This document shows positions 1 to 64,000 of a DNA stretch of 64,000 nt, piece by piece (within the stretch, counting starts at the first letter, position 1; each line of letters starts with the position of its first letter). This DNA is from Flavobacteriales bacterium (lineage in GTDB: Bacteria > Bacteroidota > Bacteroidia > Flavobacteriales_D > Sanyastnellaceae): the NCBI GenBank assembly GCA_027491075.1, contig JAIXWX010000022.1:1-64000 (forward strand). The letters run 5' to 3'. The notes below the pieces were generated by a model. The model made no database searches. It was not told the DNA's origin and saw only the letters and a list, made by a program, of their open reading frames with translations. Made by a program: the position numbers and the translations under genes.

Positions 1-32
1 AATCATAATTTACATTATGTAAAGTAAATTTA

Positions 33-54
33 TCAAAAGGAAACCCCGTTTCCA
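33..54 (-). terminator. Probable terminator of the TPR gene
   Basis: Read on the minus strand, GGAAAC-GGG-GTTTCC forms a 6-bp hairpin followed by TTTT, about 15 nt after the stop codon of the TPR gene. The stem is short, so this is a moderate call. Nothing else is seen in bases 1-66. Confidence 0.5.
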
Positions 55-66
55 GGGTCCTTAGAA

Positions 67-1221
67 TTACTTGCTCTGAAGCAAATCTTTCATCTTTTTA
101 TATTCTTCTTCTCTACCAGCTTTATAATAAGCATCCTTCAAAGAAGAGATCATCTGACGCTCTTCGGTTGTGCCTTTCAACTCTGCAGGTATATTATTAT
201 ACGCATTTTCCAAAACCTCAGCAGACTTCTTGAAAAACACTTGAGCTGCAGCTGCACAATCATTGTATTTTGCAACTTCACGTGGAGGAATTGCATTGCA
301 TTCTTCTTCTTTTGCTAAACCTTTATTGAAATGCATTGCACCAAGATTAAACAATGCGTCATAATAATTGGGCTTAATGGCCAATGCACTTTTGTATGCT
401 TCCTCTTCTTCAACTGGTTTGTTGAGTTTGTTATAGGTGATCCCCAATACATACCAAAACATTTCATTATTCGGCTCTTTAGAGGTCAAACTCTTTAACA
501 GATCCTCAGCTTTAACATATTCTTGATCTCCGAGGTAAATGTTGACCTCTGCTCTCAAAATATCACTGTTGCCCGGATACTTCGATCTTCCTTCAGCTAA
601 TGTGGTCAACGCTTCAGACTTCTTACCATCTTCTAAATAAGCATCTGCGATATAACGATACACTTCAGGCACATTGTAATTGTAGCCTGCACATTTTTTG
701 TAACCTTCAATAGCATCCGCATTCTTTCCACACTGGTCGTTACAATATGCACTATTGAAAATGCTCAAGGTATCTACAATTTTAAAGATCCCAGATATTT
801 CAGCCATTTCAGCGAAGTTTTGAGCAGCACCGCAAAAGTCTTTCTTCCCGTACTTCTCTCCAGCCTGAGCGGCTAAAATTTCTTGCAATCGACCCATGGA
901 GCCTCTCACTTCAATGGCATAATCGCCATACTTATCTAGCTCTATACTTTTCTTATAACTATCGATTGCGGTTCTAGCTGCATTGGGGAACGTTGGGCTC
1001 AAATCAGCGGACGTTGCGATATTGAGATAAATATCTCCTCTGTATCTCCAAGTTTTCTCTTTGCTCGACGCTTTTGGATCTTGAACTGCTTGTTCAATAT
1101 AGGTTGCGGCAGCAGCAAAATCACCCTCTTTGTTTGCATTAAATGCATTTGTAACAGAAGGTTGAGCAAATGCTCCCAATGAAGCTCCAAGGGCTAATGA
1201 GAGTAAAATTTGTTTTCTCAT
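67..1221 (-). CDS. Secreted tetratricopeptide-repeat protein
   Basis: A 384-residue protein with a cleavable signal peptide (MRKQILLSLALGASLGAFAQ) and several TPR-like helical pairs across its length; the clearest lies near the C-terminus (a stretch reading NEMFWYVLGITYNKL, then a second with YYDALFNLGAMHFNKG). TPR proteins are protein-protein scaffolds, and the signal peptide places this one in the periplasm or outer envelope. The start at 1221 is preferred over an upstream in-frame ATG at 1305 because the signal peptide begins there and a consensus promoter lies between the two candidate starts. It is transcribed separately from gyrA, whose terminator lies upstream. The partner is unknown. 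Such proteins are common in Bacteroidota as 'tetratricopeptide repeat protein'; no enzymatic motif is visible. Confidence 0.85.
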   Translation of the reverse strand: MRKQILLSLALGASLGAFAQPSVTNAFNANKEGDFAAAATYIEQAVQDPKASSKEKTWRYRGDIYLNIATSADLSPTFPNAARTAIDSYKKSIELDKYGDYAIEVRGSMGRLQEILAAQAGEKYGKKDFCGAAQNFAEMAEISGIFKIVDTLSIFNSAYCNDQCGKNADAIEGYKKCAGYNYNVPEVYRYIADAYLEDGKKSEALTTLAEGRSKYPGNSDILRAEVNIYLGDQEYVKAEDLLKSLTSKEPNNEMFWYVLGITYNKLNKPVEEEEAYKSALAIKPNYYDALFNLGAMHFNKGLAKEEECNAIPPREVAKYNDCAAAAQVFFKKSAEVLENAYNNIPAELKGTTEERQMISSLKDAYYKAGREEEYKKMKDLLQSK

Positions 1222-1250
1222 GTGGTTTGATCTGATTATTTTAATGGTGT

Positions 1251-1281
1251 CAAATGTACAATTCGACCACGCAATTTTCAA
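1251..1281 (-). promoter_or_regulatory. Bacteroidota-type promoter for the TPR gene
   Basis: Minus strand reads TTG (1279-1281), 20 nt, TACATTTG (1251-1258). This matches the TTG-N19-21-TAnnTTTG consensus of the primary sigma factor in Bacteroidota. The predicted leader is about 26 nt. Confidence 0.7.
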
Positions 1282-1305
1282 CTTTCTTGCCAAATTAGAA
1301 TTCAA

Positions 1306-1334
1306 TAAAAAAAACCAGTCAAAGACCGGTTTTT
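1306..1334 (-). terminator. Terminator of gyrA
   Basis: Minus-strand RNA forms a 10-bp stem AAAACCGGUC / GACUGGUUUU (one G-U pair, UUU loop) followed by a run of U, 24 nt after the gyrA stop codon. Confidence 0.8.
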
Positions 1335-1357
1335 AAATCCATTGAAATCAAACTTGT

Positions 1358-3874
1358 TTAGTTCTCGCCATTGTCTCCTTCCAACTCTGGAGCGTCGCCA
1401 AGAACTATATCAGGATTGCTTTCCATACCTTCCTCTTCATCGTCTTTCATCACTGAGCAAACCGCTGCAATTTCATCGTTGTTGCGAAGATTGATCAATC
1501 GCACTCCTTGTGTGGCACGACCCATTACGCGCAAGTCTTCAACGCGAAGACGAATTGCAATACCACTCTTATTGATAATCATGAAATCGTGATCGCTGGA
1601 AACATCGAGAATGGCAATCAAATTTCCTGTTTTCTCAGTAATATTAATGGTTTTCACTCCCTTTCCTCCCCGATTTGTGACGCGGTAATCCTCCAAAGGC
1701 GAACGCTTCCCATAACCTTTCTCACTCACTACCAAAATGTCCTGATTAGGATCTGCAACGCAAACCATACCGATGACTTCGTCTGTTGAGCTTCCCAATG
1801 TAACTGCTTTAACCCCTTGAGCTGTTCTACCCACCGCTCTAACCGTCTTCTCATGGAATCGAATGGCTTTGCCTTCCTTTAACCCCATTAAAATCTCACA
1901 ATTACCGTTGGTGAGTTTTGCTTCAAGAAGCTGGTCGCCTTCTACGATAGTAATGGCATTGATACCGTTGGCCCTTGGTCTGCTGTATGCTTCTAAAGCG
2001 GTTTTCTTAATCAACCCTTGCTTCGTACAAAGAATTACAAAGTTGTTATTTACATAGTCTTCATTCATCAAATCCTCTGTAGGAATGTAAGCCAATACCT
2101 TATCATCTTGTTCTATGTTGATAAGGTTTTGGATGGCTCTTCCTTTGGAGATTTTGGTGCCTTCAGGTACTTCAAACACTCTCATCCAGAAGCATCTTCC
2201 CTTCTGGGTGAAAATGAGCAACCAATCATGATTTGAAGCGGTGAAGATGTGTTCAACAAAATCTTCTTGACGGGCTGTTGTACCTTTTGATCCTACACCA
2301 CCTCTTGACTGGGCTCTATATTCTGCTAAATTGGTTCTTTTAATATATCCAGCATGAGTAATCGTAATGACTACGTTATCATCTGGAATCATGTCTTCGA
2401 TACTCAGATCGGCGCTGCTATATTCTATGACTGATCTTCTTTCATCTCCGAACTTTTCAATTAAAGACTTTAACTCATCCTTAATGATTCCTTTTCTGAG
2501 ATCTTCGCTGGCCAATATCTCTTTTAAGCGAGCGATCAAAATCATCAATTCGTTATATTCTTCTTTGATTTTATCTCTTTCTAAACCGGTCAAGCGCTGT
2601 AAACGCATATCAAGAATAGCTCGCGACTGAATATCCGACAGGGCGAACTTTGAAATGAGTCCTTCTCTTGCCTCTTCAGGAGTTTGCGAACCTCTAATTA
2701 AAGCGATTACTTCATCCAAATGATCAAGAGCGATGAGCAAGCCCTCCAAAATGTGAGCGCGCTCTTCAGCTTTTCTTAATTCATACTGCGTCCTACGTGT
2801 CACCACTTCCATACGATGCAGTACGTAATTTTTGATGATATCTTTGAGGTTGAGGACCACCGGCCTCCCGCCTACTAGCGCAATATTATTTACTGAAAAT
2901 GATGTCTGTAGAGCAGTGTGCTTATAGAGATTGTTTAATACAACATTCGGAATTGCATCCCTCTTTAATTCGTAAACTACGCGTACTCCATTTCTGTCTG
3001 ATTCATCTCGAATCTCGGAAATACCTTCAATTTTTCCTTCTTGACAAAGATCCCAAGTACGCTTCACCATATCGGCTTTATTCACCTGATAGGGAATCTG
3101 ATCAACTATGACGCACTCTCTTCCATCCACTTCTTCAATTCGGGCCTTTCCTCTGATAACTATGCGTCCTCTACCTGTCTCGTAAGCAGATTTTACACCA
3201 TCAAGGCCATGAATTACTCCACCGGTAGGAAAATCTGGAGCCTTGATGTGTTTCATTAACTCATCAATAGTAATTTCCTCATTATCAATGAAGGCCATAA
3301 TCCCGTCACACACTTCGACAATATTATGCGGAGGCATATTGGTTGCCATTCCCACCGCAATACCAGAAACCCCGTTCAAAAGCAAATTCGGCACCTTGGC
3401 AGGCATTACTTTGGGTTCTTCCAACGAGTCGTCGAAATTGGGCTGAAAGTCTACTGTTTCTTTATCGAGATCTTCAAGAAGTTCTTCAGCGATCTTGCGC
3501 AATCTTGCCTCGGTGTATCGCATGGCGGCAGGATTATCTCCGTCCATACTGCCAAAATTACCTTGTCCGTCCACCATCGGATATCTCAACGACCATATTT
3601 GGGCCATTCTCACCATGGTATCGTATACTGCGCTATCTCCGTGCGGGTGAAACTTACCCAGCACCTCACCTACGATTCTTGCTGACTTCTTATGCGGTCT
3701 ATTTGAAAGTACCCCAAGTTCCAACATTCCATAAAGCACCCTTCTGTGAACGGGCTTCAAGCCGTCTCTCACGTCTGGTAGTGCTCTACTCACGATTACC
3801 GACATCGAATAATCGATGTAGGCGGTTTTCATTTCATCCTCGATGTTAATCCTAACAATCCTGTCTTCTGCCAT
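1358..3874 (-). CDS. gyrA: DNA gyrase subunit A
   Basis: Subunit A of the type IIA topoisomerase that introduces negative supercoils; it works as A2B2 with GyrB. The 838-residue protein opens with the family N-terminus ([20 protein letters not shown]). The catalytic tyrosine is Y120 in [10 protein letters not shown]. The quinolone-resistance region reads [11 protein letters not shown] with Ser81 and Asp85, equivalent to E. coli S83/D87 and wild type. The C-terminal beta-pinwheel contains QSRGGVG, a variant of the GyrA-box (QRRGGKG), and TNRGGKG, and the protein ends in an acidic tail. Length is close to other GyrA proteins, and the intact N-terminus and acidic tail favour GyrA over ParC. It stands alone with its own terminator and is divergent from clpC. 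Confidence 0.97.
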
Positions 3875-3921
3875 TTCGTCTTTGAATTGGTTTGCGCATG
3901 ACTTTTGCCAAACGCGGCCTG

Positions 3922-3929
3922 CGAAAGTA
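3922..3929 (-). promoter_or_regulatory. Possible -7 box for gyrA
   Basis: Minus strand TACTTTCG resembles TAnnTTTG, 48 nt before the gyrA start. No TTG is found at the expected -33 distance, so support is weak. Confidence 0.3.
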
Positions 3930-4040
3930 CGATTTTAAGAGCGTTTTAGTAAATTAGAGACCTACCATTTTTATCCACATTCTGACAATATTGTGTGAAT
4001 AATTAACGAATAAAAAGAGTGTTTTTAAATCGTAGCCAAA

Positions 4041-4048
4041 TACATTTG
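4041..4048 (+). promoter_or_regulatory. Possible -7 box for clpC
   Basis: TACATTTG matches the TAnnTTTG consensus, giving a leader of about 110 nt before the clpC ATG. No clear -33 TTG. No CtsR-type operator (tandem AGGTCAAA) is visible in the gyrA-clpC gap. A 10-nt palindrome ACAATATTGT lies at 3985-3994. Confidence 0.4.
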
Positions 4049-4141
4049 AACGGTTCGCTAAAATACCTTTTGGAGTATTTATGAACTTGCCGAATAGATC
4101 ACGCAACTTTTCGCAAAAAACGCGGTTGAACAAATAAGAAT

Positions 4142-4150
4142 AAGAAGGAG
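4142..4150 (+). promoter_or_regulatory. Strong Shine-Dalgarno sequence of clpC
   Basis: AAGAAGGAG, 10 nt before the clpC ATG at 4161, is followed by an AT-only spacer. Shine-Dalgarno sequences are generally weak or absent in Bacteroidota, so this one stands out; it also fixes the start codon. Confidence 0.6.
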
Positions 4151-4160
4151 ATTTATATAT

Positions 4161-6749
4161 ATGGAAGCCAAATTTTCCCCTCAGGTAAAGGATGTAATTA
4201 CCTACAGTCGCGAGGAAGCTCTTCGATTGGGACACAGCTTCATAGGAGTTGAGCATCTATTGCTTGGGCTCATTCGTGAAGGAGAAAGTGTTGCAGTGAA
4301 AGTGCTTGTAAACCTCGATGTGGACTTGAGTAAGTTGAGAAAAATGATTGAGAGTTCAATCAAATCGACGGCTTCCCAACCCACCGTAAAACCTGCTGCA
4401 ACGGGTATGATCCCCTTGGTAAAACAAGCAGAAAGAATTCTTAAAATAACATACCTTGAAGCCAAGACCTTCAAGGCAACGCTTGTGGGTACAGAGCATT
4501 TATTGCTTTCTATACTGAAAGATCAAGACAATGTGGCCACAAGAACACTCAAAGCATTTAACGTAGATTATCAAATTGTGAGAGACGAATTAGAAAACAT
4601 GTCCGGCTTACTTAACGAGAAAGACCTGCCCAAAGCGGAGTTCCCAAGTTCAGCGGATGACGACGATGAGGAAAGAGGTTATGGAGGCGCTTCTTCTGGT
4701 GGCTCAGGTGCTAAGAAGCCTGGCGAAAGCAAGTCAAAAACACCGGTTTTGGATAATTTCGGACGCGATCTGACTAAGCTTGCAGAAGAAGGTAAACTAG
4801 ATCCTATTGTAGGTAGAGAAAAAGAGATCGAGCGTGTATCACAAATTCTTTCAAGAAGAAAAAAGAACAATCCAATTTTGATAGGCGAACCAGGTGTTGG
4901 AAAGTCTGCCATTGCTGAAGGTCTTGCCTTGAGAATCATTCAAAAGAAAGTATCACGTGTTCTTTTCAATAAGAGAATCGTAACCTTGGATATTGCTTCT
5001 CTTGTAGCAGGTACAAAATACCGCGGACAATTTGAAGAAAGAATGAAGGCCGTTATGAATGAATTGGAAAAATCACCCGATGTCATTCTATTTATCGATG
5101 AAATTCATACCATCGTTGGTGCCGGTGGCGCAAGCGGATCTTTGGATGCAAGCAATATGTTCAAGCCAGCTCTAGCTCGTGGAGAAATCCAGTGCATTGG
5201 AGCGACAACGCTTGACGAGTATCGTCAATATATTGAAAAGGATGGAGCACTCGAACGCCGATTCCAAAAGATAATTGTCGACCCCACCACGATCGATGAA
5301 ACGGTTCAAATCCTTCATAACATCAAGGATAAATATGAAGAACATCACTCTGTAACATACACCGAGGAAGCCATTTTATCTTGTGTGAAACTTACAGCAC
5401 GATATATCACTGATCGCCATTTACCAGACAAGGCAATCGATGCTTTGGATGAAGTGGGTTCTCGAGTGCACTTGAACAATATCAATGTTCCGAAAGAAAT
5501 TATTGATATAGAAAAGAGCATTGAAGATGTGAAGGAGGAGAAAAACCAAGTGGTACGTTCTCAGAAATACGAAGAAGCTGCCAAACTAAGAGACAAAGAG
5601 CGCCAGCTTCAAGAAAAATTGGAAGAGGCAAAGAAAAAGTGGGAAGAAGATACCAAGACTCATCGTGTAACGGTCACCGAGGCGAATGTGGAAGAAGTAG
5701 TGGCGATGATGACAGGTATTCCAGTTACCCGTGTAGCTGAAAAGGAAAGCGGACGTTTGGCGAAAATGGACCAAGAATTAGAAGGCAAAGTGATTGGTCA
5801 AGATGAGGCCATCAAGAAAGTGGTGAAAGCCATCAAGCGCAATCGCGCTGGCCTCAAAGACCCCAATCGCCCGATAGGATCTTTCATCTTCTTAGGACCA
5901 ACTGGTGTTGGTAAGACCCAACTTGCGAAGGAACTAGCGAAATATCTATTCGATACTGAAGAAGCACTTATTCGAATAGACATGAGTGAATACATGGAGA
6001 AGTTTGCAGTATCTAGATTGATAGGAGCGCCTCCCGGATATGTGGGGTATGAAGAAGGAGGTCAGTTAACAGAGAAAGTTCGTCGCAGACCCTACTCTAT
6101 CGTTTTGCTGGATGAGATTGAAAAGGCCCACCCGGATGTGTTTAACCTATTGCTTCAAGCATTGGATGACGGTCAAATGACAGATAGTTTGGGAAGAAGA
6201 ATTGACTTCAAAAACACCATCATGATCATGACTTCCAACATTGGTGCGCGTCAACTTCAGGACTTTGGAACGGGCGTAGGTTTTAGCACCGGTGCAAAAT
6301 CTTCTCAAGAAGAAATGGAGAAGAAGGGAGTTATTGAAAACGCTTTGAAAAAGGCCTTTGCTCCTGAATTCTTGAACAGAATTGACGATCTCATTGTGTT
6401 CAACGCATTGAAGAAAGAGCACATCTTTGAAATCATTGATATTGAATTGGCAAAGCTCTTCCATCGCATCACTGATTTAGGGTATAATATCAAGTTAACG
6501 GAAGAAGCGAAAGATTATATCGCAGAAAAAGGATACGATGAAAAATTCGGTGCGCGTCCTCTGAAGAGAGCGATTCAGAAGTATTTAGAAGATCCGCTGG
6601 CTGAAGAGATCATCAATAGCAACATCAAACCCGGAGATACCCTGATGGTTGACTTTAATGCCAAAGATGAGCAAATCACCATGCGTGTGGAGAAGGGAAA
6701 AGATCCTAAGAAAGAGGAAAAGACCAAGGATAAAGGAACAGAGGAGTGA
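4161..6749 (+). CDS. clpC: ClpC-type AAA+ unfoldase (Clp protease ATPase subunit)
   Basis: Hsp100 class-I AAA+ unfoldase that feeds substrates to ClpP. The 862-residue protein has an N-terminal double Clp-N repeat ([14 protein letters not shown] at about 25 and [10 protein letters not shown] at about 110), a Gly/Ser-rich acidic linker (about 165-190), AAA-1 (Walker [10 protein letters not shown] near 241, Walker B ILFIDEIH near 310), a UVR-type coiled-coil middle domain ([16 protein letters not shown] near 467), and AAA-2 (Walker A GPTGVGKT near 580, Walker [10 protein letters not shown] near 650). The tripeptide VGF near residue 706 is at the position of the ClpP-docking loop. The UVR domain separates ClpC from ClpB and ClpA. 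It is monocistronic, with an unusually strong RBS; the C-terminal tail is highly charged ([10 protein letters not shown]). Confidence 0.96.
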
Positions 6750-6767
6750 TATAAATTCTTTAATTGT

Positions 6768-6796
6768 AAAAAGGTCCTCCGCTGGAGGACCTTTTT
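6768..6796. terminator. Bidirectional terminator between clpC and mutB
   Basis: AAAAAGGTCCTCC-GCT-GGAGGACCTTTTT is a perfect 13-bp inverted repeat with A/T runs on both sides, placed between two convergent genes. Confidence 0.9.
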
Positions 6797-6799
6797 ATT

Positions 6800-8848
6800 T
6801 TAAGAAAACCCCTTAATCAATACCTCTAAAATATCAATCGCGGCGGAGGGGATTTTGGTACCAGGCCCGAAGATCCCTACACATCCAGACTCATATAAAA
6901 ATGGGTAATCTTGCTCTGGAATGACTCCTCCAGCAACAACCAAAATATCTTCTCTGCCGAGTTTCTCTAATTCTAAGACCAACTCTGGAATGAGTGTCTT
7001 ATGTCCTGCGGCCAGGGACGATGCTCCCACGATGTGCACGTCGTTTTCAACAGCTTGCTTGGCCACCTCAGCGGGTGTTTGAAACAAAGGACCAATATCC
7101 ACATCAAAACCAATATCCGCGAAGGAGGTAGCAATGACCTTTGCACCTCTATCGTGTCCGTCTTGTCCCATTTTAGCAATCATGATCCGAGGGCGACGAC
7201 CTGCAATCTTCGCAAATTCATCGGCTTTCACTCTTGCCAACTTAAAGTTTTCATCCATGTCTGATTCTGCTGAATAAACTCCAGAAACACTTCTTATCTG
7301 TGCTTTGTATCTTCCAAAACTCTTTTCCATTGCCTCGGATATTTCTCCTAGTGAGGCGCGATTTCTCGCAGCGTCTACTGCCAATTCTAACAAATTGCCA
7401 CTGCCTGATTTTGCAGCTTCCGCTATTCTAGAGAGTGATTGCTGACATGCATCTTCATTGCGCTCATTTCTCAGTTTCTTCAAACGAGCTATTTGAGATT
7501 CGCGCACTGCTGCGTTGTCTACTTCTAAAATATCAATGGCTTCTTCTTCTTCTTGCACAAATAAGTTAACTCCAATAATCTTGTCCTTTCCGCTATCAAT
7601 TCTAGCTTGTTTTCTTGCAGCAGCTTCTTCAATTCGAAGCTTCGGGACCCCTGCCTCAATCGCTTTGGTCATGCCTCCCAACTCTTCCACCTCTTGAATC
7701 AATTCCCACGCTTTTTCTGCAATTTCTAAGGTGAGTTTTTCAACATATTGGCTTCCTCCCCATGGATCAACAACTTTACAGATATCCGTTTCTTCTTGAA
7801 TATACAGTTGCGTGTTTCTTGCGATACGAGCGCTAAAGTCGGTGGGTAATGCAATGGCTTCATCCAATGCATTGGTATGCAGACTCTGTGTACCACCGAA
7901 AACCGCACCGAGAGCCTCGATACAGGTTCTTGCTACATTGTTGAAAGGATCTTGCTTGGTTAAACTCCACCCACTGGTTTGACAATGGGTGCGCAACATG
8001 AGCGACTTAGAGCTTTGAGGATTGAAAGGCATCATGAGCTTCGCCCATAGCATTCTGGCTGCTCTCATCTTGGCGATTTCTCTAAAGTGGTCCATTCCTA
8101 TGGCCCAAAAGAAAGACAACCTTGGAGCAAAGTCATCGACTTTCATACCCGCCCTCACTCCTGCTCTCACATATTCTACTCCATCGGCTAACGTATACGC
8201 CAACTCTTGTTCTAAAGTAGCTCCCGCTTCTTGCATGTGGTAGCCACTTATAGAAATCGCATTGAACTTAGGCATATTTCTCGAGGTATACTCGAAGATA
8301 TCGCTAATAATGCGCATGCTGGGCTCAGGAGGATAGATATACGTGTTTCGTACCATGAATTCTTTAAGAATATCATTCTGAATGGTACCGCTTAACTTGT
8401 CTGGCGAAACACCTTGTTCTTCCGCAGCAACGATATAAAACGCAAGGATTGGAATCACTGCACCGTTCATGGTCATACTCACGGACATTTCATCCAATGG
8501 AATTCCATCAAAAAGTAGTTTCATATCCAGAATAGAGTCGATGGCCACACCGGCCTTACCAACGTCTCCCTTTACTCTTGGATGGTCGCTATCATATCCC
8601 CGGTGAGTTGCAAGATCGAAAGCAACACTAAGACCTTTTTGTCCAGCGGCTAAGTTTCTTTTATAAAAAGCATTCGACGCTTCTGCTGTGCTAAATCCAG
8701 CATATTGACGAATAGTCCAGGGACGAATGGTATACATGCTTGCGTAGGGACCTCTGAGAAATGGCGGCGTACCAGCACCGTATGATGCAGACTCTCTTTT
8801 CTCATCGACTCTCGCTATGGGGATAGAAACACCCGACCAGTCTTTCAT
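6800..8848 (-). CDS. mutB: Methylmalonyl-CoA mutase, large (catalytic) subunit
   Basis: Adenosylcobalamin-dependent isomerase interconverting succinyl-CoA and (R)-methylmalonyl-CoA, in propionate and branched-chain amino-acid metabolism. The 682-residue protein has the TIM-barrel mutase domain (RGPYASMY and [15 protein letters not shown] near the N-terminus) and a C-terminal B12-binding domain with the base-off motif GQDGHDRG (His near 564) plus the GASSLAAGH and GGVIPEQD segments. It is slightly shorter than the roughly 714-residue E. coli Sbm. Its start overlaps the mutA stop by 4 bp, so translation is probably coupled. Neither the epimerase nor the MeaB chaperone is in the window. Confidence 0.95.
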
Positions 8849-10176
8849 GATCTACCCTCCTCTACGTATTTATTTTCCATATCAAAAGCGGCTCTAAAAG
8901 AAAATTCATTCGAAGGAGTATTCTTTAACACCTCCATTTTATTAGGGAATTTATTTACGCCGACCAATGATTTTTCGGTGCGATTATACTTTTGTTTTTG
9001 TAAATCATTTTGGAATTTTATCAATGAGAGGATGCCCATTAAAAATGAGGAATTTTCTTGAACCTCTACCTCTTTGAATTTACTCCAAGCAACCTCGGCC
9101 AACTCACAATTTAGTTGATTGATAAAGAAAGCACCTTCCGCGGCATTTCTAGACTCTTTGAAATGACTTTCCTCCACCAATAAATGCAGAATGTTTCGCG
9201 CCCATCTTTTTCCCTGTTCACTATTCTGATCTATTCTATCATAACCCAAAACCTCTATACTGTCTGCTTGACCTAAATACGCGCTCATGCATTGCGAGGT
9301 AGCACGAAGCATATTGTTATAAGCATCAATTGATGAATAAGTAAACAACGAAGAAACGGTGGTTATTTGAGTATGCTGAGAACATGTGTGTTCAGGATGG
9401 TAGGACTGGGCAATAGTTGACCAAAGAGTTCTAAAGACAATATACTTGGACATTTCTTGAAAATACCCCGTAGAAGTCGCAAAATGAAACCCAATGGCGG
9501 CCAGAGCGTCATCCACTGTGAACTTTTCTTCCTCGATTAGAATATCTAAGGTTCTTCTGCCTGCCGATAAGGCCGTGCTTACTTGAAGAGCTACGTCCAT
9601 TCCAAAGTGACCTAGATTTGTTGTATCGATAACAAACGGCTTGAATTTGTTTTTAGATGATTTCAAAACCGAAGACAAAGACCTAATGAGGGAAACATCT
9701 TGTAACGAACTCAATGGAATTCTTACACTAAAGCTATAATCTCTAAGGATAGAGGAATTGGCAAAAATAAACTGTTCAACTATCTTAAGACCTTCTTGTA
9801 AGTTCTTTTCTTCCAGTTGTAAAGTCGTATGGATGTATTCGAAAAAAACTCCTTCCGTGATCTGTCTGAAGTCTTTGTTGTCGTCAAGCACGACTGTCAA
9901 GTGATTCACTCCTTGCTCCAAACTTCGAAGAATAGGCTCGCTGGAATCTAGTCTAGAAAGTAGAAAAGACTCCGCAATCATGGTGTCTTTTTCCGGAGTC
10001 GAAACAGCATTAAAGATACTATTATAATGTGTATAATAAGGTTCTAGCAATAGGCCTTCCAATGGCGACCATTTTAAGAAATCATAAGGCCTTTCTCCTA
10101 GTTCCTTTGTTAAAACCCTCATCCATTGGTCCCTTGTAGAAGGCGAGAACTCAGAAAAATCTAAACGTTCTTTCAT
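8845..10176 (-). CDS. mutA: Methylmalonyl-CoA mutase, small subunit
   Basis: Partner subunit of the heterodimeric mutase. The 443-residue protein resembles the large subunit's barrel domain but lacks the catalytic motifs and the B12-binding signature, as expected for MutA in the two-subunit enzymes of Bacteroidota and actinobacteria. Recognisable segments are [21 protein letters not shown] and [23 protein letters not shown]. It is the first gene of a two-gene operon, followed by mutB with a 4-bp overlap. A TAAGTTTG box ends only 4 nt before the ATG, predicting a leaderless mRNA. Confidence 0.9.
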
Positions 10177-10180
10177 AGGT

Positions 10181-10188
10181 CAAACTTA
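10181..10188 (-). promoter_or_regulatory. -7 box of the mutAB operon (leaderless)
   Basis: Minus strand TAAGTTTG matches TAnnTTTG and is separated from the mutA ATG by 4 nt (ACCT). Transcription would begin at or next to the A of the start codon. No -33 TTG is seen. Confidence 0.5.
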
Positions 10189-10201
10189 AAATAGAACATG
10201 C

Positions 10202-10209
10202 TACATTCG
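10202..10209 (+). promoter_or_regulatory. Possible -7 box for csaA
   Basis: TACATTCG, 20 nt before the csaA ATG, lies back to back with the mutA box in a divergent 53-bp gap. Confidence 0.35.
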
Positions 10210-10229
10210 TAGGAAAAGGTGGGATTTTT

Positions 10230-10574
10230 ATGAAACAAGACTTTGTGGACTTTTCGGTATTTGAGAATTTGGACATACGTGTGGGTACGATTATAAGCTG
10301 TGTAGTTAATACAGGCTTAAAAAATCCTGCGTATGCCATGAAGATTGACTTTGGGCCTTACGGAATAAAATCCACCAGTGCGCAGCTTTCCATAAGTTAC
10401 TCTTCCGAAGAACTAATTGGCAAGCAAGTCATTGCCATCACCAATTTTCACAAGAAGAAAATTGGAAAAATATGGAGCGAGGTGCTTGTTTTGGGGCTAG
10501 TGAGAGATAATTCCAAGGAGGTCATCTTGGCCGTGCCAGACAAGCCATGTGAAAATGGACTTCAACTTCTATGA
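10230..10574 (+). CDS. csaA: CsaA-like tRNA-binding protein
   Basis: A 114-residue protein made of a single OB-fold tRNA-binding domain. It has the family hallmark FENLDIRVGTIISC near the N-terminus, SAQLSISYSSEELIGKQVIAI in the middle, and the closing EVLVLGLV segment. CsaA homologues are about 110 residues and bind tRNA or act as export-related chaperones; the precise role in Bacteroidota is not settled. It is monocistronic and divergent from mutAB. No signal peptide is seen, so it is cytoplasmic. Confidence 0.9.
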   Translation: MKQDFVDFSVFENLDIRVGTIISCVVNTGLKNPAYAMKIDFGPYGIKSTSAQLSISYSSEELIGKQVIAITNFHKKKIGKIWSEVLVLGLVRDNSKEVILAVPDKPCENGLQLL

Positions 10575-10722
10575 AAATTGCATTTTTGTTGCTTAAAACA
10601 CGCCTGATTGGTTTGAACTAGACTTTTTCTGGCATAAAGGTATTTTTATCCTAAATAGTGCTTTCGAAACCCTTGTCCATCTAGGAAAAGAATTGGTCTA
10701 TGTTTTTTTAGCATTAGGCTAA

Positions 10723-10758
10723 AAACACTTGTGTTTATGTTCTATTTCGTTATATTCG
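10723..10758 (+). promoter_or_regulatory. Promoter of the SpoIIE-type phosphatase gene, with inverted repeat over -33
   Basis: TTG (10729-10731), 19 nt, TATATTCG (10751-10758) fits the Bacteroidota consensus closely. An inverted repeat AAACAC-TT-GTGTTT (10723-10736) covers the -33 element and could be an operator. The leader is about 100 nt. Bases 10575-10722 hold nothing else I can identify. Confidence 0.6.
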
Positions 10759-10862
10759 ATTGTGTTTTAAACCTTCCCGCCTATGACTAACTTATACTTT
10801 CCAACCAAGGGTTTATTTGTTAATCATCTTAAATTGATAATCACTTAACACCCTAGGGATCC

Positions 10863-13358
10863 ATGGCATATTCACAAATTCCACATCAGGACATACAGAA
10901 ATTGCTGTTAAGTGATTTCGGGGCCTTCATTCATCTTAGAGATTGGAGGGCGGAACTCAGAGGCAAAGGACAGCTATCGATTTTATATGAACTATTAAAA
11001 TCGGATTCTAGAAAACACCTCATTGAATTTTTAAGCTATTGTGAGGACAAAAGCTTCAATGAATTTGAAGAAACGTTAGTCCATTACAGCAAAGGCTTTC
11101 AAAGTTTGGGTTATTTTAGATTGTCTGTAATTAAAGCGCATTATGTAGAACTTGAAGGGCTTATTTTATTTGTAAGAAATGTATCCGAAGAAGTCAACGC
11201 CTTTGAGCAGCTTAAAAATCTTGATACACACCTTCCACCTTACTTTGAATACTCCCCGCAGCATTTTCTTTTTTGTATAGACGATACGGTGTCTTATTTG
11301 TCTTTCGATTTATCCAAGAATACCGGTTTTGAGAACTATAAAATGGGCAGGTCCTTAGTGGACATCTTGCCGCATGTGTCCTCACAGAAACTTTACACAT
11401 CAAGACGAAAAAAGAACTCCTTTCAAAATTTAGAAGTTCTAGACAATAAAGGCAACGCAGTGGTTCTAAAAGGAATGTTGCATCCGTTGTTAAACAAGCA
11501 TCAAAAATTGCTTTTGGTAGCCATCTGTGATCCCGACAGCATTCACAAAGCTGAAAAAGACCTTTTACGTTACTTACTTGGATTCAAGCAAATTACAGAT
11601 AACATACCTGGATTGCTATTTCAGGTAAGCATTAGACTCAATGGAAAAGTTGAATTCGCCTATTTTTCAGATGGCGCTCATTCAACCTTAGGAATTGAAA
11701 ATGATCGACTGCGCAACGACCCTAAATCAATTCTTGAAAACGTCAGCGCTCATCAGATGAAAAGACTTAAAGATTCATTCTTTGAATCCATTTCAATGTC
11801 TAAAAACTGGGAAGATGAGGTAGTACTCATGGGAAATGATCATGTGCAACGATGGGTACGAGTCAATGCAACCGTTCGGTTTGTGCAGGGTGTATTCGAG
11901 ATAAGTGGAATGCTACACAATGTGACCGAAGAAAAAAATGAACTTGCATCACAATATCTGATCAAAAACACGCTTTTGCGACTTCATCGATCAGATGTAG
12001 TTCAAAAAGGAATTGTAAAAGAGACGTATGATTTATTTAGTGAAGCGGTTAAGGACTGTTTAGACGCAGAGAATTTCTCCTATTGGAGCTTCGATTCAGA
12101 AAGAGAGTTCCTACAATGTGAGTTTTCTAGAACTCAAGAGAAAATTGATCTTTTGAAGGGAAAGAAATTCGAAAGAGCACGATTCCCTCATTTGTTTGAA
12201 ATAATTGAAAACGAACATATTCTCGTTGGACATGATGTTTCAGTTATTGCCGGACATGCAGATCTTAAAGAATCGTATATCGTACCAATGGAAATAAAGT
12301 CTTTTATTTCTTCTGTCGTAGTGTACAATGGCAGTCCCATTGGTGTCCTTCAAATTGAGCAAACTTCGGAAGCTAGAGTTTGGAAGCACTATGAAATTCA
12401 ATTTGTGAGAAACCTATGTGAAATCTTATCGTTCGTAAATTCAGTTAATGATAAAGTGCAGTATGAGCAAGAGCTAACTTACATGAATACTCACCTTTCT
12501 CAATTGATTCAAAGCAGAACGGCTGAATTATTGAATAAGCAAGAACTTCTTCAGCAGAAAAATTTAGAGATTACCTCTTCACTGCGTTATGCGAAGCTTA
12601 TTCAGAATGCCACCTTGCCGCATGACGATACGTTTTCTCGAATGTTTCCACAGTCCTTCATTTATTACAACCCAAAAGATATTGTTGCGGGAGATTTTTA
12701 CTGGGCAGAGAATGCCACAGTTAAAACGAATGAAGGAACAGGAACAGTTCACTTAATAGCAGCGTGTGATTGCACAGGACACGGTGTTCCGGGTGCTATG
12801 ATGAGTATGCTTGCGGGCAGCGCTTTATCTCGCGCTCTTCACCAGTTTAATTTAGTGAGTCCAAATAAAGTGCTCACTCAGGTAGACTCCATTCTAAAGG
12901 AGAATCTACGAAAAGGGAAGACAGATCTTTTTGATGGAATGGAAGCCTCCGTCTGTAGTATTGAATACAAACATTCTGGGGAAATCAAAATGAAATTTGC
13001 CGGTGCAAACTCCCCTATTTGGATATTTCGTAAAGAAGCTAATGGGTCCTTCGCATTCGTGCCGATTAAGGGAGATAAATATCCTGTAGGTGGCGTTAGT
13101 CCTTCCAAGGAGTACACCCTTCATGAAATGGAATTGAACCAAGGGGATATAGTTTATTTGTTTAGCGATGGATTTGCGGATCAATTTGGTGGCCCAATGG
13201 GAAAGAAAATGAAGTATAACAGAATGCGCGGTGCTATTCAAGAAGTACTGCATCTTCCCATGTCAATTCAAAAGCGCTGCTTAGAATCGTACTTTGAATC
13301 ATGGAAAGGTAGTTGTGAACAAGTAGACGATGTTTTAGTAATTGGTATCAAAGTCTGA
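10863..13358 (+). CDS. PAS/GAF sensor with SpoIIE-type PP2C phosphatase domain
   Basis: A predicted cytoplasmic 831-residue signalling protein. Residues 1-355 hold about three PAS-like segments (the third ends in a WVRVNATVRF...HNVTEE pattern typical of PAS/PAC). Residues about 375-535 look like a GAF domain. A coiled coil (about 540-590, ending in a segment linking to LRYAKLIQNATLP) leads into a SpoIIE phosphatase domain with GDFYW, the metal-site motif DCTGHGVPGAMMSM, and VYLFSDGFADQFGG. Such proteins dephosphorylate anti-sigma-factor antagonists in other bacteria. In Bacteroidota the target is usually unknown, and no RsbV/RsbW partner is adjacent. It has a good consensus promoter and is separated by 50 bp from the amylase gene. 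No transmembrane segment is seen. Confidence 0.88.
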   Translation: MAYSQIPHQDIQKLLLSDFGAFIHLRDWRAELRGKGQLSILYELLKSDSRKHLIEFLSYCEDKSFNEFEETLVHYSKGFQSLGYFRLSVIKAHYVELEGLILFVRNVSEEVNAFEQLKNLDTHLPPYFEYSPQHFLFCIDDTVSYLSFDLSKNTGFENYKMGRSLVDILPHVSSQKLYTSRRKKNSFQNLEVLDNKGNAVVLKGMLHPLLNKHQKLLLVAICDPDSIHKAEKDLLRYLLGFKQITDNIPGLLFQVSIRLNGKVEFAYFSDGAHSTLGIENDRLRNDPKSILENVSAHQMKRLKDSFFESISMSKNWEDEVVLMGNDHVQRWVRVNATVRFVQGVFEISGMLHNVTEEKNELASQYLIKNTLLRLHRSDVVQKGIVKETYDLFSEAVKDCLDAENFSYWSFDSEREFLQCEFSRTQEKIDLLKGKKFERARFPHLFEIIENEHILVGHDVSVIAGHADLKESYIVPMEIKSFISSVVVYNGSPIGVLQIEQTSEARVWKHYEIQFVRNLCEILSFVNSVNDKVQYEQELTYMNTHLSQLIQSRTAELLNKQELLQQKNLEITSSLRYAKLIQNATLPHDDTFSRMFPQSFIYYNPKDIVAGDFYWAENATVKTNEGTGTVHLIAACDCTGHGVPGAMMSMLAGSALSRALHQFNLVSPNKVLTQVDSILKENLRKGKTDLFDGMEASVCSIEYKHSGEIKMKFAGANSPIWIFRKEANGSFAFVPIKGDKYPVGGVSPSKEYTLHEMELNQGDIVYLFSDGFADQFGGPMGKKMKYNRMRGAIQEVLHLPMSIQKRCLESYFESWKGSCEQVDDVLVIGIKV

Positions 13359-13361
13359 TTT

Positions 13362-13390
13362 TTGAAGTGTAAAAAATACACTTATGTTTG
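13362..13390 (+). promoter_or_regulatory. Amylase promoter with palindromic spacer
   Basis: TTG (13362-13364), 18 nt, TATGTTTG (13383-13390). The spacer is filled by AAGTGTA-AAAAA-TACACTT (13365-13383), a perfect 7-bp inverted repeat whose last base is also the first base of the -7 box. Its placement suggests an operator for a regulator of amylase expression. Confidence 0.55.
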
Positions 13391-13408
13391 TGGGGAACAA
13401 ATCAACCC

Positions 13409-14812
13409 ATGAAAATCATATACACCATTGCTTTAGGCGTAGCATTGTTTGCCAGCGCTTGTACAGGAAACACTCCTCCCGACTCTACGGCCAAAGGAGA
13501 GATCATTGGTTCAGCCGAATCCAAGGTTTTACGTCACCCTGAGTGGAGTAAAAATGCAACGATTTATGAAGTCAATGTGAGGCAACATACCCCTGAAGGA
13601 AACTTTGCAGCATTGGAAAGAGATTTATCCAGATTAGATAGTCTTGGTGTAGATATTTTGTGGTTGATGCCCATTCATCCCATTGGACAGGTCAACAGAA
13701 AAGGAACACTGGGTAGCTACTACAGTGTGAAAGATTATAAAGCGGTGAATCCAGAATATGGAACTTTAGAAGATTTTAAAAGATTTGTTTCCTCTGCTCA
13801 CGCGAAAGGTATGAAGGTCATCATTGACTGGGTAGCAAATCACACTGCTTTTGATGCAGTATGGACTACCACTCATAAAGATTGGTACGTCTTGGATTCA
13901 TTAGGTAATCCAGTGCCCCCTGTACCCGATTGGTCGGATGTGGCTGATCTGAATTACGACAAGCCTGAAATGCGTGCGGCGATGATCGACGCTATGAAAT
14001 ATTGGGTGAAAGAATGCGACATTGATGGATTCCGTTGTGACGTGGCGATGATGGTTCCTACAGATTTTTGGGATAGTGCTCGTATCGCATTAGATAGCTT
14101 GAAACCTGTGTTTATGTTAGCAGAGGCAGAAATGAAGGAGCATCATTTACGTGCTTTTGATATGAGCTACACTTGGGAGTTTATGCACATCATGAACGAT
14201 ATTGCTAAGGGTAAGAAAAAACTCAATGAAATAGAGAAGTATTTAGAGCGACAGGACACCGCATTTCCAAAAAATGCATACCGTATGTACTTTACCACCA
14301 ATCATGATGAGAATACATGGAATGGAACTGGATTTGAACGATTGGGCAAAGCAAGACCAGTATACGATGTGTTAGCCATGACCATTGCGGGTATGCCGTT
14401 AGTGTACTCAGGCCAAGAAGGTGGCGAACAGCGCCCTGATGGACAGCCACACCGTTTGAGGTTCTTTGATAAAGATACCGTTCAATGGAACGGATATCCT
14501 TATCAAGACCTTTATAGAAAACTTTTCGAAGCTCATCACTCGAACAAAGCTCTTTGGAACGGCGAATTGGGTGGTAGAGCTCGACGCATCAAAACATCAA
14601 ATGATGACCTGATTTTTGCTTTCTCAAGAAAAGTAGAAGGCAATGAAGTAATTGTACTGCTCAACTTCTCAGATAAACCCCAAAAGATTGATTTCTTAGA
14701 AGATCTTCCCGCGGGAGATTTTAAGAGTATCTTCAATACTCAAACACTTAGCATTTATTCAAAAGGAGATGTAAAACTCCCCGGATACGGGTATCAAGTT
14801 TTTGTGAAGTAA
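13409..14812 (+). CDS. GH13 alpha-amylase-family lipoprotein
   Basis: A 467-residue glycoside hydrolase of family 13 acting on alpha-glucans or maltodextrins. It has a lipoprotein signal (MKIIYTIALGVALFASAC) and the catalytic barrel regions: WLMPIHPIG, VIIDWVANH, the nucleophile in DGFRCDVAM (Asp near 209), the acid/base in LAEAEMKE (Glu near 239) and TNHDEN (about 297). The lipid anchor would hold it in the envelope, probably facing the periplasm or the cell surface. The start at 13409 is chosen because it begins the signal peptide; an upstream ATG at 13388 falls inside the -7 box. It is followed 2 nt later by prmC, so the two are likely co-transcribed with the second amylase. Confidence 0.92.
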   Translation: MKIIYTIALGVALFASACTGNTPPDSTAKGEIIGSAESKVLRHPEWSKNATIYEVNVRQHTPEGNFAALERDLSRLDSLGVDILWLMPIHPIGQVNRKGTLGSYYSVKDYKAVNPEYGTLEDFKRFVSSAHAKGMKVIIDWVANHTAFDAVWTTTHKDWYVLDSLGNPVPPVPDWSDVADLNYDKPEMRAAMIDAMKYWVKECDIDGFRCDVAMMVPTDFWDSARIALDSLKPVFMLAEAEMKEHHLRAFDMSYTWEFMHIMNDIAKGKKKLNEIEKYLERQDTAFPKNAYRMYFTTNHDENTWNGTGFERLGKARPVYDVLAMTIAGMPLVYSGQEGGEQRPDGQPHRLRFFDKDTVQWNGYPYQDLYRKLFEAHHSNKALWNGELGGRARRIKTSNDDLIFAFSRKVEGNEVIVLLNFSDKPQKIDFLEDLPAGDFKSIFNTQTLSIYSKGDVKLPGYGYQVFVK

Positions 14813-14814
14813 TA

Positions 14815-15684
14815 GTGAATCAACATATTCAAACAAATACTTTATCTGCACTCAGAGGTTCAATCCGAGAGCGTTTGATGGCATTTTATGATGAAAGAGA
14901 ATCTTCACAGTTGGTGAAGATTCTTTTTTTTGATATCCTCGGCATCAATGCAACAGATCTGATTTCTAAAGCAGAACATCGTTTATCTGAATCGGAAATA
15001 CTCAAGCTTCATTTTGCGACGAAAAGATTGCTTAAAGGAGAGCCCGTGCAATATGTCACTGGCAAATCCTTTTTCGCTGGGTTGGAATTAATAGTAGGTC
15101 CAGATGTTTTGATTCCAAGGCCCGAAACGGAGGAGTTGGTGGGAAAGATCTGTTCCGATATTGAATCGAATGAATGTTCGGTCTTGGACATAGGAACTGG
15201 TTCAGGTTGCATCGCTCTCGGAATCAAAAGTCTTCGGCCCAACTGGAAAGTATCTGCATGCGATGTATCGGAGATGGCATTGAATATCGCCAAAAGAAAT
15301 GTTGAAAGAACGAAATTACATATAAACCTTTTCAAGCTGGATGCACTCAACTCTTCAGTTTTGCCGGAGAAGTACGATGTAATTGTAAGTAACCCGCCGT
15401 ACATTCCGTGGCGTGAGAAAGGATCTTTATCCAGTCGTGTTATTGATTTCGAGCCACACCTAGCTTTGTTTGTTGAAGATCAGCACCCATTGATTTTTTT
15501 TGAAAGAATTCTACACTTGGCACAGAAGTACCTGCATGATGATGGAGTAGTGTTTTTTGAAATCCATGAATCCTTCGCGGCGGAATTGACAGCACTGAAA
15601 GATAAATATCCAATTGCAACTTTAGAGGTATACAAAGACATGCAGGGTAAAGACCGCATGGTTAAAATCAAACTTTCCAAATGA
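14815..15684 (+). CDS. prmC: PrmC, release-factor glutamine methyltransferase
   Basis: Methylates the GGQ glutamine of RF1/RF2 using S-adenosylmethionine, needed for efficient termination. The 289-residue protein has a helical N-terminal domain (about 1-95) and a class-I methyltransferase domain with VLDIGTGSGCIALGI (motif I) and SNPPYIPW near 192, the substrate-glutamine binding motif. The start is GTG, 2 nt after the amylase stop; the next ATG (residue 22) would remove the first helix. It lies between two GH13 genes and overlaps the second by 4 bp, so its expression is tied to that of amylases. Confidence 0.94.
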   Translation: MNQHIQTNTLSALRGSIRERLMAFYDERESSQLVKILFFDILGINATDLISKAEHRLSESEILKLHFATKRLLKGEPVQYVTGKSFFAGLELIVGPDVLIPRPETEELVGKICSDIESNECSVLDIGTGSGCIALGIKSLRPNWKVSACDVSEMALNIAKRNVERTKLHINLFKLDALNSSVLPEKYDVIVSNPPYIPWREKGSLSSRVIDFEPHLALFVEDQHPLIFFERILHLAQKYLHDDGVVFFEIHESFAAELTALKDKYPIATLEVYKDMQGKDRMVKIKLSK

Positions 15685-18044
15685 AGAAATATCTTTTACT
15701 TCCTATTTTCATCGTGGCGATTGTTGCGTGTAAAAACACACAGCAGGCCAAAGTTGAAACCGAATACAAATCACTGATCAAAGGCTTGGCCTCGCCCATC
15801 CGGTTGTCCCCGGACACTACTTCTGTTAGAATGAAAGATTATTTTTTATCCTCTTATAAATTGGATAGTGTCCTTTGGCAGGGTAGTCAAATCCAAGTCA
15901 GCGTTGATGGTCTCATTAAGTTGGTGTCCCTAGATTCGACACCTTTGATTTCCAATTTGAGTGTTTATGCCCAAGGTATCAAGCATGACATCCCTGTTTT
16001 TAAGTCAGAAAAATTAAAGTACATATTTACATACACTTCGCCGAATATACCTGAGATGGTCTATTTATCTGGAAGTATGAACGGTTGGAATCGTCAAGCT
16101 GGTGTGCTTGCCAAAGAAGGGGATACATGGAAAAGGACTTTGTTGCTTGAGCCCGGTAGGTATCAATACCGCATTTGGGAAGGAGATAAAGAAATGTTGG
16201 ATAAAAACAACACTGTTACAGCCGACAATGGAATGGGTGGATTGAATAATGTTTTTGTGGTGGGAAGTGAAAATAGCGAACCTGGTACTTTAACGACCTT
16301 AAAAGCTTCAAGTAATAAAGTAGTTTTTCTAGCTTCTAAAGAAGTTCAGAATTTAATCGCATATTTTGAGAACAGTTTATTAGACATTAAAAGAATATCT
16401 GATACATGCGAAATTTTTATACCTGAGTCTGCTAAAAACTTTGAAAGGTCCTTCATTCGTGTTTTTGCAGATAATGGCCAAAGGAGAAGCAATGACCTAC
16501 TTATCCCTTTAAATCGAGGAGAGGTCATAAAGTCCAGCGAGCAACTTTCACGCACAGACATGCATTCATCGGTGATGTACTTCATGATGGTGGATCGATT
16601 TTTTGATGGAAGCAAAAAGAATAATCGTCCTACTGAGGACAAGGAAATTTTACCTCAAGCCAATAATATGGGGGGAGATATCTCCGGTATTACTCAAAAA
16701 ATTAAAAGTGGCTATTTCAGAGATTTAGGAATCAATACAATATGGGTCTCTCCTATCTCACGCAATGCTGAAGGTGCTTGGGGCTTATGGAATAAAGGAG
16801 TAAATAGTAAATTCTCAGCATACCACGGATATTGGCCTACAGCTCTGACCTCTATAGATGACCGATTTGGTTCTGATAGTGAATTTAAAGAACTCATTCA
16901 AGTAGCTCATGAAAACAACATGAATGTAATTTTGGATTATGTCGCTCATCATTTGCACAATGATCATCCGCTTGTAAAGGACAAGCCGGATTGGTTCACT
17001 CCACTATACTTGCCCGATGGAACAATGAATACAGAGAAGTGGGACGAGCATCGACTCACCACCTGGTTTGATACCTTTCTACCAACCTTGGACTTTTCAA
17101 AACCAGAGGTCGTTTCAGCCTTAACAGATAGCGCTATGTATTGGGTGAAAAATTATGATCTTGATGGATTTCGTCATGACGCTACAAAGCATATTCCTAA
17201 TGAATTTTGGCAGGAGTTAACCTATAAAGTAAAGAATGAATCGGAAAAGAAGATTTATCAAATTGGAGAAACTTATGGAAATCCAGAGTTGATAGGAAGT
17301 TATTTGGGAAGTGGTATACTCGACGCTCAGTTCGACTTCAATCTATATGATGCTATGGTAGATGCTTTTGCCAAAGATCAAACTGGTTTTGAAAATCTTA
17401 ATAGGGTGTTGCAACAAAGTTTATACAGCTACGGCTCCCATCACCTCATGGGAAATATTACTGGCAATCAAGATCGCACTCGATTTACCTCTTATGCCGA
17501 TGGAAGTGTAAAGTTTGAAGAGGATCCAAAGTTGGCCGGCTGGACTAGAAACATTGAAAACAGAAGTGACCAAGGATTTTATAAAATGGGAGCTCTTCAG
17601 GCATTCTTAATGACTGTTCCTGGCATACCGTGTGTTTACTATGGAGACGAAATAGCTATGCCAGGAGCCAATGACCCCGATAACAGGAGAATGATGCTTT
17701 TTGATGGCCTTAATGCTAACCAGTCCGAGCTAAAAATGCTTACGTCTTTGCTTGTTAAAGCCAGAAATTCTTCTTTAGCATTCAGCTATGGTGACTTTAG
17801 AACCATCTCTTGTCAAGGAAAAAACTTTGTTTTCTTGAGAAATTATTTCGATAAAACCGCCATAGTTATATTTTCGAAAACTAAGGATGATGCACCATTG
17901 GAACTTGTTATTCCAAAAGGTTTGAATCTCGATAATCTAAACGCTTTCAACGGTTCTTCCTTTGAAGCGAATCAGGGTAAAGTCGTTATTACGAAAAAGA
18001 GCGAAAACTTTAAAAAATACGGTTTCGAAATCTTGATGAACTAA
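15681..18044 (+). CDS. GH13 glycosidase lipoprotein with starch-binding-like module
   Basis: A 787-residue lipoprotein (signal ending FIVAIVAC). An N-terminal region of unknown fold is followed by a CBM48/AMPK-like glycogen-binding module (YLSGSMNGWNRQ through PGRYQYRIWEGD, about 125-180). The GH13 barrel then carries the nucleophile in DGFRHDATKH (about 494-503) and the acid/base in IGETYG (near 527). The segment normally reading NHD is GNQDRTRF near 594, so the subsite -1 histidine is a glutamine. A C-terminal beta domain closes the protein. The pattern resembles cyclomaltodextrinase/neopullulanase-type enzymes. It overlaps prmC by 4 bp (ATGA) and is probably the last gene of amylase-prmC-amylase. 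Confidence 0.92.
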   Translation: MKKYLLLPIFIVAIVACKNTQQAKVETEYKSLIKGLASPIRLSPDTTSVRMKDYFLSSYKLDSVLWQGSQIQVSVDGLIKLVSLDSTPLISNLSVYAQGIKHDIPVFKSEKLKYIFTYTSPNIPEMVYLSGSMNGWNRQAGVLAKEGDTWKRTLLLEPGRYQYRIWEGDKEMLDKNNTVTADNGMGGLNNVFVVGSENSEPGTLTTLKASSNKVVFLASKEVQNLIAYFENSLLDIKRISDTCEIFIPESAKNFERSFIRVFADNGQRRSNDLLIPLNRGEVIKSSEQLSRTDMHSSVMYFMMVDRFFDGSKKNNRPTEDKEILPQANNMGGDISGITQKIKSGYFRDLGINTIWVSPISRNAEGAWGLWNKGVNSKFSAYHGYWPTALTSIDDRFGSDSEFKELIQVAHENNMNVILDYVAHHLHNDHPLVKDKPDWFTPLYLPDGTMNTEKWDEHRLTTWFDTFLPTLDFSKPEVVSALTDSAMYWVKNYDLDGFRHDATKHIPNEFWQELTYKVKNESEKKIYQIGETYGNPELIGSYLGSGILDAQFDFNLYDAMVDAFAKDQTGFENLNRVLQQSLYSYGSHHLMGNITGNQDRTRFTSYADGSVKFEEDPKLAGWTRNIENRSDQGFYKMGALQAFLMTVPGIPCVYYGDEIAMPGANDPDNRRMMLFDGLNANQSELKMLTSLLVKARNSSLAFSYGDFRTISCQGKNFVFLRNYFDKTAIVIFSKTKDDAPLELVIPKGLNLDNLNAFNGSSFEANQGKVVITKKSENFKKYGFEILMN

Positions 18045-18064
18045 TAGCAAAACTTATTTAAAAG

Positions 18065-18096
18065 TTGTAATACAGTCCTTCTACCCTATACATTTG
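18065..18096 (+). promoter_or_regulatory. Promoter of pruA
   Basis: TTG (18065-18067), 21 nt, TACATTTG (18089-18096). The ATG follows 13 nt after the -7 box, so the leader is under 12 nt. Confidence 0.65.
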
Positions 18097-18109
18097 AACA
18101 AAAAAAAAC

Positions 18110-19741
18110 ATGTCCAACGGATATTTTCAAATCCCTCCCCCACTGAACGAGCCTGTAAAGGGATATACTCCTGGCAGCCCAGAGCGCATTCATCTCCAAG
18201 ATGCCTATAATGAATTGTACAATTCTAACCCTATAGATGTACCGATGTTTATCGGTGGAAAAGAAATTCATACTTCTAACAAAAAGCCATTGAGTCCTCC
18301 TCATGAACACCAAAAAATTATTGGTTACATGAATTATGGAGATCAATCTCATGTAAAGATGGCCATTGATGCCGCATTGAAAGCAAGAGAGCAATGGAGT
18401 CAGATGAGTTGGGAGCATAGAGCAGCTATTTTTTTGAAAGCGGCTGAATTGCTCGCAGGCCCATACAGAGCCAAAATGAATGCAGCAACAATGCTGGGTC
18501 AAAGCAAGAATGCTTTCCAAGCAGAGATAGATGCCGCATGTGAGATGATTGACTTCTTCCGATTCAACGTGGCATATGCTGCTCAGGTATACAGAGATCA
18601 GCCTGGATCACAGCCCGGAATTTGGAATCGCATGGAATACCGACCGCTCGAAGGCTTTGTTTTTGCTTTAACTCCATTTAATTTCACTAGCATAGCTGCG
18701 AATCTTTGTCTTGCTCCAGCTCTGATGGGCAATGTAGTGGTATGGAAGCCTGCAGATAGTCAAGTGTATAGCGCAAAAGTTATCATGGATTTATTTAAAG
18801 AGGCTGGAGTTCCTGATGGGGTTATCAATATGATTACCGTAGACGGTCCTGTTGCCGGAGAGGTGATATTCAAACATCCTGATTTTGCGGGTTTACACTT
18901 CACCGGAAGCACTGCTGTGTTTAAGCATTTATGGCGAGAAATCGGTAACAACATTGATATATATCGAAGCTATCCTCGTATTGTCGGAGAAACTGGCGGC
19001 AAAGATTTTATCGTCGCCCACCCTTCAGCAAATGCGAGTGAAGTAGCCACAGCCATATCAAGAGGCGCCTTTGAATTTCAAGGTCAAAAGTGCAGTGCTG
19101 CTTCACGTGCTTACATTCCTCAGTCTCTGTGGAATGATATAAAGAAATTAATAGTTGCAGATGCACAAAGCTTCAAGATGGGTAGTCCAATTGACTTTGG
19201 TAACTTTGTGAATGCAGTCATTGATCAACGTGCATTCAAGAAAATTGCTGGTTATATCGATTATGTTAAGTCACAAAGTGATGCTGAAATTATAGCTGGA
19301 GGCGGTTATGACGATAGCGTAGGTTATTTCATTGAACCAACAATAGTGGTCACAACCAATCCTTATTTTAAGACCATGGTTGAAGAAATCTTTGGTCCTG
19401 TAATTACCATCTATGTCTACGAAGATTCGAAATGGCAAGAAACATTGAAACTAGTTGACAATACAGGGGTTTACGCGTTAACGGGCGCTATTTTTTCGGC
19501 GGATCGTTACGCGATTGCTGAGGCGTCAAAGGCTTTGGAAAATGCCGCAGGAAATTTCTACATCAATGATAAGCCCACTGGAGCAGTGGTTGGTCAGCAA
19601 CCTTTTGGAGGTGCAAGGGGAAGCGGTACAAATGATAAAGCAGGTAGTTATTTGAACTTGATTCGTTGGGTTTCACCAAGAACGATTAAAGAAACGTTTG
19701 TACCACCAAGAGATTATCGATATCCATTTTTAAATTCTTAA
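18110..19741 (+). CDS. pruA: L-glutamate gamma-semialdehyde dehydrogenase (P5C dehydrogenase)
   Basis: NAD-dependent oxidation of glutamate-5-semialdehyde to glutamate, the second step of proline degradation. The 543-residue protein is an aldehyde dehydrogenase of the stand-alone P5CDH group. The active-site glutamate lies in GETGGKDF near 294 and the catalytic cysteine in GQKCSAASR near 328; FALTPFNFTSIAANL and FGGARGSGTNDKAG are typical of P5CDH. The first step, proline dehydrogenase (PutA/ProDH), is not in the window. It has its own consensus promoter and is bounded by a strong bidirectional terminator. Confidence 0.95.
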   Translation: MSNGYFQIPPPLNEPVKGYTPGSPERIHLQDAYNELYNSNPIDVPMFIGGKEIHTSNKKPLSPPHEHQKIIGYMNYGDQSHVKMAIDAALKAREQWSQMSWEHRAAIFLKAAELLAGPYRAKMNAATMLGQSKNAFQAEIDAACEMIDFFRFNVAYAAQVYRDQPGSQPGIWNRMEYRPLEGFVFALTPFNFTSIAANLCLAPALMGNVVVWKPADSQVYSAKVIMDLFKEAGVPDGVINMITVDGPVAGEVIFKHPDFAGLHFTGSTAVFKHLWREIGNNIDIYRSYPRIVGETGGKDFIVAHPSANASEVATAISRGAFEFQGQKCSAASRAYIPQSLWNDIKKLIVADAQSFKMGSPIDFGNFVNAVIDQRAFKKIAGYIDYVKSQSDAEIIAGGGYDDSVGYFIEPTIVVTTNPYFKTMVEEIFGPVITIYVYEDSKWQETLKLVDNTGVYALTGAIFSADRYAIAEASKALENAAGNFYINDKPTGAVVGQQPFGGARGSGTNDKAGSYLNLIRWVSPRTIKETFVPPRDYRYPFLNS

Positions 19742-19747
19742 ATGACA

Positions 19748-19781
19748 AGAAAAAAGTATCGCAATTGCGATACTTTTTTCT
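19748..19781. terminator. Bidirectional terminator between pruA and algH
   Basis: A perfect inverted repeat centred on GTATCGCAATTGCGATAC, flanked by six A and six T, serves two convergent genes. Confidence 0.92.
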
Positions 19782-20360
19782 TTAATTCAAACTTGGATCT
19801 TCTGGCATATTAGCAATCATTTGGCCCTTTCTGCCCATCTTTAACATAATAACCTTCCATAAATCTGGGATGGAGGTATTCATGACGGTCTCTTGATTCA
19901 CGTCGGCCACAAACCATGATTGCGTATCTATTTCGTTCTTTAGCTGTTGTGGAGACCATCCTGAATAGCCAACAAAAAAGCGCACTTGTTCAGGAGTTAT
20001 TTTTCCGTTAAACATGAGCTTTCTTAAGGTTTCAAAATTACCTCCCATGTAAACACCTGGCAGAATCTCTATACTATCTTCAATTAGATTTCCCAAGGTG
20101 TGTATGTAATAAAGATTGGAATTTCGAACCGGGCCGCCAATGCTAATCTTACCCTCATAAGCAGGCATGTTTTCCATGATTTGGTTTAGCTCGACGTCTA
20201 TATAGTTGTTTAAAACAAAACCAAATGAGCCCTCTTCATTGTGTTCGCACAATAAAACGACGGTCCTTTTGAAATAAGGATCATTGAGGAAAGGTTCTGA
20301 AAGCAGCACCTGACCTTTTTTGGGTTCTATATTCGTATTTGGCGAAAAATCAAACTTCAC
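19782..20360 (-). CDS. algH: AlgH/YqgE (UPF0301) family protein
   Basis: A 192-residue member of the conserved UPF0301 family, cytoplasmic and of uncertain function (named after a putative alginate regulator in Pseudomonas). The family N-terminus is clear (GQVLLSEPFLNDPYFKRTV, then EEGSFGFVLNN), as are ISIGGPVRNSNLYYIHTLG and VRFFVGYSGWSPQQLKNEI. The start codon is GTG. A TAACTTTC box ends 4 nt before it, so the mRNA is probably leaderless. It is monocistronic. Confidence 0.92.
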   Translation of the reverse strand: MKFDFSPNTNIEPKKGQVLLSEPFLNDPYFKRTVVLLCEHNEEGSFGFVLNNYIDVELNQIMENMPAYEGKISIGGPVRNSNLYYIHTLGNLIEDSIEILPGVYMGGNFETLRKLMFNGKITPEQVRFFVGYSGWSPQQLKNEIDTQSWFVADVNQETVMNTSIPDLWKVIMLKMGRKGQMIANMPEDPSLN

Positions 20361-20364
20361 GGTC

Positions 20365-20372
20365 GAAAGTTA
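20365..20372 (-). promoter_or_regulatory. -7 box of algH (leaderless)
   Basis: Minus strand TAACTTTC, then 4 nt (GACC), then the GTG start. Deviates from TAnnTTTG by the last base. Confidence 0.4.
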
Positions 20373-20417
20373 AAACACAAATGATTACACTTGTTGCGAA
20401 TTTGACATCCATTTGGA

Positions 20418-22139
20418 ATGAAAAAAAGCATCTTTTTAATACTCAATACCCTATTCGTTTTTTTTGCCTCAGCACAACATGTTACATTTTCTGGAAATAA
20501 TACCCCCACTTGGAGAGAAGTGATCGATGCTTATACGGAGCTCGATCGAAAGTATTCTTACGCTCAAATTAATTCCTACGGCATAACAGATGTTGGAAAA
20601 CCACTTCATCTTTTTGTCATAAATAAGGAAATGAACTTCTTTCCTGAGCGCCTAGGTTCTTCCAAGCCCATTCTTCTCATCAACAATGCCATTCATGCTG
20701 GTGAACCTGATGGTGTCGACGCATCACTGATGTTTTGTAAAGAAGTACTTGATCCTAAAAATGTACTCCATTCTTTGTTGGACTCTGTTATCATTTGTGT
20801 TATTCCAATTTACAATGTGGATGGAGCTTTATTGAGAAATAGATATAGCCGCTCTAACCAGAATGGACCTTCAGAGTACGGATTCCGCGCAAATAGTAAG
20901 AACCTTGATCTCAATCGGGACTTTATTAAATGTGATTCTAAAAACGCACTTACATTTTCATCTTTATTCAGTTCAATTTCACCTCATATATTGATCGATA
21001 CACATGTTAGTAATGGTGCCGATTACCCATATGTAATGACATTGATTTCTACTCAAAGTGATAAAATTGCAAAGCCTCTAAATGCCGCGGTTCAACGCAT
21101 GGAAGAGTATATGTTTCAAGCAATGAAAAAAGCGGGACATGAAATGGCACCTTATGTGAATCACATGGGAAAAACTCCTGAAACAGGTATTGCTGATTTT
21201 CTGGAAACCCCTCGTTTTGCCACTGGTTATGCTGCCCTCCATCACACCATTGGATTTACAACTGAAACACACATGCTAAAGCCGTACGATTCGAGAGTTG
21301 AAAGCACCTATCAATTTCTAGTAGAGGCCATAAAGTATATGAATAACAATGCTTCTATAATTTTAAAAGAAAAGGAAGCGAGCATTAATAGATGGATGAA
21401 TATTAATGAATATGTTTTCAATTATGAACTTGAACAGGATTGTGTATCTAAACTCAAATTCAAAGGCTATGAGGCGGTAGTTGAACCATCGCTTGTTGGC
21501 ACAGGTGAGCGTTTAAGATATGATCGAAGCAAACCTTATGAGAAAGAAATTCCTTTTTTTCGAAAATATAGGCCTACGGATACTGTAAGTGTTCCTGATT
21601 TTTACCTAGTGCCACAAGCGTGGGAAGAAGTTATTGAGAGACTCAAAGCAAACAATGTAGATATGTTTCGAATGAAGTCTGACACACTCATGGATGTAAC
21701 GGGTTATTATTTATTCAACCTTAAAACAAACTCCACAGCCTACGAGGGACATTTTCTTCACTCAAAAGTACAAACCAAATTGGAACGCATGAGGATTCAC
21801 TTCTTTGAAGGTGATTACCTCATTCCGGTGAGGCAACCTGCGATTCGGTATATTATAGAGACGCTTGAGCCTAAATCCAAAGACAGTTTCTTTTCTTGGA
21901 ATTTTTTTGATAACGTTTTACAACAAAAAGAATGGTTCAGTGACTACGTATTCGAGGAGAAAGCGGCTGAATTGCTTCAACAGAATCCTGCATTAAAAGC
22001 GAGATTCGATCTTGCAATGACGACAGATCCGGAGATGCAAGAACATTGGATGCAGCTATACTGGGTGTATAAGAACTCAGAATACTACGAAAAGAGTGCG
22101 TTTCGATATCCTGTATATAGAATCGAGGATAGCAAATAG
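20418..22139 (+). CDS. Secreted M14-family zinc carboxypeptidase
   Basis: A 573-residue protein with a signal peptide (MKKSIFLILNTLFVFFASAQ) and an M14 metallocarboxypeptidase domain. The first zinc ligands are in AIHAGEPDG (His and Glu, near 95-98). The substrate-binding Asn-Arg is in DLNRDF, the third ligand His in LIDTHVSNGADYPY, and the catalytic Glu in TTETHMLKPYD. The C-terminal ~270 residues are of unknown fold. Members of this group in Bacteroidota are periplasmic or secreted and trim peptides. No T9SS sorting domain is seen, so it is probably periplasmic. It stands alone between algH and the orphan toxin gene. Confidence 0.9.
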   Translation: MKKSIFLILNTLFVFFASAQHVTFSGNNTPTWREVIDAYTELDRKYSYAQINSYGITDVGKPLHLFVINKEMNFFPERLGSSKPILLINNAIHAGEPDGVDASLMFCKEVLDPKNVLHSLLDSVIICVIPIYNVDGALLRNRYSRSNQNGPSEYGFRANSKNLDLNRDFIKCDSKNALTFSSLFSSISPHILIDTHVSNGADYPYVMTLISTQSDKIAKPLNAAVQRMEEYMFQAMKKAGHEMAPYVNHMGKTPETGIADFLETPRFATGYAALHHTIGFTTETHMLKPYDSRVESTYQFLVEAIKYMNNNASIILKEKEASINRWMNINEYVFNYELEQDCVSKLKFKGYEAVVEPSLVGTGERLRYDRSKPYEKEIPFFRKYRPTDTVSVPDFYLVPQAWEEVIERLKANNVDMFRMKSDTLMDVTGYYLFNLKTNSTAYEGHFLHSKVQTKLERMRIHFFEGDYLIPVRQPAIRYIIETLEPKSKDSFFSWNFFDNVLQQKEWFSDYVFEEKAAELLQQNPALKARFDLAMTTDPEMQEHWMQLYWVYKNSEYYEKSAFRYPVYRIEDSK

Positions 22140-22153
22140 ATCACAGGCTTGAT

Positions 22154-22450
22154 TTAAGCAGATTTAGCCTCTTTGTCCAATAGCATATCTAAAACGATCA
22201 CTTTGTCTTTCTCTACTTTATAGTATATCTTAACGTTGAGTGCCGTTGCTAGTCTAAAATTGCCTTCTAAAGCACCAATCTCAATGCTTTTGCTCCCTTG
22301 TATAGGATGATGTCTGACAAGATGTAATTTATGGAAAATCTTAGCCCTAAGCTTTTCAGCGGCAATCAATGAAACCTCTTGCGTGTGCGCCACAATCTCA
22401 CGGAAGGACTCCACAGCTTGGGAACTAAAGTACATTTCATACACGATCAT
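22154..22450 (-). CDS. RelE/ParE-superfamily toxin-like protein, no antitoxin beside it
   Basis: A 98-residue protein with the RelE/ParE fold pattern: an N-terminal strand, a long helix (about 13-45), a basic loop with RHHPIQGSK, and C-terminal strands with FRLATALNVKIYYKVE and KVIVLDML. ParE toxins poison gyrase and RelE toxins cleave mRNA; which type this is cannot be told. Type II toxins usually sit next to an antitoxin gene, but the upstream neighbour is a 476-residue outer-membrane-type protein ending 28 nt away and the downstream neighbour is a convergent peptidase. No small antitoxin-like ORF is visible. It may be a solitary relic, a chromosomal orphan, or may pair with a distant antitoxin. 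Confidence 0.7.
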   Translation of the reverse strand: MIVYEMYFSSQAVESFREIVAHTQEVSLIAAEKLRAKIFHKLHLVRHHPIQGSKSIEIGALEGNFRLATALNVKIYYKVEKDKVIVLDMLLDKEAKSA

Positions 22451-22478
22451 GCTTCGAAAGTACTACACTTTCAACAAA

Positions 22479-23909
22479 TCACCAAGAGGGACAAGGAACT
22501 GGCTCAAAACTCCGCGATCTTTTTATTTTAGGTTTGCCCTTTTTCTCCCTTTTATCACATGCCCAATGTTTGAACATGGTATACTTTAGAGAAAAATAAA
22601 TATCTGCTCCGTATACATTGCGCCTTAGGAGAATTCCCAAAAGGTCATCGCTTCCTATGAGAATTGAATTGATTCGAATACACGCACCCATAGAAGGATG
22701 TCGAAATTCATGAAGATTAATTGGAAGAGAAAATTCAAATCTCTTTATTTCGAATCGAGGCACCACAGAAAGACTTGATGCACGCTGCACGCCCAGATTA
22801 TTTAGCCAAGGAATGCCAGCCGTTATGGCTCCAAAAACATATACGTTCTTCCACACATTATAATCCGCTTGAACAGAAACTCCCATTGGAAGAAACATCC
22901 TTAATGGGCGCGCATCGGAGTTGTCCTGTGCCGCACCGAAACCCGTCGTAAGTAAACTATCAATATTCTCACCGTCCTCTACCTGCGTGTTTGAGAAGTC
23001 GTTCCATTCACTTTGCTCGCTTTGGTCAAACACATTTCGGAATGTCGGCTCATTAAAACGAATTCTTCCCACATCTAACAAACTTATTCCTATCCGATAG
23101 ATATAATCTCCATCAGTACAAGGATCATGAGGCGTATAGTTATCCGAATCATCTTTTCGCATTTTCCAGGTTAACCCCAGGTCCGTGCTCCAGCCTCGAC
23201 CATTGTTCCATGTATTACTTGTAGGATCATTAAAACCGTATTCCCCTCGAAAAACATTGGTTTCAATGGTGCTGCTATCTCGAACGATATAACTCCATTC
23301 ATCAATGCGCAGTCCTATTCCTGCTACGCCCCAAAGTCGCTTTATTGAAGCCGCTCCTTGTACGATCATATTCCCTTGTCTCGAGATTATTGTACCATAA
23401 GAAATTCCAGCCTCTGCCCAAGCTAAAGCATGGGCTCTCAGATTTCTGGAGGTATGATTTCTCCCCATCAAGGGCGCATGTTGAAACCCTTCATTTAGAT
23501 ACGTGGCCAATGTTCCGTCAATACCACGCGCATCAGATACAACTCGGGCATTAGAGAAAACTGCAAAACTGTGGGATTGAATAGCGAAATAAACACTTGG
23601 CCCATGTATCATAACATCGGCATAAGCCCTATACGAGTCACGGCCAAGACTCAGTCCTGGCTCTCTCATTTGAGAAATACTAGATATTCTGGTAAACTCC
23701 GATGGAATAAAAACCAAATTGTTCCTTGCAAAAACATTCGCTCCAATCAAGTTCACCTCCAGAAATGCTCTGGAATCGACTATAGATGAAGGATTGGAAA
23801 AGAGCGTATTCAGTGGAGCCCTTGTGCTACCTGCGATACCTGCTTGTTCCTGGGAATAGAAATTCTTCCAAAAAAGACTCAAAAACAGTATCAGATAGTA
23901 TTTGCGCAT
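22479..23909 (-). CDS. DUF5723-type outer-membrane protein
   Basis: A 476-residue protein with a signal peptide (ending in FYSQ) and the start pattern of the DUF5723 family (GIAGSTRAPLNTLFSNPSSIVDSR). Alternating hydrophobic strands across its length suggest a beta-barrel in the outer membrane. The family is common in Bacteroidota and uncharacterised. The last ~27 residues are unusual: a basic tail (REKKGKPKIKRSRSFEPV) follows what looks like the final strand (YFSLKYTMF). The toxin-like gene starts 28 nt downstream, so the two could be co-transcribed. Confidence 0.8.
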   Translation of the reverse strand: MRKYYLILFLSLFWKNFYSQEQAGIAGSTRAPLNTLFSNPSSIVDSRAFLEVNLIGANVFARNNLVFIPSEFTRISSISQMREPGLSLGRDSYRAYADVMIHGPSVYFAIQSHSFAVFSNARVVSDARGIDGTLATYLNEGFQHAPLMGRNHTSRNLRAHALAWAEAGISYGTIISRQGNMIVQGAASIKRLWGVAGIGLRIDEWSYIVRDSSTIETNVFRGEYGFNDPTSNTWNNGRGWSTDLGLTWKMRKDDSDNYTPHDPCTDGDYIYRIGISLLDVGRIRFNEPTFRNVFDQSEQSEWNDFSNTQVEDGENIDSLLTTGFGAAQDNSDARPLRMFLPMGVSVQADYNVWKNVYVFGAITAGIPWLNNLGVQRASSLSVVPRFEIKRFEFSLPINLHEFRHPSMGACIRINSILIGSDDLLGILLRRNVYGADIYFSLKYTMFKHWACDKREKKGKPKIKRSRSFEPVPCPSW

Positions 23910-23959
23910 AGAGTTGCTTTCTTAAACGAAAGCAAGAGCATGTTGTTTCCTATATCGCC

Positions 23960-24799
23960 CTATTTATTTTTAACATCCAGTATTTTAACATCAAAATAGA
24001 CAGGAGTCCTCGGGGGAATAATCCCTGTATTGCTTCCCTCCTCTCCAAAAGCAAGAGAACTGGGCATATAAATCAAAGCCCTCTCCCCTTTTTTCATTAA
24101 TGAAAGACCATATTGAAGTCCAGGGATGAGTTGACCTGGCTTTCCAAAATTCATGGCCATCTGTGTCAGAGAATCTTTTCGTGTTCCATCGAGCCAATAT
24201 GTATTGTACTCAATGGAGATATCTCTTCCCGCTTTCACGCTATCTCCTTCAGTCTGTTCTATGAAGCAAATGGAGACGTCTCCAAAATCTTCCCATTCTT
24301 TGTTGAGAGTGCTCTGACAAAGTCGAATGGCGTCTTCTTCAGATATCATCGATTCTTGGGCTTTGTGCATAAAAAAGGTGCAAATGTTATCCTGATCTTT
24401 GAATCGTTTCTCCATCACTACTTGATATTCTGCATGTTCAAGGAGACTTAATGTCGCACTATCTGTGCTGAAAAGTTCTACCGCTTCTCTTCCTGGAACA
24501 ATGAAACGAGCAATCTCGCCTTGTTTCATAGAGTTAATTTCCATGAGAAGTTTCTCTCCTTTAAAATACCTATATAATTCCTCTGGCCGACAGAGTAAGT
24601 AAGTAGCTTTTCGTTCAGAGGAGTCTGGGAACAATAATACTTCTATACCAAGATAACTACTAAGAATGGCCGACTTATCATCATCCCCGAGCACAATCAA
24701 CTTCTTATAATACCCTTTCTCTATTTCCGAAAAACCCGGATGCTTTTCTTTACATGCCAAAAAGAATATTCCTGTAATAAATAAAAAAATGTATCTCAT
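23960..24799 (-). CDS. FKBP-type peptidyl-prolyl isomerase lipoprotein (GldI-like)
   Basis: A 279-residue lipoprotein (signal ending ITGIFFLAC) that appears to hold two FKBP-related domains. The first (about 25-155) is degenerate; the second (about 165-279) has the FKBP ending with KPGQLIPGLQYGLSLMKKGE and SSLAFGEEGSNTGIIPPRTPV. FKBPs catalyse proline isomerisation and assist folding of exported proteins. GldI, an FKBP lipoprotein, is required for gliding in Flavobacterium, and this gene sits in the conserved nrnA-FKBP context. It overlaps the upstream FKBP gene by 4 bp. Confidence 0.82.
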   Translation of the reverse strand: MRYIFLFITGIFFLACKEKHPGFSEIEKGYYKKLIVLGDDDKSAILSSYLGIEVLLFPDSSERKATYLLCRPEELYRYFKGEKLLMEINSMKQGEIARFIVPGREAVELFSTDSATLSLLEHAEYQVVMEKRFKDQDNICTFFMHKAQESMISEEDAIRLCQSTLNKEWEDFGDVSICFIEQTEGDSVKAGRDISIEYNTYWLDGTRKDSLTQMAMNFGKPGQLIPGLQYGLSLMKKGERALIYMPSSLAFGEEGSNTGIIPPRTPVYFDVKILDVKNK

Positions 24800-25317
24800 T
24801 TTAATGAAAGTAGTTTGATGTCATAAACCAGCGTTGTGCTTTGCGGGATTTTTTCAGAATCCCCCGTTAATCCAAATGCCAAATGACTGGGTAGAATAAC
24901 TTTTGCTCGATCCCCAAGTTTCATCAATAAAATCAATTCATGTAATCCACTTTCAACATTGTCTCTTCCGATACGAAATGAGCCTGGATTTTTCTCGTCG
25001 GCCGAATACACTTCTTTGCCATCGAGCAATTGGACAGTATAACTTATCTCTGCTATTTGTTCGTTTTTGGCATTCTCTCCTGAACCAAGTTCATAAATCC
25101 AGTATTGCAAACCCGTCGACGTCTCGACCATTGGCCACTTCTTATCCAAAATAAAGGCCTTGATACGCTTTGTCTCCTCATTGTGAAGCGACTTATTAAA
25201 CTCAATTAAGTCCTTTTCCAATTGAGCCTTGTCATTGGTTTGTGCGTGATGCTGATGATCGCTGCAACCATTGCACCCCCAAACAAGAACAAATATTATT
25301 AAAGTAAATATCCTCAT
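24796..25317 (-). CDS. FKBP-type peptidyl-prolyl isomerase lipoprotein (GldI-like)
   Basis: A 173-residue lipoprotein (signal MRIFTLIIFVLVWGC, then a Cys- and His-rich stretch NGCSDHQHH) with one FKBP domain: GLQYWIYELGSG, an insert-containing core, GLHELILLMKLGDRAKVILPSHLAFG and VYDIKLL. It is similar in size and context to GldI of gliding Flavobacteria, but whether it supports gliding here is inference. It lies between nrnA (4-bp overlap) and a second FKBP (4-bp overlap), so the three genes form one coupled operon. Confidence 0.85.
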   Translation of the reverse strand: MRIFTLIIFVLVWGCNGCSDHQHHAQTNDKAQLEKDLIEFNKSLHNEETKRIKAFILDKKWPMVETSTGLQYWIYELGSGENAKNEQIAEISYTVQLLDGKEVYSADEKNPGSFRIGRDNVESGLHELILLMKLGDRAKVILPSHLAFGLTGDSEKIPQSTTLVYDIKLLSLK

Positions 25318-26342
25318 GATTTTTTTATAAGATCAGACACTTGACTGAGTTCTTCTTTTAATCGTTGCAACGCTATTTCCATTGATTCTGTTGTTCTTCC
25401 GCCAGCGGCATTGATATGACCTCCGCCGTTCCATCCGTTGCGGGCAAAACTATTTACATCAAATCCTCCTTTTGACCGGAATGAGAACTTCAATTCGTTT
25501 TTTCCTTCTCGAATGAAAACAGCGACCTTCACACCTTTTATGCTAAGGGCTTGATTCACCAAACCTTCTGTGTCACCAGGACGATGGTTAAATCGAACCA
25601 ATTCTTCCGCAGTCAATGGCAAAACCGCTGTCATCAATTCTTCCCATACTACAAGCTTTTCGGACAGGGCATAACCAATCAATTTTAAACGATCGAGCAA
25701 ATTGGTATCATATACTGCTCGATGAATAGCTGCGTGATCCAGACCATTTTCAATAAGCATTGCTACCACGCGATGCGTATGCGGACTCACGGAAGGAAAT
25801 CGAAAAGACCCACTATCTGTCATAATACCGCAATAAACACACTCCGCTGCATTTTTTCCAAGCACATAAGACGGATCTAAGTGTTGTGAAAAATTATAGA
25901 CCATCTCGCATGTGCTGCAAGCACTGGTGTCACTATATGTAACAGCCGGAAAGCTCCCAGGCTGCTGATGGTGATCAATTAGAATAAATGAGGCCTTCGA
26001 TGCACTCAATGCTACGCCCATTTCTTCTCCTGTTCTATGCAAAACATTATAATCTAATGAGAAGATCAAATCAGCTTCTTGAATGAACTTGTTAGAAACT
26101 TCCGGCTGTTGGTCAAAGAAGATAATACTCTCACTTCCAGGCAAAAATGAGAGATACTCTGGAAGCCCGTCGGGTAAAATCACTTGGGCATCTTTTCCAA
26201 ATTCTTTGAGAATATGGTACATTCCCAGTGAGGAGCCTACTGCATCACCATCAGGGGACTTATGACTTGTAATCACAATGTTATTCGCATTTTTGATGAG
26301 ATTGCTAGCTAATTCAACATCAGCTTGTGTTAGTGTACTCAT
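25314..26342 (-). CDS. nrnA: NrnA-like DHH/DHHA1 phosphoesterase
   Basis: A 342-residue cytoplasmic enzyme of the DHH superfamily that degrades nanoRNA (2-5 nt) and dephosphorylates 3'-phosphoadenosine 5'-phosphate in characterised members. The motifs are HKSPDGDAVGSSLG (motif I, near 28), SLDYN, the signature DHHQQPG, MTDSGSFRF, and the DHHA1 glycine-rich GGHINAAGG near the C-terminus. A TATTTTTG box lies 7 nt before the ATG. It is the first gene of the nrnA-FKBP-FKBP operon. Confidence 0.92.
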   Translation of the reverse strand: MSTLTQADVELASNLIKNANNIVITSHKSPDGDAVGSSLGMYHILKEFGKDAQVILPDGLPEYLSFLPGSESIIFFDQQPEVSNKFIQEADLIFSLDYNVLHRTGEEMGVALSASKASFILIDHHQQPGSFPAVTYSDTSACSTCEMVYNFSQHLDPSYVLGKNAAECVYCGIMTDSGSFRFPSVSPHTHRVVAMLIENGLDHAAIHRAVYDTNLLDRLKLIGYALSEKLVVWEELMTAVLPLTAEELVRFNHRPGDTEGLVNQALSIKGVKVAVFIREGKNELKFSFRSKGGFDVNSFARNGWNGGGHINAAGGRTTESMEIALQRLKEELSQVSDLIKKS

Positions 26343-26349
26343 AATGGCT

Positions 26350-26357
26350 CAAAAATA
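26350..26357 (-). promoter_or_regulatory. -7 box of the nrnA operon
   Basis: Minus strand TATTTTTG, 7 nt before the nrnA ATG; near-leaderless. No -33 TTG. Confidence 0.45.
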
Positions 26358-26371
26358 GTAGTGTTAGAGAT

Positions 26372-26379
26372 TATATTTA
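26372..26379 (+). promoter_or_regulatory. -7 box of the DUF6702 operon (leaderless)
   Basis: TATATTTA followed by 5 nt and the ATG at 26385. It is divergent from the nrnA box. Confidence 0.35.
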
Positions 26380-26384
26380 CACCC

Positions 26385-26867
26385 ATGAAGTACCTTTTAT
26401 TCATATTGTTATTACCATTGATGGGATTCGTCCCTCATAAATTCTATGTGTCAAATAATATTGTGGAATACAATGCAAGAACGGGTAATTACGAAATGAT
26501 TTGTAAGCTATTTACAGATGATCTTCAAAATGCGATTTCTCCCAGTAAGAACTTGTTTCTAGGAGATGAAAGAGAAGATACTGAGTCCAATCGTCTTATT
26601 CTCGAGTACCTTCAAAAACATTTCGAGATTTATTTGAATGACAGAAAAATGGATTACAGATTCATCGGAAAAGAAGTAGATCCCGAATTGACCCAGGTCT
26701 ATCTCGAATTCACTTTCGCAGATAATCCTTCCGTAATTAAGATTCGAAATACAACCATGTTTGAACTTTTCCCAGAGCAGAAGAACATCATCGATTTAAG
26801 AATACATGGTTGGCACTATACAATGTTTCTTACTAAAGAAAGACCAGAAGAAATTCAAGTGAGATAA
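26385..26867 (+). CDS. DUF6702-family exported protein
   Basis: A 160-residue protein with a signal peptide (MKYLLFILLLPLMGFV) and the features of a small Bacteroidota family named DUF6702: HKFYVSNNIVEYNARTG near the mature N-terminus and a closing RIHGWHYTMFLTKERPEE. The function is unknown; it is likely periplasmic or outer-membrane associated. The start at 26385 begins the signal peptide and is preferred over 26361. Its TAA overlaps the nth ATG by one base, which suggests translational coupling. Confidence 0.8.
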   Translation: MKYLLFILLLPLMGFVPHKFYVSNNIVEYNARTGNYEMICKLFTDDLQNAISPSKNLFLGDEREDTESNRLILEYLQKHFEIYLNDRKMDYRFIGKEVDPELTQVYLEFTFADNPSVIKIRNTTMFELFPEQKNIIDLRIHGWHYTMFLTKERPEEIQVR

Positions 26868-27496
26868 TGAAGAAGAAAGAAAAGGCAGCCTACATAAGTG
26901 CCGAACTAGAAAGACTGTATCCTGAAACGCCTATTCCTCTTGATCATAAGGACCCCTATTCATTATTGATTGCTGTGCTTTTATCAGCACAGTGCACAGA
27001 TGAACGAGTTAATAAAATCACTCCACTTCTTTTCAAAAAAGCAGATAATCCATATGATATGGTCCTTCTTTCTATTGCCGAAATCGAGTCTATTGTGAGG
27101 CCATGCGGACTTTCTCCCGCTAAGAGTAAAAACATACATCGACTTTCTGAAATTTTAATAGAAAAATACAATGGAGTGGTTCCCAATAGCCTCGAAGCCT
27201 TGGAAGAATTTCCTGGAGTGGGACACAAAACTGCATCTGTGGTAATGGCCCAAGCATTTGGCGTACCAGCATTCCCAGTGGATACACACATCCACAGACT
27301 CATGACCCGTTGGAAATTGACGAATGGGAAGAACGTTGAGCAAACCGAGAAAGATGCTAAAAAGCTCTTTCCAGAGGAATCATGGAACAAACTTCACCTT
27401 CAAATAATTTTTTACGGAAGAGAATATTCCCCTGCTAGAGGAAATTTATCCAAGGATTACATCACTGAATACGTCAACCAGAAGAAGAAGTCATGA
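26867..27496 (+). CDS. nth: Endonuclease III, lacking the iron-sulfur cluster
   Basis: Bifunctional DNA glycosylase/AP lyase for oxidised pyrimidines. The 209-residue protein has the helix-hairpin-helix with catalytic Lys121 (LEEFPGVGHKTASVV) and the catalytic aspartate D139 (FPVDTHIHR), equal in position to E. coli K120/D138. The C-terminus, which in E. coli carries four cysteines holding a 4Fe-4S cluster, here reads FYGREYSPARGNLSKD and contains no cysteine (the only ones are C43 and C80). The cluster is therefore absent. It is in an operon with DUF6702 (1-bp overlap) and the ATP-grasp-like gene (4-bp overlap). Confidence 0.93.
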   Translation: MKKKEKAAYISAELERLYPETPIPLDHKDPYSLLIAVLLSAQCTDERVNKITPLLFKKADNPYDMVLLSIAEIESIVRPCGLSPAKSKNIHRLSEILIEKYNGVVPNSLEALEEFPGVGHKTASVVMAQAFGVPAFPVDTHIHRLMTRWKLTNGKNVEQTEKDAKKLFPEESWNKLHLQIIFYGREYSPARGNLSKDYITEYVNQKKKS

Positions 27497-28359
27497 AAAA
27501 GGGTTGGAGAAATAACTACAACGATAAGTTGAGCTGGTTCGAAGTCTTGGGGAAGGATTTAAAGTTTTATATCAAAGATCTAATCAAAAGATTTAAGAAT
27601 AATGGCAGACTGCCCGTAATTGTTACTTATCCTGATTTTCCCAGCAAAAGAACTACTATTTTCAAGATAGCAGACCAACTGAATTTTCGAATAACCAATA
27701 AGTTGGTTGCTGATGCGCGTGTATTTCTTTTTTTTGAGGATCAAACTCACAGTGTTTTACCGACGACTTTTGCTTCTTTATCCAATCGAATATTGAATGA
27801 TAAAGTACTTGATATTTCCAAGAAAAAAGTGGACCATGTTCATTTAGAAGTTTTTGGATACAATACTATAATTGATCCTACAACATTCAATGGAAAGGCA
27901 GTTAGGAAAAGCGATAAAAATGCCTTGCACGATGGCGAAGTCATTGACTGTCCTATTGAGTCGTCCGATCCAAACTCTGTTTATCAAATTGTCATTGACA
28001 ATTCCTTCGATGCACATCACGTAGTGGATTTCAGAGTACCCGTCATTGCTGGTGAGATTCCTTTATGCTATAAAAAATTCAAAGAATACAAAGTTCGATT
28101 TACGAATGATGTAAGTTCATCAACGCTTCATTCACCAAAGGAAATCTTTTCAGATACAGAGCTAACTATGATATCTGATTTCGCCAATAAATTTGAACTT
28201 GATTTTGGAGAGCTCGATGTATTGCGGCATGGTGATGGCAAGATCTATATTATTGATGTAAATAAGACACCCTATGGTCCACCATTTGGATTGGCTTTAG
28301 AGGATAAAGAAAAAGCCGTGAGCATGCTCACGGCTTCCTTCAAGAAAAACTTCTTATAG
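27493..28359 (+). CDS. ATP-grasp-like protein of unknown substrate
   Basis: A 288-residue cytoplasmic protein. The C-terminal third has an ATP-grasp-type metal/nucleotide site: LDFGELDVLRHGDGKIYI then DVNKTPYGPP, with the Asp and Asn expected to bind Mg2+. The N-terminal part (LPVIVTYPDFPSKRTTIFK) resembles the pre-ATP domain of this group. ATP-grasp enzymes join a carboxylate to an amine or similar nucleophile. The substrate is not deducible. It overlaps nth by 4 bp (ATGA). Its last 15 codons contain the hairpin that terminates fabI on the other strand. Confidence 0.65.
   Translation: MKKGWRNNYNDKLSWFEVLGKDLKFYIKDLIKRFKNNGRLPVIVTYPDFPSKRTTIFKIADQLNFRITNKLVADARVFLFFEDQTHSVLPTTFASLSNRILNDKVLDISKKKVDHVHLEVFGYNTIIDPTTFNGKAVRKSDKNALHDGEVIDCPIESSDPNSVYQIVIDNSFDAHHVVDFRVPVIAGEIPLCYKKFKEYKVRFTNDVSSSTLHSPKEIFSDTELTMISDFANKFELDFGELDVLRHGDGKIYIIDVNKTPYGPPFGLALEDKEKAVSMLTASFKKNFL
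28305..28336 (-). terminator. fabI terminator inside the opposite coding sequence
   Basis: A 24-nt perfect palindrome (28313-28336) centred on GAGCATGCTC; on the minus strand it is followed by a run of T (TTTTTC), 26 nt after the fabI stop. The plus-strand side has no T run, so it works for fabI only. It lies inside the last codons of the ATP-grasp gene. Confidence 0.8.
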
Positions 28360-28361
28360 CA

Positions 28362-29186
28362 TTAACCTTCATTACTTGCGAAGCGTTCCACGACATTCTG
28401 AGTTACTCCCGTAACACTAAATCCGCCATCGTGAAATAAGTTTTGCATCGTAACATATCTTGTCAAATCACTAAACAAAGCCACACAATAATCTGCACAT
28501 GCTTCTGCATCCGCATTGCCAAGTGGCGACATTGATTCAGAATAATTGATAAATCCGTCAAATCCTTTTACACCACTTCCCGCAGTAGTTACAGTTGGAG
28601 ATTGTGAAATGGTATTTATTCTCACTTTCTTTGCTGTGCCGTAGTGATAGCCGAAACTTCTAGCGATACTTTCCAAAAGCGACTTCGCGTCTGCCATATC
28701 GTTATAGTCTGGGAAAATTCTCTGCGCTGCAATATATGTTAAGGCTACAACCGATCCCCAATCATTTATTGCGTCTTTCTTATAAGCAGTGGCAAGCATT
28801 TTATGCAAGCTTGTTGCACTCACATCAAGGGTTTGTTTATACCATTCATAGTTCAAGTCTGTATAGTGTCTACCCTTCCTTACATTGGGAGACATACCTA
28901 TTGAATGCAACATGAAATCAAACTTTCCACCAAAATGATCCATGGATTGGGAAATGAGTTGATCCAAATCCTGCTCATTGGTAGCATCTGCAGAAATGAT
29001 AGGTGCATTCCCCAACTTAGCTGAAAGTTCTTTTATCTCTCCCATCCTCATAGCAATAGGAGCGTTGGTCAAAACTATTTGTGCTCCTTGCTCGTAGGCC
29101 TTTTCAGCTACTTTCCAAGCTATAGACATGTTGTTCAAGGCTCCACTGATGATTCCTTTTTTTCCTTTTAGAAGTTGATTGGACAT
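28362..29186 (-). CDS. fabI: Enoyl-[acyl-carrier-protein] reductase FabI
   Basis: NADH-dependent reduction of the enoyl-ACP double bond in fatty-acid elongation. The 274-residue short-chain dehydrogenase has the FabI N-terminus (KGKKGIISGALNNMSIAWKVA), HSIGMSPN, and the Tyr-x6-Lys catalytic pair in PDYNDMADAK (near 160-167). NTISQSPTVTTAGSGVKGF follows and HDGGFSVTGV ends the fold. It is monocistronic; a TAGCTTTG box overlaps the stop codon of the upstream flavoprotein gene. Confidence 0.95.
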   Translation of the reverse strand: MSNQLLKGKKGIISGALNNMSIAWKVAEKAYEQGAQIVLTNAPIAMRMGEIKELSAKLGNAPIISADATNEQDLDQLISQSMDHFGGKFDFMLHSIGMSPNVRKGRHYTDLNYEWYKQTLDVSATSLHKMLATAYKKDAINDWGSVVALTYIAAQRIFPDYNDMADAKSLLESIARSFGYHYGTAKKVRINTISQSPTVTTAGSGVKGFDGFINYSESMSPLGNADAEACADYCVALFSDLTRYVTMQNLFHDGGFSVTGVTQNVVERFASNEG

Positions 29187-29206
29187 AAGGTCTTTATTTA
29201 GTTAGA

Positions 29207-29214
29207 CAAAGCTA
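29207..29214 (-). promoter_or_regulatory. -7 box of fabI
   Basis: Minus strand TAGCTTTG, 20 nt before the fabI ATG, overlapping the TAG stop codon of the flavoprotein gene. The -33 element is not evident. Confidence 0.45.
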
Positions 29215-30444
29215 ATCGGATTTTTTTATTCGTGAAGAAATATGCTGAGCGGCAATCCAAGAAGTCGTCCATGCTGCTTGAAAATTGAATCCTCCCGTCA
29301 ATGCATCGATATTTAATACTTCACCAGCGAAATAGATTTTGCTAAATCGTTTGGATTCCATTGTTTTAAAATCTATTTCTTTTAAATCTACACCTCCAGC
29401 GGTCACAAACTCATCCTTAAAGGTAGACTTGCCTGATACATTGAGCTTACAAGCACAAATTTCTATTGCCATTTTTCTTATCAGTTCGTTGCTTACATCA
29501 GCCCATTTCATCGCCTCTGAAATATACTTATTTATCAAGGAGTTCCAAAGTCTAATGGGTATAGGTATGGGAGAAAATGTGTGTATGTTTTTCTTGGGCT
29601 GTTGTATCCTTAATTCTTTAAATAGCTCTATAAGTTCTTCCTGCTCGATACCGACCCAATTCACTACCACCTCAAAAGAATAATTCAAGCGAAATAGTTC
29701 TGTCGCTGCCAAACTGGATAATTTCAACACTCCAGGACCACTGATCCCCCAATGTGTGATTAAAACGGGTCCCCAACTTTCTTGATTTAAAGAGGGGATG
29801 CATACCAAGCCATTTGGAACGGATAGTCCTGCCAAATGCTTCAATCTTTCATCATCAATATTAAATGTAAAAAGAGAAGGTATTTGCGGACTCATCTCAA
29901 GACCAAAAGTCTTGAGAAAATCCCAGAACTGAGGGCTACTTCCCGCAGCAACAATGACATATTCCGCTTCTAACTCGGATTGATCCGACAATGATATTTT
30001 CCAAAGATTGTCCTTCCTTTCTATGTTCACCACTCCAGACTGCGAGCGTATCGAGATGTTCCTTTCTTCTGCTATCCGAAGAAAACAATCAATAATTGTT
30101 TGTGAGCTATCTGTGGTTGGAAAAACACGATTATCCTTTTCTGTTTTCAGATCCACGCCTCTTTTTAGAAACCAATCAAATGTGTCTGCTGGCTGAAACT
30201 GTGAAAAAGGGCCCCTCAGTTCTTTTTTTCCTCTCGGGTAAAAGGCAGTCAATTCCTTTGGATCAAAGCAGCTGTGTGTAACATTGCACCTTCCGCCTCC
30301 GCTGATTTTAACTTTAGAAAGAAGCTTGTTTGATTTCTCCAGTATCACAACAGAATACATCGGAGAAACATCAAGATTTATCGCTGCAAAAAATCCTGCT
30401 GCACCACCTCCAATAATTGCAATGGTTGGCTTCACTTTGCTCAT
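29212..30444 (-). CDS. YhiN/HI0933-family flavoprotein
   Basis: A 410-residue FAD-dependent oxidoreductase-like protein of the HI0933/BaiN family, with unknown or uncertain activity (some homologues are annotated as aminoacetone oxidase). It shows the Rossmann dinucleotide motif IIGGGAAGFFAAINL at the N-terminus, the family's KVKISGGGRCNVTHSC (near 45), a variable insertion domain, and the FAD-binding end FAGEVLNIDALTGGFNFQAAW. It is cytoplasmic and separately transcribed; a TAAATTCG box ends 4 nt before the ATG. Confidence 0.9.
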   Translation of the reverse strand: MSKVKPTIAIIGGGAAGFFAAINLDVSPMYSVVILEKSNKLLSKVKISGGGRCNVTHSCFDPKELTAFYPRGKKELRGPFSQFQPADTFDWFLKRGVDLKTEKDNRVFPTTDSSQTIIDCFLRIAEERNISIRSQSGVVNIERKDNLWKISLSDQSELEAEYVIVAAGSSPQFWDFLKTFGLEMSPQIPSLFTFNIDDERLKHLAGLSVPNGLVCIPSLNQESWGPVLITHWGISGPGVLKLSSLAATELFRLNYSFEVVVNWVGIEQEELIELFKELRIQQPKKNIHTFSPIPIPIRLWNSLINKYISEAMKWADVSNELIRKMAIEICACKLNVSGKSTFKDEFVTAGGVDLKEIDFKTMESKRFSKIYFAGEVLNIDALTGGFNFQAAWTTSWIAAQHISSRIKKSD

Positions 30445-30448
30445 GGGG

Positions 30449-30456
30449 CGAATTTA
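30449..30456 (-). promoter_or_regulatory. -7 box of the YhiN-type gene (leaderless)
   Basis: Minus strand TAAATTCG, then CCCC, then ATG. A TTTCG sits at about the -33 distance. Confidence 0.4.
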
Positions 30457-30489
30457 TGCTACCCTTTCGAAACGAAACGGTATAAAACC

Positions 30490-30517
30490 AAAAAGTCCCA
30501 CCTCGTTGGCGGGACTT
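30490..30517 (-). terminator. Terminator of the candidate small RNA
   Basis: Minus-strand RNA AAGUCCCGCC-AACGA-GGUGGGACUU forms a 10-bp stem (one G-U) followed by a U run. It lies between the YhiN-type promoter and the small RNA body. Confidence 0.75.
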
Positions 30518-30617
30518 AATGGCTTAAACTGAAAAACTAAAAACTATCGTAATTGTTTGAGCCAGGACGGCTCAACTCAACTAACTCTTAATGTAAAAAG
30601 GTTGCCCTTATTACTTT
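30490..30617 (-). ncRNA. Candidate small structured RNA, possibly 6S-type
   Basis: The 314-bp gap 30445-30758 has no credible ORF but contains a complete transcription unit on the minus strand. It has a consensus -7 box TATATTTG (30620-30627), about 127 nt of sequence, and an intrinsic terminator. Predicted pairing: a closing stem UAAGGGC (30604-30610) with GCCAUUA (30517-30523, one mismatch), an apical hairpin UUGAGCC-GUCCU-GGCUCAA (30557-30575) extended by AGUUG/CAAUU, and a large AU-rich internal bubble. A rod with a central bubble is the shape of 6S RNA, and flavobacteria have a short 6S type (6S-Flavo). Family membership is inference. SRP RNA, tmRNA and RNase P RNA do not fit. Confidence 0.5.
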
Positions 30618-30619
30618 GA

Positions 30620-30627
30620 CAAATATA
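30620..30627 (-). promoter_or_regulatory. -7 box of the candidate small RNA
   Basis: Minus strand TATATTTG, full match to TAnnTTTG. The -33 position lacks TTG and instead holds an inverted repeat TATGGAT-AAA-ATCCATA (30640-30656), which might bind a regulator. Confidence 0.5.
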
Positions 30628-30687
30628 CACAGAATATTCTATGGATAAAATCCATATAACAGATATTTAACGGATTTTAGATAGTCA

Positions 30688-30703
30688 GCGGGTCTAGACC
30701 CGC
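30688..30703. repeat. 16-nt perfect palindrome GCGGGTCTAGACCCGC
   Basis: A GC-rich perfect palindrome in an AT-rich gene-free interval, 55 nt after the stop of the FAD oxidase gene (minus strand). It has no T run, so it is a poor terminator; it could be an mRNA 3'-end structure or a protein-binding site. Confidence 0.6.
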
Positions 30704-30758
30704 GAAATCACCCGTAAAAGCATTAAAACCAATCTTGACATCAGTTTAATCTTCAAGT

Positions 30759-32180
30759 CTACGGCATAAAACCCTGATTATCAGGGATAATCTTCCCTGG
30801 GTTCAGTATTCCTTTGGGGTCAAATGTGGCCTTTATCCCTTTCATTAACTCGAGCTCAAAGGGGGTAAAGACGATGTCCATGTACTCCTTTTGGACTAGA
30901 CCAATTCCATGCTCACCACTTAGCGTTCCACCCATATTTTTTGTAGCGACGAATATTTCTCTTATCGCTAAAGGAAGTTTTTCTTGCCAAACGGTATCGG
31001 TTAGTTCTCCTTTAATGATATTCACGTGAAGATTTCCATCCCCGGCGTGCCCATAGCAAACGGATTGAAATCCATAACTCGCCCCAATACGCTTTACCTC
31101 TTTGAGAAGTTCTGGCAACTTAAATCTTGGTACAACGGTATCTTCTTCTTTATATACACTGTTGGACTTGACTGCCTCCCCCACTTTTCTTCTAAGCTTC
31201 CAGAGTTGATCCTTTTTCTGTTGATCGTCAGCAAATAAGACCTCCCCAGCATCAAACCGAGAAACAACTTCATGAATTACTTCACAATCTGCAAGAATAG
31301 AATCCATATGGTTTCCATCTACCTCTATAAGAAGATGTGCTTGTATTTCTTGATCAATAGGAAGTTGCACATCTTGAACATATTGAAGCGTCCAGTCAAT
31401 GGCGTCACGTTCCATGAACTCTAGAGCAGAAGGTGTAATTCCTTCTCTAAAGATGGCACTCACCGCTTCACACGCCTTTTCGGCAGAACGAAAAGGGACT
31501 AGCATTAAAACGTTGGTAGCAGGTTTGGGAATGAGTTTCAATGTGGCTTTAGTAATGACCCCCAACGTCCCTTCACTCCCCACCATGAGTTGTGTAAGAT
31601 TGTATCCAGTAGAGTTTTTTAAAGTATTAGCACCTGTATTTATAACCTCACCATTGGCAAGAACGACCTCCATGTTCAGAACGAAATCCTTAGTAACTCC
31701 ATATTTAACTGCATGAGGTCCTCCAGCATTTTCGGCCAGATTCCCTCCTATGAAACAACTTCCCCTGCTGCTTGGATCTGGAGGATAATAAAGCCCCTGT
31801 TTTTCAACTTCTTCTTGTAGCACCTGCGTTATTACACCAGGCTCAACCACCACTTGCAAGTTATCCGTATCTATTTTAAGGATCTTGTTCAATCGCTCTA
31901 GAGAAAGCCCCACTCCACCGTATACGGATAAAGCACCTCCGCTTAATCCTGTGCGGGCACCAATGGGCGTAACACAGATGTTGCTTTCATAACAGTGTTT
32001 TAGGATATCCTGCACGTGTGAGGTAGATTCGGGCTTGAGCACAACATGAGGAGGAAAAACAAGGTCTTCGGTTTGATCAGATCCATATTCTCGAAGGTAC
32101 TCCTTGTCAATAAAGACATTGGAACCTCCTATCATCTCGATAAAACGAGCTACGTCTTGATGGTCGATTGCCTTATACAT
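30759..32180 (-). CDS. GlcD-like FAD-linked oxidase
   Basis: A 473-residue flavoprotein of the vanillyl-alcohol-oxidase superfamily, similar to glycolate/D-lactate oxidase subunit GlcD. The FAD-binding domain has GARTGLSGGALSVYGGVGLSLERLN and YPPDPSS; the FAD-oxidase C domain ends with CYGHAGDGNLHVNI and GTLSGEHGIGLVQKEY. No cysteine-rich Fe-S domain is fused. It probably oxidises D-lactate or glycolate, passing electrons to quinone or a partner protein; the exact substrate is not deducible. I choose the start at 32180 (MYKAIDHQD); an in-frame ATG at 32210 would add 10 residues. Confidence 0.88.
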   Translation of the reverse strand: MYKAIDHQDVARFIEMIGGSNVFIDKEYLREYGSDQTEDLVFPPHVVLKPESTSHVQDILKHCYESNICVTPIGARTGLSGGALSVYGGVGLSLERLNKILKIDTDNLQVVVEPGVITQVLQEEVEKQGLYYPPDPSSRGSCFIGGNLAENAGGPHAVKYGVTKDFVLNMEVVLANGEVINTGANTLKNSTGYNLTQLMVGSEGTLGVITKATLKLIPKPATNVLMLVPFRSAEKACEAVSAIFREGITPSALEFMERDAIDWTLQYVQDVQLPIDQEIQAHLLIEVDGNHMDSILADCEVIHEVVSRFDAGEVLFADDQQKKDQLWKLRRKVGEAVKSNSVYKEEDTVVPRFKLPELLKEVKRIGASYGFQSVCYGHAGDGNLHVNIIKGELTDTVWQEKLPLAIREIFVATKNMGGTLSGEHGIGLVQKEYMDIVFTPFELELMKGIKATFDPKGILNPGKIIPDNQGFMP

Positions 32181-32267
32181 TTCGGCTTTTTTTACAAAGA
32201 AAATGGGCATAATGGTTGATTTACAGCTCCGATTAAAAATATACTAACAGATAGAAGTAGTATTCGT

Positions 32268-32275
32268 TATTTTCG
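32268..32275 (+). promoter_or_regulatory. Possible -7 box of the DPP IV gene
   Basis: TATTTTCG, 17 nt before the ATG at 32293. The same octamer precedes two other genes in this window (50148, 55627). Confidence 0.35.
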
Positions 32276-32292
32276 TCCCTGAAGTTAAAAAT

Positions 32293-34500
32293 ATGATACA
32301 TTTTAAGCCCTTTCTTTTCGCTGTTTTCGTAGTATTTACTCTGTCTACAGCCAGTGCCCAAAAACAACTTTCAAATGAGTTAATTTGGTTTAGTCCTGAA
32401 TTTTCGGCAGAAAGCATGGACGATATTATATCCATGAATGATGGATTACATTATACCGTATTAGAATTTTCAGATCTTACAGGAAGTACTATAGTAAAGT
32501 ATGACTTTGCTACTGGTACAAAAAAAGCAACCGTTGCCTCATCCGCTTCGATATTCGGAAACATAGAGAAATCAATTGAAAGCTATTCCTTCAATAAAGA
32601 TGAAAGTAAGTTACTTATACAAACTTCAACAGAGCCCATCTATCGCCGAAGTTTCACTGCGGAGTATTTCGTCTACGACCTTAATTCTAAAAATACCACT
32701 CGTATAGCAGGACAAGATGAGAAAGTGCGCCTTGCAGATTTTTCACCAGACTCAAAAAAGGTAGCTTTTGTTAGAAATAATGATATCTACTATAAGGACT
32801 TGGTTACAAATGAAGAAGTGAGGGTTACTAGTGATGGTAAGGTGAATGAAATTATCAATGGAGCCACGGATTGGGTTTACGAAGAGGAGTTTGGATTTGA
32901 TAAGGGTTTTTACTGGAGCCCTTCAGGCAGTCATATTGCGTATTATCGTTTTGATGAAACTAAAGTACCAGAGTTCAGCATGGACCTATACGGTGAACTT
33001 TATCCAGAAGCGTACAGGTTTAAATATCCAAAAGCGGGAGAAAAAAACAGTGATGTTACAATTTGGATTTATAATGTTTCAAACAAGTCAACACTTCAAG
33101 TAAATACTGGTAATGATAAAGAACAGTATTTCCCACGAATTAAGTGGTCATCAAGTGATAAGGAGTTGTGTATAATGCGAATGAACAGACATCAAAACAA
33201 GTTGGAGTTTCTACTCACAGATTTGAACAAAGTTGAGCCTTTCGAACATTCAACAAATGTCATTTATAAAGAAGTCAGCGATACTTATATAGATGTAAAT
33301 GACGCTTTGACATTTCTCTCGGATGGAAGCGGTTTTATTTGGAACTCTGAGAAAAACGGATTCAATCATTTGTACCGATTCGATATGAAAGGCAATGAAG
33401 TTTTAGCCCTTACTTCTGGCAAGTGGGATGTAATTGATTTTTATGGATACGATGAGCAAACATCCACTGTTTATTTCAGCAGTTCGGAGGATGGTGCTAT
33501 TGAGAAGCATATTTACTCCATTCAGCAGGGAAAGAAAAAGCCGATTAAAAAGCGACTGAATAGCGGAAGCGGTTATAACGATGCCACTTTTAATAAAGGT
33601 TTTAAATTTTTCATACTTCAAACCAGTGATGCCAATACACCTTTTTCTTTTAGCTTGCATGAATCCTCAGGTAAGCTCATAAGAGGCATAAAAGTCAACG
33701 TAGTATTGAAACAACGTTTGGCATCCTATGGACTTTCTAAAAAGGAATTTTTCACTTTTACCAACCGCGATGGTATTGATTTAAACTGTTGGATGATCAA
33801 ACCCAAGAATTTTGACCCCAATAAAAAATATCCGGTTCTTGTGGCCATATATGGCGGGCCAGGTCACAATACAGTGCTGAATCAATGGGAAGGCAGAAAC
33901 TATCTATGGCACCAGCTCTTAGCGAAAGAAGGCTATATTGTAGTGAGTGTTGATCCCAGAGGGACGCAATACCAAGGTAGAAAGTTCAAGCATGCTACCT
34001 ATATGAATTTAGGCAAACTAGAAACGAATGACTTTATAGATTTTGCGGGACATTTAGGAAAGCAGTCTTTTATCGATTCCACGCGCATTGGAATTCAAGG
34101 TTGGAGTTATGGCGGTTATATGACTAGTTTATGCATGACAAAAGGTGCTGATTATTTCAAGACAGGAATAGCGGTTGCTCCGGTTACCAATTGGAAATAT
34201 TACGATAGCATTTATACTGAGCGCTTCATGAGAACTCCTCAGGAAAATGAAGGCGGATATGAGAACAACTCCCCTATCAACTTTGTGAAAGAGCTAAAAG
34301 GTAAGTTCTTAATTGTACATGGAAGCGCAGATGACAACGTTCATTTTCAAAACACCATGGACATGATTACAGCATTGGTAAAAGCGAATAAGCAATTCGA
34401 TCAGTTTACCTATCCAAACAAAAACCATGGAATCTACGGGGGTAATACGCGTTTGCACTTGTATACAATGATGACCAACTATCTGAAAGCAAACTTATAA
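32293..34500 (+). CDS. Dipeptidyl peptidase IV (S9 family)
   Basis: Serine exopeptidase that removes X-Pro or X-Ala dipeptides from the N-terminus of peptides. The 735-residue protein has a signal peptide (ending STASA), an N-terminal beta-propeller with the substrate-anchoring double Glu in DWVYEEEFGFDKGFYWSP (near 195), and an alpha/beta-hydrolase domain. The nucleophile is in GWSYGGYMT (Ser near 606), the Asp in GSADDNVHF (near 680) and the His in KNHGIYGG (near 712). It is periplasmic or outer-membrane associated. It lies directly upstream of three POT peptide transporters, in the same direction, which suggests a peptide-use locus. Confidence 0.94.
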   Translation: MIHFKPFLFAVFVVFTLSTASAQKQLSNELIWFSPEFSAESMDDIISMNDGLHYTVLEFSDLTGSTIVKYDFATGTKKATVASSASIFGNIEKSIESYSFNKDESKLLIQTSTEPIYRRSFTAEYFVYDLNSKNTTRIAGQDEKVRLADFSPDSKKVAFVRNNDIYYKDLVTNEEVRVTSDGKVNEIINGATDWVYEEEFGFDKGFYWSPSGSHIAYYRFDETKVPEFSMDLYGELYPEAYRFKYPKAGEKNSDVTIWIYNVSNKSTLQVNTGNDKEQYFPRIKWSSSDKELCIMRMNRHQNKLEFLLTDLNKVEPFEHSTNVIYKEVSDTYIDVNDALTFLSDGSGFIWNSEKNGFNHLYRFDMKGNEVLALTSGKWDVIDFYGYDEQTSTVYFSSSEDGAIEKHIYSIQQGKKKPIKKRLNSGSGYNDATFNKGFKFFILQTSDANTPFSFSLHESSGKLIRGIKVNVVLKQRLASYGLSKKEFFTFTNRDGIDLNCWMIKPKNFDPNKKYPVLVAIYGGPGHNTVLNQWEGRNYLWHQLLAKEGYIVVSVDPRGTQYQGRKFKHATYMNLGKLETNDFIDFAGHLGKQSFIDSTRIGIQGWSYGGYMTSLCMTKGADYFKTGIAVAPVTNWKYYDSIYTERFMRTPQENEGGYENNSPINFVKELKGKFLIVHGSADDNVHFQNTMDMITALVKANKQFDQFTYPNKNHGIYGGNTRLHLYTMMTNYLKANL

Positions 34501-34522
34501 GCTTAAAATTTCAGGACACAAG

Positions 34523-34551
34523 TTGCATTCTCTCTTACTTTCTTACTTTTG
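34523..34551 (+). promoter_or_regulatory. Promoter of the POT transporter cluster
   Basis: TTG (34523-34525), 18 nt, TACTTTTG (34544-34551), 30 nt before the first POT start codon. Confidence 0.65.
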
Positions 34552-34581
34552 ACGGAACCTATTTAACCAAACCAAGCGTTT

Positions 34582-36081
34582 ATGAACGAAAACTCTTCTT
34601 CTAAACATCCAATCGGATTGTATCTTCTTTTTGTAACAGAAATGTGGGAGCGATTTAGCTATTATGGAATGAGAGCCATTTTTATGCTCTTCATGGTAAA
34701 AGTACTTTTATTGAATGATGAAGAGGCATCTCAGATATATGGAAGTTATACTGGCCTGGTTTATCTTACTCCTCTTCTTGGTGGTTATCTCTGCGATCGA
34801 TACCTGGGAAATAGAAGGAGTATTTTTGTAGGTGGACTATTGATGGCTGCCGGGCAGTTTTTCATGTTCCTAAGTGCTAGTGCTGGAGCAGAAGGAGGCA
34901 TACCTCTTATGTGGACAGGTTTAACAGCCTTAATTGTAGGCAATGGATTTTTCAAACCGAATATTTCTACCATGGTAGGTCAGCTCTATCCTGCAAATGA
35001 CCGACGAATTGATAGCGCATTCACTATCTTTTACATGGGAATTAACCTGGGCGCATTTTTCTCTCCTTTGATCTGTAGTTCATTTTCCGATTACAAATGG
35101 GGATTCCTTGCTGCATGTATAGGGATGATCCTTGGCTTGATAACTTTCGTCAGCCTACAGAAGAAATATCTTGTTACCGAAGCAGGTGAGGAAATCGGAA
35201 AAGCCGTTAAGCCATTAGATTTGAAAGCAATTTTAATGATCATTGGCTCAATAGGGATTATCTTTTTCATGTTAAATTTCAAGCAATGGTTTTCATCAGA
35301 CGTTGACATCATTTCCTATTTCATTTATGGATCGATGGTCATTATGCCGATCTTGATTTTAACCGATAGATCTCTTACCTCTCAAGAGACGAAAAGAATT
35401 CTTGTTATTTTCATTTTAGCGTTTTTCGTCATCTTCTTTTGGGGAGCATTTGAACAAGCGGGGGCGTCTCTAACCCTTTTTGCTGACCGTCAAACGAACA
35501 GAACAATCGGAAGTTGGGAAATGCCTGCTGAATATTTTCAATCCGTAAATCCTCTCGCGGTAATTACCCTTGCTCCTCTTTTTTCTGTTTTATGGGGCTT
35601 CTTATACAAGCGAAACATGGAGCCTTCCTCTCCTACAAAAATGGCTTATGGTTTAGGGCTGGTAGCATTGGGCTATGTAGTGATTGCAATTGCTGTTAAA
35701 GGTCTTGGAGTCGGTGAGAAAGTTAGCATGTGGTGGTTAGTAGGCCTTTATGTTATCCACACAATGGGCGAACTTTGTTTATCCCCAATTGGTCTATCGA
35801 TGGTCTCGAAACTTTCTCCAATAAGGCTTTCGTCATTGCTGATGGGCACATGGTTTTTGGCCAATGCCGCAGCAAATAAATTTGCAGGTACTTTAAGTGC
35901 CTTGATTCCTCCATCTGAAGTGACTCCTGAAACTCATTTTCCTCAGTTCTTAGGATTTACCATTACCAACTTATATGAGTTTTTCACCTTGTTCATTATA
36001 ATGACGGGAGCAGCTGCTGGGATCTTATTTTTCTTGAGTAAGTCCCTTCAGAAAATGATGAATACACCAAGTGCTAGCTAA
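34582..36081 (+). CDS. POT-family proton:oligopeptide symporter (1 of 3)
   Basis: A 499-residue inner-membrane transporter of the proton-dependent oligopeptide family (MFS fold, at least 12 membrane segments) that imports di- and tripeptides. The signature ExxERFxYYG is intact as EMWERFSYYGMRAIF. Other family marks are GGYLCDRYLGNRRSIFVGG, GNGFFKPNISTMVGQLY and the FEQAG segment in the middle helix, plus GELCLSPIGLSMVSKLSP. It is the first of three tandem paralogues; a 13-nt gap separates it from the next. Confidence 0.94.
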   Translation: MNENSSSKHPIGLYLLFVTEMWERFSYYGMRAIFMLFMVKVLLLNDEEASQIYGSYTGLVYLTPLLGGYLCDRYLGNRRSIFVGGLLMAAGQFFMFLSASAGAEGGIPLMWTGLTALIVGNGFFKPNISTMVGQLYPANDRRIDSAFTIFYMGINLGAFFSPLICSSFSDYKWGFLAACIGMILGLITFVSLQKKYLVTEAGEEIGKAVKPLDLKAILMIIGSIGIIFFMLNFKQWFSSDVDIISYFIYGSMVIMPILILTDRSLTSQETKRILVIFILAFFVIFFWGAFEQAGASLTLFADRQTNRTIGSWEMPAEYFQSVNPLAVITLAPLFSVLWGFLYKRNMEPSSPTKMAYGLGLVALGYVVIAIAVKGLGVGEKVSMWWLVGLYVIHTMGELCLSPIGLSMVSKLSPIRLSSLLMGTWFLANAAANKFAGTLSALIPPSEVTPETHFPQFLGFTITNLYEFFTLFIIMTGAAAGILFFLSKSLQKMMNTPSAS

Positions 36082-36094
36082 TACAATTTGATCT

Positions 36095-37753
36095 ATGTGG
36101 TCTAAACATCCCAAGTCTCTCCCTTATTTATTCCTCTCCGAGATGTGGGAGCGCTTTGGTTATTATCTCATGATTGGGATTTTCACTCTTTACTTGAAGG
36201 ACACCGAAGCAGGATTCGGTATGACTGAAAAGCAAAGCGCCGATTTGTACGGGACCTTTATTGCGTTGGTGTTCTTAACGCCCTTCATTGGAGGTTTGAT
36301 TGCCGATCGCTATCTAGGCTATTCCAAGTCTATTATTCTTGGTGGATTGTTCATGGCCGCTGGATACATGCTTATGGGAATTCGCTCTCTTCCCATGCTC
36401 TATTTAGCGATGTTTTTAGTGATTGTAGGAAATGGGTTCTTCAAGCCCAATATTTCCACTTTGCTGGGAAGTTTTTATGCCGAAGACAAGTACAAAACGT
36501 TGAAAGATGAGGGCTACAATGTATTCTACATGGGTATCAATATAGGTGCCTTTATTTGTAATTTCTTTGGCGCGGCCCTATATAATATTCTAGGATGGAA
36601 CTGGGCATTTTTTGCCGCCGGTGTGGGAATGATCATTGGGGTCATTGTCTTTGTTTTAGGCACCAAACATTATGGAATCCATACCTCAGCCAAAGGGGTT
36701 AAAGAAGGCGACATGCCACTCTCCAGGATTGTTTTATTGATCTTGCTTCCTTCTTTGATTTTTGGATTGATTGGCTGGTTTTTAAAGGGGGTAGAATCAA
36801 GCAGCAATGCTAACAGTTCTGTATTTGGAAGTGATAGCACGGATGCATTTATTTTCGCTTGTATACCGGTCGTTCTATTCTATGCGAGCCTCTATTTTAG
36901 GGCTAGAGCTGAAGAAAAAAGACCAATTGGAGCTTTGCTTACCATCTTTGCCGTAGTCATAATGTTTTGGGCAGTTTTCAAATTGAATGGCTCAGCCTTA
37001 AACACATGGGCCAATAACTACACGGATCGCACCTTAAGCGGGACCACGGCCGATATGATGGCGAATATTAAGCTCTCTAGCGAAATAACTTATTCTAAAG
37101 ATAGTCTTTTTGCAGTTGATAGTCAGTTTCGTCCTATTAAGGAGGATGGAAAGAAAATCAAAACGTATGACTACCCTTCATATTTCCAAAACGTTTCAAA
37201 TCAGGAACTTCCTCAAGAAGGAGAAAAAGTCCAAGTTTGGTCCACCAATTTAAGTCAATCCATTAATCCTTTTTGGGTAATTATACTGACACCTTTAGTT
37301 GTAGCATTTTTTTCTTTCTTAAAACTAAGAAATCGTGAACCCTCCACCCCGACCAAAATTGCTTTTGGGTTACTCGTAAGTGCGTTGTCAGTTTTGGTAA
37401 TGGTAGCCGCTGTAAAGGCGGGAAACAACGGGCAAGAAAAAGTGAGTGTTTGGTGGCTTGTTGCTAATTACGGTGTGATTACTATCGGAGAGTTATTTCT
37501 AAGTCCGATGGGGCTTTCTCTTGTTTCAAAGCTCAGCCCAGTTTCGATTACCTCATTGATGATGGGAGGTTGGTTTTTGGCCACTTCCATTGGAAACAAA
37601 TTGAGCGGAGTCTTGGCAAGTATGTGGGATACATACAACGACAAAGCAAGTTTCTTTTGGGTGAACTTTTTCTTGCTTTTGGGCGCAACCGCCTTGATGT
37701 TCGTTCTTATTCGAAGACTGAATTTAGTAATGAGAGAAAAAGGAATTTCGTAA
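36095..37753 (+). CDS. POT-family peptide transporter (2 of 3), with altered signature and loop insertion
   Basis: A 552-residue POT-family inner-membrane protein, the middle of three tandem paralogues. The signature reads EMWERFGYYLMIGIF, so the Gly of ExxERFxYYG is Leu. Compared with its neighbours it has an extra hydrophilic stretch of about 55 residues (about 312-385) before the helix beginning INPFWVIIL, containing DSQFRPIKEDGKKIKTYDYP. It lacks the FEQAG motif (instead FKLNGSALNTWANN). GNGFFKPNISTLLGSFY and GELFLSPMGLSLVSKLSP are kept. These changes suggest a different substrate or altered coupling from the other two. It is co-oriented, with a 21-nt gap to the third. Confidence 0.92.
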   Translation: MWSKHPKSLPYLFLSEMWERFGYYLMIGIFTLYLKDTEAGFGMTEKQSADLYGTFIALVFLTPFIGGLIADRYLGYSKSIILGGLFMAAGYMLMGIRSLPMLYLAMFLVIVGNGFFKPNISTLLGSFYAEDKYKTLKDEGYNVFYMGINIGAFICNFFGAALYNILGWNWAFFAAGVGMIIGVIVFVLGTKHYGIHTSAKGVKEGDMPLSRIVLLILLPSLIFGLIGWFLKGVESSSNANSSVFGSDSTDAFIFACIPVVLFYASLYFRARAEEKRPIGALLTIFAVVIMFWAVFKLNGSALNTWANNYTDRTLSGTTADMMANIKLSSEITYSKDSLFAVDSQFRPIKEDGKKIKTYDYPSYFQNVSNQELPQEGEKVQVWSTNLSQSINPFWVIILTPLVVAFFSFLKLRNREPSTPTKIAFGLLVSALSVLVMVAAVKAGNNGQEKVSVWWLVANYGVITIGELFLSPMGLSLVSKLSPVSITSLMMGGWFLATSIGNKLSGVLASMWDTYNDKASFFWVNFFLLLGATALMFVLIRRLNLVMREKGIS

Positions 37754-37774
37754 ATTCTTTAAGTAAAAAAAATT

Positions 37775-39292
37775 ATGGCTACTACTTACCCGAACGATAT
37801 AGAGCAAATCCAAAATTTCAAAGGCAAGTATCCAAAACAACTTTGGTATTTGTTTTTTAGTGAAATGTGGGAGCGCTTCTGCTTCTACGGCATGCGCGGA
37901 ATGTTGACCTTTTTCATGGTCAATCAGCTTTTCATGGATGATAAGTCTGCCAATCTTCAATATGGAGCTACTCAAGCATGGGTATATGCTTTTACCTTTA
38001 TAGGAGGACTCTTTGCTGACAAACTTCTTGGCTTCCGAAAGTCGCTTTTCTGGGGCGGACTGTTAATGATAACAGGCAGTATCATTCTTGCCATCGATCC
38101 TCGAAACTTTTTTTTCCTTGGAATTGCTTTCAATATTGTGGGCACTGGTTTTTTTAAGCCGAATATTTCTAGTATGGTTGGCCAGCTATACCGCAACGGA
38201 GACAGCAGAAGGGACGATGGATTTTCATTATTTTATGCAGGAATAAATATTGGAGCGCTTCTGGGCGGATATATCTGTATTGCGATTGGTAAAGGTGATT
38301 TTCTCGGAGGTATTATTGCTGAAACTTTGAGATGGAATGTAGCCTTTGGTTTAGCCGCCGTGGTAATGACCATTAGCCTTATTACATTCGTTTATACACA
38401 GAAATCACTCGGCCCCATCGGACGTTCGCCACTTACAAAAAACGGTGAAGTTCAGTCCAAATGGAAAGAATACTCCGTTTATTTAATCGGACTAGCAGCC
38501 ATTCCATTGATCGTACTTATGGTCAAGAATACGATTTATACGGACTATTTCATGTCGATTATCGGTCCATTTAGTTTGATTTACTTGGGCTATGAAATGT
38601 CAAAAGGCACCCTTGAGGAAAACAAAAAGCTGATAGCAGCGATGTTTTTTATTCTGTTTTCAGTGGTGTTCTGGGCCATTTTCGAGCAGGCTGGCGGATC
38701 ACTGAGCTTGTTTGCAGCCGATCACTTAAATAATCAATTGCTAGGCATGTTTTCGCTCGACCCCAATGGGGTGAACAACTCTGCGAATGCTTTTTTCGTG
38801 ATTGTTTTTGCTGCGGTGGTTGGCACGATATGGGTGTTCCTTGCAAAAAGGAATAAGGAGCCTAATACAGTAGTAAAGTTTGGATTAGGATTCCTTTTAC
38901 TAGGTGTAGGATATTTCCTTTTCTTTAGTGGACGTTTTTTTGCGGATGCCGATGGAAAATCTTCTTTGGACGTATTCACCATAGCTTACTTTGCTGTTAC
39001 ACTTGGAGAGTTGTGCTTGTCCCCTATTGGACTTTCGATTATGACCAAGCTTGCTCCAGATCGCTTGCAAGGGTTTATGATGGGAATGTGGTTTCTAGCG
39101 AGTGCGTATGGTCAATACGTAGCCGGACTTTTTGGGGCCAGTATTTCCCCTGACGAAAACGCTTCTGCATTGGAGAAACTGAATATTTATACCCAAGGAT
39201 ATTATGATTTCGCTTGGTACGCTGTAATCGCGGGTGTGCTTTTAATTATAATTTCCCCTTTGGTCAGAAAATTGATGTTAGACGTTAAATGA
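37775..39292 (+). CDS. POT-family proton:oligopeptide symporter (3 of 3)
   Basis: A 505-residue POT-family transporter. The signature ExxERFxYYG appears as EMWERFCFYGMRGML; other family segments are GGLFADKLLGFRKSLFWGG, GTGFFKPNISSMVGQLY, IFEQAGGSLSLFAADHL and GELCLSPIGLSIMTKLAP. It resembles the first paralogue more than the second (FEQAG kept, no long insertion). The gene ends in a TGA overlapping a possible ATG for the following thioredoxin-fold gene, so the two are probably co-transcribed. Confidence 0.94.
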   Translation: MATTYPNDIEQIQNFKGKYPKQLWYLFFSEMWERFCFYGMRGMLTFFMVNQLFMDDKSANLQYGATQAWVYAFTFIGGLFADKLLGFRKSLFWGGLLMITGSIILAIDPRNFFFLGIAFNIVGTGFFKPNISSMVGQLYRNGDSRRDDGFSLFYAGINIGALLGGYICIAIGKGDFLGGIIAETLRWNVAFGLAAVVMTISLITFVYTQKSLGPIGRSPLTKNGEVQSKWKEYSVYLIGLAAIPLIVLMVKNTIYTDYFMSIIGPFSLIYLGYEMSKGTLEENKKLIAAMFFILFSVVFWAIFEQAGGSLSLFAADHLNNQLLGMFSLDPNGVNNSANAFFVIVFAAVVGTIWVFLAKRNKEPNTVVKFGLGFLLLGVGYFLFFSGRFFADADGKSSLDVFTIAYFAVTLGELCLSPIGLSIMTKLAPDRLQGFMMGMWFLASAYGQYVAGLFGASISPDENASALEKLNIYTQGYYDFAWYAVIAGVLLIIISPLVRKLMLDVK

Positions 39293-39300
39293 TATTTACA

Positions 39301-39876
39301 ATGAAGAAATTTTTCCTTTTGTTAATTGCATTCACCCTTTTCCAAGGAGGAATATGGGCACAGGTCGACTCCAAAACCACCACAGCACCTCAAGCAAGTA
39401 TAAAGTGGCTTTCGGTCGAAGAGGCTGTAGCAGCCGCCAAGAAAGAACCGAGAAAAATAATGATCGACGTTTATACCAATTGGTGTGGTCCATGTAAGAT
39501 GATGGCTCAAAACACATTCACCGATCCACGATTTATTGAATACATGAATGCGAATTATTACTGTGTTAAGTTCAATGCAGAATCCGCAGATAGCCTCGTA
39601 TTCAATGGTCAGGTATTTAAGAATCCCGATTACGATCCTTCGAGAACGGGAAGAAACGGAGTGCATCAATTCTCTAGGTATCTGAATGTTAGCGCATATC
39701 CAACATTGGTATTCATGGATGAAAATGCCACAGTCATTGGTCCAGTAGTGGGATACAAAACAGCACCGCAATTAGAGATCTTTTTAAAGTTCTTTGCAAG
39801 CAACCAGCATAAGACTGTATTGACACAAGAGCAGTGGCAGGAATACCAGAAGAACTTTGTGCCTAGTTGGCAGTAA
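39301..39876 (+). CDS. Exported thioredoxin-fold protein
   Basis: A 191-residue protein with a signal peptide (MKKFFLLLIAFTLFQGGIWAQ) and a thioredoxin-like domain with the redox motif in YTNWCGPCKMM. The sequence after it (QNTFTDPRFIEYMNANYYCVK) is typical of the DUF255/thioredoxin_7-like periplasmic group. It is probably a periplasmic thiol reductase or isomerase. The ATG at 39301 starts the signal peptide; an ATG at 39289 overlapping the POT stop codon would add 4 residues and cannot be excluded. It shares a bidirectional terminator with trxA. Confidence 0.87.
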   Translation: MKKFFLLLIAFTLFQGGIWAQVDSKTTTAPQASIKWLSVEEAVAAAKKEPRKIMIDVYTNWCGPCKMMAQNTFTDPRFIEYMNANYYCVKFNAESADSLVFNGQVFKNPDYDPSRTGRNGVHQFSRYLNVSAYPTLVFMDENATVIGPVVGYKTAPQLEIFLKFFASNQHKTVLTQEQWQEYQKNFVPSWQ

Positions 39877-39881
39877 GGCAT

Positions 39882-39910
39882 AAAAAAACCCCGAGAAATC
39901 GGGGTTTTTT
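39882..39910. terminator. Bidirectional terminator between the thioredoxin-fold gene and trxA
   Basis: AACCCCGA-GAAA-TCGGGGTT with A and T runs on both sides; a GAAA tetraloop on the plus strand. Confidence 0.92.
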
Positions 39911-39928
39911 ATTCTATTAATGCTTGAT

Positions 39929-40249
39929 TTAACCAATCAAAGCTTCCATTTTTTCCGTTAACACGTTCTTTGGAACTGCTCCTACGCTTTTATCTACAAC
40001 TTGTCCACCTTTTAGAAAGAGAATAGTTGGGATATTACGGATACCGAATTTCGCGCTGATATCTGGATTTTCGTCCACATTCACCTTTCCGATAACTGCT
40101 TTTCCGTCATAATCATTGGCCATTTCTTCAACGATCGGTGATACCATTCTGCATGGTCCGCACCATTCTGCCCAGAAGTCAATCATTACAGGCTTATCTG
40201 AATTCATTGCTACTTCGGCAAAGTTTGAATCAGTAATTTCTAATGCCAT
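39929..40249 (-). CDS. trxA: Thioredoxin
   Basis: A 106-residue cytoplasmic thioredoxin with the active site FWAEWCGPCRMVSP, the cis-proline segment IRNIPTILFLKGG and family length. It reduces disulfides in target proteins using NADPH via thioredoxin reductase (not in the window). It is monocistronic with a leader of roughly 100 nt. Confidence 0.97.
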   Translation of the reverse strand: MALEITDSNFAEVAMNSDKPVMIDFWAEWCGPCRMVSPIVEEMANDYDGKAVIGKVNVDENPDISAKFGIRNIPTILFLKGGQVVDKSVGAVPKNVLTEKMEALIG

Positions 40250-40352
40250 GGTTTAATTATTTGAATGAATTATTTTTTAATTAGCACCGCGCAGTCAAGA
40301 ATCTTACCAATCGAAGTGTCAGCCTTTTTGACATGCGTTTATTAAAGGACTG

Positions 40353-40360
40353 CAAATGTA
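40353..40360 (-). promoter_or_regulatory. Possible -7 box of trxA
   Basis: Minus strand TACATTTG, about 103 nt before the trxA ATG; no -33 TTG. Just downstream is a short inverted repeat TGTCA-N7-TGACA (about 40318-40334). Bases 40361-40550 hold nothing I can identify. Confidence 0.4.
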
Positions 40361-40550
40361 ATAAAAAAAGGATGAGACTTATTTCCCTAGAAATCACAAA
40401 AGAAAATTAGAGTTTTCTGGAGAAGATATGGCGTAAAATCGTTTTAATGACACTTTTCAACTGCGTTGCTCCCCTAATGTCAGAATGTATTCTAAACCCT
40501 TCTTTCCTCTTAAAAATATCGACCTAGTTCTTCATGTCATTCAGTTTAAT

Positions 40551-40582
40551 AAAAAAAAAGCCTCTCGTTACGAAAGGCTTTT
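40551..40582 (-). terminator. Terminator of tRNA-Asp
   Basis: Minus strand AAAAGCCTTTCG-TAA-CGAGAGGCTTTT followed by T run; starts 6 nt after the encoded CCA. Confidence 0.85.
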
Positions 40583-40587
40583 AATGT

Positions 40588-40664
40588 TGGCGGTCCGGAC
40601 GGGACTCGAACCCGCGACCCCATGCGTGACAGGCATGTATTCTAACCAACTGAACTACCGGACC
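40588..40664 (-). tRNA. tRNA-Asp (GTC)
   Basis: A 77-nt cloverleaf on the minus strand beginning GGTCCGGTAGTTCAGTTGG. The acceptor stem GGTCCGG/CCGGACC is perfect, the anticodon loop is CTGTCAC with anticodon GTC, and the T-loop is the normal TTCGAGT. The discriminator is G and the CCA end is encoded (40588-40590). It is flanked by a perfect consensus promoter and an intrinsic terminator. Confidence 0.97.
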
Positions 40665-40703
40665 AAAAATTCTTTGCTGAAGACTTTACTTTTAAAGCGG
40701 TTG

Positions 40704-40734
40704 CAAAAGTAACAAAAGATTCTTACGTCGCAAA
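40704..40734 (-). promoter_or_regulatory. Consensus promoter of tRNA-Asp
   Basis: Minus strand TTTG (40731-40734), 19 nt, TACTTTTG (40704-40711): an exact match to TTTG-N19-TAnnTTTG, about 40 nt upstream of the tRNA. It is the best promoter in the window. Confidence 0.8.
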
Positions 40735-40750
40735 TATTTTTTCTAAAAAA

Positions 40751-41959
40751 CTATACCGCTGCACTTCGTTTTCTTAAGAAAAGGAACATGCCGACGCCAG
40801 ACAAAACAAACAGCACCGCTATTACTTGAGCTTGGGTCGCTTGCAGTCCGAAAAGATCAAACTTGTTGTTTACTCTAATAGATTCAATAAGGAATCGCTC
40901 CATGCCATTCAATATCAAATAGCCCGCTGTAATTATTCCTGGAATTTTGACTCTCTTTCTTATCGACCACAGAAATCCAAAGATCAATACCGCCATTATT
41001 GTTTCATAAAAAGGCGTCGGCCAAACTGCAGGAACCAGGTGCGTGCAATACCCCTCAAAACAGGGTATGCTAGGATCCGTAATACGCATGCCAAAGGTAT
41101 CTGCCGAAGGGCCAAGGACTCCATTGACGTTATTGGGATAATCATATGCCCACATCCAATCTGGAAGCCAAGAAAGCCATGAAGGTTTGGGAGCTGCATT
41201 CACAATTCCCCAATCCCCGTCTCCAGAAACCTGACAACCAATTCTTCCAATACCATAGGCCAAAATCATCCCAGGTGTAGCAGAATCAGTTAAATGCAGT
41301 AGAGGAATATTCTTTCTCCAAGCAAACACCAAAACACCGGCTGCACCGACAATAAGTCCACCATATACAGTCAATCCGCTAAGAAAGCTGTTTAAATCGG
41401 GCGACTTAAAAAATGCTAGAAACTCATCTGGATTTTCGAAAAGGTGAAAAAGCTTGGCACCAATAATTCCGAATATGGCCGCGAGGAAGGTAATTGTTCC
41501 TGTGTACTCGAAAATATGAAATTCTACCACTTGCTCTTTGGGCTCAGGGAGCTGATTCTTCTTATACTCCCACCATTTCCAAGCTCCAAATGCCAACCCC
41601 ATGATCAAACCTAGAAACCAATAGCCTTCTGAGGAGAAAATATGTTGTTGAGGTGTTTCACCAGGCTGAAATAGACGCGCACTGTTTAAAAAGAGATAAA
41701 CAAATTTCCAACCGACAATAAAGCCAATTATACCATTGGTAATGACGTCTGCCCATTCAGGTCCTTTTCCAAGAATGATCTTTCTTCTTTCTGATTTTAA
41801 ATGGCCTTCTCTCCCCTTTCGCTTCAACTCCAGTCCTAAGGTGTAAGATGCGACAACAAATGCGAGAGCCACAAAAAAACCAAAGCTATTTAGTAACTTG
41901 GTCCACGTCCAGTCCAAGCCGAACATGTCATATAGCGCGTGATAAATAGTAGGATACAT
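40751..41959 (-). CDS. lgt: Prolipoprotein diacylglyceryl transferase
   Basis: Inner-membrane enzyme that transfers diacylglycerol from phosphatidylglycerol to the lipobox cysteine, the first step of lipoprotein maturation. The 402-residue protein is longer than E. coli Lgt (291) and has several membrane segments. The Lgt signature appears as YGIGRIGCQVSGDGDWG (about 230-246). The extra length is mostly an N-terminal membrane region and internal loops, as in other Bacteroidota Lgt. The many lipoproteins of this window depend on it. A TATATTTG box lies 5 nt before the ATG, predicting a leaderless mRNA. Confidence 0.93.
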   Translation of the reverse strand: MYPTIYHALYDMFGLDWTWTKLLNSFGFFVALAFVVASYTLGLELKRKGREGHLKSERRKIILGKGPEWADVITNGIIGFIVGWKFVYLFLNSARLFQPGETPQQHIFSSEGYWFLGLIMGLAFGAWKWWEYKKNQLPEPKEQVVEFHIFEYTGTITFLAAIFGIIGAKLFHLFENPDEFLAFFKSPDLNSFLSGLTVYGGLIVGAAGVLVFAWRKNIPLLHLTDSATPGMILAYGIGRIGCQVSGDGDWGIVNAAPKPSWLSWLPDWMWAYDYPNNVNGVLGPSADTFGMRITDPSIPCFEGYCTHLVPAVWPTPFYETIMAVLIFGFLWSIRKRVKIPGIITAGYLILNGMERFLIESIRVNNKFDLFGLQATQAQVIAVLFVLSGVGMFLFLRKRSAAV

Positions 41960-41964
41960 CGAGA

Positions 41965-41972
41965 CAAATATA
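41965..41972 (-). promoter_or_regulatory. -7 box of lgt (leaderless)
   Basis: Minus strand TATATTTG, then TCTCG, then ATG. Full match to the -7 consensus; no -33 TTG. Confidence 0.5.
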
Positions 41973-42032
41973 AGTGTACCTTGTACTGTTCCGCATTAAT
42001 GCTTAGGTTAGCAGCACAAATATCTTTATCTG

Positions 42033-42695
42033 TTGAAAAAGCCTCTGATTATATATGGAACTGGAATGATGTCAGACCTGGCTTCATTCTATTTTACCAA
42101 TGACAGTGAGTATGAAATTAAAGGATATTGTGCTGACGGGGAATTCCTTAAATCTTCGACCCATAAAGGACTACCATTGGTTTCAATTGAAGATGTTATA
42201 AAGATTTTTCCCAGTGCTAATTATCATGTTTTTATAGCTGTTGGATACAGCAAGCTGAACGAGATTCGCAAAAACAAATTCAACCACTTTAAGAGTCACC
42301 AGTATCAATTGGCTAGCTATTTATCTTCAAAGAGTTCATTTTGGAATGAATCGCTTCAAGTAGGTGAAAATGTTTTTTTAATGGAGAATAATGTTATCCA
42401 GCCATATTCTTCAATAGGCGACAATGTATTGATCTGGGTAAACAATATGATTGCCCATCACAGTGTGTTGGATTCTCATACGACCATCACCTCACACGTT
42501 GTTATGGGTGGTGGCGTAAAAATTGGAAGCTCTTGTTTTATTGGCAGTAATGCCACTCTTCGAGATGGGATTGAAGTTGCACCGCACACCATAATTGGGG
42601 CATCCTCCAATGTGGTAAGATCGATTTTGAAGCCCGGTTTGTATATTGGAAATCCAGCACTGTTTAAAAGTGAAACTAGTGCCGTGGAATTATGA
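42033..42695 (+). CDS. PglD/NeuD-type sugar O/N-acyltransferase
   Basis: A 220-residue protein of the NeuD/PglD type: an N-terminal Rossmann-like part (LIIYGTGMMSDLASFYF) and a C-terminal left-handed beta-helix of hexapeptide repeats (IGDNVLIWVNN, VKIGSSCFIGSNATLRDGIEVAP, IGASSNVV). Members acetylate amino sugars in glycan or lipopolysaccharide synthesis using acetyl-CoA. No other glycan genes are adjacent. The start codon is TTG; the next ATG would destroy the glycine-rich GTG motif. Confidence 0.85.
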   Translation: MKKPLIIYGTGMMSDLASFYFTNDSEYEIKGYCADGEFLKSSTHKGLPLVSIEDVIKIFPSANYHVFIAVGYSKLNEIRKNKFNHFKSHQYQLASYLSSKSSFWNESLQVGENVFLMENNVIQPYSSIGDNVLIWVNNMIAHHSVLDSHTTITSHVVMGGGVKIGSSCFIGSNATLRDGIEVAPHTIIGASSNVVRSILKPGLYIGNPALFKSETSAVEL

Positions 42696-42732
42696 TGTGG
42701 CACATTTTTTAGGTACTAAAAAAAAAACTCAT

Positions 42733-43290
42733 ATGAAAATCAAATTTATTCTTTTCGTAGCCCTCGTTTCGACATTATTAATGAGCTGTGCGAAGACCAA
42801 CCCTATGGGAACCAAAATCAAAGAACCTTTTCAAGGAAGCAAATATGAAAGCAGTGGTCGATATTTCCGCTCAGTGGGTAAAGGCGATAGTCAGGATGAG
42901 AATATCGCAAAGAACAAGGCGGATCTCCAGGCTAAGAAGGAGCTTGCGCAACAAGTACAAACCCGAATGAAAGTAGTTACTGATCAATATTTGGCAGAAA
43001 CGGAAGTGAACAGTGGTAGCGAGGTAAATGACAAGTTTCAAACCCTCATTCGTGAAGTGACAAATACTCAGATCGCTGATTTAAGGAAGATTGGTGACGA
43101 AAAGTATGTAAGCGCAGAGGGAAAATACACCGTGTATATTGCATACGAAATCCATAAAAGAGACATGTATCGCTTCATGAAACGACAAGCGAAGTTGGAT
43201 GCGAAATTGAATGAATCCGAACGCAAGGCTATAGAAGAAATAATTGATCAGGAACTCAAAGAGGTTGAGGCTCTGGGAGAAGGAGAGTAA
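42733..43290 (+). CDS. LPP20-like lipoprotein
   Basis: A 185-residue lipoprotein (signal MKIKFILFVALVSTLLMSC) with a single domain resembling LPP20/FlgT-N (SGRYFRSVGKGDSQDENIAK through KYTVYIAYEIHK) followed by a charged helix. It would be anchored in the outer or inner membrane facing the periplasm. The function is unknown. The start at 42733 begins the signal peptide; the upstream in-frame ATG at 42646 lies inside the preceding gene. It ends at a strong terminator shared with the FKBP gene. Confidence 0.82.
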   Translation: MKIKFILFVALVSTLLMSCAKTNPMGTKIKEPFQGSKYESSGRYFRSVGKGDSQDENIAKNKADLQAKKELAQQVQTRMKVVTDQYLAETEVNSGSEVNDKFQTLIREVTNTQIADLRKIGDEKYVSAEGKYTVYIAYEIHKRDMYRFMKRQAKLDAKLNESERKAIEEIIDQELKEVEALGEGE

Positions 43291-43302
43291 ATAGAATGGA
43301 CC

Positions 43303-43337
43303 AAAAAAAAGGGTGATTCGATGAATCACCCTTTTTT
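43303..43337. terminator. Bidirectional terminator between the LPP20-like and FKBP genes
   Basis: AGGGTGATTC-GAT-GAATCACCCT with A and T runs of at least six on both sides. Confidence 0.92.
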
Positions 43338-43353
43338 GTTTCTGAAAATTATT

Positions 43354-44037
43354 TTATTGAACTGGTTCAACCTTAATCAATTCAACTTCAAAAACCAAAG
43401 CTGAATAAGGCTGAATAGCACCACCTGCTCCTCTTGCGCCATAAGCAAGTGATTGAGGAATGTACAAAGTAGCCTTACCACCTTCTTGAAGAAGTTGCAA
43501 ACCTTCTGTCCATCCTGGTATTACTTGATTAAGACCAAAAGTAGCAGGCTGACCTCTTTCAACAGAGCTATCAAATACTTTTCCGTCGATGGTAGTTCCA
43601 TGGTAATGTACGGTAACCTTATCATTAGCATCAGGCTTCGCTCCAGTTCCAGGTTGAGTAATTTTGTACTGCAAACCAGATGGCGTGGTCATTACACCAT
43701 CTTTTGTTTTGTTTTCTGAGAGGAATTTTTCGCCTAATTCTTTATTTGCCTCTCCTTTCTTTGCTTCCATTTTCTGCATTTCTGTTCTGATGTAAGCTTC
43801 AGCATCTTTGATGTTCATGGCGCCTGAACTGTCCATGTGTTCCTTGATTCCTTTTAGGAAAATATCATAGTTGATATCACCTAAGCCATTTTCGCCAAAG
43901 TTGGTGGCAATGGAAACCCCTAATGCATAGGACAAAGAATCTTTGCTGTTTTCGAGTTTTGCAGCGCTTTGACTGCCTGATTTGCATCCTGCAATAGCTG
44001 TTGCAAGGACTAAAGATGCTATAAATAGCTTTTTCAT
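43354..44037 (-). CDS. FKBP-type peptidyl-prolyl isomerase lipoprotein (FkpA/Mip-like)
   Basis: A 227-residue lipoprotein (signal ending ATAIAGC) of the Mip/FkpA architecture: an N-terminal dimerisation helix region (SKDSLSYALGVSIATNFGENGL, then a long helix rich in Glu and Lys) and a C-terminal FKBP domain with TPSGLQYKITQPGTGAKP, VHYHGTTIDGKVFDSS, FGLNQVIPGWTEGLQLLQEGGK and IPQSLAYGARGAGG. The catalytic pocket residues look complete. It assists proline isomerisation in the envelope. It is separated from yaaA by 69 nt. Confidence 0.94.
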   Translation of the reverse strand: MKKLFIASLVLATAIAGCKSGSQSAAKLENSKDSLSYALGVSIATNFGENGLGDINYDIFLKGIKEHMDSSGAMNIKDAEAYIRTEMQKMEAKKGEANKELGEKFLSENKTKDGVMTTPSGLQYKITQPGTGAKPDANDKVTVHYHGTTIDGKVFDSSVERGQPATFGLNQVIPGWTEGLQLLQEGGKATLYIPQSLAYGARGAGGAIQPYSALVFEVELIKVEPVQ

Positions 44038-44106
44038 GGTTATTTGTAATTTCTAATAGTTGAAAATGAGGCGCGAACTTAACAACAAGTTGCCATATTT
44101 CCTTCA

Positions 44107-44883
44107 CTATCTTGTAAATACATATACACTCTCCGAGGAATATTGTTTTGAAAAGCGGTATCCATCCTCCCGAAATTCTTTTAAATCCTCAATATCGCTG
44201 ATTTTTTGATCGACAATAAAACGTGCCATCATGCCTCTTGCCTGCTTCGCAAATGTGGCTACTACGGTGAGCTTATTGCCTTTGTTCTGCTTGAACTCGC
44301 AATGAATTATTCTATTCTTAATCAACGAACTATCTACACACTTGAAATATTCCTGTGAGGCTAAATTCACTAGTATCTTTTTGTAACCTAAGTCTTTTAT
44401 GAGTTGACTAGTAACCTCTTTCTGCCAAAAAGCATATAAATTTTTAGCACTAGAGTTTGGGCTAAAAGGAGTTCCCATCATTAATCTATAGGGCTGAACA
44501 AGATCGAGTGGATGGAGATAGCCGTATAAACCTGATAGTATTCTAATACAAGAATTGGCCTCTGCCAATTCTTTCGCGCTCCAGTTCGATGCCCTTAATC
44601 CTTTGTACACTTCACCTTGAAATAGCAATACTGCAGGAATAGCGTTTTCATTGTTGAACGGAATAGACCAAGAATTTATCTTATTCAATGTCTCCAAAGT
44701 CAACTTAGGACTAATGTCAAGCATACGTGATAAATCATCCGGGCTCATTTTTTTCAATGAGTTAATAGCTTCTTGAGACTTTTCTAAAAATAAAGGCTGG
44801 GTGGTATGGAGGTCCGTTCTGCGAACCTCTTCATTCATCAGTTTTGCTGGAGAAAGAAGAACAATAAAATTCGATTTCTTCAT
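44107..44883 (-). CDS. yaaA: YaaA/DUF328 peroxide-stress-type protein
   Basis: A 258-residue cytoplasmic protein of the YaaA (UPF0246) family, which in E. coli lowers free iron and protects DNA under peroxide stress. The family start LLSPAKLMN is present, along with LYGYLHPLDLVQPYRLMMGT, LVNLASQEYFKCVD and a closing DGYRFSKQYSS. Its ATG overlaps the stop codon of the upstream SGNH gene by one base, so the two are coupled. Confidence 0.92.
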   Translation of the reverse strand: MKKSNFIVLLSPAKLMNEEVRRTDLHTTQPLFLEKSQEAINSLKKMSPDDLSRMLDISPKLTLETLNKINSWSIPFNNENAIPAVLLFQGEVYKGLRASNWSAKELAEANSCIRILSGLYGYLHPLDLVQPYRLMMGTPFSPNSSAKNLYAFWQKEVTSQLIKDLGYKKILVNLASQEYFKCVDSSLIKNRIIHCEFKQNKGNKLTVVATFAKQARGMMARFIVDQKISDIEDLKEFREDGYRFSKQYSSESVYVFTR

Positions 44884-46175
44884 CAGGGAGAGTGCTTTGA
44901 ACTTAAGTAATCGCCAAAAGCATTTCTAAATGCTTCAAACATCAAATCGGCCTGTAACTCGTAACCATTTCTTGACAAGTGAATTCGGTCTTTTGCTGCA
45001 AGAGAGGCGTCTCTCCAATCATCAATAGAACCGAGGCCTCCCATGATCGCGAAAAGATCATAAACAGCGGCATTGTGCTTTTCCGCCAGTCGCTGCATGG
45101 TTTCTTGAACTTTTAGCGCATTGGGATTGGGAAATCTACGCTGATAATAAGTGTCATTATTGGTTATAAACACTAATGCAGCGTTGGGGTTGCTTACTTT
45201 AATCAAGCTAACTAAAGAGTCATATCTGGCTTCGTATAAAGAAGGATTGAAGTCACTTTCGGGAACATTTGCATCATTCACTCCAATTCCAAAAAAAACA
45301 AGATCCGGGGCAATGGTTTTCATTTGAGGGCCAAAAAGCCCACATTTCAAATAGCTATACGTACCTGCACCATTCACCCCAATGGCATTGTATACGATAC
45401 CTGGTGAATCGTTTCCGAAATAAAAACCTTGCAAATAGAAGGTTCCTGCATAACGTTGATCTTCTTGTCGAATTCTGAATTTGAAGCTTTCGTAAGAAGA
45501 ATTAAAATGAAACTCTATATAACCCTCTTCTTCAAAGTTCAGGATTTCTTTTACGCTCAACGCTGAATCTGCCTCAATGGAGTATTCACCTATGGACTCA
45601 TAGTACACGCGCACCATATTAGAGCGATAATAGGACGAATCCGTTCTCAAGGCTTCAATAGAAAACTCAGCAATCGTATCGGAACAAAGAGCTGAAATAC
45701 CCGACATACCCCAGTTACACGCATGAGTAGACACACTGTTTCTGCAACCCGTCCATTTCCCTGTCCAAGTTGCTTTTATTGAACTGGGACAATTTGTACC
45801 TGCCATTTTATATGGAAAAACGAATCCTCTTTCAGGCGTCAGTCCAGGAATAAATGACTGAAAATTTTCCCGAAGTCTATCCGTAAGAAAACCTCCTTGC
45901 ACATGGCTTCCACCAATATGAAGGATGGATATATCGCCTTCTCCGTCTGATATCAAGCGTTCGAGCTTATTAAAGAGCGGTAAAAAAGCAGACTCTGGAG
46001 CATAAATCTCCATTTCATTCAAATCGTACCGAATAAAGCTAAATCGATTTTTTATTGGCTGAGGAGTGCTCCACTGCAAAATATTTTTTCCAGAAAGCGA
46101 CCAACCAGCAATAAAAACCGCAGTAATGCTTAAAAAGGTTACAACGAGAAACTGCCTACCGTTTTTAACTCTCAA
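44883..46175 (-). CDS. SGNH/GDSL-family hydrolase, membrane anchored
   Basis: A 430-residue protein with an N-terminal membrane anchor or signal (FLVVTFLSITAVFIAGW). The SGNH blocks are ILHIGGSHVQGG (block I: the Ser is kept while the usual GDS is GGS), FGIGVNDANVP (block III, G-x-N-D) and DRIHLSRNGY (block V, Asp and His). The middle ~200 residues, with many aromatic strands, resemble a carbohydrate-binding beta-sandwich. Such enzymes are esterases, often for acetylated glycans or peptidoglycan. It is in the operon between the LOG gene (5-nt gap) and yaaA (1-bp overlap). Confidence 0.85.
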   Translation of the reverse strand: MRVKNGRQFLVVTFLSITAVFIAGWSLSGKNILQWSTPQPIKNRFSFIRYDLNEMEIYAPESAFLPLFNKLERLISDGEGDISILHIGGSHVQGGFLTDRLRENFQSFIPGLTPERGFVFPYKMAGTNCPSSIKATWTGKWTGCRNSVSTHACNWGMSGISALCSDTIAEFSIEALRTDSSYYRSNMVRVYYESIGEYSIEADSALSVKEILNFEEEGYIEFHFNSSYESFKFRIRQEDQRYAGTFYLQGFYFGNDSPGIVYNAIGVNGAGTYSYLKCGLFGPQMKTIAPDLVFFGIGVNDANVPESDFNPSLYEARYDSLVSLIKVSNPNAALVFITNNDTYYQRRFPNPNALKVQETMQRLAEKHNAAVYDLFAIMGGLGSIDDWRDASLAAKDRIHLSRNGYELQADLMFEAFRNAFGDYLSSKHSP

Positions 46176-46180
46176 TTCCT

Positions 46181-46888
46181 TTAGAAGTTTGGTTTTAACA
46201 AGTAGTTCGAATAGAAACGATCAATTTCTTCCACCGCTTCCTCAGCAGTGTCTACAACTTTGAAAAGGTGCATGTCCTCAGGGCTAATATTTTTTTCTTG
46301 TTCTAAAAGTACCTTTTTTATCCAATCCACTACTCCATCCCAAAAGCTGTGTCCAACCAAGATAATCGGAAATCTTCCTATCTTATCGGTTTGAATTAGA
46401 GTTAATGCTTCAAAGAGCTCATCCATTGTACCGAATCCACCAGGCATTACTACGAAACCCTGGCTGTATTTGATAAACATAACTTTTCTTACAAAAAAGT
46501 AATCAAAATTTATGTCCTTGTCGTTGTCAATGTACGGATTTGAATGTTGTTCAAACGGAAGTTTGATGTTAAGTCCCACACTTATTCCATTTCCTTCTTT
46601 AGCCCCTTTATTTCCGGCTTCCATAATACCAGGTCCACCGCCCGTAATGACACCATATCCTCTCTGTGTCAAAAGAAAGGCTATATCTCTAGCCATTTGA
46701 TAATAAGGATTATCTGGTTTGGTCCTAGCTGATCCGAAAATTGAAACACAAGGTCCTATAGATCCCATTCTTTCATAACCTTCCACAAACTCTCCCATAA
46801 TTTTGAAGATCGACCAAGAGTCATTGCTCTTTACCTCGCTCCAATTTCTTTGTTTGAACTTTTTTACAATTCTGCTGTCCTTGTCCAT
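46181..46888 (-). CDS. LOG-family protein (cytokinin riboside phosphoribohydrolase-like)
   Basis: A 235-residue cytoplasmic nucleotide-processing protein of the LOG/TIGR00730 family. It has GGGPGIMEAGNKGAKEG (near 80) and PGGFGTMDELFEALTLIQT (near 150), the defining motif that binds the nucleotide phosphate. LOG proteins hydrolyse nucleoside 5'-monophosphates to the base and ribose phosphate; the physiological role in non-plant-associated bacteria is unclear. It lies 19 nt downstream of the HerA-like gene and 5 nt upstream of the SGNH gene. Confidence 0.92.
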   Translation of the reverse strand: MDKDSRIVKKFKQRNWSEVKSNDSWSIFKIMGEFVEGYERMGSIGPCVSIFGSARTKPDNPYYQMARDIAFLLTQRGYGVITGGGPGIMEAGNKGAKEGNGISVGLNIKLPFEQHSNPYIDNDKDINFDYFFVRKVMFIKYSQGFVVMPGGFGTMDELFEALTLIQTDKIGRFPIILVGHSFWDGVVDWIKKVLLEQEKNISPEDMHLFKVVDTAEEAVEEIDRFYSNYLLKPNF

Positions 46889-46907
46889 TTATTATTTTTT
46901 TTTATAA

Positions 46908-48482
46908 TTAAAATCCGAATAAACCACCCTTTTTCTTCTTAGAGCCACCTCCAAGCCCGAGCACACCTAATAGACCTCTGGCCACCTCTCTCACCACTGT
47001 ATTTCCAACTTGTCTAACCATTGTGTTCTTCGAAAGTTTCTCTATAACGCTTGGCTCTTCCTTCATTGTGCCCGTCTTCTTCTTTGGTATTGGCGCTTCT
47101 ATTTCATCTTGTTCACCATCGGCTTTGGCATTATTGAGTTTAACATTTAAAATTTCATAAGCCGACTCTCTATCTACTTCTTCGTTGTACTTTGATGCTA
47201 ATTGAGAAAACGAAACCACTCTATCGATTTCTTCAGCGGATAAAACCCCCATTCTACTTTTCGGTGCCCGTAGATGTGTTGCAGCAAGCGGTGTAGGAAT
47301 ACCTTTTTCATTCAAGGCGGTTATAAGAGCTTGTCCAATGCCTATTGCTGTAAGAAGTTCTTCTGTTTTATAAAATTCAGAAATAGGATAATTCTCTGCT
47401 GTTTTTTTAATCGATTTTCGATCTTTTTCTGTGAATGCCCTTAATGCATGTTGCACTTTCAATCCGAGCTGAGCTAGCACATCTTCAGGAATGTCGTAAG
47501 GGTTTTGCGTACAGAAAAAAATACCAACTCCCTTAGAGCGGATGAGTTTAATGATGGCCTCGATTTGATCCAGCAGGGCTTTTGATGCCTCATTAAAAAT
47601 CAAATGCGCTTCGTCAATAAACACACAAAGTTTCGGTTTGTCGAGGTCTCCAGATTCAGGGAAAGACGCATAAATTTCAGCGAGCATTTGCAACATGAAC
47701 GTCGAAAATAATTTCGGCTTATCTTGAATATCTGTGAGTCGAACAATAGACACCACTCCTTTTCCAAATTGATCGAGCCTTACCAAGTCAGATACTTCAA
47801 ATGAACGTTCACCAAAAAACAATTCAGCACCTTGCGATTCCAACTCAATCACTTTTCTCATGATAGTACCTACCGATGCTTCTGAAATCTTACCATAGCT
47901 TCTTTCAACTTCTTCTTTGCCTTCTTCAACCACATATTGCAACAAGCATTTGAAATCTTTTAGGTCAAGTAATGGTAAATCGTTATCATCCGCATACTTA
48001 AAAATTACCGAAACTATTCCACCTTGGGTATCATTAAGTTCTAATATTTTCGAAAACAAAACAGGACCAAACTCAGTGACAGTAGCGCGCAGTTTCACTC
48101 CTTTTTCCTTAGAAAGAGAAAGCAATTCTACTGAACAACCCTCGGGTTGAAAAGGTATTCCTATTGCCTTATGTCTTTCTTCTATTTTCTCATTTACCAC
48201 ACCAGGCATTGCTACTCCACTTAAATCACCTTTCAAATCCATGAGCAGGACTGGAATTCCTTTGGAGGCCATATTCTCTGCAATGATCTGCAACGTTACC
48301 GTTTTTCCTGTACCGGTGGCCCCTGCAATAAGTCCATGTCGGTTCAGTGTTTTCAATGGAATATGAACTTGGGCATCTCCAATTGGCTCACCTTCTAAAA
48401 GCGCTGCGCCAAGCGTTATATAATCTCCTTTGAAGGAATATCCTTCCTTGATATGTGTGGTAAACTTCTCTACGTTGTTCAT
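46908..48482 (-). CDS. HerA-like ATPase (DUF853/YjgR family)
   Basis: A 524-residue P-loop ATPase of the YjgR/DUF853 group in the HerA/FtsK superfamily. Walker A is GATGTGKTVT (near 53-60) and Walker B VFIDEAHLIF (near 287); FFCTQNPYDIP and LNEKGIPTPLAATHLRAP are family segments. The tail carries a lysine-rich glycine linker (GLGGGSKKKKGG). The biological role is not established; HerA proteins translocate DNA in end resection or defence systems, but here no NurA nuclease or Sir2 partner is adjacent. It lies in the DUF3817-HerA-LOG-SGNH-yaaA run. Confidence 0.9.
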   Translation of the reverse strand: MNNVEKFTTHIKEGYSFKGDYITLGAALLEGEPIGDAQVHIPLKTLNRHGLIAGATGTGKTVTLQIIAENMASKGIPVLLMDLKGDLSGVAMPGVVNEKIEERHKAIGIPFQPEGCSVELLSLSKEKGVKLRATVTEFGPVLFSKILELNDTQGGIVSVIFKYADDNDLPLLDLKDFKCLLQYVVEEGKEEVERSYGKISEASVGTIMRKVIELESQGAELFFGERSFEVSDLVRLDQFGKGVVSIVRLTDIQDKPKLFSTFMLQMLAEIYASFPESGDLDKPKLCVFIDEAHLIFNEASKALLDQIEAIIKLIRSKGVGIFFCTQNPYDIPEDVLAQLGLKVQHALRAFTEKDRKSIKKTAENYPISEFYKTEELLTAIGIGQALITALNEKGIPTPLAATHLRAPKSRMGVLSAEEIDRVVSFSQLASKYNEEVDRESAYEILNVKLNNAKADGEQDEIEAPIPKKKTGTMKEEPSVIEKLSKNTMVRQVGNTVVREVARGLLGVLGLGGGSKKKKGGLFGF

Positions 48483-48489
48483 GACAATA

Positions 48490-48783
48490 TTATCCTTTAG
48501 GTCCTAATACTATTCGTTCGAAAAAAAACGAAGCAAAAGGAACGCAGGATGCAATTAACAACAAAATTGACATTTTGATAGAAAGTTTTTTATTCAAATA
48601 GCCAATAAAAATTGCATACATCAACCAAACAAATAAAATCCCATGAATCATCCCTGCCAATGACACTGCTTTAGGCATGTTTGCAAACTCTCTAAGTGGC
48701 ATTGCAACAAACAATAGCAATAGATAAGAAACTCCTTCCACATGCCCAGCAAGGAATAATTGTTTTAAAGATTTATCAATCAT
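48490..48783 (-). CDS. DUF3817 small membrane protein
   Basis: A 97-residue inner-membrane protein with three predicted membrane segments and family marks GHVEGVSYLLLLFVAMPL and VSLAGMIHGILFVWLM. DUF3817 proteins are uncharacterised. The gene ends 7 nt before the HerA-like gene and probably begins that operon; a TATATTCG box is 18 nt before its ATG. Confidence 0.88.
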   Translation of the reverse strand: MIDKSLKQLFLAGHVEGVSYLLLLFVAMPLREFANMPKAVSLAGMIHGILFVWLMYAIFIGYLNKKLSIKMSILLLIASCVPFASFFFERIVLGPKG

Positions 48784-48801
48784 ATTTTTTTGAATAGGTC
48801 T

Positions 48802-48809
48802 CGAATATA
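48802..48809 (-). promoter_or_regulatory. Possible -7 box of the DUF3817 operon
   Basis: Minus strand TATATTCG just downstream of the helicase stop codon, 18 nt before the DUF3817 ATG. Confidence 0.35.
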
Positions 48810-48815
48810 TTCACT

Positions 48816-50117
48816 TTATCTCTTGCGCTTTTTATGTGTAGATCCACTTTTAGATTTCTTATCAAAATTTGGTTTTTGATTCCTCTGTTTCTTCTCGTGG
48901 AAAGCGCCTTTGAAGTCCGGATTTTCTATTTTTTTCTGTCTGTCAATCTCTTTTAACTGTTCTTGTTTTTCCAGAAAGGGTGTTTCGCTAACATCAACGC
49001 TTTCTGGCATCTCTAATTCTGGAATAGTCTGTTTGATCAGCTTTTGTATTTTTTCAATGTGATACTTTTCGGAAAAGTCTGCAAACGTAATAGCTGTGCC
49101 TGTTTTGAAAGCCCTGCCAGTTCTCCCAATTCGATGAACATAGTCCTCGTAATGCGTCGGTACATTGAAGTTGATGACATGCGAAACTTCCAAAACATCA
49201 ATACCTCTTGCGCTAACATCCGTGCTGATGAGAATCCTTACATTTCCTTCTTTAAAATCATCAACTGCGTTGATTCTTGCATTCTGTCCCTTATTACTGT
49301 GGAGTAATCGGATATCCCCAACACGAAGATTATCCAAAAAAGTAAAAACCTTTGTCGCTTGTTCCTTTGTTTTTACGAATACAATGACTCTAGAAAAGGA
49401 CTCGTCTCTTAGAAGATCCTTTAACAAACTACAACGCGTATTGAAATTTGGAGTCTCATAAACAAACTGAAGCACTGTTGCTGCAGGCGTGGCTTGCGGC
49501 GTAACTTCAATTCTATTAGGAAACAACAAAAAATTAGCAGCAATTCGCTCCACTTTTTCTGGAAAAGTTGCGGAAAAAAGCAGTTGTTGTTTTTTTTGAG
49601 GGATTTTTTCTTGAATTTCACGAAGCTGCGGCCAAAAACCCATATCCATCATCCTGTCGCATTCATCTAGAACTACATGTTTTATTTTTTTAGGATGAAT
49701 CTCCCTTTTAGCATATATCTCCAAAAATCTCCCAGGAGTTGCAATAATCACATCTATTCCAGTTCTCAAGCTTTCTATTTGAGTTTTGGGACCGATTCCT
49801 CCATACATCGCAACGATTCTCAAATCAGTATAAGATGCCAGCTGACACGCTTCTTTATATACCTGAACCACCAATTCTTTTGTCGGAACTAATACAAGAG
49901 CTCGAGGTTCTGTACCTTGAGCATATTTCAGGATTTGTAGGATAGGCAATAAATAGGCAGCTGTTTTCCCTGTGCCAGTTTGCGCGATTCCAATCAAGTC
50001 CTGGCCCGCCAGAATAGACGGAATGGCCTTCTCCTGTATCTCAGTAGGTTGATTATATCCTTTATCGACAATGGCATTAATAAATTGGCGCGTAAGCCGC
50101 AGTTCCTCGAAGGTCAT
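48816..50117 (-). CDS. RhlE-like ATP-dependent RNA helicase with DECD box
   Basis: A 433-residue superfamily-2 RNA helicase. In order it shows a Q motif (PTEIQEKAIP), motif I AQTGTGKTAAY, motif II VVLDECDRMMDMGF, SAT (LFSATFP), motif V (STDVSARGIDV) and motif VI (HRIGRTGR). Motif II is DECD, not DEAD; DECD is known in eukaryotic UAP56/Sub2 and is uncommon in bacteria. The C-terminal ~60 residues are basic and would bind RNA. The likely role is ribosome assembly or RNA turnover. A TATCTTTG box ends 4 nt before the ATG, so the mRNA is predicted to be leaderless. Confidence 0.93.
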   Translation of the reverse strand: MTFEELRLTRQFINAIVDKGYNQPTEIQEKAIPSILAGQDLIGIAQTGTGKTAAYLLPILQILKYAQGTEPRALVLVPTKELVVQVYKEACQLASYTDLRIVAMYGGIGPKTQIESLRTGIDVIIATPGRFLEIYAKREIHPKKIKHVVLDECDRMMDMGFWPQLREIQEKIPQKKQQLLFSATFPEKVERIAANFLLFPNRIEVTPQATPAATVLQFVYETPNFNTRCSLLKDLLRDESFSRVIVFVKTKEQATKVFTFLDNLRVGDIRLLHSNKGQNARINAVDDFKEGNVRILISTDVSARGIDVLEVSHVINFNVPTHYEDYVHRIGRTGRAFKTGTAITFADFSEKYHIEKIQKLIKQTIPELEMPESVDVSETPFLEKQEQLKEIDRQKKIENPDFKGAFHEKKQRNQKPNFDKKSKSGSTHKKRKR

Positions 50118-50121
50118 GCTA

Positions 50122-50155
50122 CAAAGATACGCTGAGATATTTTTTTGTATTTTCG
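50122..50155. promoter_or_regulatory. Divergent promoters of helicase (-) and acyltransferase (+)
   Basis: Minus strand TATCTTTG (50122-50129) then TAGC and the helicase ATG; plus strand TATTTTCG (50148-50155), 18 nt before the acyltransferase ATG. The two boxes lie 18 nt apart in a 56-bp gap, so RNA polymerase can hardly occupy both at once. Confidence 0.45.
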
Positions 50156-50173
50156 AAGTCCTTTTTTTAGAAT

Positions 50174-51409
50174 ATGACTACTTCACCTATTGATATACAT
50201 GACTTTAGCGAAATTAGGCCTTACAATGACCATGAGCTGAAGGCTGCAATAGTTCGTTTATTGGAAGAACCGGTTTTTTACCAAATAATGAAGTGGGTTT
50301 ATCCCAGCCTTGGCAAGTCTGTCATTAGAAAGATGATGATGGAGATAGAAACTGTTGAGCAATTTCAAGAACAAGTTAGCGCCCCTGCATTTAACGTAGT
50401 AATGCAGCTTACAACCAGCGGATTATCTTTTTCTAACATAGAAGAATTAAGGAAAGACCAAGCTTACTTGTATCTTAGCAATCATAGAGATATTATCCTT
50501 GATAGTGCCCTTCTCAACGTGAGTTTGATGGAAAGAGGATTTGACTCCACAGAAATTGCTATAGGGGACAATCTGCTTCAAACTCCCGTCATTCAAGATG
50601 TAGTTAGAGCTAACAAGAACTTCATTGTCAATAGAAACATCAATTCTAAAGAAGTCTACTACTACTCCCTTCGTTTATCCAACTACATTCGAAAAACAAT
50701 TCAAGAGAAAGGAACAAGTATTTGGATTGCACAGAGAGAAGGAAGAAGTAAGGATGGAGATGATCGCACCGCTTCAGGTCTATTGAAAATGTTTACCATG
50801 AGCACTACGGAATCGATGGAAGATGCACTGTTAAGCCTGAATATCGTTCCAATGTGTGTAAGTTACGAGTATGACCCTTGCGACACGATGAAGGCACATG
50901 AGTTGGTCGTCAAAAAACTACGAGGAACTTACGAGAAAAAGCCTGGCGAAGACTTTAAGAGCATGATGAAAGGGCTAACGGGCCATAAGGGAAGAGTGCA
51001 CATTGCGGTTGGCAAGTCCATGAATGAGGAAATTGAGCACATGCGCACGATTCAACATAAAAACAACAAGGTGGACTTTCTAGCGGCTAGCATAGATGCG
51101 GAAATGCACAGAATTTATAAGCTGTGGCCTACTAATTATATTGCTTACGACATTCTCAATGGCACCAAGGAGTACAAGGATTTTTATAACAATATCCAAA
51201 GAATTACCTTCAGCAATTATATTCGAGGCTGCGTTCTTTCTTTAGGAATTAGCAGACGTCAGGACGGTATAGCAAAAGACGGATATTCAAAAGCTGTCAG
51301 AGAAATTCTACTGGAAATGTATGCCAATCCAGTTTTGAATAAGAAAAAGCTTTCTACAGAAAACAACAGGTTTTTAGCACAAACTGAAGGAATAGAAAAC
51401 CATGCATAG
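50174..51409 (+). CDS. PlsC-like 1-acyl-sn-glycerol-3-phosphate acyltransferase family protein
   Basis: A 411-residue protein with an acyltransferase domain (PlsC type). The catalytic motif NH-x4-D is in YLYLSNHRDIILDSALL (near 100), and the phosphate-binding Arg region follows (IAQREGRSKDG). It transfers an acyl chain in phospholipid or lipid synthesis. At 411 residues it is longer than PlsC (about 245), with added N- and C-terminal segments, as in a group seen in many Bacteroidota. The next gene starts within its last codons (8-bp overlap). Confidence 0.82.
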   Translation: MTTSPIDIHDFSEIRPYNDHELKAAIVRLLEEPVFYQIMKWVYPSLGKSVIRKMMMEIETVEQFQEQVSAPAFNVVMQLTTSGLSFSNIEELRKDQAYLYLSNHRDIILDSALLNVSLMERGFDSTEIAIGDNLLQTPVIQDVVRANKNFIVNRNINSKEVYYYSLRLSNYIRKTIQEKGTSIWIAQREGRSKDGDDRTASGLLKMFTMSTTESMEDALLSLNIVPMCVSYEYDPCDTMKAHELVVKKLRGTYEKKPGEDFKSMMKGLTGHKGRVHIAVGKSMNEEIEHMRTIQHKNNKVDFLAASIDAEMHRIYKLWPTNYIAYDILNGTKEYKDFYNNIQRITFSNYIRGCVLSLGISRRQDGIAKDGYSKAVREILLEMYANPVLNKKKLSTENNRFLAQTEGIENHA

Positions 51410-53351
51410 ATTTTTCCTCGTTTTACTTGCTTCGATCTTCTTCTCTCCGAATATTCTGAGTCAATGCGGCGCATGCCAAGAAGAAGTTCAGCTCATTCAA
51501 AATGGCAGTTTCAGTCAAGGAAACACCGGCTTCTCTACTGATTTAAGTCTGGGGACAGGATTTTTATGCCCTCTTTGCCCTGAAGGAACTTATGGCGTAG
51601 GCCAATTTGCTTGGCTATTTCATAGCGATTTCATTGGTCAGGATCATACCAATCCTCCTTTTGGTCAATTCATGATAATCAACGGTACTGCCCAAGAAGG
51701 AGTTAGTGTTTGGTGTCAAAATGTAAACGTTATTCCAAATACAAATTATACTTTTAGCTATTGGGTTCGAGACGCATCGAGTAATTCAAACCCACATCCT
51801 ATGGGGGTTCTTCATGCCTCATTCAATGGCGAGCTCGTCGGAGACTCTATTGTTGCTGAAGGAGGATGGAGTCAGAATATCATTTTTTGGAATAGTGGAA
51901 GCAATACCTCTGCGGAGATTTGTATCGTCAACTATCAAAGTAATCCAGGGGGCAACGATTTCGGTTTGGATGATATTGAGCTAACAGGTTGCCATCCAAT
52001 ACAGTTGTCTTTATCAGCGAACGCAGGCGATGACCAGACCATTTGCTCTGGCGCTACCGTTTCGATCGGAGTTCACAATGCTTCTGGATATTCATACGAT
52101 TGGTCTAATGATGCAAATCAGAACATACCTTCTATTGGAACACCATCAATAGAATTATACAACACGGGCCTAGATGCACTCCAATATACCTTTACTTTAG
52201 AATTAGACTCCGCAAGCGTGGGATGTATATCAACCGATACGGTGGCTATTACTGTACTTCCGAACCCTGTGATAGAACTAATAGGAGACACTGAATTATG
52301 CGCAGGTGAACAGACAACACTCTCTGCTAACGGTTTTTATGAGAATGTGGAGTGGAATACTGGAGCAACAACTTCAAGCATTACAGTTTCAGAAACGGGA
52401 TATTATGAGATTACAGCGAGTGCTGATATTTGCGTTGTCACCGAGGGCATCAATGTAGAGGTAATCTCCCTACCCATCATTGATCTAGGAGCGGATTTAA
52501 GTATTTGCGAAACCTCACTACCCCTAATTATTGAATCACCAGTTTATGCTAACTGGAACACAGGGGAAATTGGAACAACCGTATCAGCGGTTGCTTCTGG
52601 AGAATACATTCAGTTCTTGCAAGAAAGTGATTGCATTTCTTCGGACACCATACAAGTCAATATTTATACATTCCTTCAGGCCGACGTGACTGAGGAGTAT
52701 TTTATTTGTGAAGATGGTTCTGTAGAACTTTTTGCCAACTCCGAAGGACAATGGTCTAATGGGTCTTTTGGAAGTTCCGCAACTGTTTTTGAGCCTGGAA
52801 TTTATAGCATTCAAGTGAACAATGGACCTTGCTCAAGTATCGATGGCACCGAAGTATTACTCATTCCTGATCCCGTTGTAGATCTAGGACCCGATGTCAC
52901 AATTTGCGAGGGAGAAAGCGTACGTTTAAACCCATTCGATGAGAGTATAAGAAGCTATTTTTGGAATGATGGCAGTCAAGATACAATCCGTATTTTTAGA
53001 GATGAAGGTATTTACTTAATAGAAGTAAGTAATGAATGTGGCTCTGCTTCAGATGATATCTTTATTGATGTAGAAATTTGCGATTGGTCTTTCTTTGCTC
53101 CAACTGCATTTACTCCCAATGGTGACGAACGAAATGAAGGATGGCGAGCCCAGGGATATAACATCTCCAACGTCAAGATTTTTATTTACAATAGACTGGG
53201 AGACCTAATTTGGCAAACAGAAGATTTGAATGACACTTGGATGCCTGATGCGATGACCACAGGTCAAGATGTTTATAACTACAGAGCAGAAGGCATTGAT
53301 TATCAAGGGAATTTGTTTGTAAAATATGGAATTATTAATTTGCTTCGCTAG
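51402..53351 (+). CDS. T9SS type-B cargo protein with Ig-like repeats
   Basis: A 649-residue secreted protein: signal peptide (ending NILSQ), an N-terminal carbohydrate-binding-like beta domain (about 25-200, starting LIQNGSFSQGNTGFSTD), then about five PKD/Ig-like modules of about 75 residues that each begin with a Cys motif (TICSGATVSI, ELCAGEQTTL, SICETSLPLI, FICEDGSVEL, TICEGESVRL). It ends in a CHU_C/type-B T9SS sorting domain (TAFTPNGDERNEGW, then FIYNRLGDLIW). The protein is exported across the outer membrane by T9SS and is probably surface attached; it may act as an adhesin. It is coupled to the acyltransferase gene by 8 bp. Confidence 0.9.
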   Translation: MHRFFLVLLASIFFSPNILSQCGACQEEVQLIQNGSFSQGNTGFSTDLSLGTGFLCPLCPEGTYGVGQFAWLFHSDFIGQDHTNPPFGQFMIINGTAQEGVSVWCQNVNVIPNTNYTFSYWVRDASSNSNPHPMGVLHASFNGELVGDSIVAEGGWSQNIIFWNSGSNTSAEICIVNYQSNPGGNDFGLDDIELTGCHPIQLSLSANAGDDQTICSGATVSIGVHNASGYSYDWSNDANQNIPSIGTPSIELYNTGLDALQYTFTLELDSASVGCISTDTVAITVLPNPVIELIGDTELCAGEQTTLSANGFYENVEWNTGATTSSITVSETGYYEITASADICVVTEGINVEVISLPIIDLGADLSICETSLPLIIESPVYANWNTGEIGTTVSAVASGEYIQFLQESDCISSDTIQVNIYTFLQADVTEEYFICEDGSVELFANSEGQWSNGSFGSSATVFEPGIYSIQVNNGPCSSIDGTEVLLIPDPVVDLGPDVTICEGESVRLNPFDESIRSYFWNDGSQDTIRIFRDEGIYLIEVSNECGSASDDIFIDVEICDWSFFAPTAFTPNGDERNEGWRAQGYNISNVKIFIYNRLGDLIWQTEDLNDTWMPDAMTTGQDVYNYRAEGIDYQGNLFVKYGIINLLR

Positions 53352-53356
53352 TTAAT

Positions 53357-53364
53357 TACATTTG
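53357..53364 (+). promoter_or_regulatory. Possible -7 box of accD
   Basis: TACATTTG starting 6 nt after the stop codon of the T9SS gene, 28 nt before the accD ATG. A TTTG lies only 14 nt upstream, shorter than the usual spacing. Confidence 0.45.
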
Positions 53365-53392
53365 TTGCCACAAAGATTAATTCAATACAAGA

Positions 53393-54244
53393 ATGAGTTG
53401 GTTCAAAAGAATAAAAACCGGAATTACCACCAAAAGCATGGAGAAGAAAGAAATTCCGGAAGGCTTGTGGTATCAATGTCCGGAATGTAAAAGCGTGATG
53501 ACATCTGAGCAGCATGCCGATAATCAGTGGGTTTGTGGTAATTGTGGTCATCACGAGAAAATTGGCAGCAGAGAATACTTCTTTATTCTATTTGATGAAC
53601 ACGAATACGAAGAGGTCGCTGAAAACTTAACCAGTGGAGATCCTCTTAGTTTTACAGATACGAAGGCGTATAAAGATCGAATTAAAACTACCATAGCAAA
53701 AACAGGTCTCAAAGATGCCATTCGCGTTGGAAAAGGAGAAATTGAAGGCCAAAAAGCAGTTATTGCATGCATGGACTTTGGATTCATTGGTGGATCAATG
53801 GGTTCTGTGGTCGGAGAAAAATTTGCAATCGGAGTAAATGAAGCTATCAAACACGACTGTCCCTTCATATGTATCAGTAAAAGTGGTGGTGCGCGCATGA
53901 TGGAAGCTGGATTTTCGCTGATGCAAATGGCGAAGACCTCAGCAAAACTTACCCAGCTCGCTGAAAAAGGACTCCCCTATGTTTCTATTTTAACCAACCC
54001 CACAACTGGCGGTGTTACTGCATCTTTTGCCATGCTGGGTGACATCAATATTGCAGAACCTAAAGCGCTTATAGGATTTGCTGGACCACGAGTCGTGAAA
54101 GAAACCATAGGAAAAGACTTGCCAGAGGGTTTCCAAAGCTCTGAATTCGTTTTAGAACATGGCTTTTTAGATTACATTGTTTCTAGAAATGAAATAAAGT
54201 CAAAACTTGCCATGTCCTTGAAAATGTTTTCTCCAAACTCATAA
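53393..54244 (+). CDS. accD: Acetyl-CoA carboxylase carboxyltransferase beta subunit
   Basis: Carboxyltransferase beta subunit, which with AccA makes malonyl-CoA for fatty-acid synthesis. The 283-residue protein has the N-terminal zinc ribbon (CPECKSVM ... CGNCGHHE, C-x2-C-x14-C-x2-C) and the crotonase-like core with GSMGSVVGEKFA, ICISKSGGARMMEAGFSLMQM, TNPTTGGVTASFAMLGDI and IGFAGPRVV. The length matches bacterial AccD. It is followed 3 nt later by the phosphatase gene, so the two are an operon. Confidence 0.96.
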   Translation: MSWFKRIKTGITTKSMEKKEIPEGLWYQCPECKSVMTSEQHADNQWVCGNCGHHEKIGSREYFFILFDEHEYEEVAENLTSGDPLSFTDTKAYKDRIKTTIAKTGLKDAIRVGKGEIEGQKAVIACMDFGFIGGSMGSVVGEKFAIGVNEAIKHDCPFICISKSGGARMMEAGFSLMQMAKTSAKLTQLAEKGLPYVSILTNPTTGGVTASFAMLGDINIAEPKALIGFAGPRVVKETIGKDLPEGFQSSEFVLEHGFLDYIVSRNEIKSKLAMSLKMFSPNS

Positions 54245-54247
54245 GAT

Positions 54248-54715
54248 TTGAAGGTACTCTTCATTTGTTTGGGAAACATCTGTCGCTCTCCAATTGCCGA
54301 AGGAGTGATGAGGGATTTTTTTCTAAAGAAACAAATTGATCTTGAGATTGACTCTGCTGGAACCAGTGGATATCACATCGGAGAATCACCTGATATCCGC
54401 GCCATTGAATGTCTTAGAAAGAAGGGAATTGATATCAGTGGATTAAAAGCCCGTCAGTTAAGGCATGAGGACTACATTTACTACGATCAACTTTTAGTAA
54501 TGGATAGAAATAACCTGAAAGATGTAGTCAACAATTGTCCGCGTCGCGATCTAATTTCCAAAGTTCGCCTCTTTAGAGAATTTGATAGCAATCCGCGTGA
54601 GCAAATCATTCCAGATCCCTATTATGGCGGAGATCATGAGTTTGAAAACGTCTATAAGCTATGCGTTAGTGCCACAGAGAACTTTTATCTGACACATCAT
54701 TTTAAACCGGAATAG
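54248..54715 (+). CDS. Low-molecular-weight protein-tyrosine phosphatase
   Basis: A 155-residue cytoplasmic phosphatase with the catalytic P-loop CLGNICRSPIAEG (Cys7 and Arg13), SAGTSGYHIGESPD and the general-acid Asp in PDPYYGG near the C-terminus. Bacterial members act on tyrosine kinases of polysaccharide export or other phosphoproteins. The start is TTG at 54248; no upstream alternative exists within the gap after accD, and a later start would remove Cys7. Confidence 0.92.
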   Translation: MKVLFICLGNICRSPIAEGVMRDFFLKKQIDLEIDSAGTSGYHIGESPDIRAIECLRKKGIDISGLKARQLRHEDYIYYDQLLVMDRNNLKDVVNNCPRRDLISKVRLFREFDSNPREQIIPDPYYGGDHEFENVYKLCVSATENFYLTHHFKPE

Positions 54716-54749
54716 TGTTATCTAGTCAGAGTAATAAATTTATCAAACC

Positions 54750-55559
54750 ATGAAAAAAAACAACTTTCTTCTATTGAGCATTTTCACTTTCTTGATTCTC
54801 TTTTCATGTAATAAGGAAGAAGAAGTCGCGTCATTAACAGATACCCAAAGTTCTCTTGAAAACGCAGCGAATACTGCTGAAAAAGGAATTAGTGATGCCG
54901 AAGATGCTGTAAGTTTGAAATCTGGTGGTGCATCTTCTTGTGGCTCAGGATGGTTAGAGACCTGCGCCATCGTTACTTCAACCGGTACAGCATTTCCGAA
55001 GACCATCACTATTGATTTTGGGACCGGCTGCGAAGATCTCCTTGGACGAGTTCGTTCAGGAAAAATTTTCATCCATCTAACCGACTCTTTTAGTAATGAG
55101 GGCGCAGTTCGCACTGTAACATTTGAAAACTTCACAATCAATGGAATAGGAATCTCGGGATCACGAGTTTCAACAAATACCGGGACGAACTCAAGCGGTC
55201 TGCCCACTTTTAATCGAGTTATAGATACGGATATCACCAATGACGGATTAACTTTTCAGAGGAACTTTAACCAAAGCATTACTTGGCTGAGTGGGTTTGA
55301 TACACCTGCCTGTGGGGATAACGTGTTCAGTATTATGGGTGAAGGATCAATAACTCGTCCGAATGGAGTTGTAGTTGCAAGAAGTATTGTTCAGCCTGTA
55401 TTTTATAGCTATCAATGCCCATATGTTATTTCGGGAGTTGTAGAAGTATACACTCTTCAAGGAGTATTCACCATTAACTATGGTATGGGTACCTGCGACA
55501 ATCAGGCGAGCGTTACAAATCCCAATGGTGTAACAACCACTTTAACATTACCCGGATAA
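54750..55559 (+). CDS. Bacteroidota lipoprotein of unknown function
   Basis: A 269-residue lipoprotein (signal MKKNNFLLLSIFTFLILFSC). After an acidic linker there is a beta-rich domain with a patterned set of Cys residues and Gly-rich turns: CAIVTSTGTAFPKTITIDFGTGC, DLLGRVRSGKIFIHLTDSF and, near the end, FTINYGMGTCDNQASVTNPNG. I recognise the pattern from other Bacteroidota lipoproteins but know of no function. It probably sits in the outer membrane. It has its own strong terminator and lies 34 nt after the phosphatase gene. Confidence 0.75.
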   Translation: MKKNNFLLLSIFTFLILFSCNKEEEVASLTDTQSSLENAANTAEKGISDAEDAVSLKSGGASSCGSGWLETCAIVTSTGTAFPKTITIDFGTGCEDLLGRVRSGKIFIHLTDSFSNEGAVRTVTFENFTINGIGISGSRVSTNTGTNSSGLPTFNRVIDTDITNDGLTFQRNFNQSITWLSGFDTPACGDNVFSIMGEGSITRPNGVVVARSIVQPVFYSYQCPYVISGVVEVYTLQGVFTINYGMGTCDNQASVTNPNGVTTTLTLPG

Positions 55560-55578
55560 TCAAGTTTTCTAGTTCAAT

Positions 55579-55608
55579 AAAAGCCACGCCTATCGGCGTG
55601 GCTTTTTT
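55579..55608 (+). terminator. Terminator of the unknown lipoprotein gene
   Basis: AAAAGCCACGCC-TATC-GGCGTGGCTTTT followed by more T; 12-bp stem, about 20 nt after the stop codon. Confidence 0.92.
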
Positions 55609-55626
55609 CTTTTAATCTACTTATAG

Positions 55627-55634
55627 TATTTTCG
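55627..55634 (+). promoter_or_regulatory. -7 box of the lectin-domain gene (leaderless)
   Basis: TATTTTCG followed by TAGA and the ATG at 55639. The start point would coincide with the start codon. Confidence 0.4.
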
Positions 55635-55638
55635 TAGA

Positions 55639-57600
55639 ATGAAATTTCTCTGTCTCTTTCGTCCTCTCCTTGTTTTCTTTACTCTTTCGTTATTGGGACA
55701 AAAGCTCTACTGTCAAACTTATTTTTTAAACGGAGATGCCTCCTTTTTAGGCGACGATTGCTACCAACTTACTCCGTCTTTTAACTTTGCTAATGGCACC
55801 GTTTGGTATGGCGATCAATTGAATCTGAATGAGCCTTTTGATATCCAATTTAGAATGAACCTTGGATTTAACGATGGAAATGGAGCGGATGGAATTTGCT
55901 TTGTGCTGCACACCTTAGGTACTTCGGCTATCGGAGAAGATGGGGGTGGTATGGGCTATTTAGGGTTTAATACCTCTTTAGGAATTGAGTTCGATACTTA
56001 TCAAAATGGTCAATATGGCGATCCATTCGAAGATCACATTGCCATTCAGCAAAACGGCGATATCAATCACAATGGATCTAACAATATTGCCGGTCCAGTG
56101 CAGATGTCTCCCTTTAGCGCTAACACGGAAGACGGAGACTATCATACTGTTCAAATTACTTGGAATCCGCAAACTCAAGCCATTCGCGTTTTCTTCGATT
56201 GTGTATTTAGAGCTCAAGGAAATGTTGACTTGATCAATGACATATTCAATGGACAAAATCTAGTGTATTGGGGATTCACAGCGGCTACAGGCGGAGAAGT
56301 AAATGATCAAATAGTTTGTCTTCAAGAAAATATTTTATCGGTGGGAGAAAGCGTTACGATCTGTTCCGGCTCATCAACGATTCTTTCAGCTGGTGCTTCT
56401 TTGGACGGTTCCTACCAATGGACTCCCGCTGAAGGATTGAACGATCCTACTTCTGCAACTCCAACAGCGTCGCCTAGTGTTAACACTACATACACTGTTA
56501 CCTACACTGACCTTTGCGGGGAAGACCAGCTTGCAGAAGTAGATGTAGTTGTGGATGATCTTGAGGTTGAAGTGCTAAATACCGATGTGTTGAATTGTTT
56601 TAACAGCACTGTTTCTGCTTCGGCTCAAACCAACTTTGACAATGGAATTGAATATACCTGGACAAACTCAAACGGTACTGTTCTGAATCAAGGATTAGGT
56701 GTTGAAAATGTCAATATCGTTCTTCCAGGACTTTATTTCGTGTCTGTCAATTATAATGATGAGTGCTTTGCCAGTGATGAGTTTAATGTGCTTGGCAACT
56801 TCACGACTTACCCTGCGCTTCCAACAGCAGATAGTGTTTTGAACTGCAATGTTTCTTCCGTGGTTTTATATAATGCTCTGGTGAATGATGCAGCTAATTA
56901 TGAATGGAGTTTTGATAATACGTTTATTTCCAATCAACCCAATATTGAAACTTCCACACCCGGACTGTATTCGTTGATTACTACGAATCCAGAGTCAGGT
57001 TGTACTGATTTGGAAACATTTACACTGGAGCAGGACATTCAGGTACCGTTTATCGTGTTGCCGCCTCAAGACACACTAAATTGCCAAAGGAGGCAAATTG
57101 TATTATCTAATTTTAATGTCACAAATACCGATCAATACGAAGTCAACTGGACTGCGCTCACCGGTGCGATCAGTTCTGGAAGTACAACCAACTCCCCTAT
57201 TTTTACTCAACCCGGTTTGTATCAAGTAGTGGCTACCTCATTGATAAATGGATGCACCAACTCTGCTAATGTGGAAATTGTTGCCGATGAATACTTCTTT
57301 GTAAATCTCGATGAGCTTTCTTTTCCCAATATCATCACACCTAATGGCGATTCTAAAAATGAAGGTTGGCGACCATTTATTAAAAGCACTCCAGACCTTC
57401 CAATTATGGATCTATTCACTGTCTATAACCTGAGCGTCTTCAATCGCTGGGGAAGTTTAATTGATGAGGTAAAAAGAGGTCAAACATGGCAACCAGAATT
57501 TTCTGATGGCACCTACTACTACATTCTTGAATTTGATATTACCTGTGAGAAAAATAGAAGAGAAAAAGTAAGTGGGGAAATAACCATTACCACTGAATAG
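55639..57600 (+). CDS. L-type lectin-domain T9SS type-B cargo protein
   Basis: A 653-residue secreted protein: signal peptide (ending KLYCQ), an L-type (legume-like) lectin domain (about 30-235, with GADGICFVLHTLG, LGIEFDTYQNG and VQITWNPQTQAIRVFFD), one Ig-like module beginning VTICSGSSTILSAGASL, further Ig-like repeats and a C-terminal type-B T9SS sorting domain (PNIITPNGDSKNEGW, then VFNRWGSLIDEV and DGTYYYIL). It is probably a surface lectin binding glycans. Its last 14 bases overlap the 3' end of ung on the other strand. Confidence 0.92.
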   Translation: MKFLCLFRPLLVFFTLSLLGQKLYCQTYFLNGDASFLGDDCYQLTPSFNFANGTVWYGDQLNLNEPFDIQFRMNLGFNDGNGADGICFVLHTLGTSAIGEDGGGMGYLGFNTSLGIEFDTYQNGQYGDPFEDHIAIQQNGDINHNGSNNIAGPVQMSPFSANTEDGDYHTVQITWNPQTQAIRVFFDCVFRAQGNVDLINDIFNGQNLVYWGFTAATGGEVNDQIVCLQENILSVGESVTICSGSSTILSAGASLDGSYQWTPAEGLNDPTSATPTASPSVNTTYTVTYTDLCGEDQLAEVDVVVDDLEVEVLNTDVLNCFNSTVSASAQTNFDNGIEYTWTNSNGTVLNQGLGVENVNIVLPGLYFVSVNYNDECFASDEFNVLGNFTTYPALPTADSVLNCNVSSVVLYNALVNDAANYEWSFDNTFISNQPNIETSTPGLYSLITTNPESGCTDLETFTLEQDIQVPFIVLPPQDTLNCQRRQIVLSNFNVTNTDQYEVNWTALTGAISSGSTTNSPIFTQPGLYQVVATSLINGCTNSANVEIVADEYFFVNLDELSFPNIITPNGDSKNEGWRPFIKSTPDLPIMDLFTVYNLSVFNRWGSLIDEVKRGQTWQPEFSDGTYYYILEFDITCEKNRREKVSGEITITTE

Positions 57601-58246
57601 GGGTTTTATTTCTTTCAGTCAATGCGCTATTCGCTTTTGAAAAAGGTTTAGAGCCGAAAAAACCCCGATACGATGAAAGCGGAGAAGGATGAGCTGACCG
57701 AAGGATGCAATGCCGAGAGTCAATGAGCTTTGCTTTTTCTTCCGCTTTCGCGCCCCACAAAATGAATACAATGAAATCGCATTTACTTGAAATATACTCA
57801 ATGGTATTTTGAGTGAATGTCTCCCATCCCATGTTTCGGTGAGAATCGGGAATTCCCTTTTGAACCGTCAGCACATTATTCAATAAAAAAACGCCTTGTT
57901 TTACCCAGTCTTCTAGGTTCCCTGTCAATCGAGGGGCAGTATCTATATCACTTTCAAGTTCTTTAAGAATATTCCTAAGAGACGGGGGAAAGTCTACACC
58001 ATCATTAACAGAAAAGGACAATCCATGCGCTTGATCTGGCCCATGATAAGGGTCTTGACCAAGAATCACAACCTTAATATTCTCTGGAGGACAAATTTTA
58101 TATACTTCAAAAATGCTTTCTTTCGGTGGATAGCATATATGACGAGAGTATTCATCTTCTACTCGTTTCAAAAGTTCCTTAAAATAAGATTTCTCCTTCT
58201 CCGAGGAGAAAAATTCTGACCATGTATTTCTTGGAAAGTCTATCAT
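57587..58246 (-). CDS. ung: Uracil-DNA glycosylase (family 1)
   Basis: Removes uracil from DNA. The 219-residue protein has the catalytic water-activating motif ILGQDPYHGPDQAHGLSFSV (near 63-82) and the leucine-loop HPSPLSSYRGFFGSKPFS near 185. It is monocistronic, convergent with the lectin-domain gene, and overlaps it by 14 bp. No terminator is seen at its 3' end. Confidence 0.96.
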   Translation of the reverse strand: MIDFPRNTWSEFFSSEKEKSYFKELLKRVEDEYSRHICYPPKESIFEVYKICPPENIKVVILGQDPYHGPDQAHGLSFSVNDGVDFPPSLRNILKELESDIDTAPRLTGNLEDWVKQGVFLLNNVLTVQKGIPDSHRNMGWETFTQNTIEYISSKCDFIVFILWGAKAEEKAKLIDSRHCILRSAHPSPLSSYRGFFGSKPFSKANSALTERNKTPIQW

Positions 58247-58287
58247 AAAAAAACCACCGCAATTTGACGAATCAAATCTACGGTGGT
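58247..58287 (-). terminator. Terminator of the T9SS protease gene
   Basis: On the minus strand ACCACCG / CGGTGGT closes a long hairpin with an inner ATTTGA / TCAAAT stem, followed by T7; it lies directly before the ung start codon. Confidence 0.85.
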
Positions 58288-58309
58288 CTCTTTGAGTTTA
58301 AACATTCTA

Positions 58310-59998
58310 TTATTTCACCACAGTGAATTTCTTTGTAACGAAATTACCGTTCTCTTCAATCGCAGAAATAAAATAAACACCATCATTAAAATCATTCAAC
58401 GAAATGATAGAGTTATTGATATTAGCGGTATAGCTTTCAACCAAACTTCCTTTGCTGTCGAAAATGCGAATCTCTTTTACGCTAATTCCTGACGGTATTT
58501 GTATCTGGAGAATTTCAGACGCCATCGTTGGGAAAATTGTAAATGCTTCGAATGTCAATTCATTTACTTCAGTGGACGTACTTGGTGCACATGGCTGTGC
58601 ATTTGCGGTATTGGGATAAGCTCCATCAAATGAAACAAGACCAGTATTGGTGGGGTCTAACCAATCCACCAAATCTTCATTGGCTGGATTTGGATTACCA
58701 TAAAAGTGTTTGTCCATTTTACCGTAATAGTCAGCCGCATCTTGGTCACTGCAAAAACTTAATCCTCCAGTCAAAGTACCAATAATTCTTTTATTTCCGT
58801 TAAAGATTGGCGATCCAGAAGATCCACCTTCAGTAACGCCCCAATTGGTTTCGGTTTCTGTCCAAATAACTCTCCAGTGATTTCCAGGCGATCCACCGGG
58901 ATACGTTCCGTTAGCACATGTTGATGCATGAGAAATTTTCTTGGCATCACCGCTAGGATGATGAATGCATACGGCTCTATAGCCCGCTCCAAACACAGTC
59001 GGTGCAGAAGTTACCGCACTCCAACCAGCATAGTAAACATCCCAGGAAGCTGGAATTGTATCATCCATTTCTAAGAGCGCGAAGTCAGAGCCTGTTGCTC
59101 CGCCGTTGTCATTGCTGTCAGCGCGCAAGATTAATCCGACGCGTTGAAAACTCTGTGGAGCAGATCCACTTCCACAATTCGCCTTTTGGAATCTAAACCG
59201 TGTGGTAGAAGCGAGCAAATCAGTAGCATCCGAATCCTCTGTACAGTGCATTGCGGTTAGAATATAGTTCTTACAGTCACCGCTAGTGTTATTGACTACT
59301 GTGCCAGAGCAAAAACCTATTCCATTGCCAGCTACCAAACTAAGACGTACCACAGCGTTGCGTTGATCAACCCAATCCACACCCTCTGGGCAATTGACGT
59401 CTACCTGACAAGCTTCGCTTGTATTCAAACCTCCACGATCTTCTCTTGGATCATAAATAAAGCGATAATAATGGATAAAGTTCTTTATCTCTAATCGAGG
59501 TTCTCCTACAACTGTGGCGGGCTGTAGATATTCGAAAATAGCCTCATCCCCGTATGCATCAGCGCTTCTGTATACTCCAGAAGGGTGATTTTCTTCACTA
59601 TAAAAAGGTCCCTCAAACCAGCTTCTATCGGCACTATAAATAAAATAAGAACTCCCTTCCGGTAGATAAAAGTTATTGAAAATTATACCAGTAGCAAGAG
59701 CGCCAGAGGTCCTAAAACGCAACTGCCATATTTTGTTGCCCTGATCATCAACGGTCCATTTGCCATGTGTCTCAGGAGTAGCTGTGTAGTCTATAAGCTC
59801 TCCATACATGGACATTTTGCCCAACTTATCATTCGCTTGCGCATCTGCTACTAATTGTGCTTGATTAAAAGAAGGAAGTTCGACTGTTTCCAAAGAGTTC
59901 AATTCTGCCTCATGCATGAAATAGCCAAAAGGAACTTCTTGAGAAAAAACCGCCAGATGAAAGTATGTCAATAAGGCAGTTAAGTAAATTTTTTTCAT
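58310..59998 (-). CDS. Secreted lysyl-endopeptidase-like serine protease with T9SS type-A sorting domain
   Basis: A 562-residue trypsin-like protease of the lysyl-endopeptidase (Achromobacter protease I, S1) kind. Signal peptide (ending FHLAVFSQ), a propeptide, then the catalytic triad: His in YILTAMHC (near 251), Asp in GSDFALLEMDD (near 307) and Ser in EGGSSGSPIFNG (near 394). The C-terminal ~75 residues (LTFEAFTIFPTM through YFISAIEENGNFVTKKF) are a type-A T9SS sorting domain. It is exported across the outer membrane and would cleave proteins after lysine outside the cell. Monocistronic with a terminator at its 3' end. Confidence 0.93.
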   Translation of the reverse strand: MKKIYLTALLTYFHLAVFSQEVPFGYFMHEAELNSLETVELPSFNQAQLVADAQANDKLGKMSMYGELIDYTATPETHGKWTVDDQGNKIWQLRFRTSGALATGIIFNNFYLPEGSSYFIYSADRSWFEGPFYSEENHPSGVYRSADAYGDEAIFEYLQPATVVGEPRLEIKNFIHYYRFIYDPREDRGGLNTSEACQVDVNCPEGVDWVDQRNAVVRLSLVAGNGIGFCSGTVVNNTSGDCKNYILTAMHCTEDSDATDLLASTTRFRFQKANCGSGSAPQSFQRVGLILRADSNDNGGATGSDFALLEMDDTIPASWDVYYAGWSAVTSAPTVFGAGYRAVCIHHPSGDAKKISHASTCANGTYPGGSPGNHWRVIWTETETNWGVTEGGSSGSPIFNGNKRIIGTLTGGLSFCSDQDAADYYGKMDKHFYGNPNPANEDLVDWLDPTNTGLVSFDGAYPNTANAQPCAPSTSTEVNELTFEAFTIFPTMASEILQIQIPSGISVKEIRIFDSKGSLVESYTANINNSIISLNDFNDGVYFISAIEENGNFVTKKFTVVK

Positions 59999-60098
59999 TT
60001 AGATTTAATGATTTAAAAACAGGTTTACCGCGCTAATATACTTATTCAAACTAAACATTAATTACCCTAATCGACGTAAAAAAAAAACACAATACCCG

Positions 60099-60106
60099 TA
60101 GCTTTG
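60099..60106 (+). promoter_or_regulatory. -7 box of tsaC
   Basis: TAGCTTTG, 8 nt before the ATG at 60115, giving at most a very short leader. No -33 TTG. Confidence 0.4.
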
Positions 60107-60114
60107 CATTCTCA

Positions 60115-61056
60115 ATGGCAGTAATTGGACAAGATATAGATCAAGCAGCTCGAATCATTCTAAACGGAGGATTGGTTGGAATGCCCACCGAAACTGTTTA
60201 TGGTTTGGCCGCAAACGCTTTGGATGAAAAGGCCGTCCTAGATATTTTCAAGGTAAAAAGAAGACCTAGTTTCGACCCCCTCATAGTACACGTCGCTTCT
60301 CTTGAAATGCTGCATTCTCTGGCTACAGGACTAAATGATTCTGCCCAGGAACTTTTGTATCGATTTTGGCCAGGCCCTTTAACGCTCATCTTGAAAAAAA
60401 AGAATATCGTTCCTGACTTGGTCACTTCTGGACACTCGACAGTCGCTGTTAGAATGCCCAAACACCCGATGGCTCTGAAACTTATTGAGAAATCCGGTGT
60501 GCCCATCGCTGCGCCAAGCGCAAACCCTTTTGGTTATGTTTCCCCCACTCGACCTTCGCACGTCGACAAACAGTTAGGTGATCAAATACCCTATATCCTC
60601 GATGGCGGAAAATGCGCTATTGGAATTGAGTCTACAATTCTGGAAGTTTCAGATGAAGAAATTAAGGTGCTTCGACTTGGAGGACTGAGCCCTGACTTGT
60701 TATTGCCATTTAAGGGGAAAATTACATTTGCATCATTTAGTTCTAGCAATCCCGTTGCGCCTGGAATGCTTACATCACATTATTCCCCAAAGAAGAAGTT
60801 TGTTGTTGGTAATCTAATCCAACTAATGGAGCAATACCCTGAGGCTGCAATTTTATCTTACACCACTTTCTACCCCGGAAGAGAATGTTACGTGTTATCT
60901 AAAAAAGCAGACCTTACTGAAGCCGCTTCCAACTTGTTTCATTTTATGAGAAGCCTAGATGAAGGAAATAACGAAGTGATAATTGCGGAACTTGTACCAC
61001 CTGAAGGTCTTGGTCGGGCGATTAATGATCGCCTACTAAGGGCTTCCGCCTCTTAA
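60115..61056 (+). CDS. tsaC: L-threonylcarbamoyladenylate synthase (Sua5/TsaC)
   Basis: Makes threonylcarbamoyl-AMP for t6A at position 37 of ANN-decoding tRNAs. The 313-residue protein has the YrdC domain (PTETVYGLAANALDEKAV, KVKRRPSFDPLIVHV, GPLTLILKKK, APSANPFGYVSPT) and a C-terminal Sua5 domain (from about 215), so it is the two-domain Sua5 type rather than the short TsaC. It is convergent with ndh (4-bp overlap). Confidence 0.94.
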   Translation: MAVIGQDIDQAARIILNGGLVGMPTETVYGLAANALDEKAVLDIFKVKRRPSFDPLIVHVASLEMLHSLATGLNDSAQELLYRFWPGPLTLILKKKNIVPDLVTSGHSTVAVRMPKHPMALKLIEKSGVPIAAPSANPFGYVSPTRPSHVDKQLGDQIPYILDGGKCAIGIESTILEVSDEEIKVLRLGGLSPDLLLPFKGKITFASFSSSNPVAPGMLTSHYSPKKKFVVGNLIQLMEQYPEAAILSYTTFYPGRECYVLSKKADLTEAASNLFHFMRSLDEGNNEVIIAELVPPEGLGRAINDRLLRASAS

Positions 61057-62324
61057 GAGTTTCTTTTAAAAGGACGTATAATAAGTCTCAAATCCCGAGA
61101 GTGCCTGAAGTAATTTAAGGCCCAATTGATTAGAACAACCAATTTATTTCTGAAGCCGACTAGTTGATAAATGTGTACAAACAACCAGGCTATCCAAGCT
61201 ATCCAACCTTTGAGCTTAACCTTAGGTAGTTCTGTAACCGCTTTGTTTCGGCCTATAGTAGCCATTGATCCGAGATCTTTGTATTCGAAGGATTTCCATG
61301 ACTCTACGTCTAAAGACCTCTTAAAATTTGAAGCCAAATATCTTCCCTGCTGAATTGCTGGCTGTGCCACCATCGGAAGACCATTAGGGAAAACTTCCGT
61401 GCAGAATTCGGCCGCGTCGCCTATAGCAAAAACATTTGAAAGCCCAATTACTCTGCAGTTTTCATCTACCTTAATTCTTCCACCAGAAATTTTTTCTACC
61501 GAAATACCCCCAGGAATAGCTGCCTTTACACCCGCGGCCCATATGAGCATTGCACCAGACAATTCTCTTCCGTCGCTGCAGAATACCTTTTTACCGTCAT
61601 AGTCCTTGACACGCGTGTTTAACCAAATATCCACGCCCATGCTCTTTAACGCGTTATATGCATTCTCACTACTAAATGAGGACATGACCTTTAATAACCG
61701 ATCGTTTGCTTCGATAAGATGCACATCCATTGCTCTAACATCTAAGTCGGGATAATCTTTTGGAAGAATGTCTTTTCGAAGTTCTGCAATCGCGCCTGCC
61801 AATTCAACACCTGTTGGACCACCTCCTACTATAATAACACTCATTAATGCTTCTCGTTCCTTTAAGTCGTCCGACAAAAGTGCTTTCTCAAAGTTTTGAA
61901 GGAGCAGACTTCTAATGTCCAATGCCTCAGAAACCGATTTCATTGGCATAGAACGTTGTTCTATGTTATCTAGCCCAAAAAAGTTAGAGGTGGCACCCGT
62001 AGCGATGATCAAATAGTCATAGTACAGTTCTCCTATAGTGGTACAAATTGTATTTGATTCTGCCTTTATCTCCAGTACTTCGGTCATTCGAAAATAGAAG
62101 TCCTTTTTTCCAGAGAATATTTTTCTAAACGGATAAGCTATGCTTCCAGGTTCTAATCCCGCTGTAGCTACTTGATAAAACAAGGGTTGAAACGCATGGT
62201 AATTCTGTTTGTCGAGAAGTACCAATTGAAACCCAGCATTCGCCATAGACTTGGCGAAATGTAATCCTCCAAAACCACCACCGACAATGACAATTCTCTT
62301 TTTACTTTCATTGGGTATATTCAT
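61053..62324 (-). CDS. ndh: Type II NADH dehydrogenase
   Basis: Non-proton-pumping NADH:quinone oxidoreductase on the inner membrane. The 423-residue flavoprotein has the FAD Rossmann motif IVGGGFGGLHFAKSM, YHAFQPLFYQVATAGLEPGSI, the NADH motif VIVGGGPTGVELAGAIAEL and FAIGDAAEF, and a C-terminal amphipathic region (GWIAWIAWLFVHIYQLVGF) for membrane attachment. It is monocistronic and convergent with tsaC, overlapping by 4 bp. Confidence 0.94.
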   Translation of the reverse strand: MNIPNESKKRIVIVGGGFGGLHFAKSMANAGFQLVLLDKQNYHAFQPLFYQVATAGLEPGSIAYPFRKIFSGKKDFYFRMTEVLEIKAESNTICTTIGELYYDYLIIATGATSNFFGLDNIEQRSMPMKSVSEALDIRSLLLQNFEKALLSDDLKEREALMSVIIVGGGPTGVELAGAIAELRKDILPKDYPDLDVRAMDVHLIEANDRLLKVMSSFSSENAYNALKSMGVDIWLNTRVKDYDGKKVFCSDGRELSGAMLIWAAGVKAAIPGGISVEKISGGRIKVDENCRVIGLSNVFAIGDAAEFCTEVFPNGLPMVAQPAIQQGRYLASNFKRSLDVESWKSFEYKDLGSMATIGRNKAVTELPKVKLKGWIAWIAWLFVHIYQLVGFRNKLVVLINWALNYFRHSRDLRLIIRPFKRNS

Positions 62325-62370
62325 ACGGGATTCGGTCTTGAAATTTGTGTGAAATTAATTTGAATAAAAT

Positions 62371-62408
62371 AAAAAAAGCCTGAAAGTCTAAAAAACTTTC
62401 AGGCTTTT
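62371..62408 (-). terminator. Terminator of tRNA-Met
   Basis: Minus strand AAAAGCCTGAAAGT / ACTTTCAGGCTTTT stem (14 bp, 7-nt loop) followed by T7; it starts 2 nt after the tRNA discriminator base. Confidence 0.9.
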
Positions 62409-62409
62409 G

Positions 62410-62483
62410 TAGCGGGAGGGGGGCACGATCCCCCGACCTCATGATTATGAATCATGCGCTCTAACCAGCTGAGCTACCCCGCC
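62410..62483 (-). tRNA. tRNA-Met (CAT), T-loop variant
   Basis: A 74-nt cloverleaf on the minus strand: acceptor GGCGGGG/TCCCGCT (two G-U pairs), D arm GCTC/GAGC, anticodon stem CATGA/TCATG with loop TTCATAA (anticodon CAT), T stem GGGGG/CCCCC, discriminator A, no CCA encoded. The anticodon stem lacks the GGG:CCC of initiator tRNA, so it is elongator Met, or possibly Ile2 with a lysidine-modified C34. The T-loop is ATCGTGC instead of TTCGANY: position 54 is A and 58 is T, the reverse of the conserved T54-A58 pair. Confidence 0.93.
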
Positions 62484-62499
62484 ATTTGTTAAGCGGGCG

Positions 62500-62507
62500 C
62501 AAATATA
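62500..62507 (-). promoter_or_regulatory. -7 box of tRNA-Met
   Basis: Minus strand TATATTTG, 16 nt before the tRNA 5' end; full match to the -7 consensus, no -33 TTG. Confidence 0.5.
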
Positions 62508-62584
62508 ATTCTTTTTCTCATTTTGCTATGATTGATCAATAAAAAATAGTATCCTTGCATCACTAACCTTATACTCAAGGCCAT

Positions 62585-62968
62585 ATGCTCGTCGAAAACA
62601 AAATGGAACTCGAATACATTATTCGCACCAGTGATCACATCCTCTACAACTGTATTTCCTCTCCAAGTGGTCTAGAAGATTGGTTTGCTGATGAAGTAAA
62701 TATTAGAGGAGAGGTATTTACATTCAAATGGGAAGGCGAAGAAAGAAAGGCTCAGCTTGTTTCTACGAAAAAAAATCAAAGCGTTAAATTTCATTGGCTC
62801 GACGAAGGAAAAGAAAAGACATTCTTCGAAATGAAAATCAAGATTGACGACATGACTGGCGAAGTGGCACTCATCGTCACTGATTTTTATGAGGATGGAG
62901 AAATGGACGAACAAAAAATGCTCTGGGACAGCGCTGTTGAAAATCTAAGAAGAGTGATCGGAGGTTAA
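62585..62968 (+). CDS. START-like domain protein
   Basis: A 127-residue cytoplasmic protein of the START/AHSA1-like superfamily (a Bacteroidota group). Recognisable segments are YNCISSPSGLEDWFADEVN, FTFKWEGEERKAQL, KFHWLDEGKEKTFFEMKI and a closing helix QKMLWDSAVENLRRVIGG. The fold holds hydrophobic ligands; no ligand is known. An ATG at 62603 (MELEYIIRT) is an alternative start. It is convergent with trmN6, overlapping by 4 bp. Confidence 0.85.
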   Translation: MLVENKMELEYIIRTSDHILYNCISSPSGLEDWFADEVNIRGEVFTFKWEGEERKAQLVSTKKNQSVKFHWLDEGKEKTFFEMKIKIDDMTGEVALIVTDFYEDGEMDEQKMLWDSAVENLRRVIGG

Positions 62969-63690
62969 CCCCACTTGGTATACAATTCAAAAGTCAAGTT
63001 GCGATATGCTTCAGAAAATTCTCCTTGACTTTTCTCAATCAGAAGACTCTCCATCAATGGTTCGGGCTCTGAACCCCGGGAAAACTGAACGAGCGCCCGA
63101 GAAGATTCCTTGTAGGGTCTAGTAAAAACATGACATACTTTTCTAGGAAAGAAACCAGAGGCTTGAGCAGCAAAGGACCATCGCTTCAATTCTGATGTAG
63201 GAAAAATCAATGAAATTTTACCATCTGGCAGTAATACAGAACGAGATTTTTCCATAAAAGCTTCCGCCGGCAGAGAGTCATCATGACGAGCCGCCGAACG
63301 AATGGGATTCGCTGCCCGTAGAGACTGAGTAAAATAAGGCGGATTTGATATAATATGGTCAAACTTCTCTCCTGTCGATATCTTTAAAAAATCACCCCTA
63401 TAGATCTTCAGCCTACTATGCCATAGGGAGTTTTCAAAGTTCAATTTTGCATCTTCCGCGCTGCCCTCATCCATTTCAATGGCTTCTATCAAAGCACTAT
63501 GATTCCTCTGAGCGCAGATTAGTGCAATTACACCAGTACCACTACCTACATCGAGGATATGTTTGGCAGAGCCAACATCGGCCCATGCCGCCAGCAACAC
63601 TCCATCCGTCCCTACACGCATAGCGCTTCTTGACTGATAAACGTCAAACTGCTTGAAACGAAAAGGTTTTCCGTGCAACTCTGGCAACAT
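62965..63690 (-). CDS. trmN6: tRNA1(Val) (adenine-37-N6)-methyltransferase TrmN6
   Basis: SAM-dependent methyltransferase that modifies A37 of tRNA-Val. The 241-residue protein has motif I (ILDVGSGTGVIALICAQR near 38-55) and the base-binding NPPYF (near 115), and starts with a segment common to this group (FRFKQFDVYQSRSAMRVGTDGVLL). Function is inferred from family resemblance to E. coli YfiC. It follows the PaaY-like gene by 3 nt, suggesting one operon, and overlaps the START-like gene by 4 bp at its 3' end. Confidence 0.9.
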   Translation of the reverse strand: MLPELHGKPFRFKQFDVYQSRSAMRVGTDGVLLAAWADVGSAKHILDVGSGTGVIALICAQRNHSALIEAIEMDEGSAEDAKLNFENSLWHSRLKIYRGDFLKISTGEKFDHIISNPPYFTQSLRAANPIRSAARHDDSLPAEAFMEKSRSVLLPDGKISLIFPTSELKRWSFAAQASGFFPRKVCHVFTRPYKESSRALVQFSRGSEPEPLMESLLIEKSQGEFSEAYRNLTFELYTKWG

Positions 63691-63693
63691 ATA

Positions 63694-64000
63694 TTATTTA
63701 CTCTGATTCCAAGTTTTGTAATTTACGTGTTGTTCCTTTCTATCAACAGGTATTTCTCTAAGTGGTTCACAAGGATGAAGACTTCTATAACAATCCTCAG
63801 GCAATTGCTGATAGAGTTTTGTGCCTTGCTTCTTCCATTCTAACATTTCATCAGATACTTGCTTTACAACTTTAGCGGGAGAACCAACAACTACGCTTCT
63901 CTCTGGGATGACGGTATCTGCGGGAACGAAACACAAAGATCCAATGATTGACTCCTTCCCTACTACCACATTATCCATGATCACTGCATTCATGCCCACT
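63694..64000 (-). CDS. paaY: PaaY-like hexapeptide-repeat protein (3' part, cut by window edge)
   Basis: Only the last ~102 residues are present; the 5' part lies beyond base 64000. The fragment shows hexapeptide repeats (VGMNAVIMDN, VVVGKESIIG, AKVVKQVSDE) and a tail (ELYQQL-like region, then SLHPCEPLREIPVDRKEQHV) matching the C-terminus of PaaY, a gamma-carbonic-anhydrase-type left-handed beta-helix thioesterase associated with phenylacetate breakdown. No other paa genes are visible, so the role here is inference. It is upstream of and probably co-transcribed with trmN6. Confidence 0.75.
   Translation of the reverse strand, partial: VGMNAVIMDNVVVGKESIIGSLCFVPADTVIPERSVVVGSPAKVVKQVSDEMLEWKKQGTKLYQQLPEDCYRSLHPCEPLREIPVDRKEQHVNYKTWNQSK

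Follow-up and report, generated by a model that had tools for sequence, protein, structure and literature searches.

The gap between a glcD-like and a yhiN-like gene of an uncultured flavobacterium very probably holds a small-RNA gene of an apparently undescribed family. The gene lies on the minus strand of the window (the whole 64,000-nt stretch of DNA analysed, from a Flavobacteriales assembly) and shows the general features of a stand-alone bacterial small RNA – its own promoter box, its own terminator, conservation, structure and no open reading frame. Judged from sequence, we are highly confident that it is a new stand-alone small RNA, and we favour the reading, with a probability of about 0.55, that it is a trans-acting regulator working through a conserved core and belonging to a family that we did not find described. 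A search of the open-licence literature with the letters of the core found no paper, and among the stand-alone regulatory RNAs of bacteria this one apparently forms a family of its own, with FopS, Rfp18 and 6S-Flavo as the nearest published examples in that literature.

Small RNAs of the Bacteroidota are best known from Bacteroides, and their workings elsewhere in the phylum are largely open. The original prediction, which took the element for a 6S-type RNA, was right about a small-RNA gene that is conserved and has the signals of a promoter, a structure and a terminator, and wrong about the 6S-type identity. The family provides a test object in which a 23-nt sequence stays constant in changing surroundings, with empty sites, short paralogues, cousins in another family and a copy in a phage. 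Identifying the binding partner of the core would reveal the workings of small RNAs in a large lineage of uncultured bacteria, and the benefit that a phage draws from carrying such a copy.

The predicted RNA and its conservation

Table 1. Predicted parts of the small RNA, its neighbouring genes and the phage copy (window positions unless another sequence is named).
Feature	Position	Strand	Basis or remark
Predicted small RNA	30486..30615	-	start 30615, end about 30490-30486
-7 promoter box TATATTTG, Bacteroidota TAnnTTTG type	30620..30627	-	read from sequence
5′ hairpin P1 (GUAAUAAGGGCAACCUUUUUAC)	30593..30614	-	fold and covariation among 13 homologues
Hairpin P2, apical UUGAGCC-GUCCU-GGCUCAA at 30575-30557	30550..30583	-	consensus and single folds
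Conserved, mostly unpaired core UAGUUUUUAGUUUUUCAGUUUAA (23 nt, U-rich)	30524..30546	-	alignment A3 and folding
Terminator hairpin, with AGCCA/UGGUU outer helix added	30486..30524	-	alignment, covariation
YhiN/HI0933-like flavoprotein, downstream of RNA	29212..30444	-	Pfam PF03486
GlcD-like FAD-linked oxidase, upstream of RNA	30759..32210	-	Pfam PF02913/PF01565
DPP IV-type peptidase, synteny anchor common to cousin RNA	32293..34500	+	Pfam PF00930/PF00326
Phage copy: core, promoter box, terminator	L339 8191-8251	-	IMGVR_UViG_3300032282_001835

The predicted RNA measures 130 nt from its start to the conserved GGTT at 30486 and folds at -46.1 kcal/mol (z -5.8), with none of 200 shuffles as stable. 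From the predicted start it is a string of local hairpins, with an AU-rich segment predicted to pair partly with the 5′ linker and a core whose unpaired probability in this copy is 0.64. The individual signals that had been proposed are present, and the proposed coordinates are correct: the promoter box is readable in the sequence, the apical hairpin of P2 is found, the intrinsic terminator has a stem (AAGTCCCGCC..GGTGGGACTT) at 30517-30493 on the minus strand, and Pfam supports both the YhiN-type flavoprotein and the GlcD-like gene as neighbours. No minus-strand open reading frame of at least 60 aa was found in the gap between glcD and yhiN, as the original prediction had said, and an 82-aa plus-strand frame (30284-30532) overlaps the terminator end of the RNA. 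A coding function for the element was rejected, with no ATG frame through the core seen by eye in the printed homologue sequences.

The box matches TAnnTTTG at -12 to -5, described as the sigma-A consensus in a report on Flavobacterium psychrophilum (PMC9723704). In 19 of 33 loci the start predicted from an exact TAnnTTTG falls 0-3 nt ahead of where the 5′ hairpin begins, a count made without a shuffle control and an agreement that is partly circular because each sequence had been cut at its presumed start before it was folded; the other 14 loci have no exact box in reach, several of them with near misses.

Relatives were searched for in the window's own family (working label f1, with f4 for another family of the order and g-labels for genera) and beyond. 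A DNA search of f1 found matches to the window RNA in 26 of 114 genomes. A 20-nt core pattern occurs with at most one mismatch in 29 of 399 genomes of the order, and exactly in 26, all of them f1, as against six of 399 for the reversed pattern; matches to the 20-mer in G164, G179 and G048, and a second one in G016, are strays without the unit. In a collection of genome contigs from which the window's own genome was possibly left out, the exact core occurs at 31 loci, all in MAGs titled Flavobacteriales, 'Chryseobacterium gleum' or Crocinitomicaceae.

A covariance model of the 3′ module (R1), run at E 0.1, matches in 110 of 299 genomes of the order and yields 33 strong copies (>80 bits), all in f1; among the weaker matches, 21 sites in 20 stretches were inspected. 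The core UAGUUUUUAGUUUUUCAGUUUAA is unchanged in all rows of an alignment (A3) of 28 of these 33 copies, from ten genera, which leaves out the two g18 copies (L025, L026); those diverge from the core after CAGU. Genus g16 carries an additional half-core form. There are two strong copies per genome in both g8 genomes and in seven of eight g9 genomes, and one elsewhere. In 395 phylum genomes a joint model that includes the f4 cousins (R2) gave nothing convincing beyond the window's order; four weak R2 matches besides G000 (E 3e-4 to 7e-4) are by eye terminators without the core.

The window's own genome (G000) has one strong copy and two weak matches. One of the latter, C25:135371-135429 (+) (L159, 34 bits), combines a degenerate core with a terminator that has the same GCC/GGUU closure, and is possibly a degenerate relative; the other, at C22:238096 (37 bits), resembles the 3′ end of a protein-coding gene.

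Covariation favours a transcribed, folded element. In f1 the terminator has 96% standard pairs, and six of its 14 pairs change on both sides. Double-change cells number 25, where shuffles give 9.5 and none of 500 does as well, and sliding the partner strand leaves no more than 3; less clear are two coarser measures, with 21 of 500 shuffles as high for the number of double-changed pairs and 77 of 500 for pair types. In a joint alignment of 23 rows, including cousin and half-core forms, 10 of 14 terminator pairs are double-changed (56 cells versus 15.5). For P1 and P2 in 13 full-length copies, six of 17 pairs are double-changed, giving 18 cells versus 5.9 in shuffles, again with 0 of 500 as high. 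All four alignable pairs of P1 are double-changed somewhere among these homologues; in P2 this is true of two of 13 pairs, while six never vary and five depart solely through unpaired cells, and P2 is missing from the short paralogues. Conservation in relatives and compensating changes in the stems, both of which the original prediction had proposed to look for, are thus found, contradicting the lack of conservation that it had named as counting against the element.

The core itself is predicted to be mostly unpaired, with a mean probability of 0.81 (range 0.52-0.97) over 33 homologues, against means of 0.34 for the 5′ part and 0.25 for the 3′ part. The consensus fold of 13 copies has separate P1, P2 and terminator hairpins with an open segment between P2 and the terminator; that of nine other copies recovers P2 and the terminator and lacks P1. 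The modelled architecture is modular: one or more hairpins, a mostly unpaired core and then a covarying terminator.

A single contig (L339) among the 2.9 million of IMG/VR carries the exact 23-nt core, and the reversed core, used as a control, and the exact f4 core are both without a match there. Its proteins include portal, head-maturation-protease and tape-measure proteins (PHROGs), and the unit lies between the tape-measure and head-protease genes on the strand opposite to both. The TATATTTG box begins 30 nt upstream of the core, a hairpin terminator follows directly, and the whole is little more than core and terminator; model R2 scores it at 59 bits (E 3e-10 over 85 kb). Named phage and plasmid collections gave no core match. 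Partial cores occur in 12 viral contigs in all, eight with a 17-nt half core and five with an 18-nt part, and L339 alone among viral contigs is, on sequence features, a convincing copy. One contig, L342, reaches 34.8 bits but has no hairpin, and the remaining partial-core contigs are read as chance, apart from an intergenic element of a 103-kb contig (L346 977-1176, minus strand, IMGVR_UViG_3300031758_000022). This is a long inverted repeat with 22 nt of the core in its interior, and its 200-nt stretch folds at -75.5 kcal/mol, a value taken without shuffles; it is a suggestive case, which could be another phage RNA bearing the core or a coincidence.

Proposed mode of action of the core

The core is likely to be the working part of the RNA, because the 5′ domains of different genera have neither sequence nor size in common. 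Transcription, stability and mode of action are all inferred, and the proposed course is as follows. Transcription would start, from a sigma-A-type promoter, at the base of the 5′ hairpin, a structure that probably serves as a stabilising cap for the RNA end; one or two hairpins of free sequence would keep the U-rich core open, and the strong intrinsic terminator would end the transcript. The open core could then be the seed for base-pairing with A-rich segments in target mRNAs, perhaps close to their start codons, and such pairing would lower translation of the targets, possibly with the aid of a U-binding protein. Pairing of the core with mRNA is our tentative choice for this last step.

Searches for mRNA targets came out largely negative. 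The complement of the core, allowing up to three mismatches, occurs at 57 sites in 21 of the 26 carrier genomes; 29 are exact (the RNA genes), two are half-core paralogues and 26 are others, which is no excess, the reversed pattern giving 37. Four other sites have at most two mismatches, and three of them lie at or up to 28 nt before an ATG, which speaks for pairing; one of the frames, in G000, has just 20 codons. The best site, in ssb of G020 (22 of 24 nt), has no counterpart in the closest ssb-like genes from 25 further genomes, 17 of which are carriers. Duplex energies of the f1 core with the start regions of 346 (G000), 133 and 201 genes, with starts called crudely as the first ATG, are no better than those of 60 shuffles (z 0.3, -0.6 and -1.2). 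The core pattern has 0, 0 and 1 matches in start regions of the local sequence; in the G000 sample the 0 matches compare with a mean of 1.4 for 100 shuffles, and A-rich shuffled patterns place 6-9% of their matches in start regions, a high background.

These negative results speak for a rival reading that we hold possible, in which a U-preferring protein binds to the core and its spaced AGUUU(UU) repeats, is delivered or sequestered by the RNA, and is hijacked by the phage copy. The 23 nt are invariant among the aligned copies, whose 5′ parts are unrelated, the AGUUU(UU) repeats are spaced 7-8 nt apart, and the phage copy retains hardly anything besides core and terminator. An invariant stretch of this length also exceeds the usual seed. 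Proteins with an RRM_1 domain are a partner type known in Bacteroides, but they do not follow the RNA: RRM_1 was found in 14 of the 22 genomes searched, including seven of eight non-carriers and the carriers G000, G002, G010, G013, G016, G018 and G020, and is missing from the carriers G003, G008 and G017 and from four carriers of f4 (G027, G038, G134, G140), so that no co-occurrence with the RNA is seen in this set.

Most studied bacterial stand-alone small RNAs act by pairing. This, together with the FopS example, in which one segment serves both RbpB and mRNA binding, is why pairing is preferred over protein docking, and the preference is a judgement, not a result. FopS is described from Bacteroides as a set of paralogous small RNAs of ~65-70 nt bound by RbpB, with a conserved seed in the 5′ part, 12-15 copies per genome and a reported phage copy (PMC11697453). 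On that description, the window family resembles FopS in its predicted sigma-A-type promoters and in having a phage copy, and differs in that its invariant part stands just before the terminator. A likeness in paralogues with a common segment may be partial, there being one or two strong copies per genome, and RRM_1 proteins are absent from several carriers and present in others. As for the FopS/GibS trait of a seed complementary to translation start regions of susC-type mRNAs, the 346 crudely called genes of G000 show no class-wide excess over shuffled cores.

Like Rfp18 as described from Flavobacterium psychrophilum (PMC9723704), the window RNA stands alone, has several stem-loops and is conserved across flavobacterial species. 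The two are set apart by description: Rfp18 is reported to be widely conserved in its own genus, and for the window family model R2 gave no convincing copy outside its order. The Bacteroides small RNA BTnc049 (Rfam RF04179) was also considered and set aside, its match being at chance level (14.9 bits against a cut-off of 81.9, E 5.7) and its likeness to the window RNA a weak overall alignment that includes the terminator.

A broader version of the docking idea, which we think unlikely, would make the core a lineage-wide RNA handle for a conserved host factor, either protein or RNA, mounted by the host on exchangeable 5′ domains of several small RNAs, with at least one tailed phage using a reduced copy, core plus terminator, for tapping or blocking that factor. 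If true, it would amount to a new RNA-based control system in an order without a recognised 6S-Flavo RNA.

Genomic setting and the 6S reading

By BLASTP, glcD lies upstream of the RNA in 21 of the 23 full-form loci (L001-L023), with a 135-aa frame between the two in L004; the exceptions are the g8 copies L012 and L019. Downstream of the RNA comes yhiN, fabI or, in g9, a long open reading frame, and because this gene differs between genera the unit is not tied to one gene. In six loci glcD is followed directly by fabI (g5, g6, g11, g14) or by yhiN (g4) with no RNA between, which by sequence comparison makes them natural empty sites. In g18 (L025, L026) the locus has no glcD, and the RNA is flanked by the DPP IV gene and yhiN. 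An additional short copy of 79-99 nt, made up of one hairpin, the core and the terminator, occurs elsewhere in genera g8 and g9; it follows a TerB-DnaJ gene in g9 and an aromatic amino acid lyase gene in g8 (one of each assigned by Pfam, the remainder by eye).

The association with glcD, and the end of the unit 41 nt before yhiN in the window, would suit a cis element, either a 3′ UTR or terminator of glcD or a leader or attenuator of the downstream gene. This is improbable, since 19 of the 33 loci have their own promoter box at the hairpin foot, the downstream gene changes, glcD does not precede L012, L019, any short paralogue or the copies in g18 and f4, and the phage copy is opposite in strand to its neighbours. 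A riboswitch, leader or attenuator in particular was rejected because the downstream gene varies and the unit has its own box.

The original prediction had pictured a 6S-type RNA, an open-promoter mimic that binds RNA polymerase, with a rod-like fold, a closing stem and a large bubble. Fitting length, the apical hairpin, an AU-rich open segment and the lack of a recognisable 6S-Flavo RNA in the window's own genome favour this identity, which is nevertheless very improbable. An Rfam scan of the window gave nothing above any cut-off except two tRNAs, and the proposed search with the 6S-Flavo covariance model had no match in the interval, an outcome that the original prediction had itself named as counting against it, nor was there a 6S or 6S-Flavo match in 30400-30760 even at E 10. 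The same model matches 30 of 247 phylum genomes, 12 of them over the cut-off, which shows that the search works; all 30 carriers (E 0.001) belong to the window's class and to a different order. At a lax E of 10 in 32 genomes nothing rose over the cut-off (best 31.8 bits, E 0.018, in G300), with weak matches in 22 of the 32 and also in three of 14 unrelated control genomes. Within the window's order 6S-Flavo is unrecognised in all 40 genomes searched, yet it is found in other families of the class; from the window's order it has either been lost or there become too diverged for the model.

The fold also argues against a 6S RNA. Between the first 20 and last 40 nt, the expected number of pairs is 0.03 on average and at most 0.15 in 33 homologues, versus 9.6, 6.7 and 8.4 in three true 6S-Flavo RNAs, and the rod with a large internal bubble was not seen. 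The closing helix that defines 6S is, in the predicted folds, absent from the family; the weak closing pairs within the interval first proposed use the promoter box itself. Against a 6S identity stand also the conservation, which is concentrated in the mostly unpaired core between self-contained hairpins, and the paralogues of 79-99 nt with a single 5′ hairpin. Similar length, occurrence in Bacteroidota and a stand-alone nature are shared with 6S-Flavo as described (Rfam RF01685, PMC2864571), from which the window RNA differs in lacking a model match and a closing stem and in having local hairpins and an invariant, mostly unpaired core.

That the element works as DNA, as an integration or recombination site marked by an exact short motif common to host and phage, is scarcely credible given the compensatory changes in the terminator and 5′ hairpin, a scan of ten proteins of the phage stretch that showed no integrase, and the promoter box and terminator retained by the phage copy.

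The cousin family and further candidates

Weaker but consistent R1 matches among the 299 genomes of the order come from seven f4 genomes (E 3e-6 to 4e-4), with a second f4-type copy in G134 (E 1e-3). The f4 RNA (L168-L175) has a long 5′ stem of free sequence with an invariant loop CUUUCAUCGUCUCACUCU, followed by AUAGUUUUUCUGUUUCAUAGCC and the terminator. The stem is present in single folds of all eight loci, with a promoter box at its foot in seven; RNAalifold missed it because MAFFT misaligns it. Seven of the eight loci adjoin a divergent DPP IV gene, and in the window the same gene stands beside glcD and the RNA; as the search made no use of this synteny, it supports a common origin of the f4 and f1 RNAs.

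No Rfam match was found in 18 loci with f4 cousin and related RNAs, and a strict terminator finder detected no unit upstream of the DPP gene in 18 loci (one of f1, 13 of other families of the order and four from outside it). The f4 core and loop pair with start regions in an f4 genome not clearly better than shuffles do (z -0.5 and -1.6). The complement of the loop CUUUCAUCGUCUCACUCU contains AUGAAAG, which is like a start codon followed by Lys.

Other elements met on the way include a further candidate small-RNA family in f1, with TTTAGTATTTTGGTTAAGGTTAAGG or a close variant before a terminator (L163, two sites in L164, and L165-L167); related genes lie near the sites in L163, L164, L165 and L167. 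In two genomes of the window's genus (L158, L160), TTTAGATTTTTGGTTTC likewise stands with a terminator, and because the TAG within it apparently ends a small gene as its stop codon, this element looks like a 3′ UTR.
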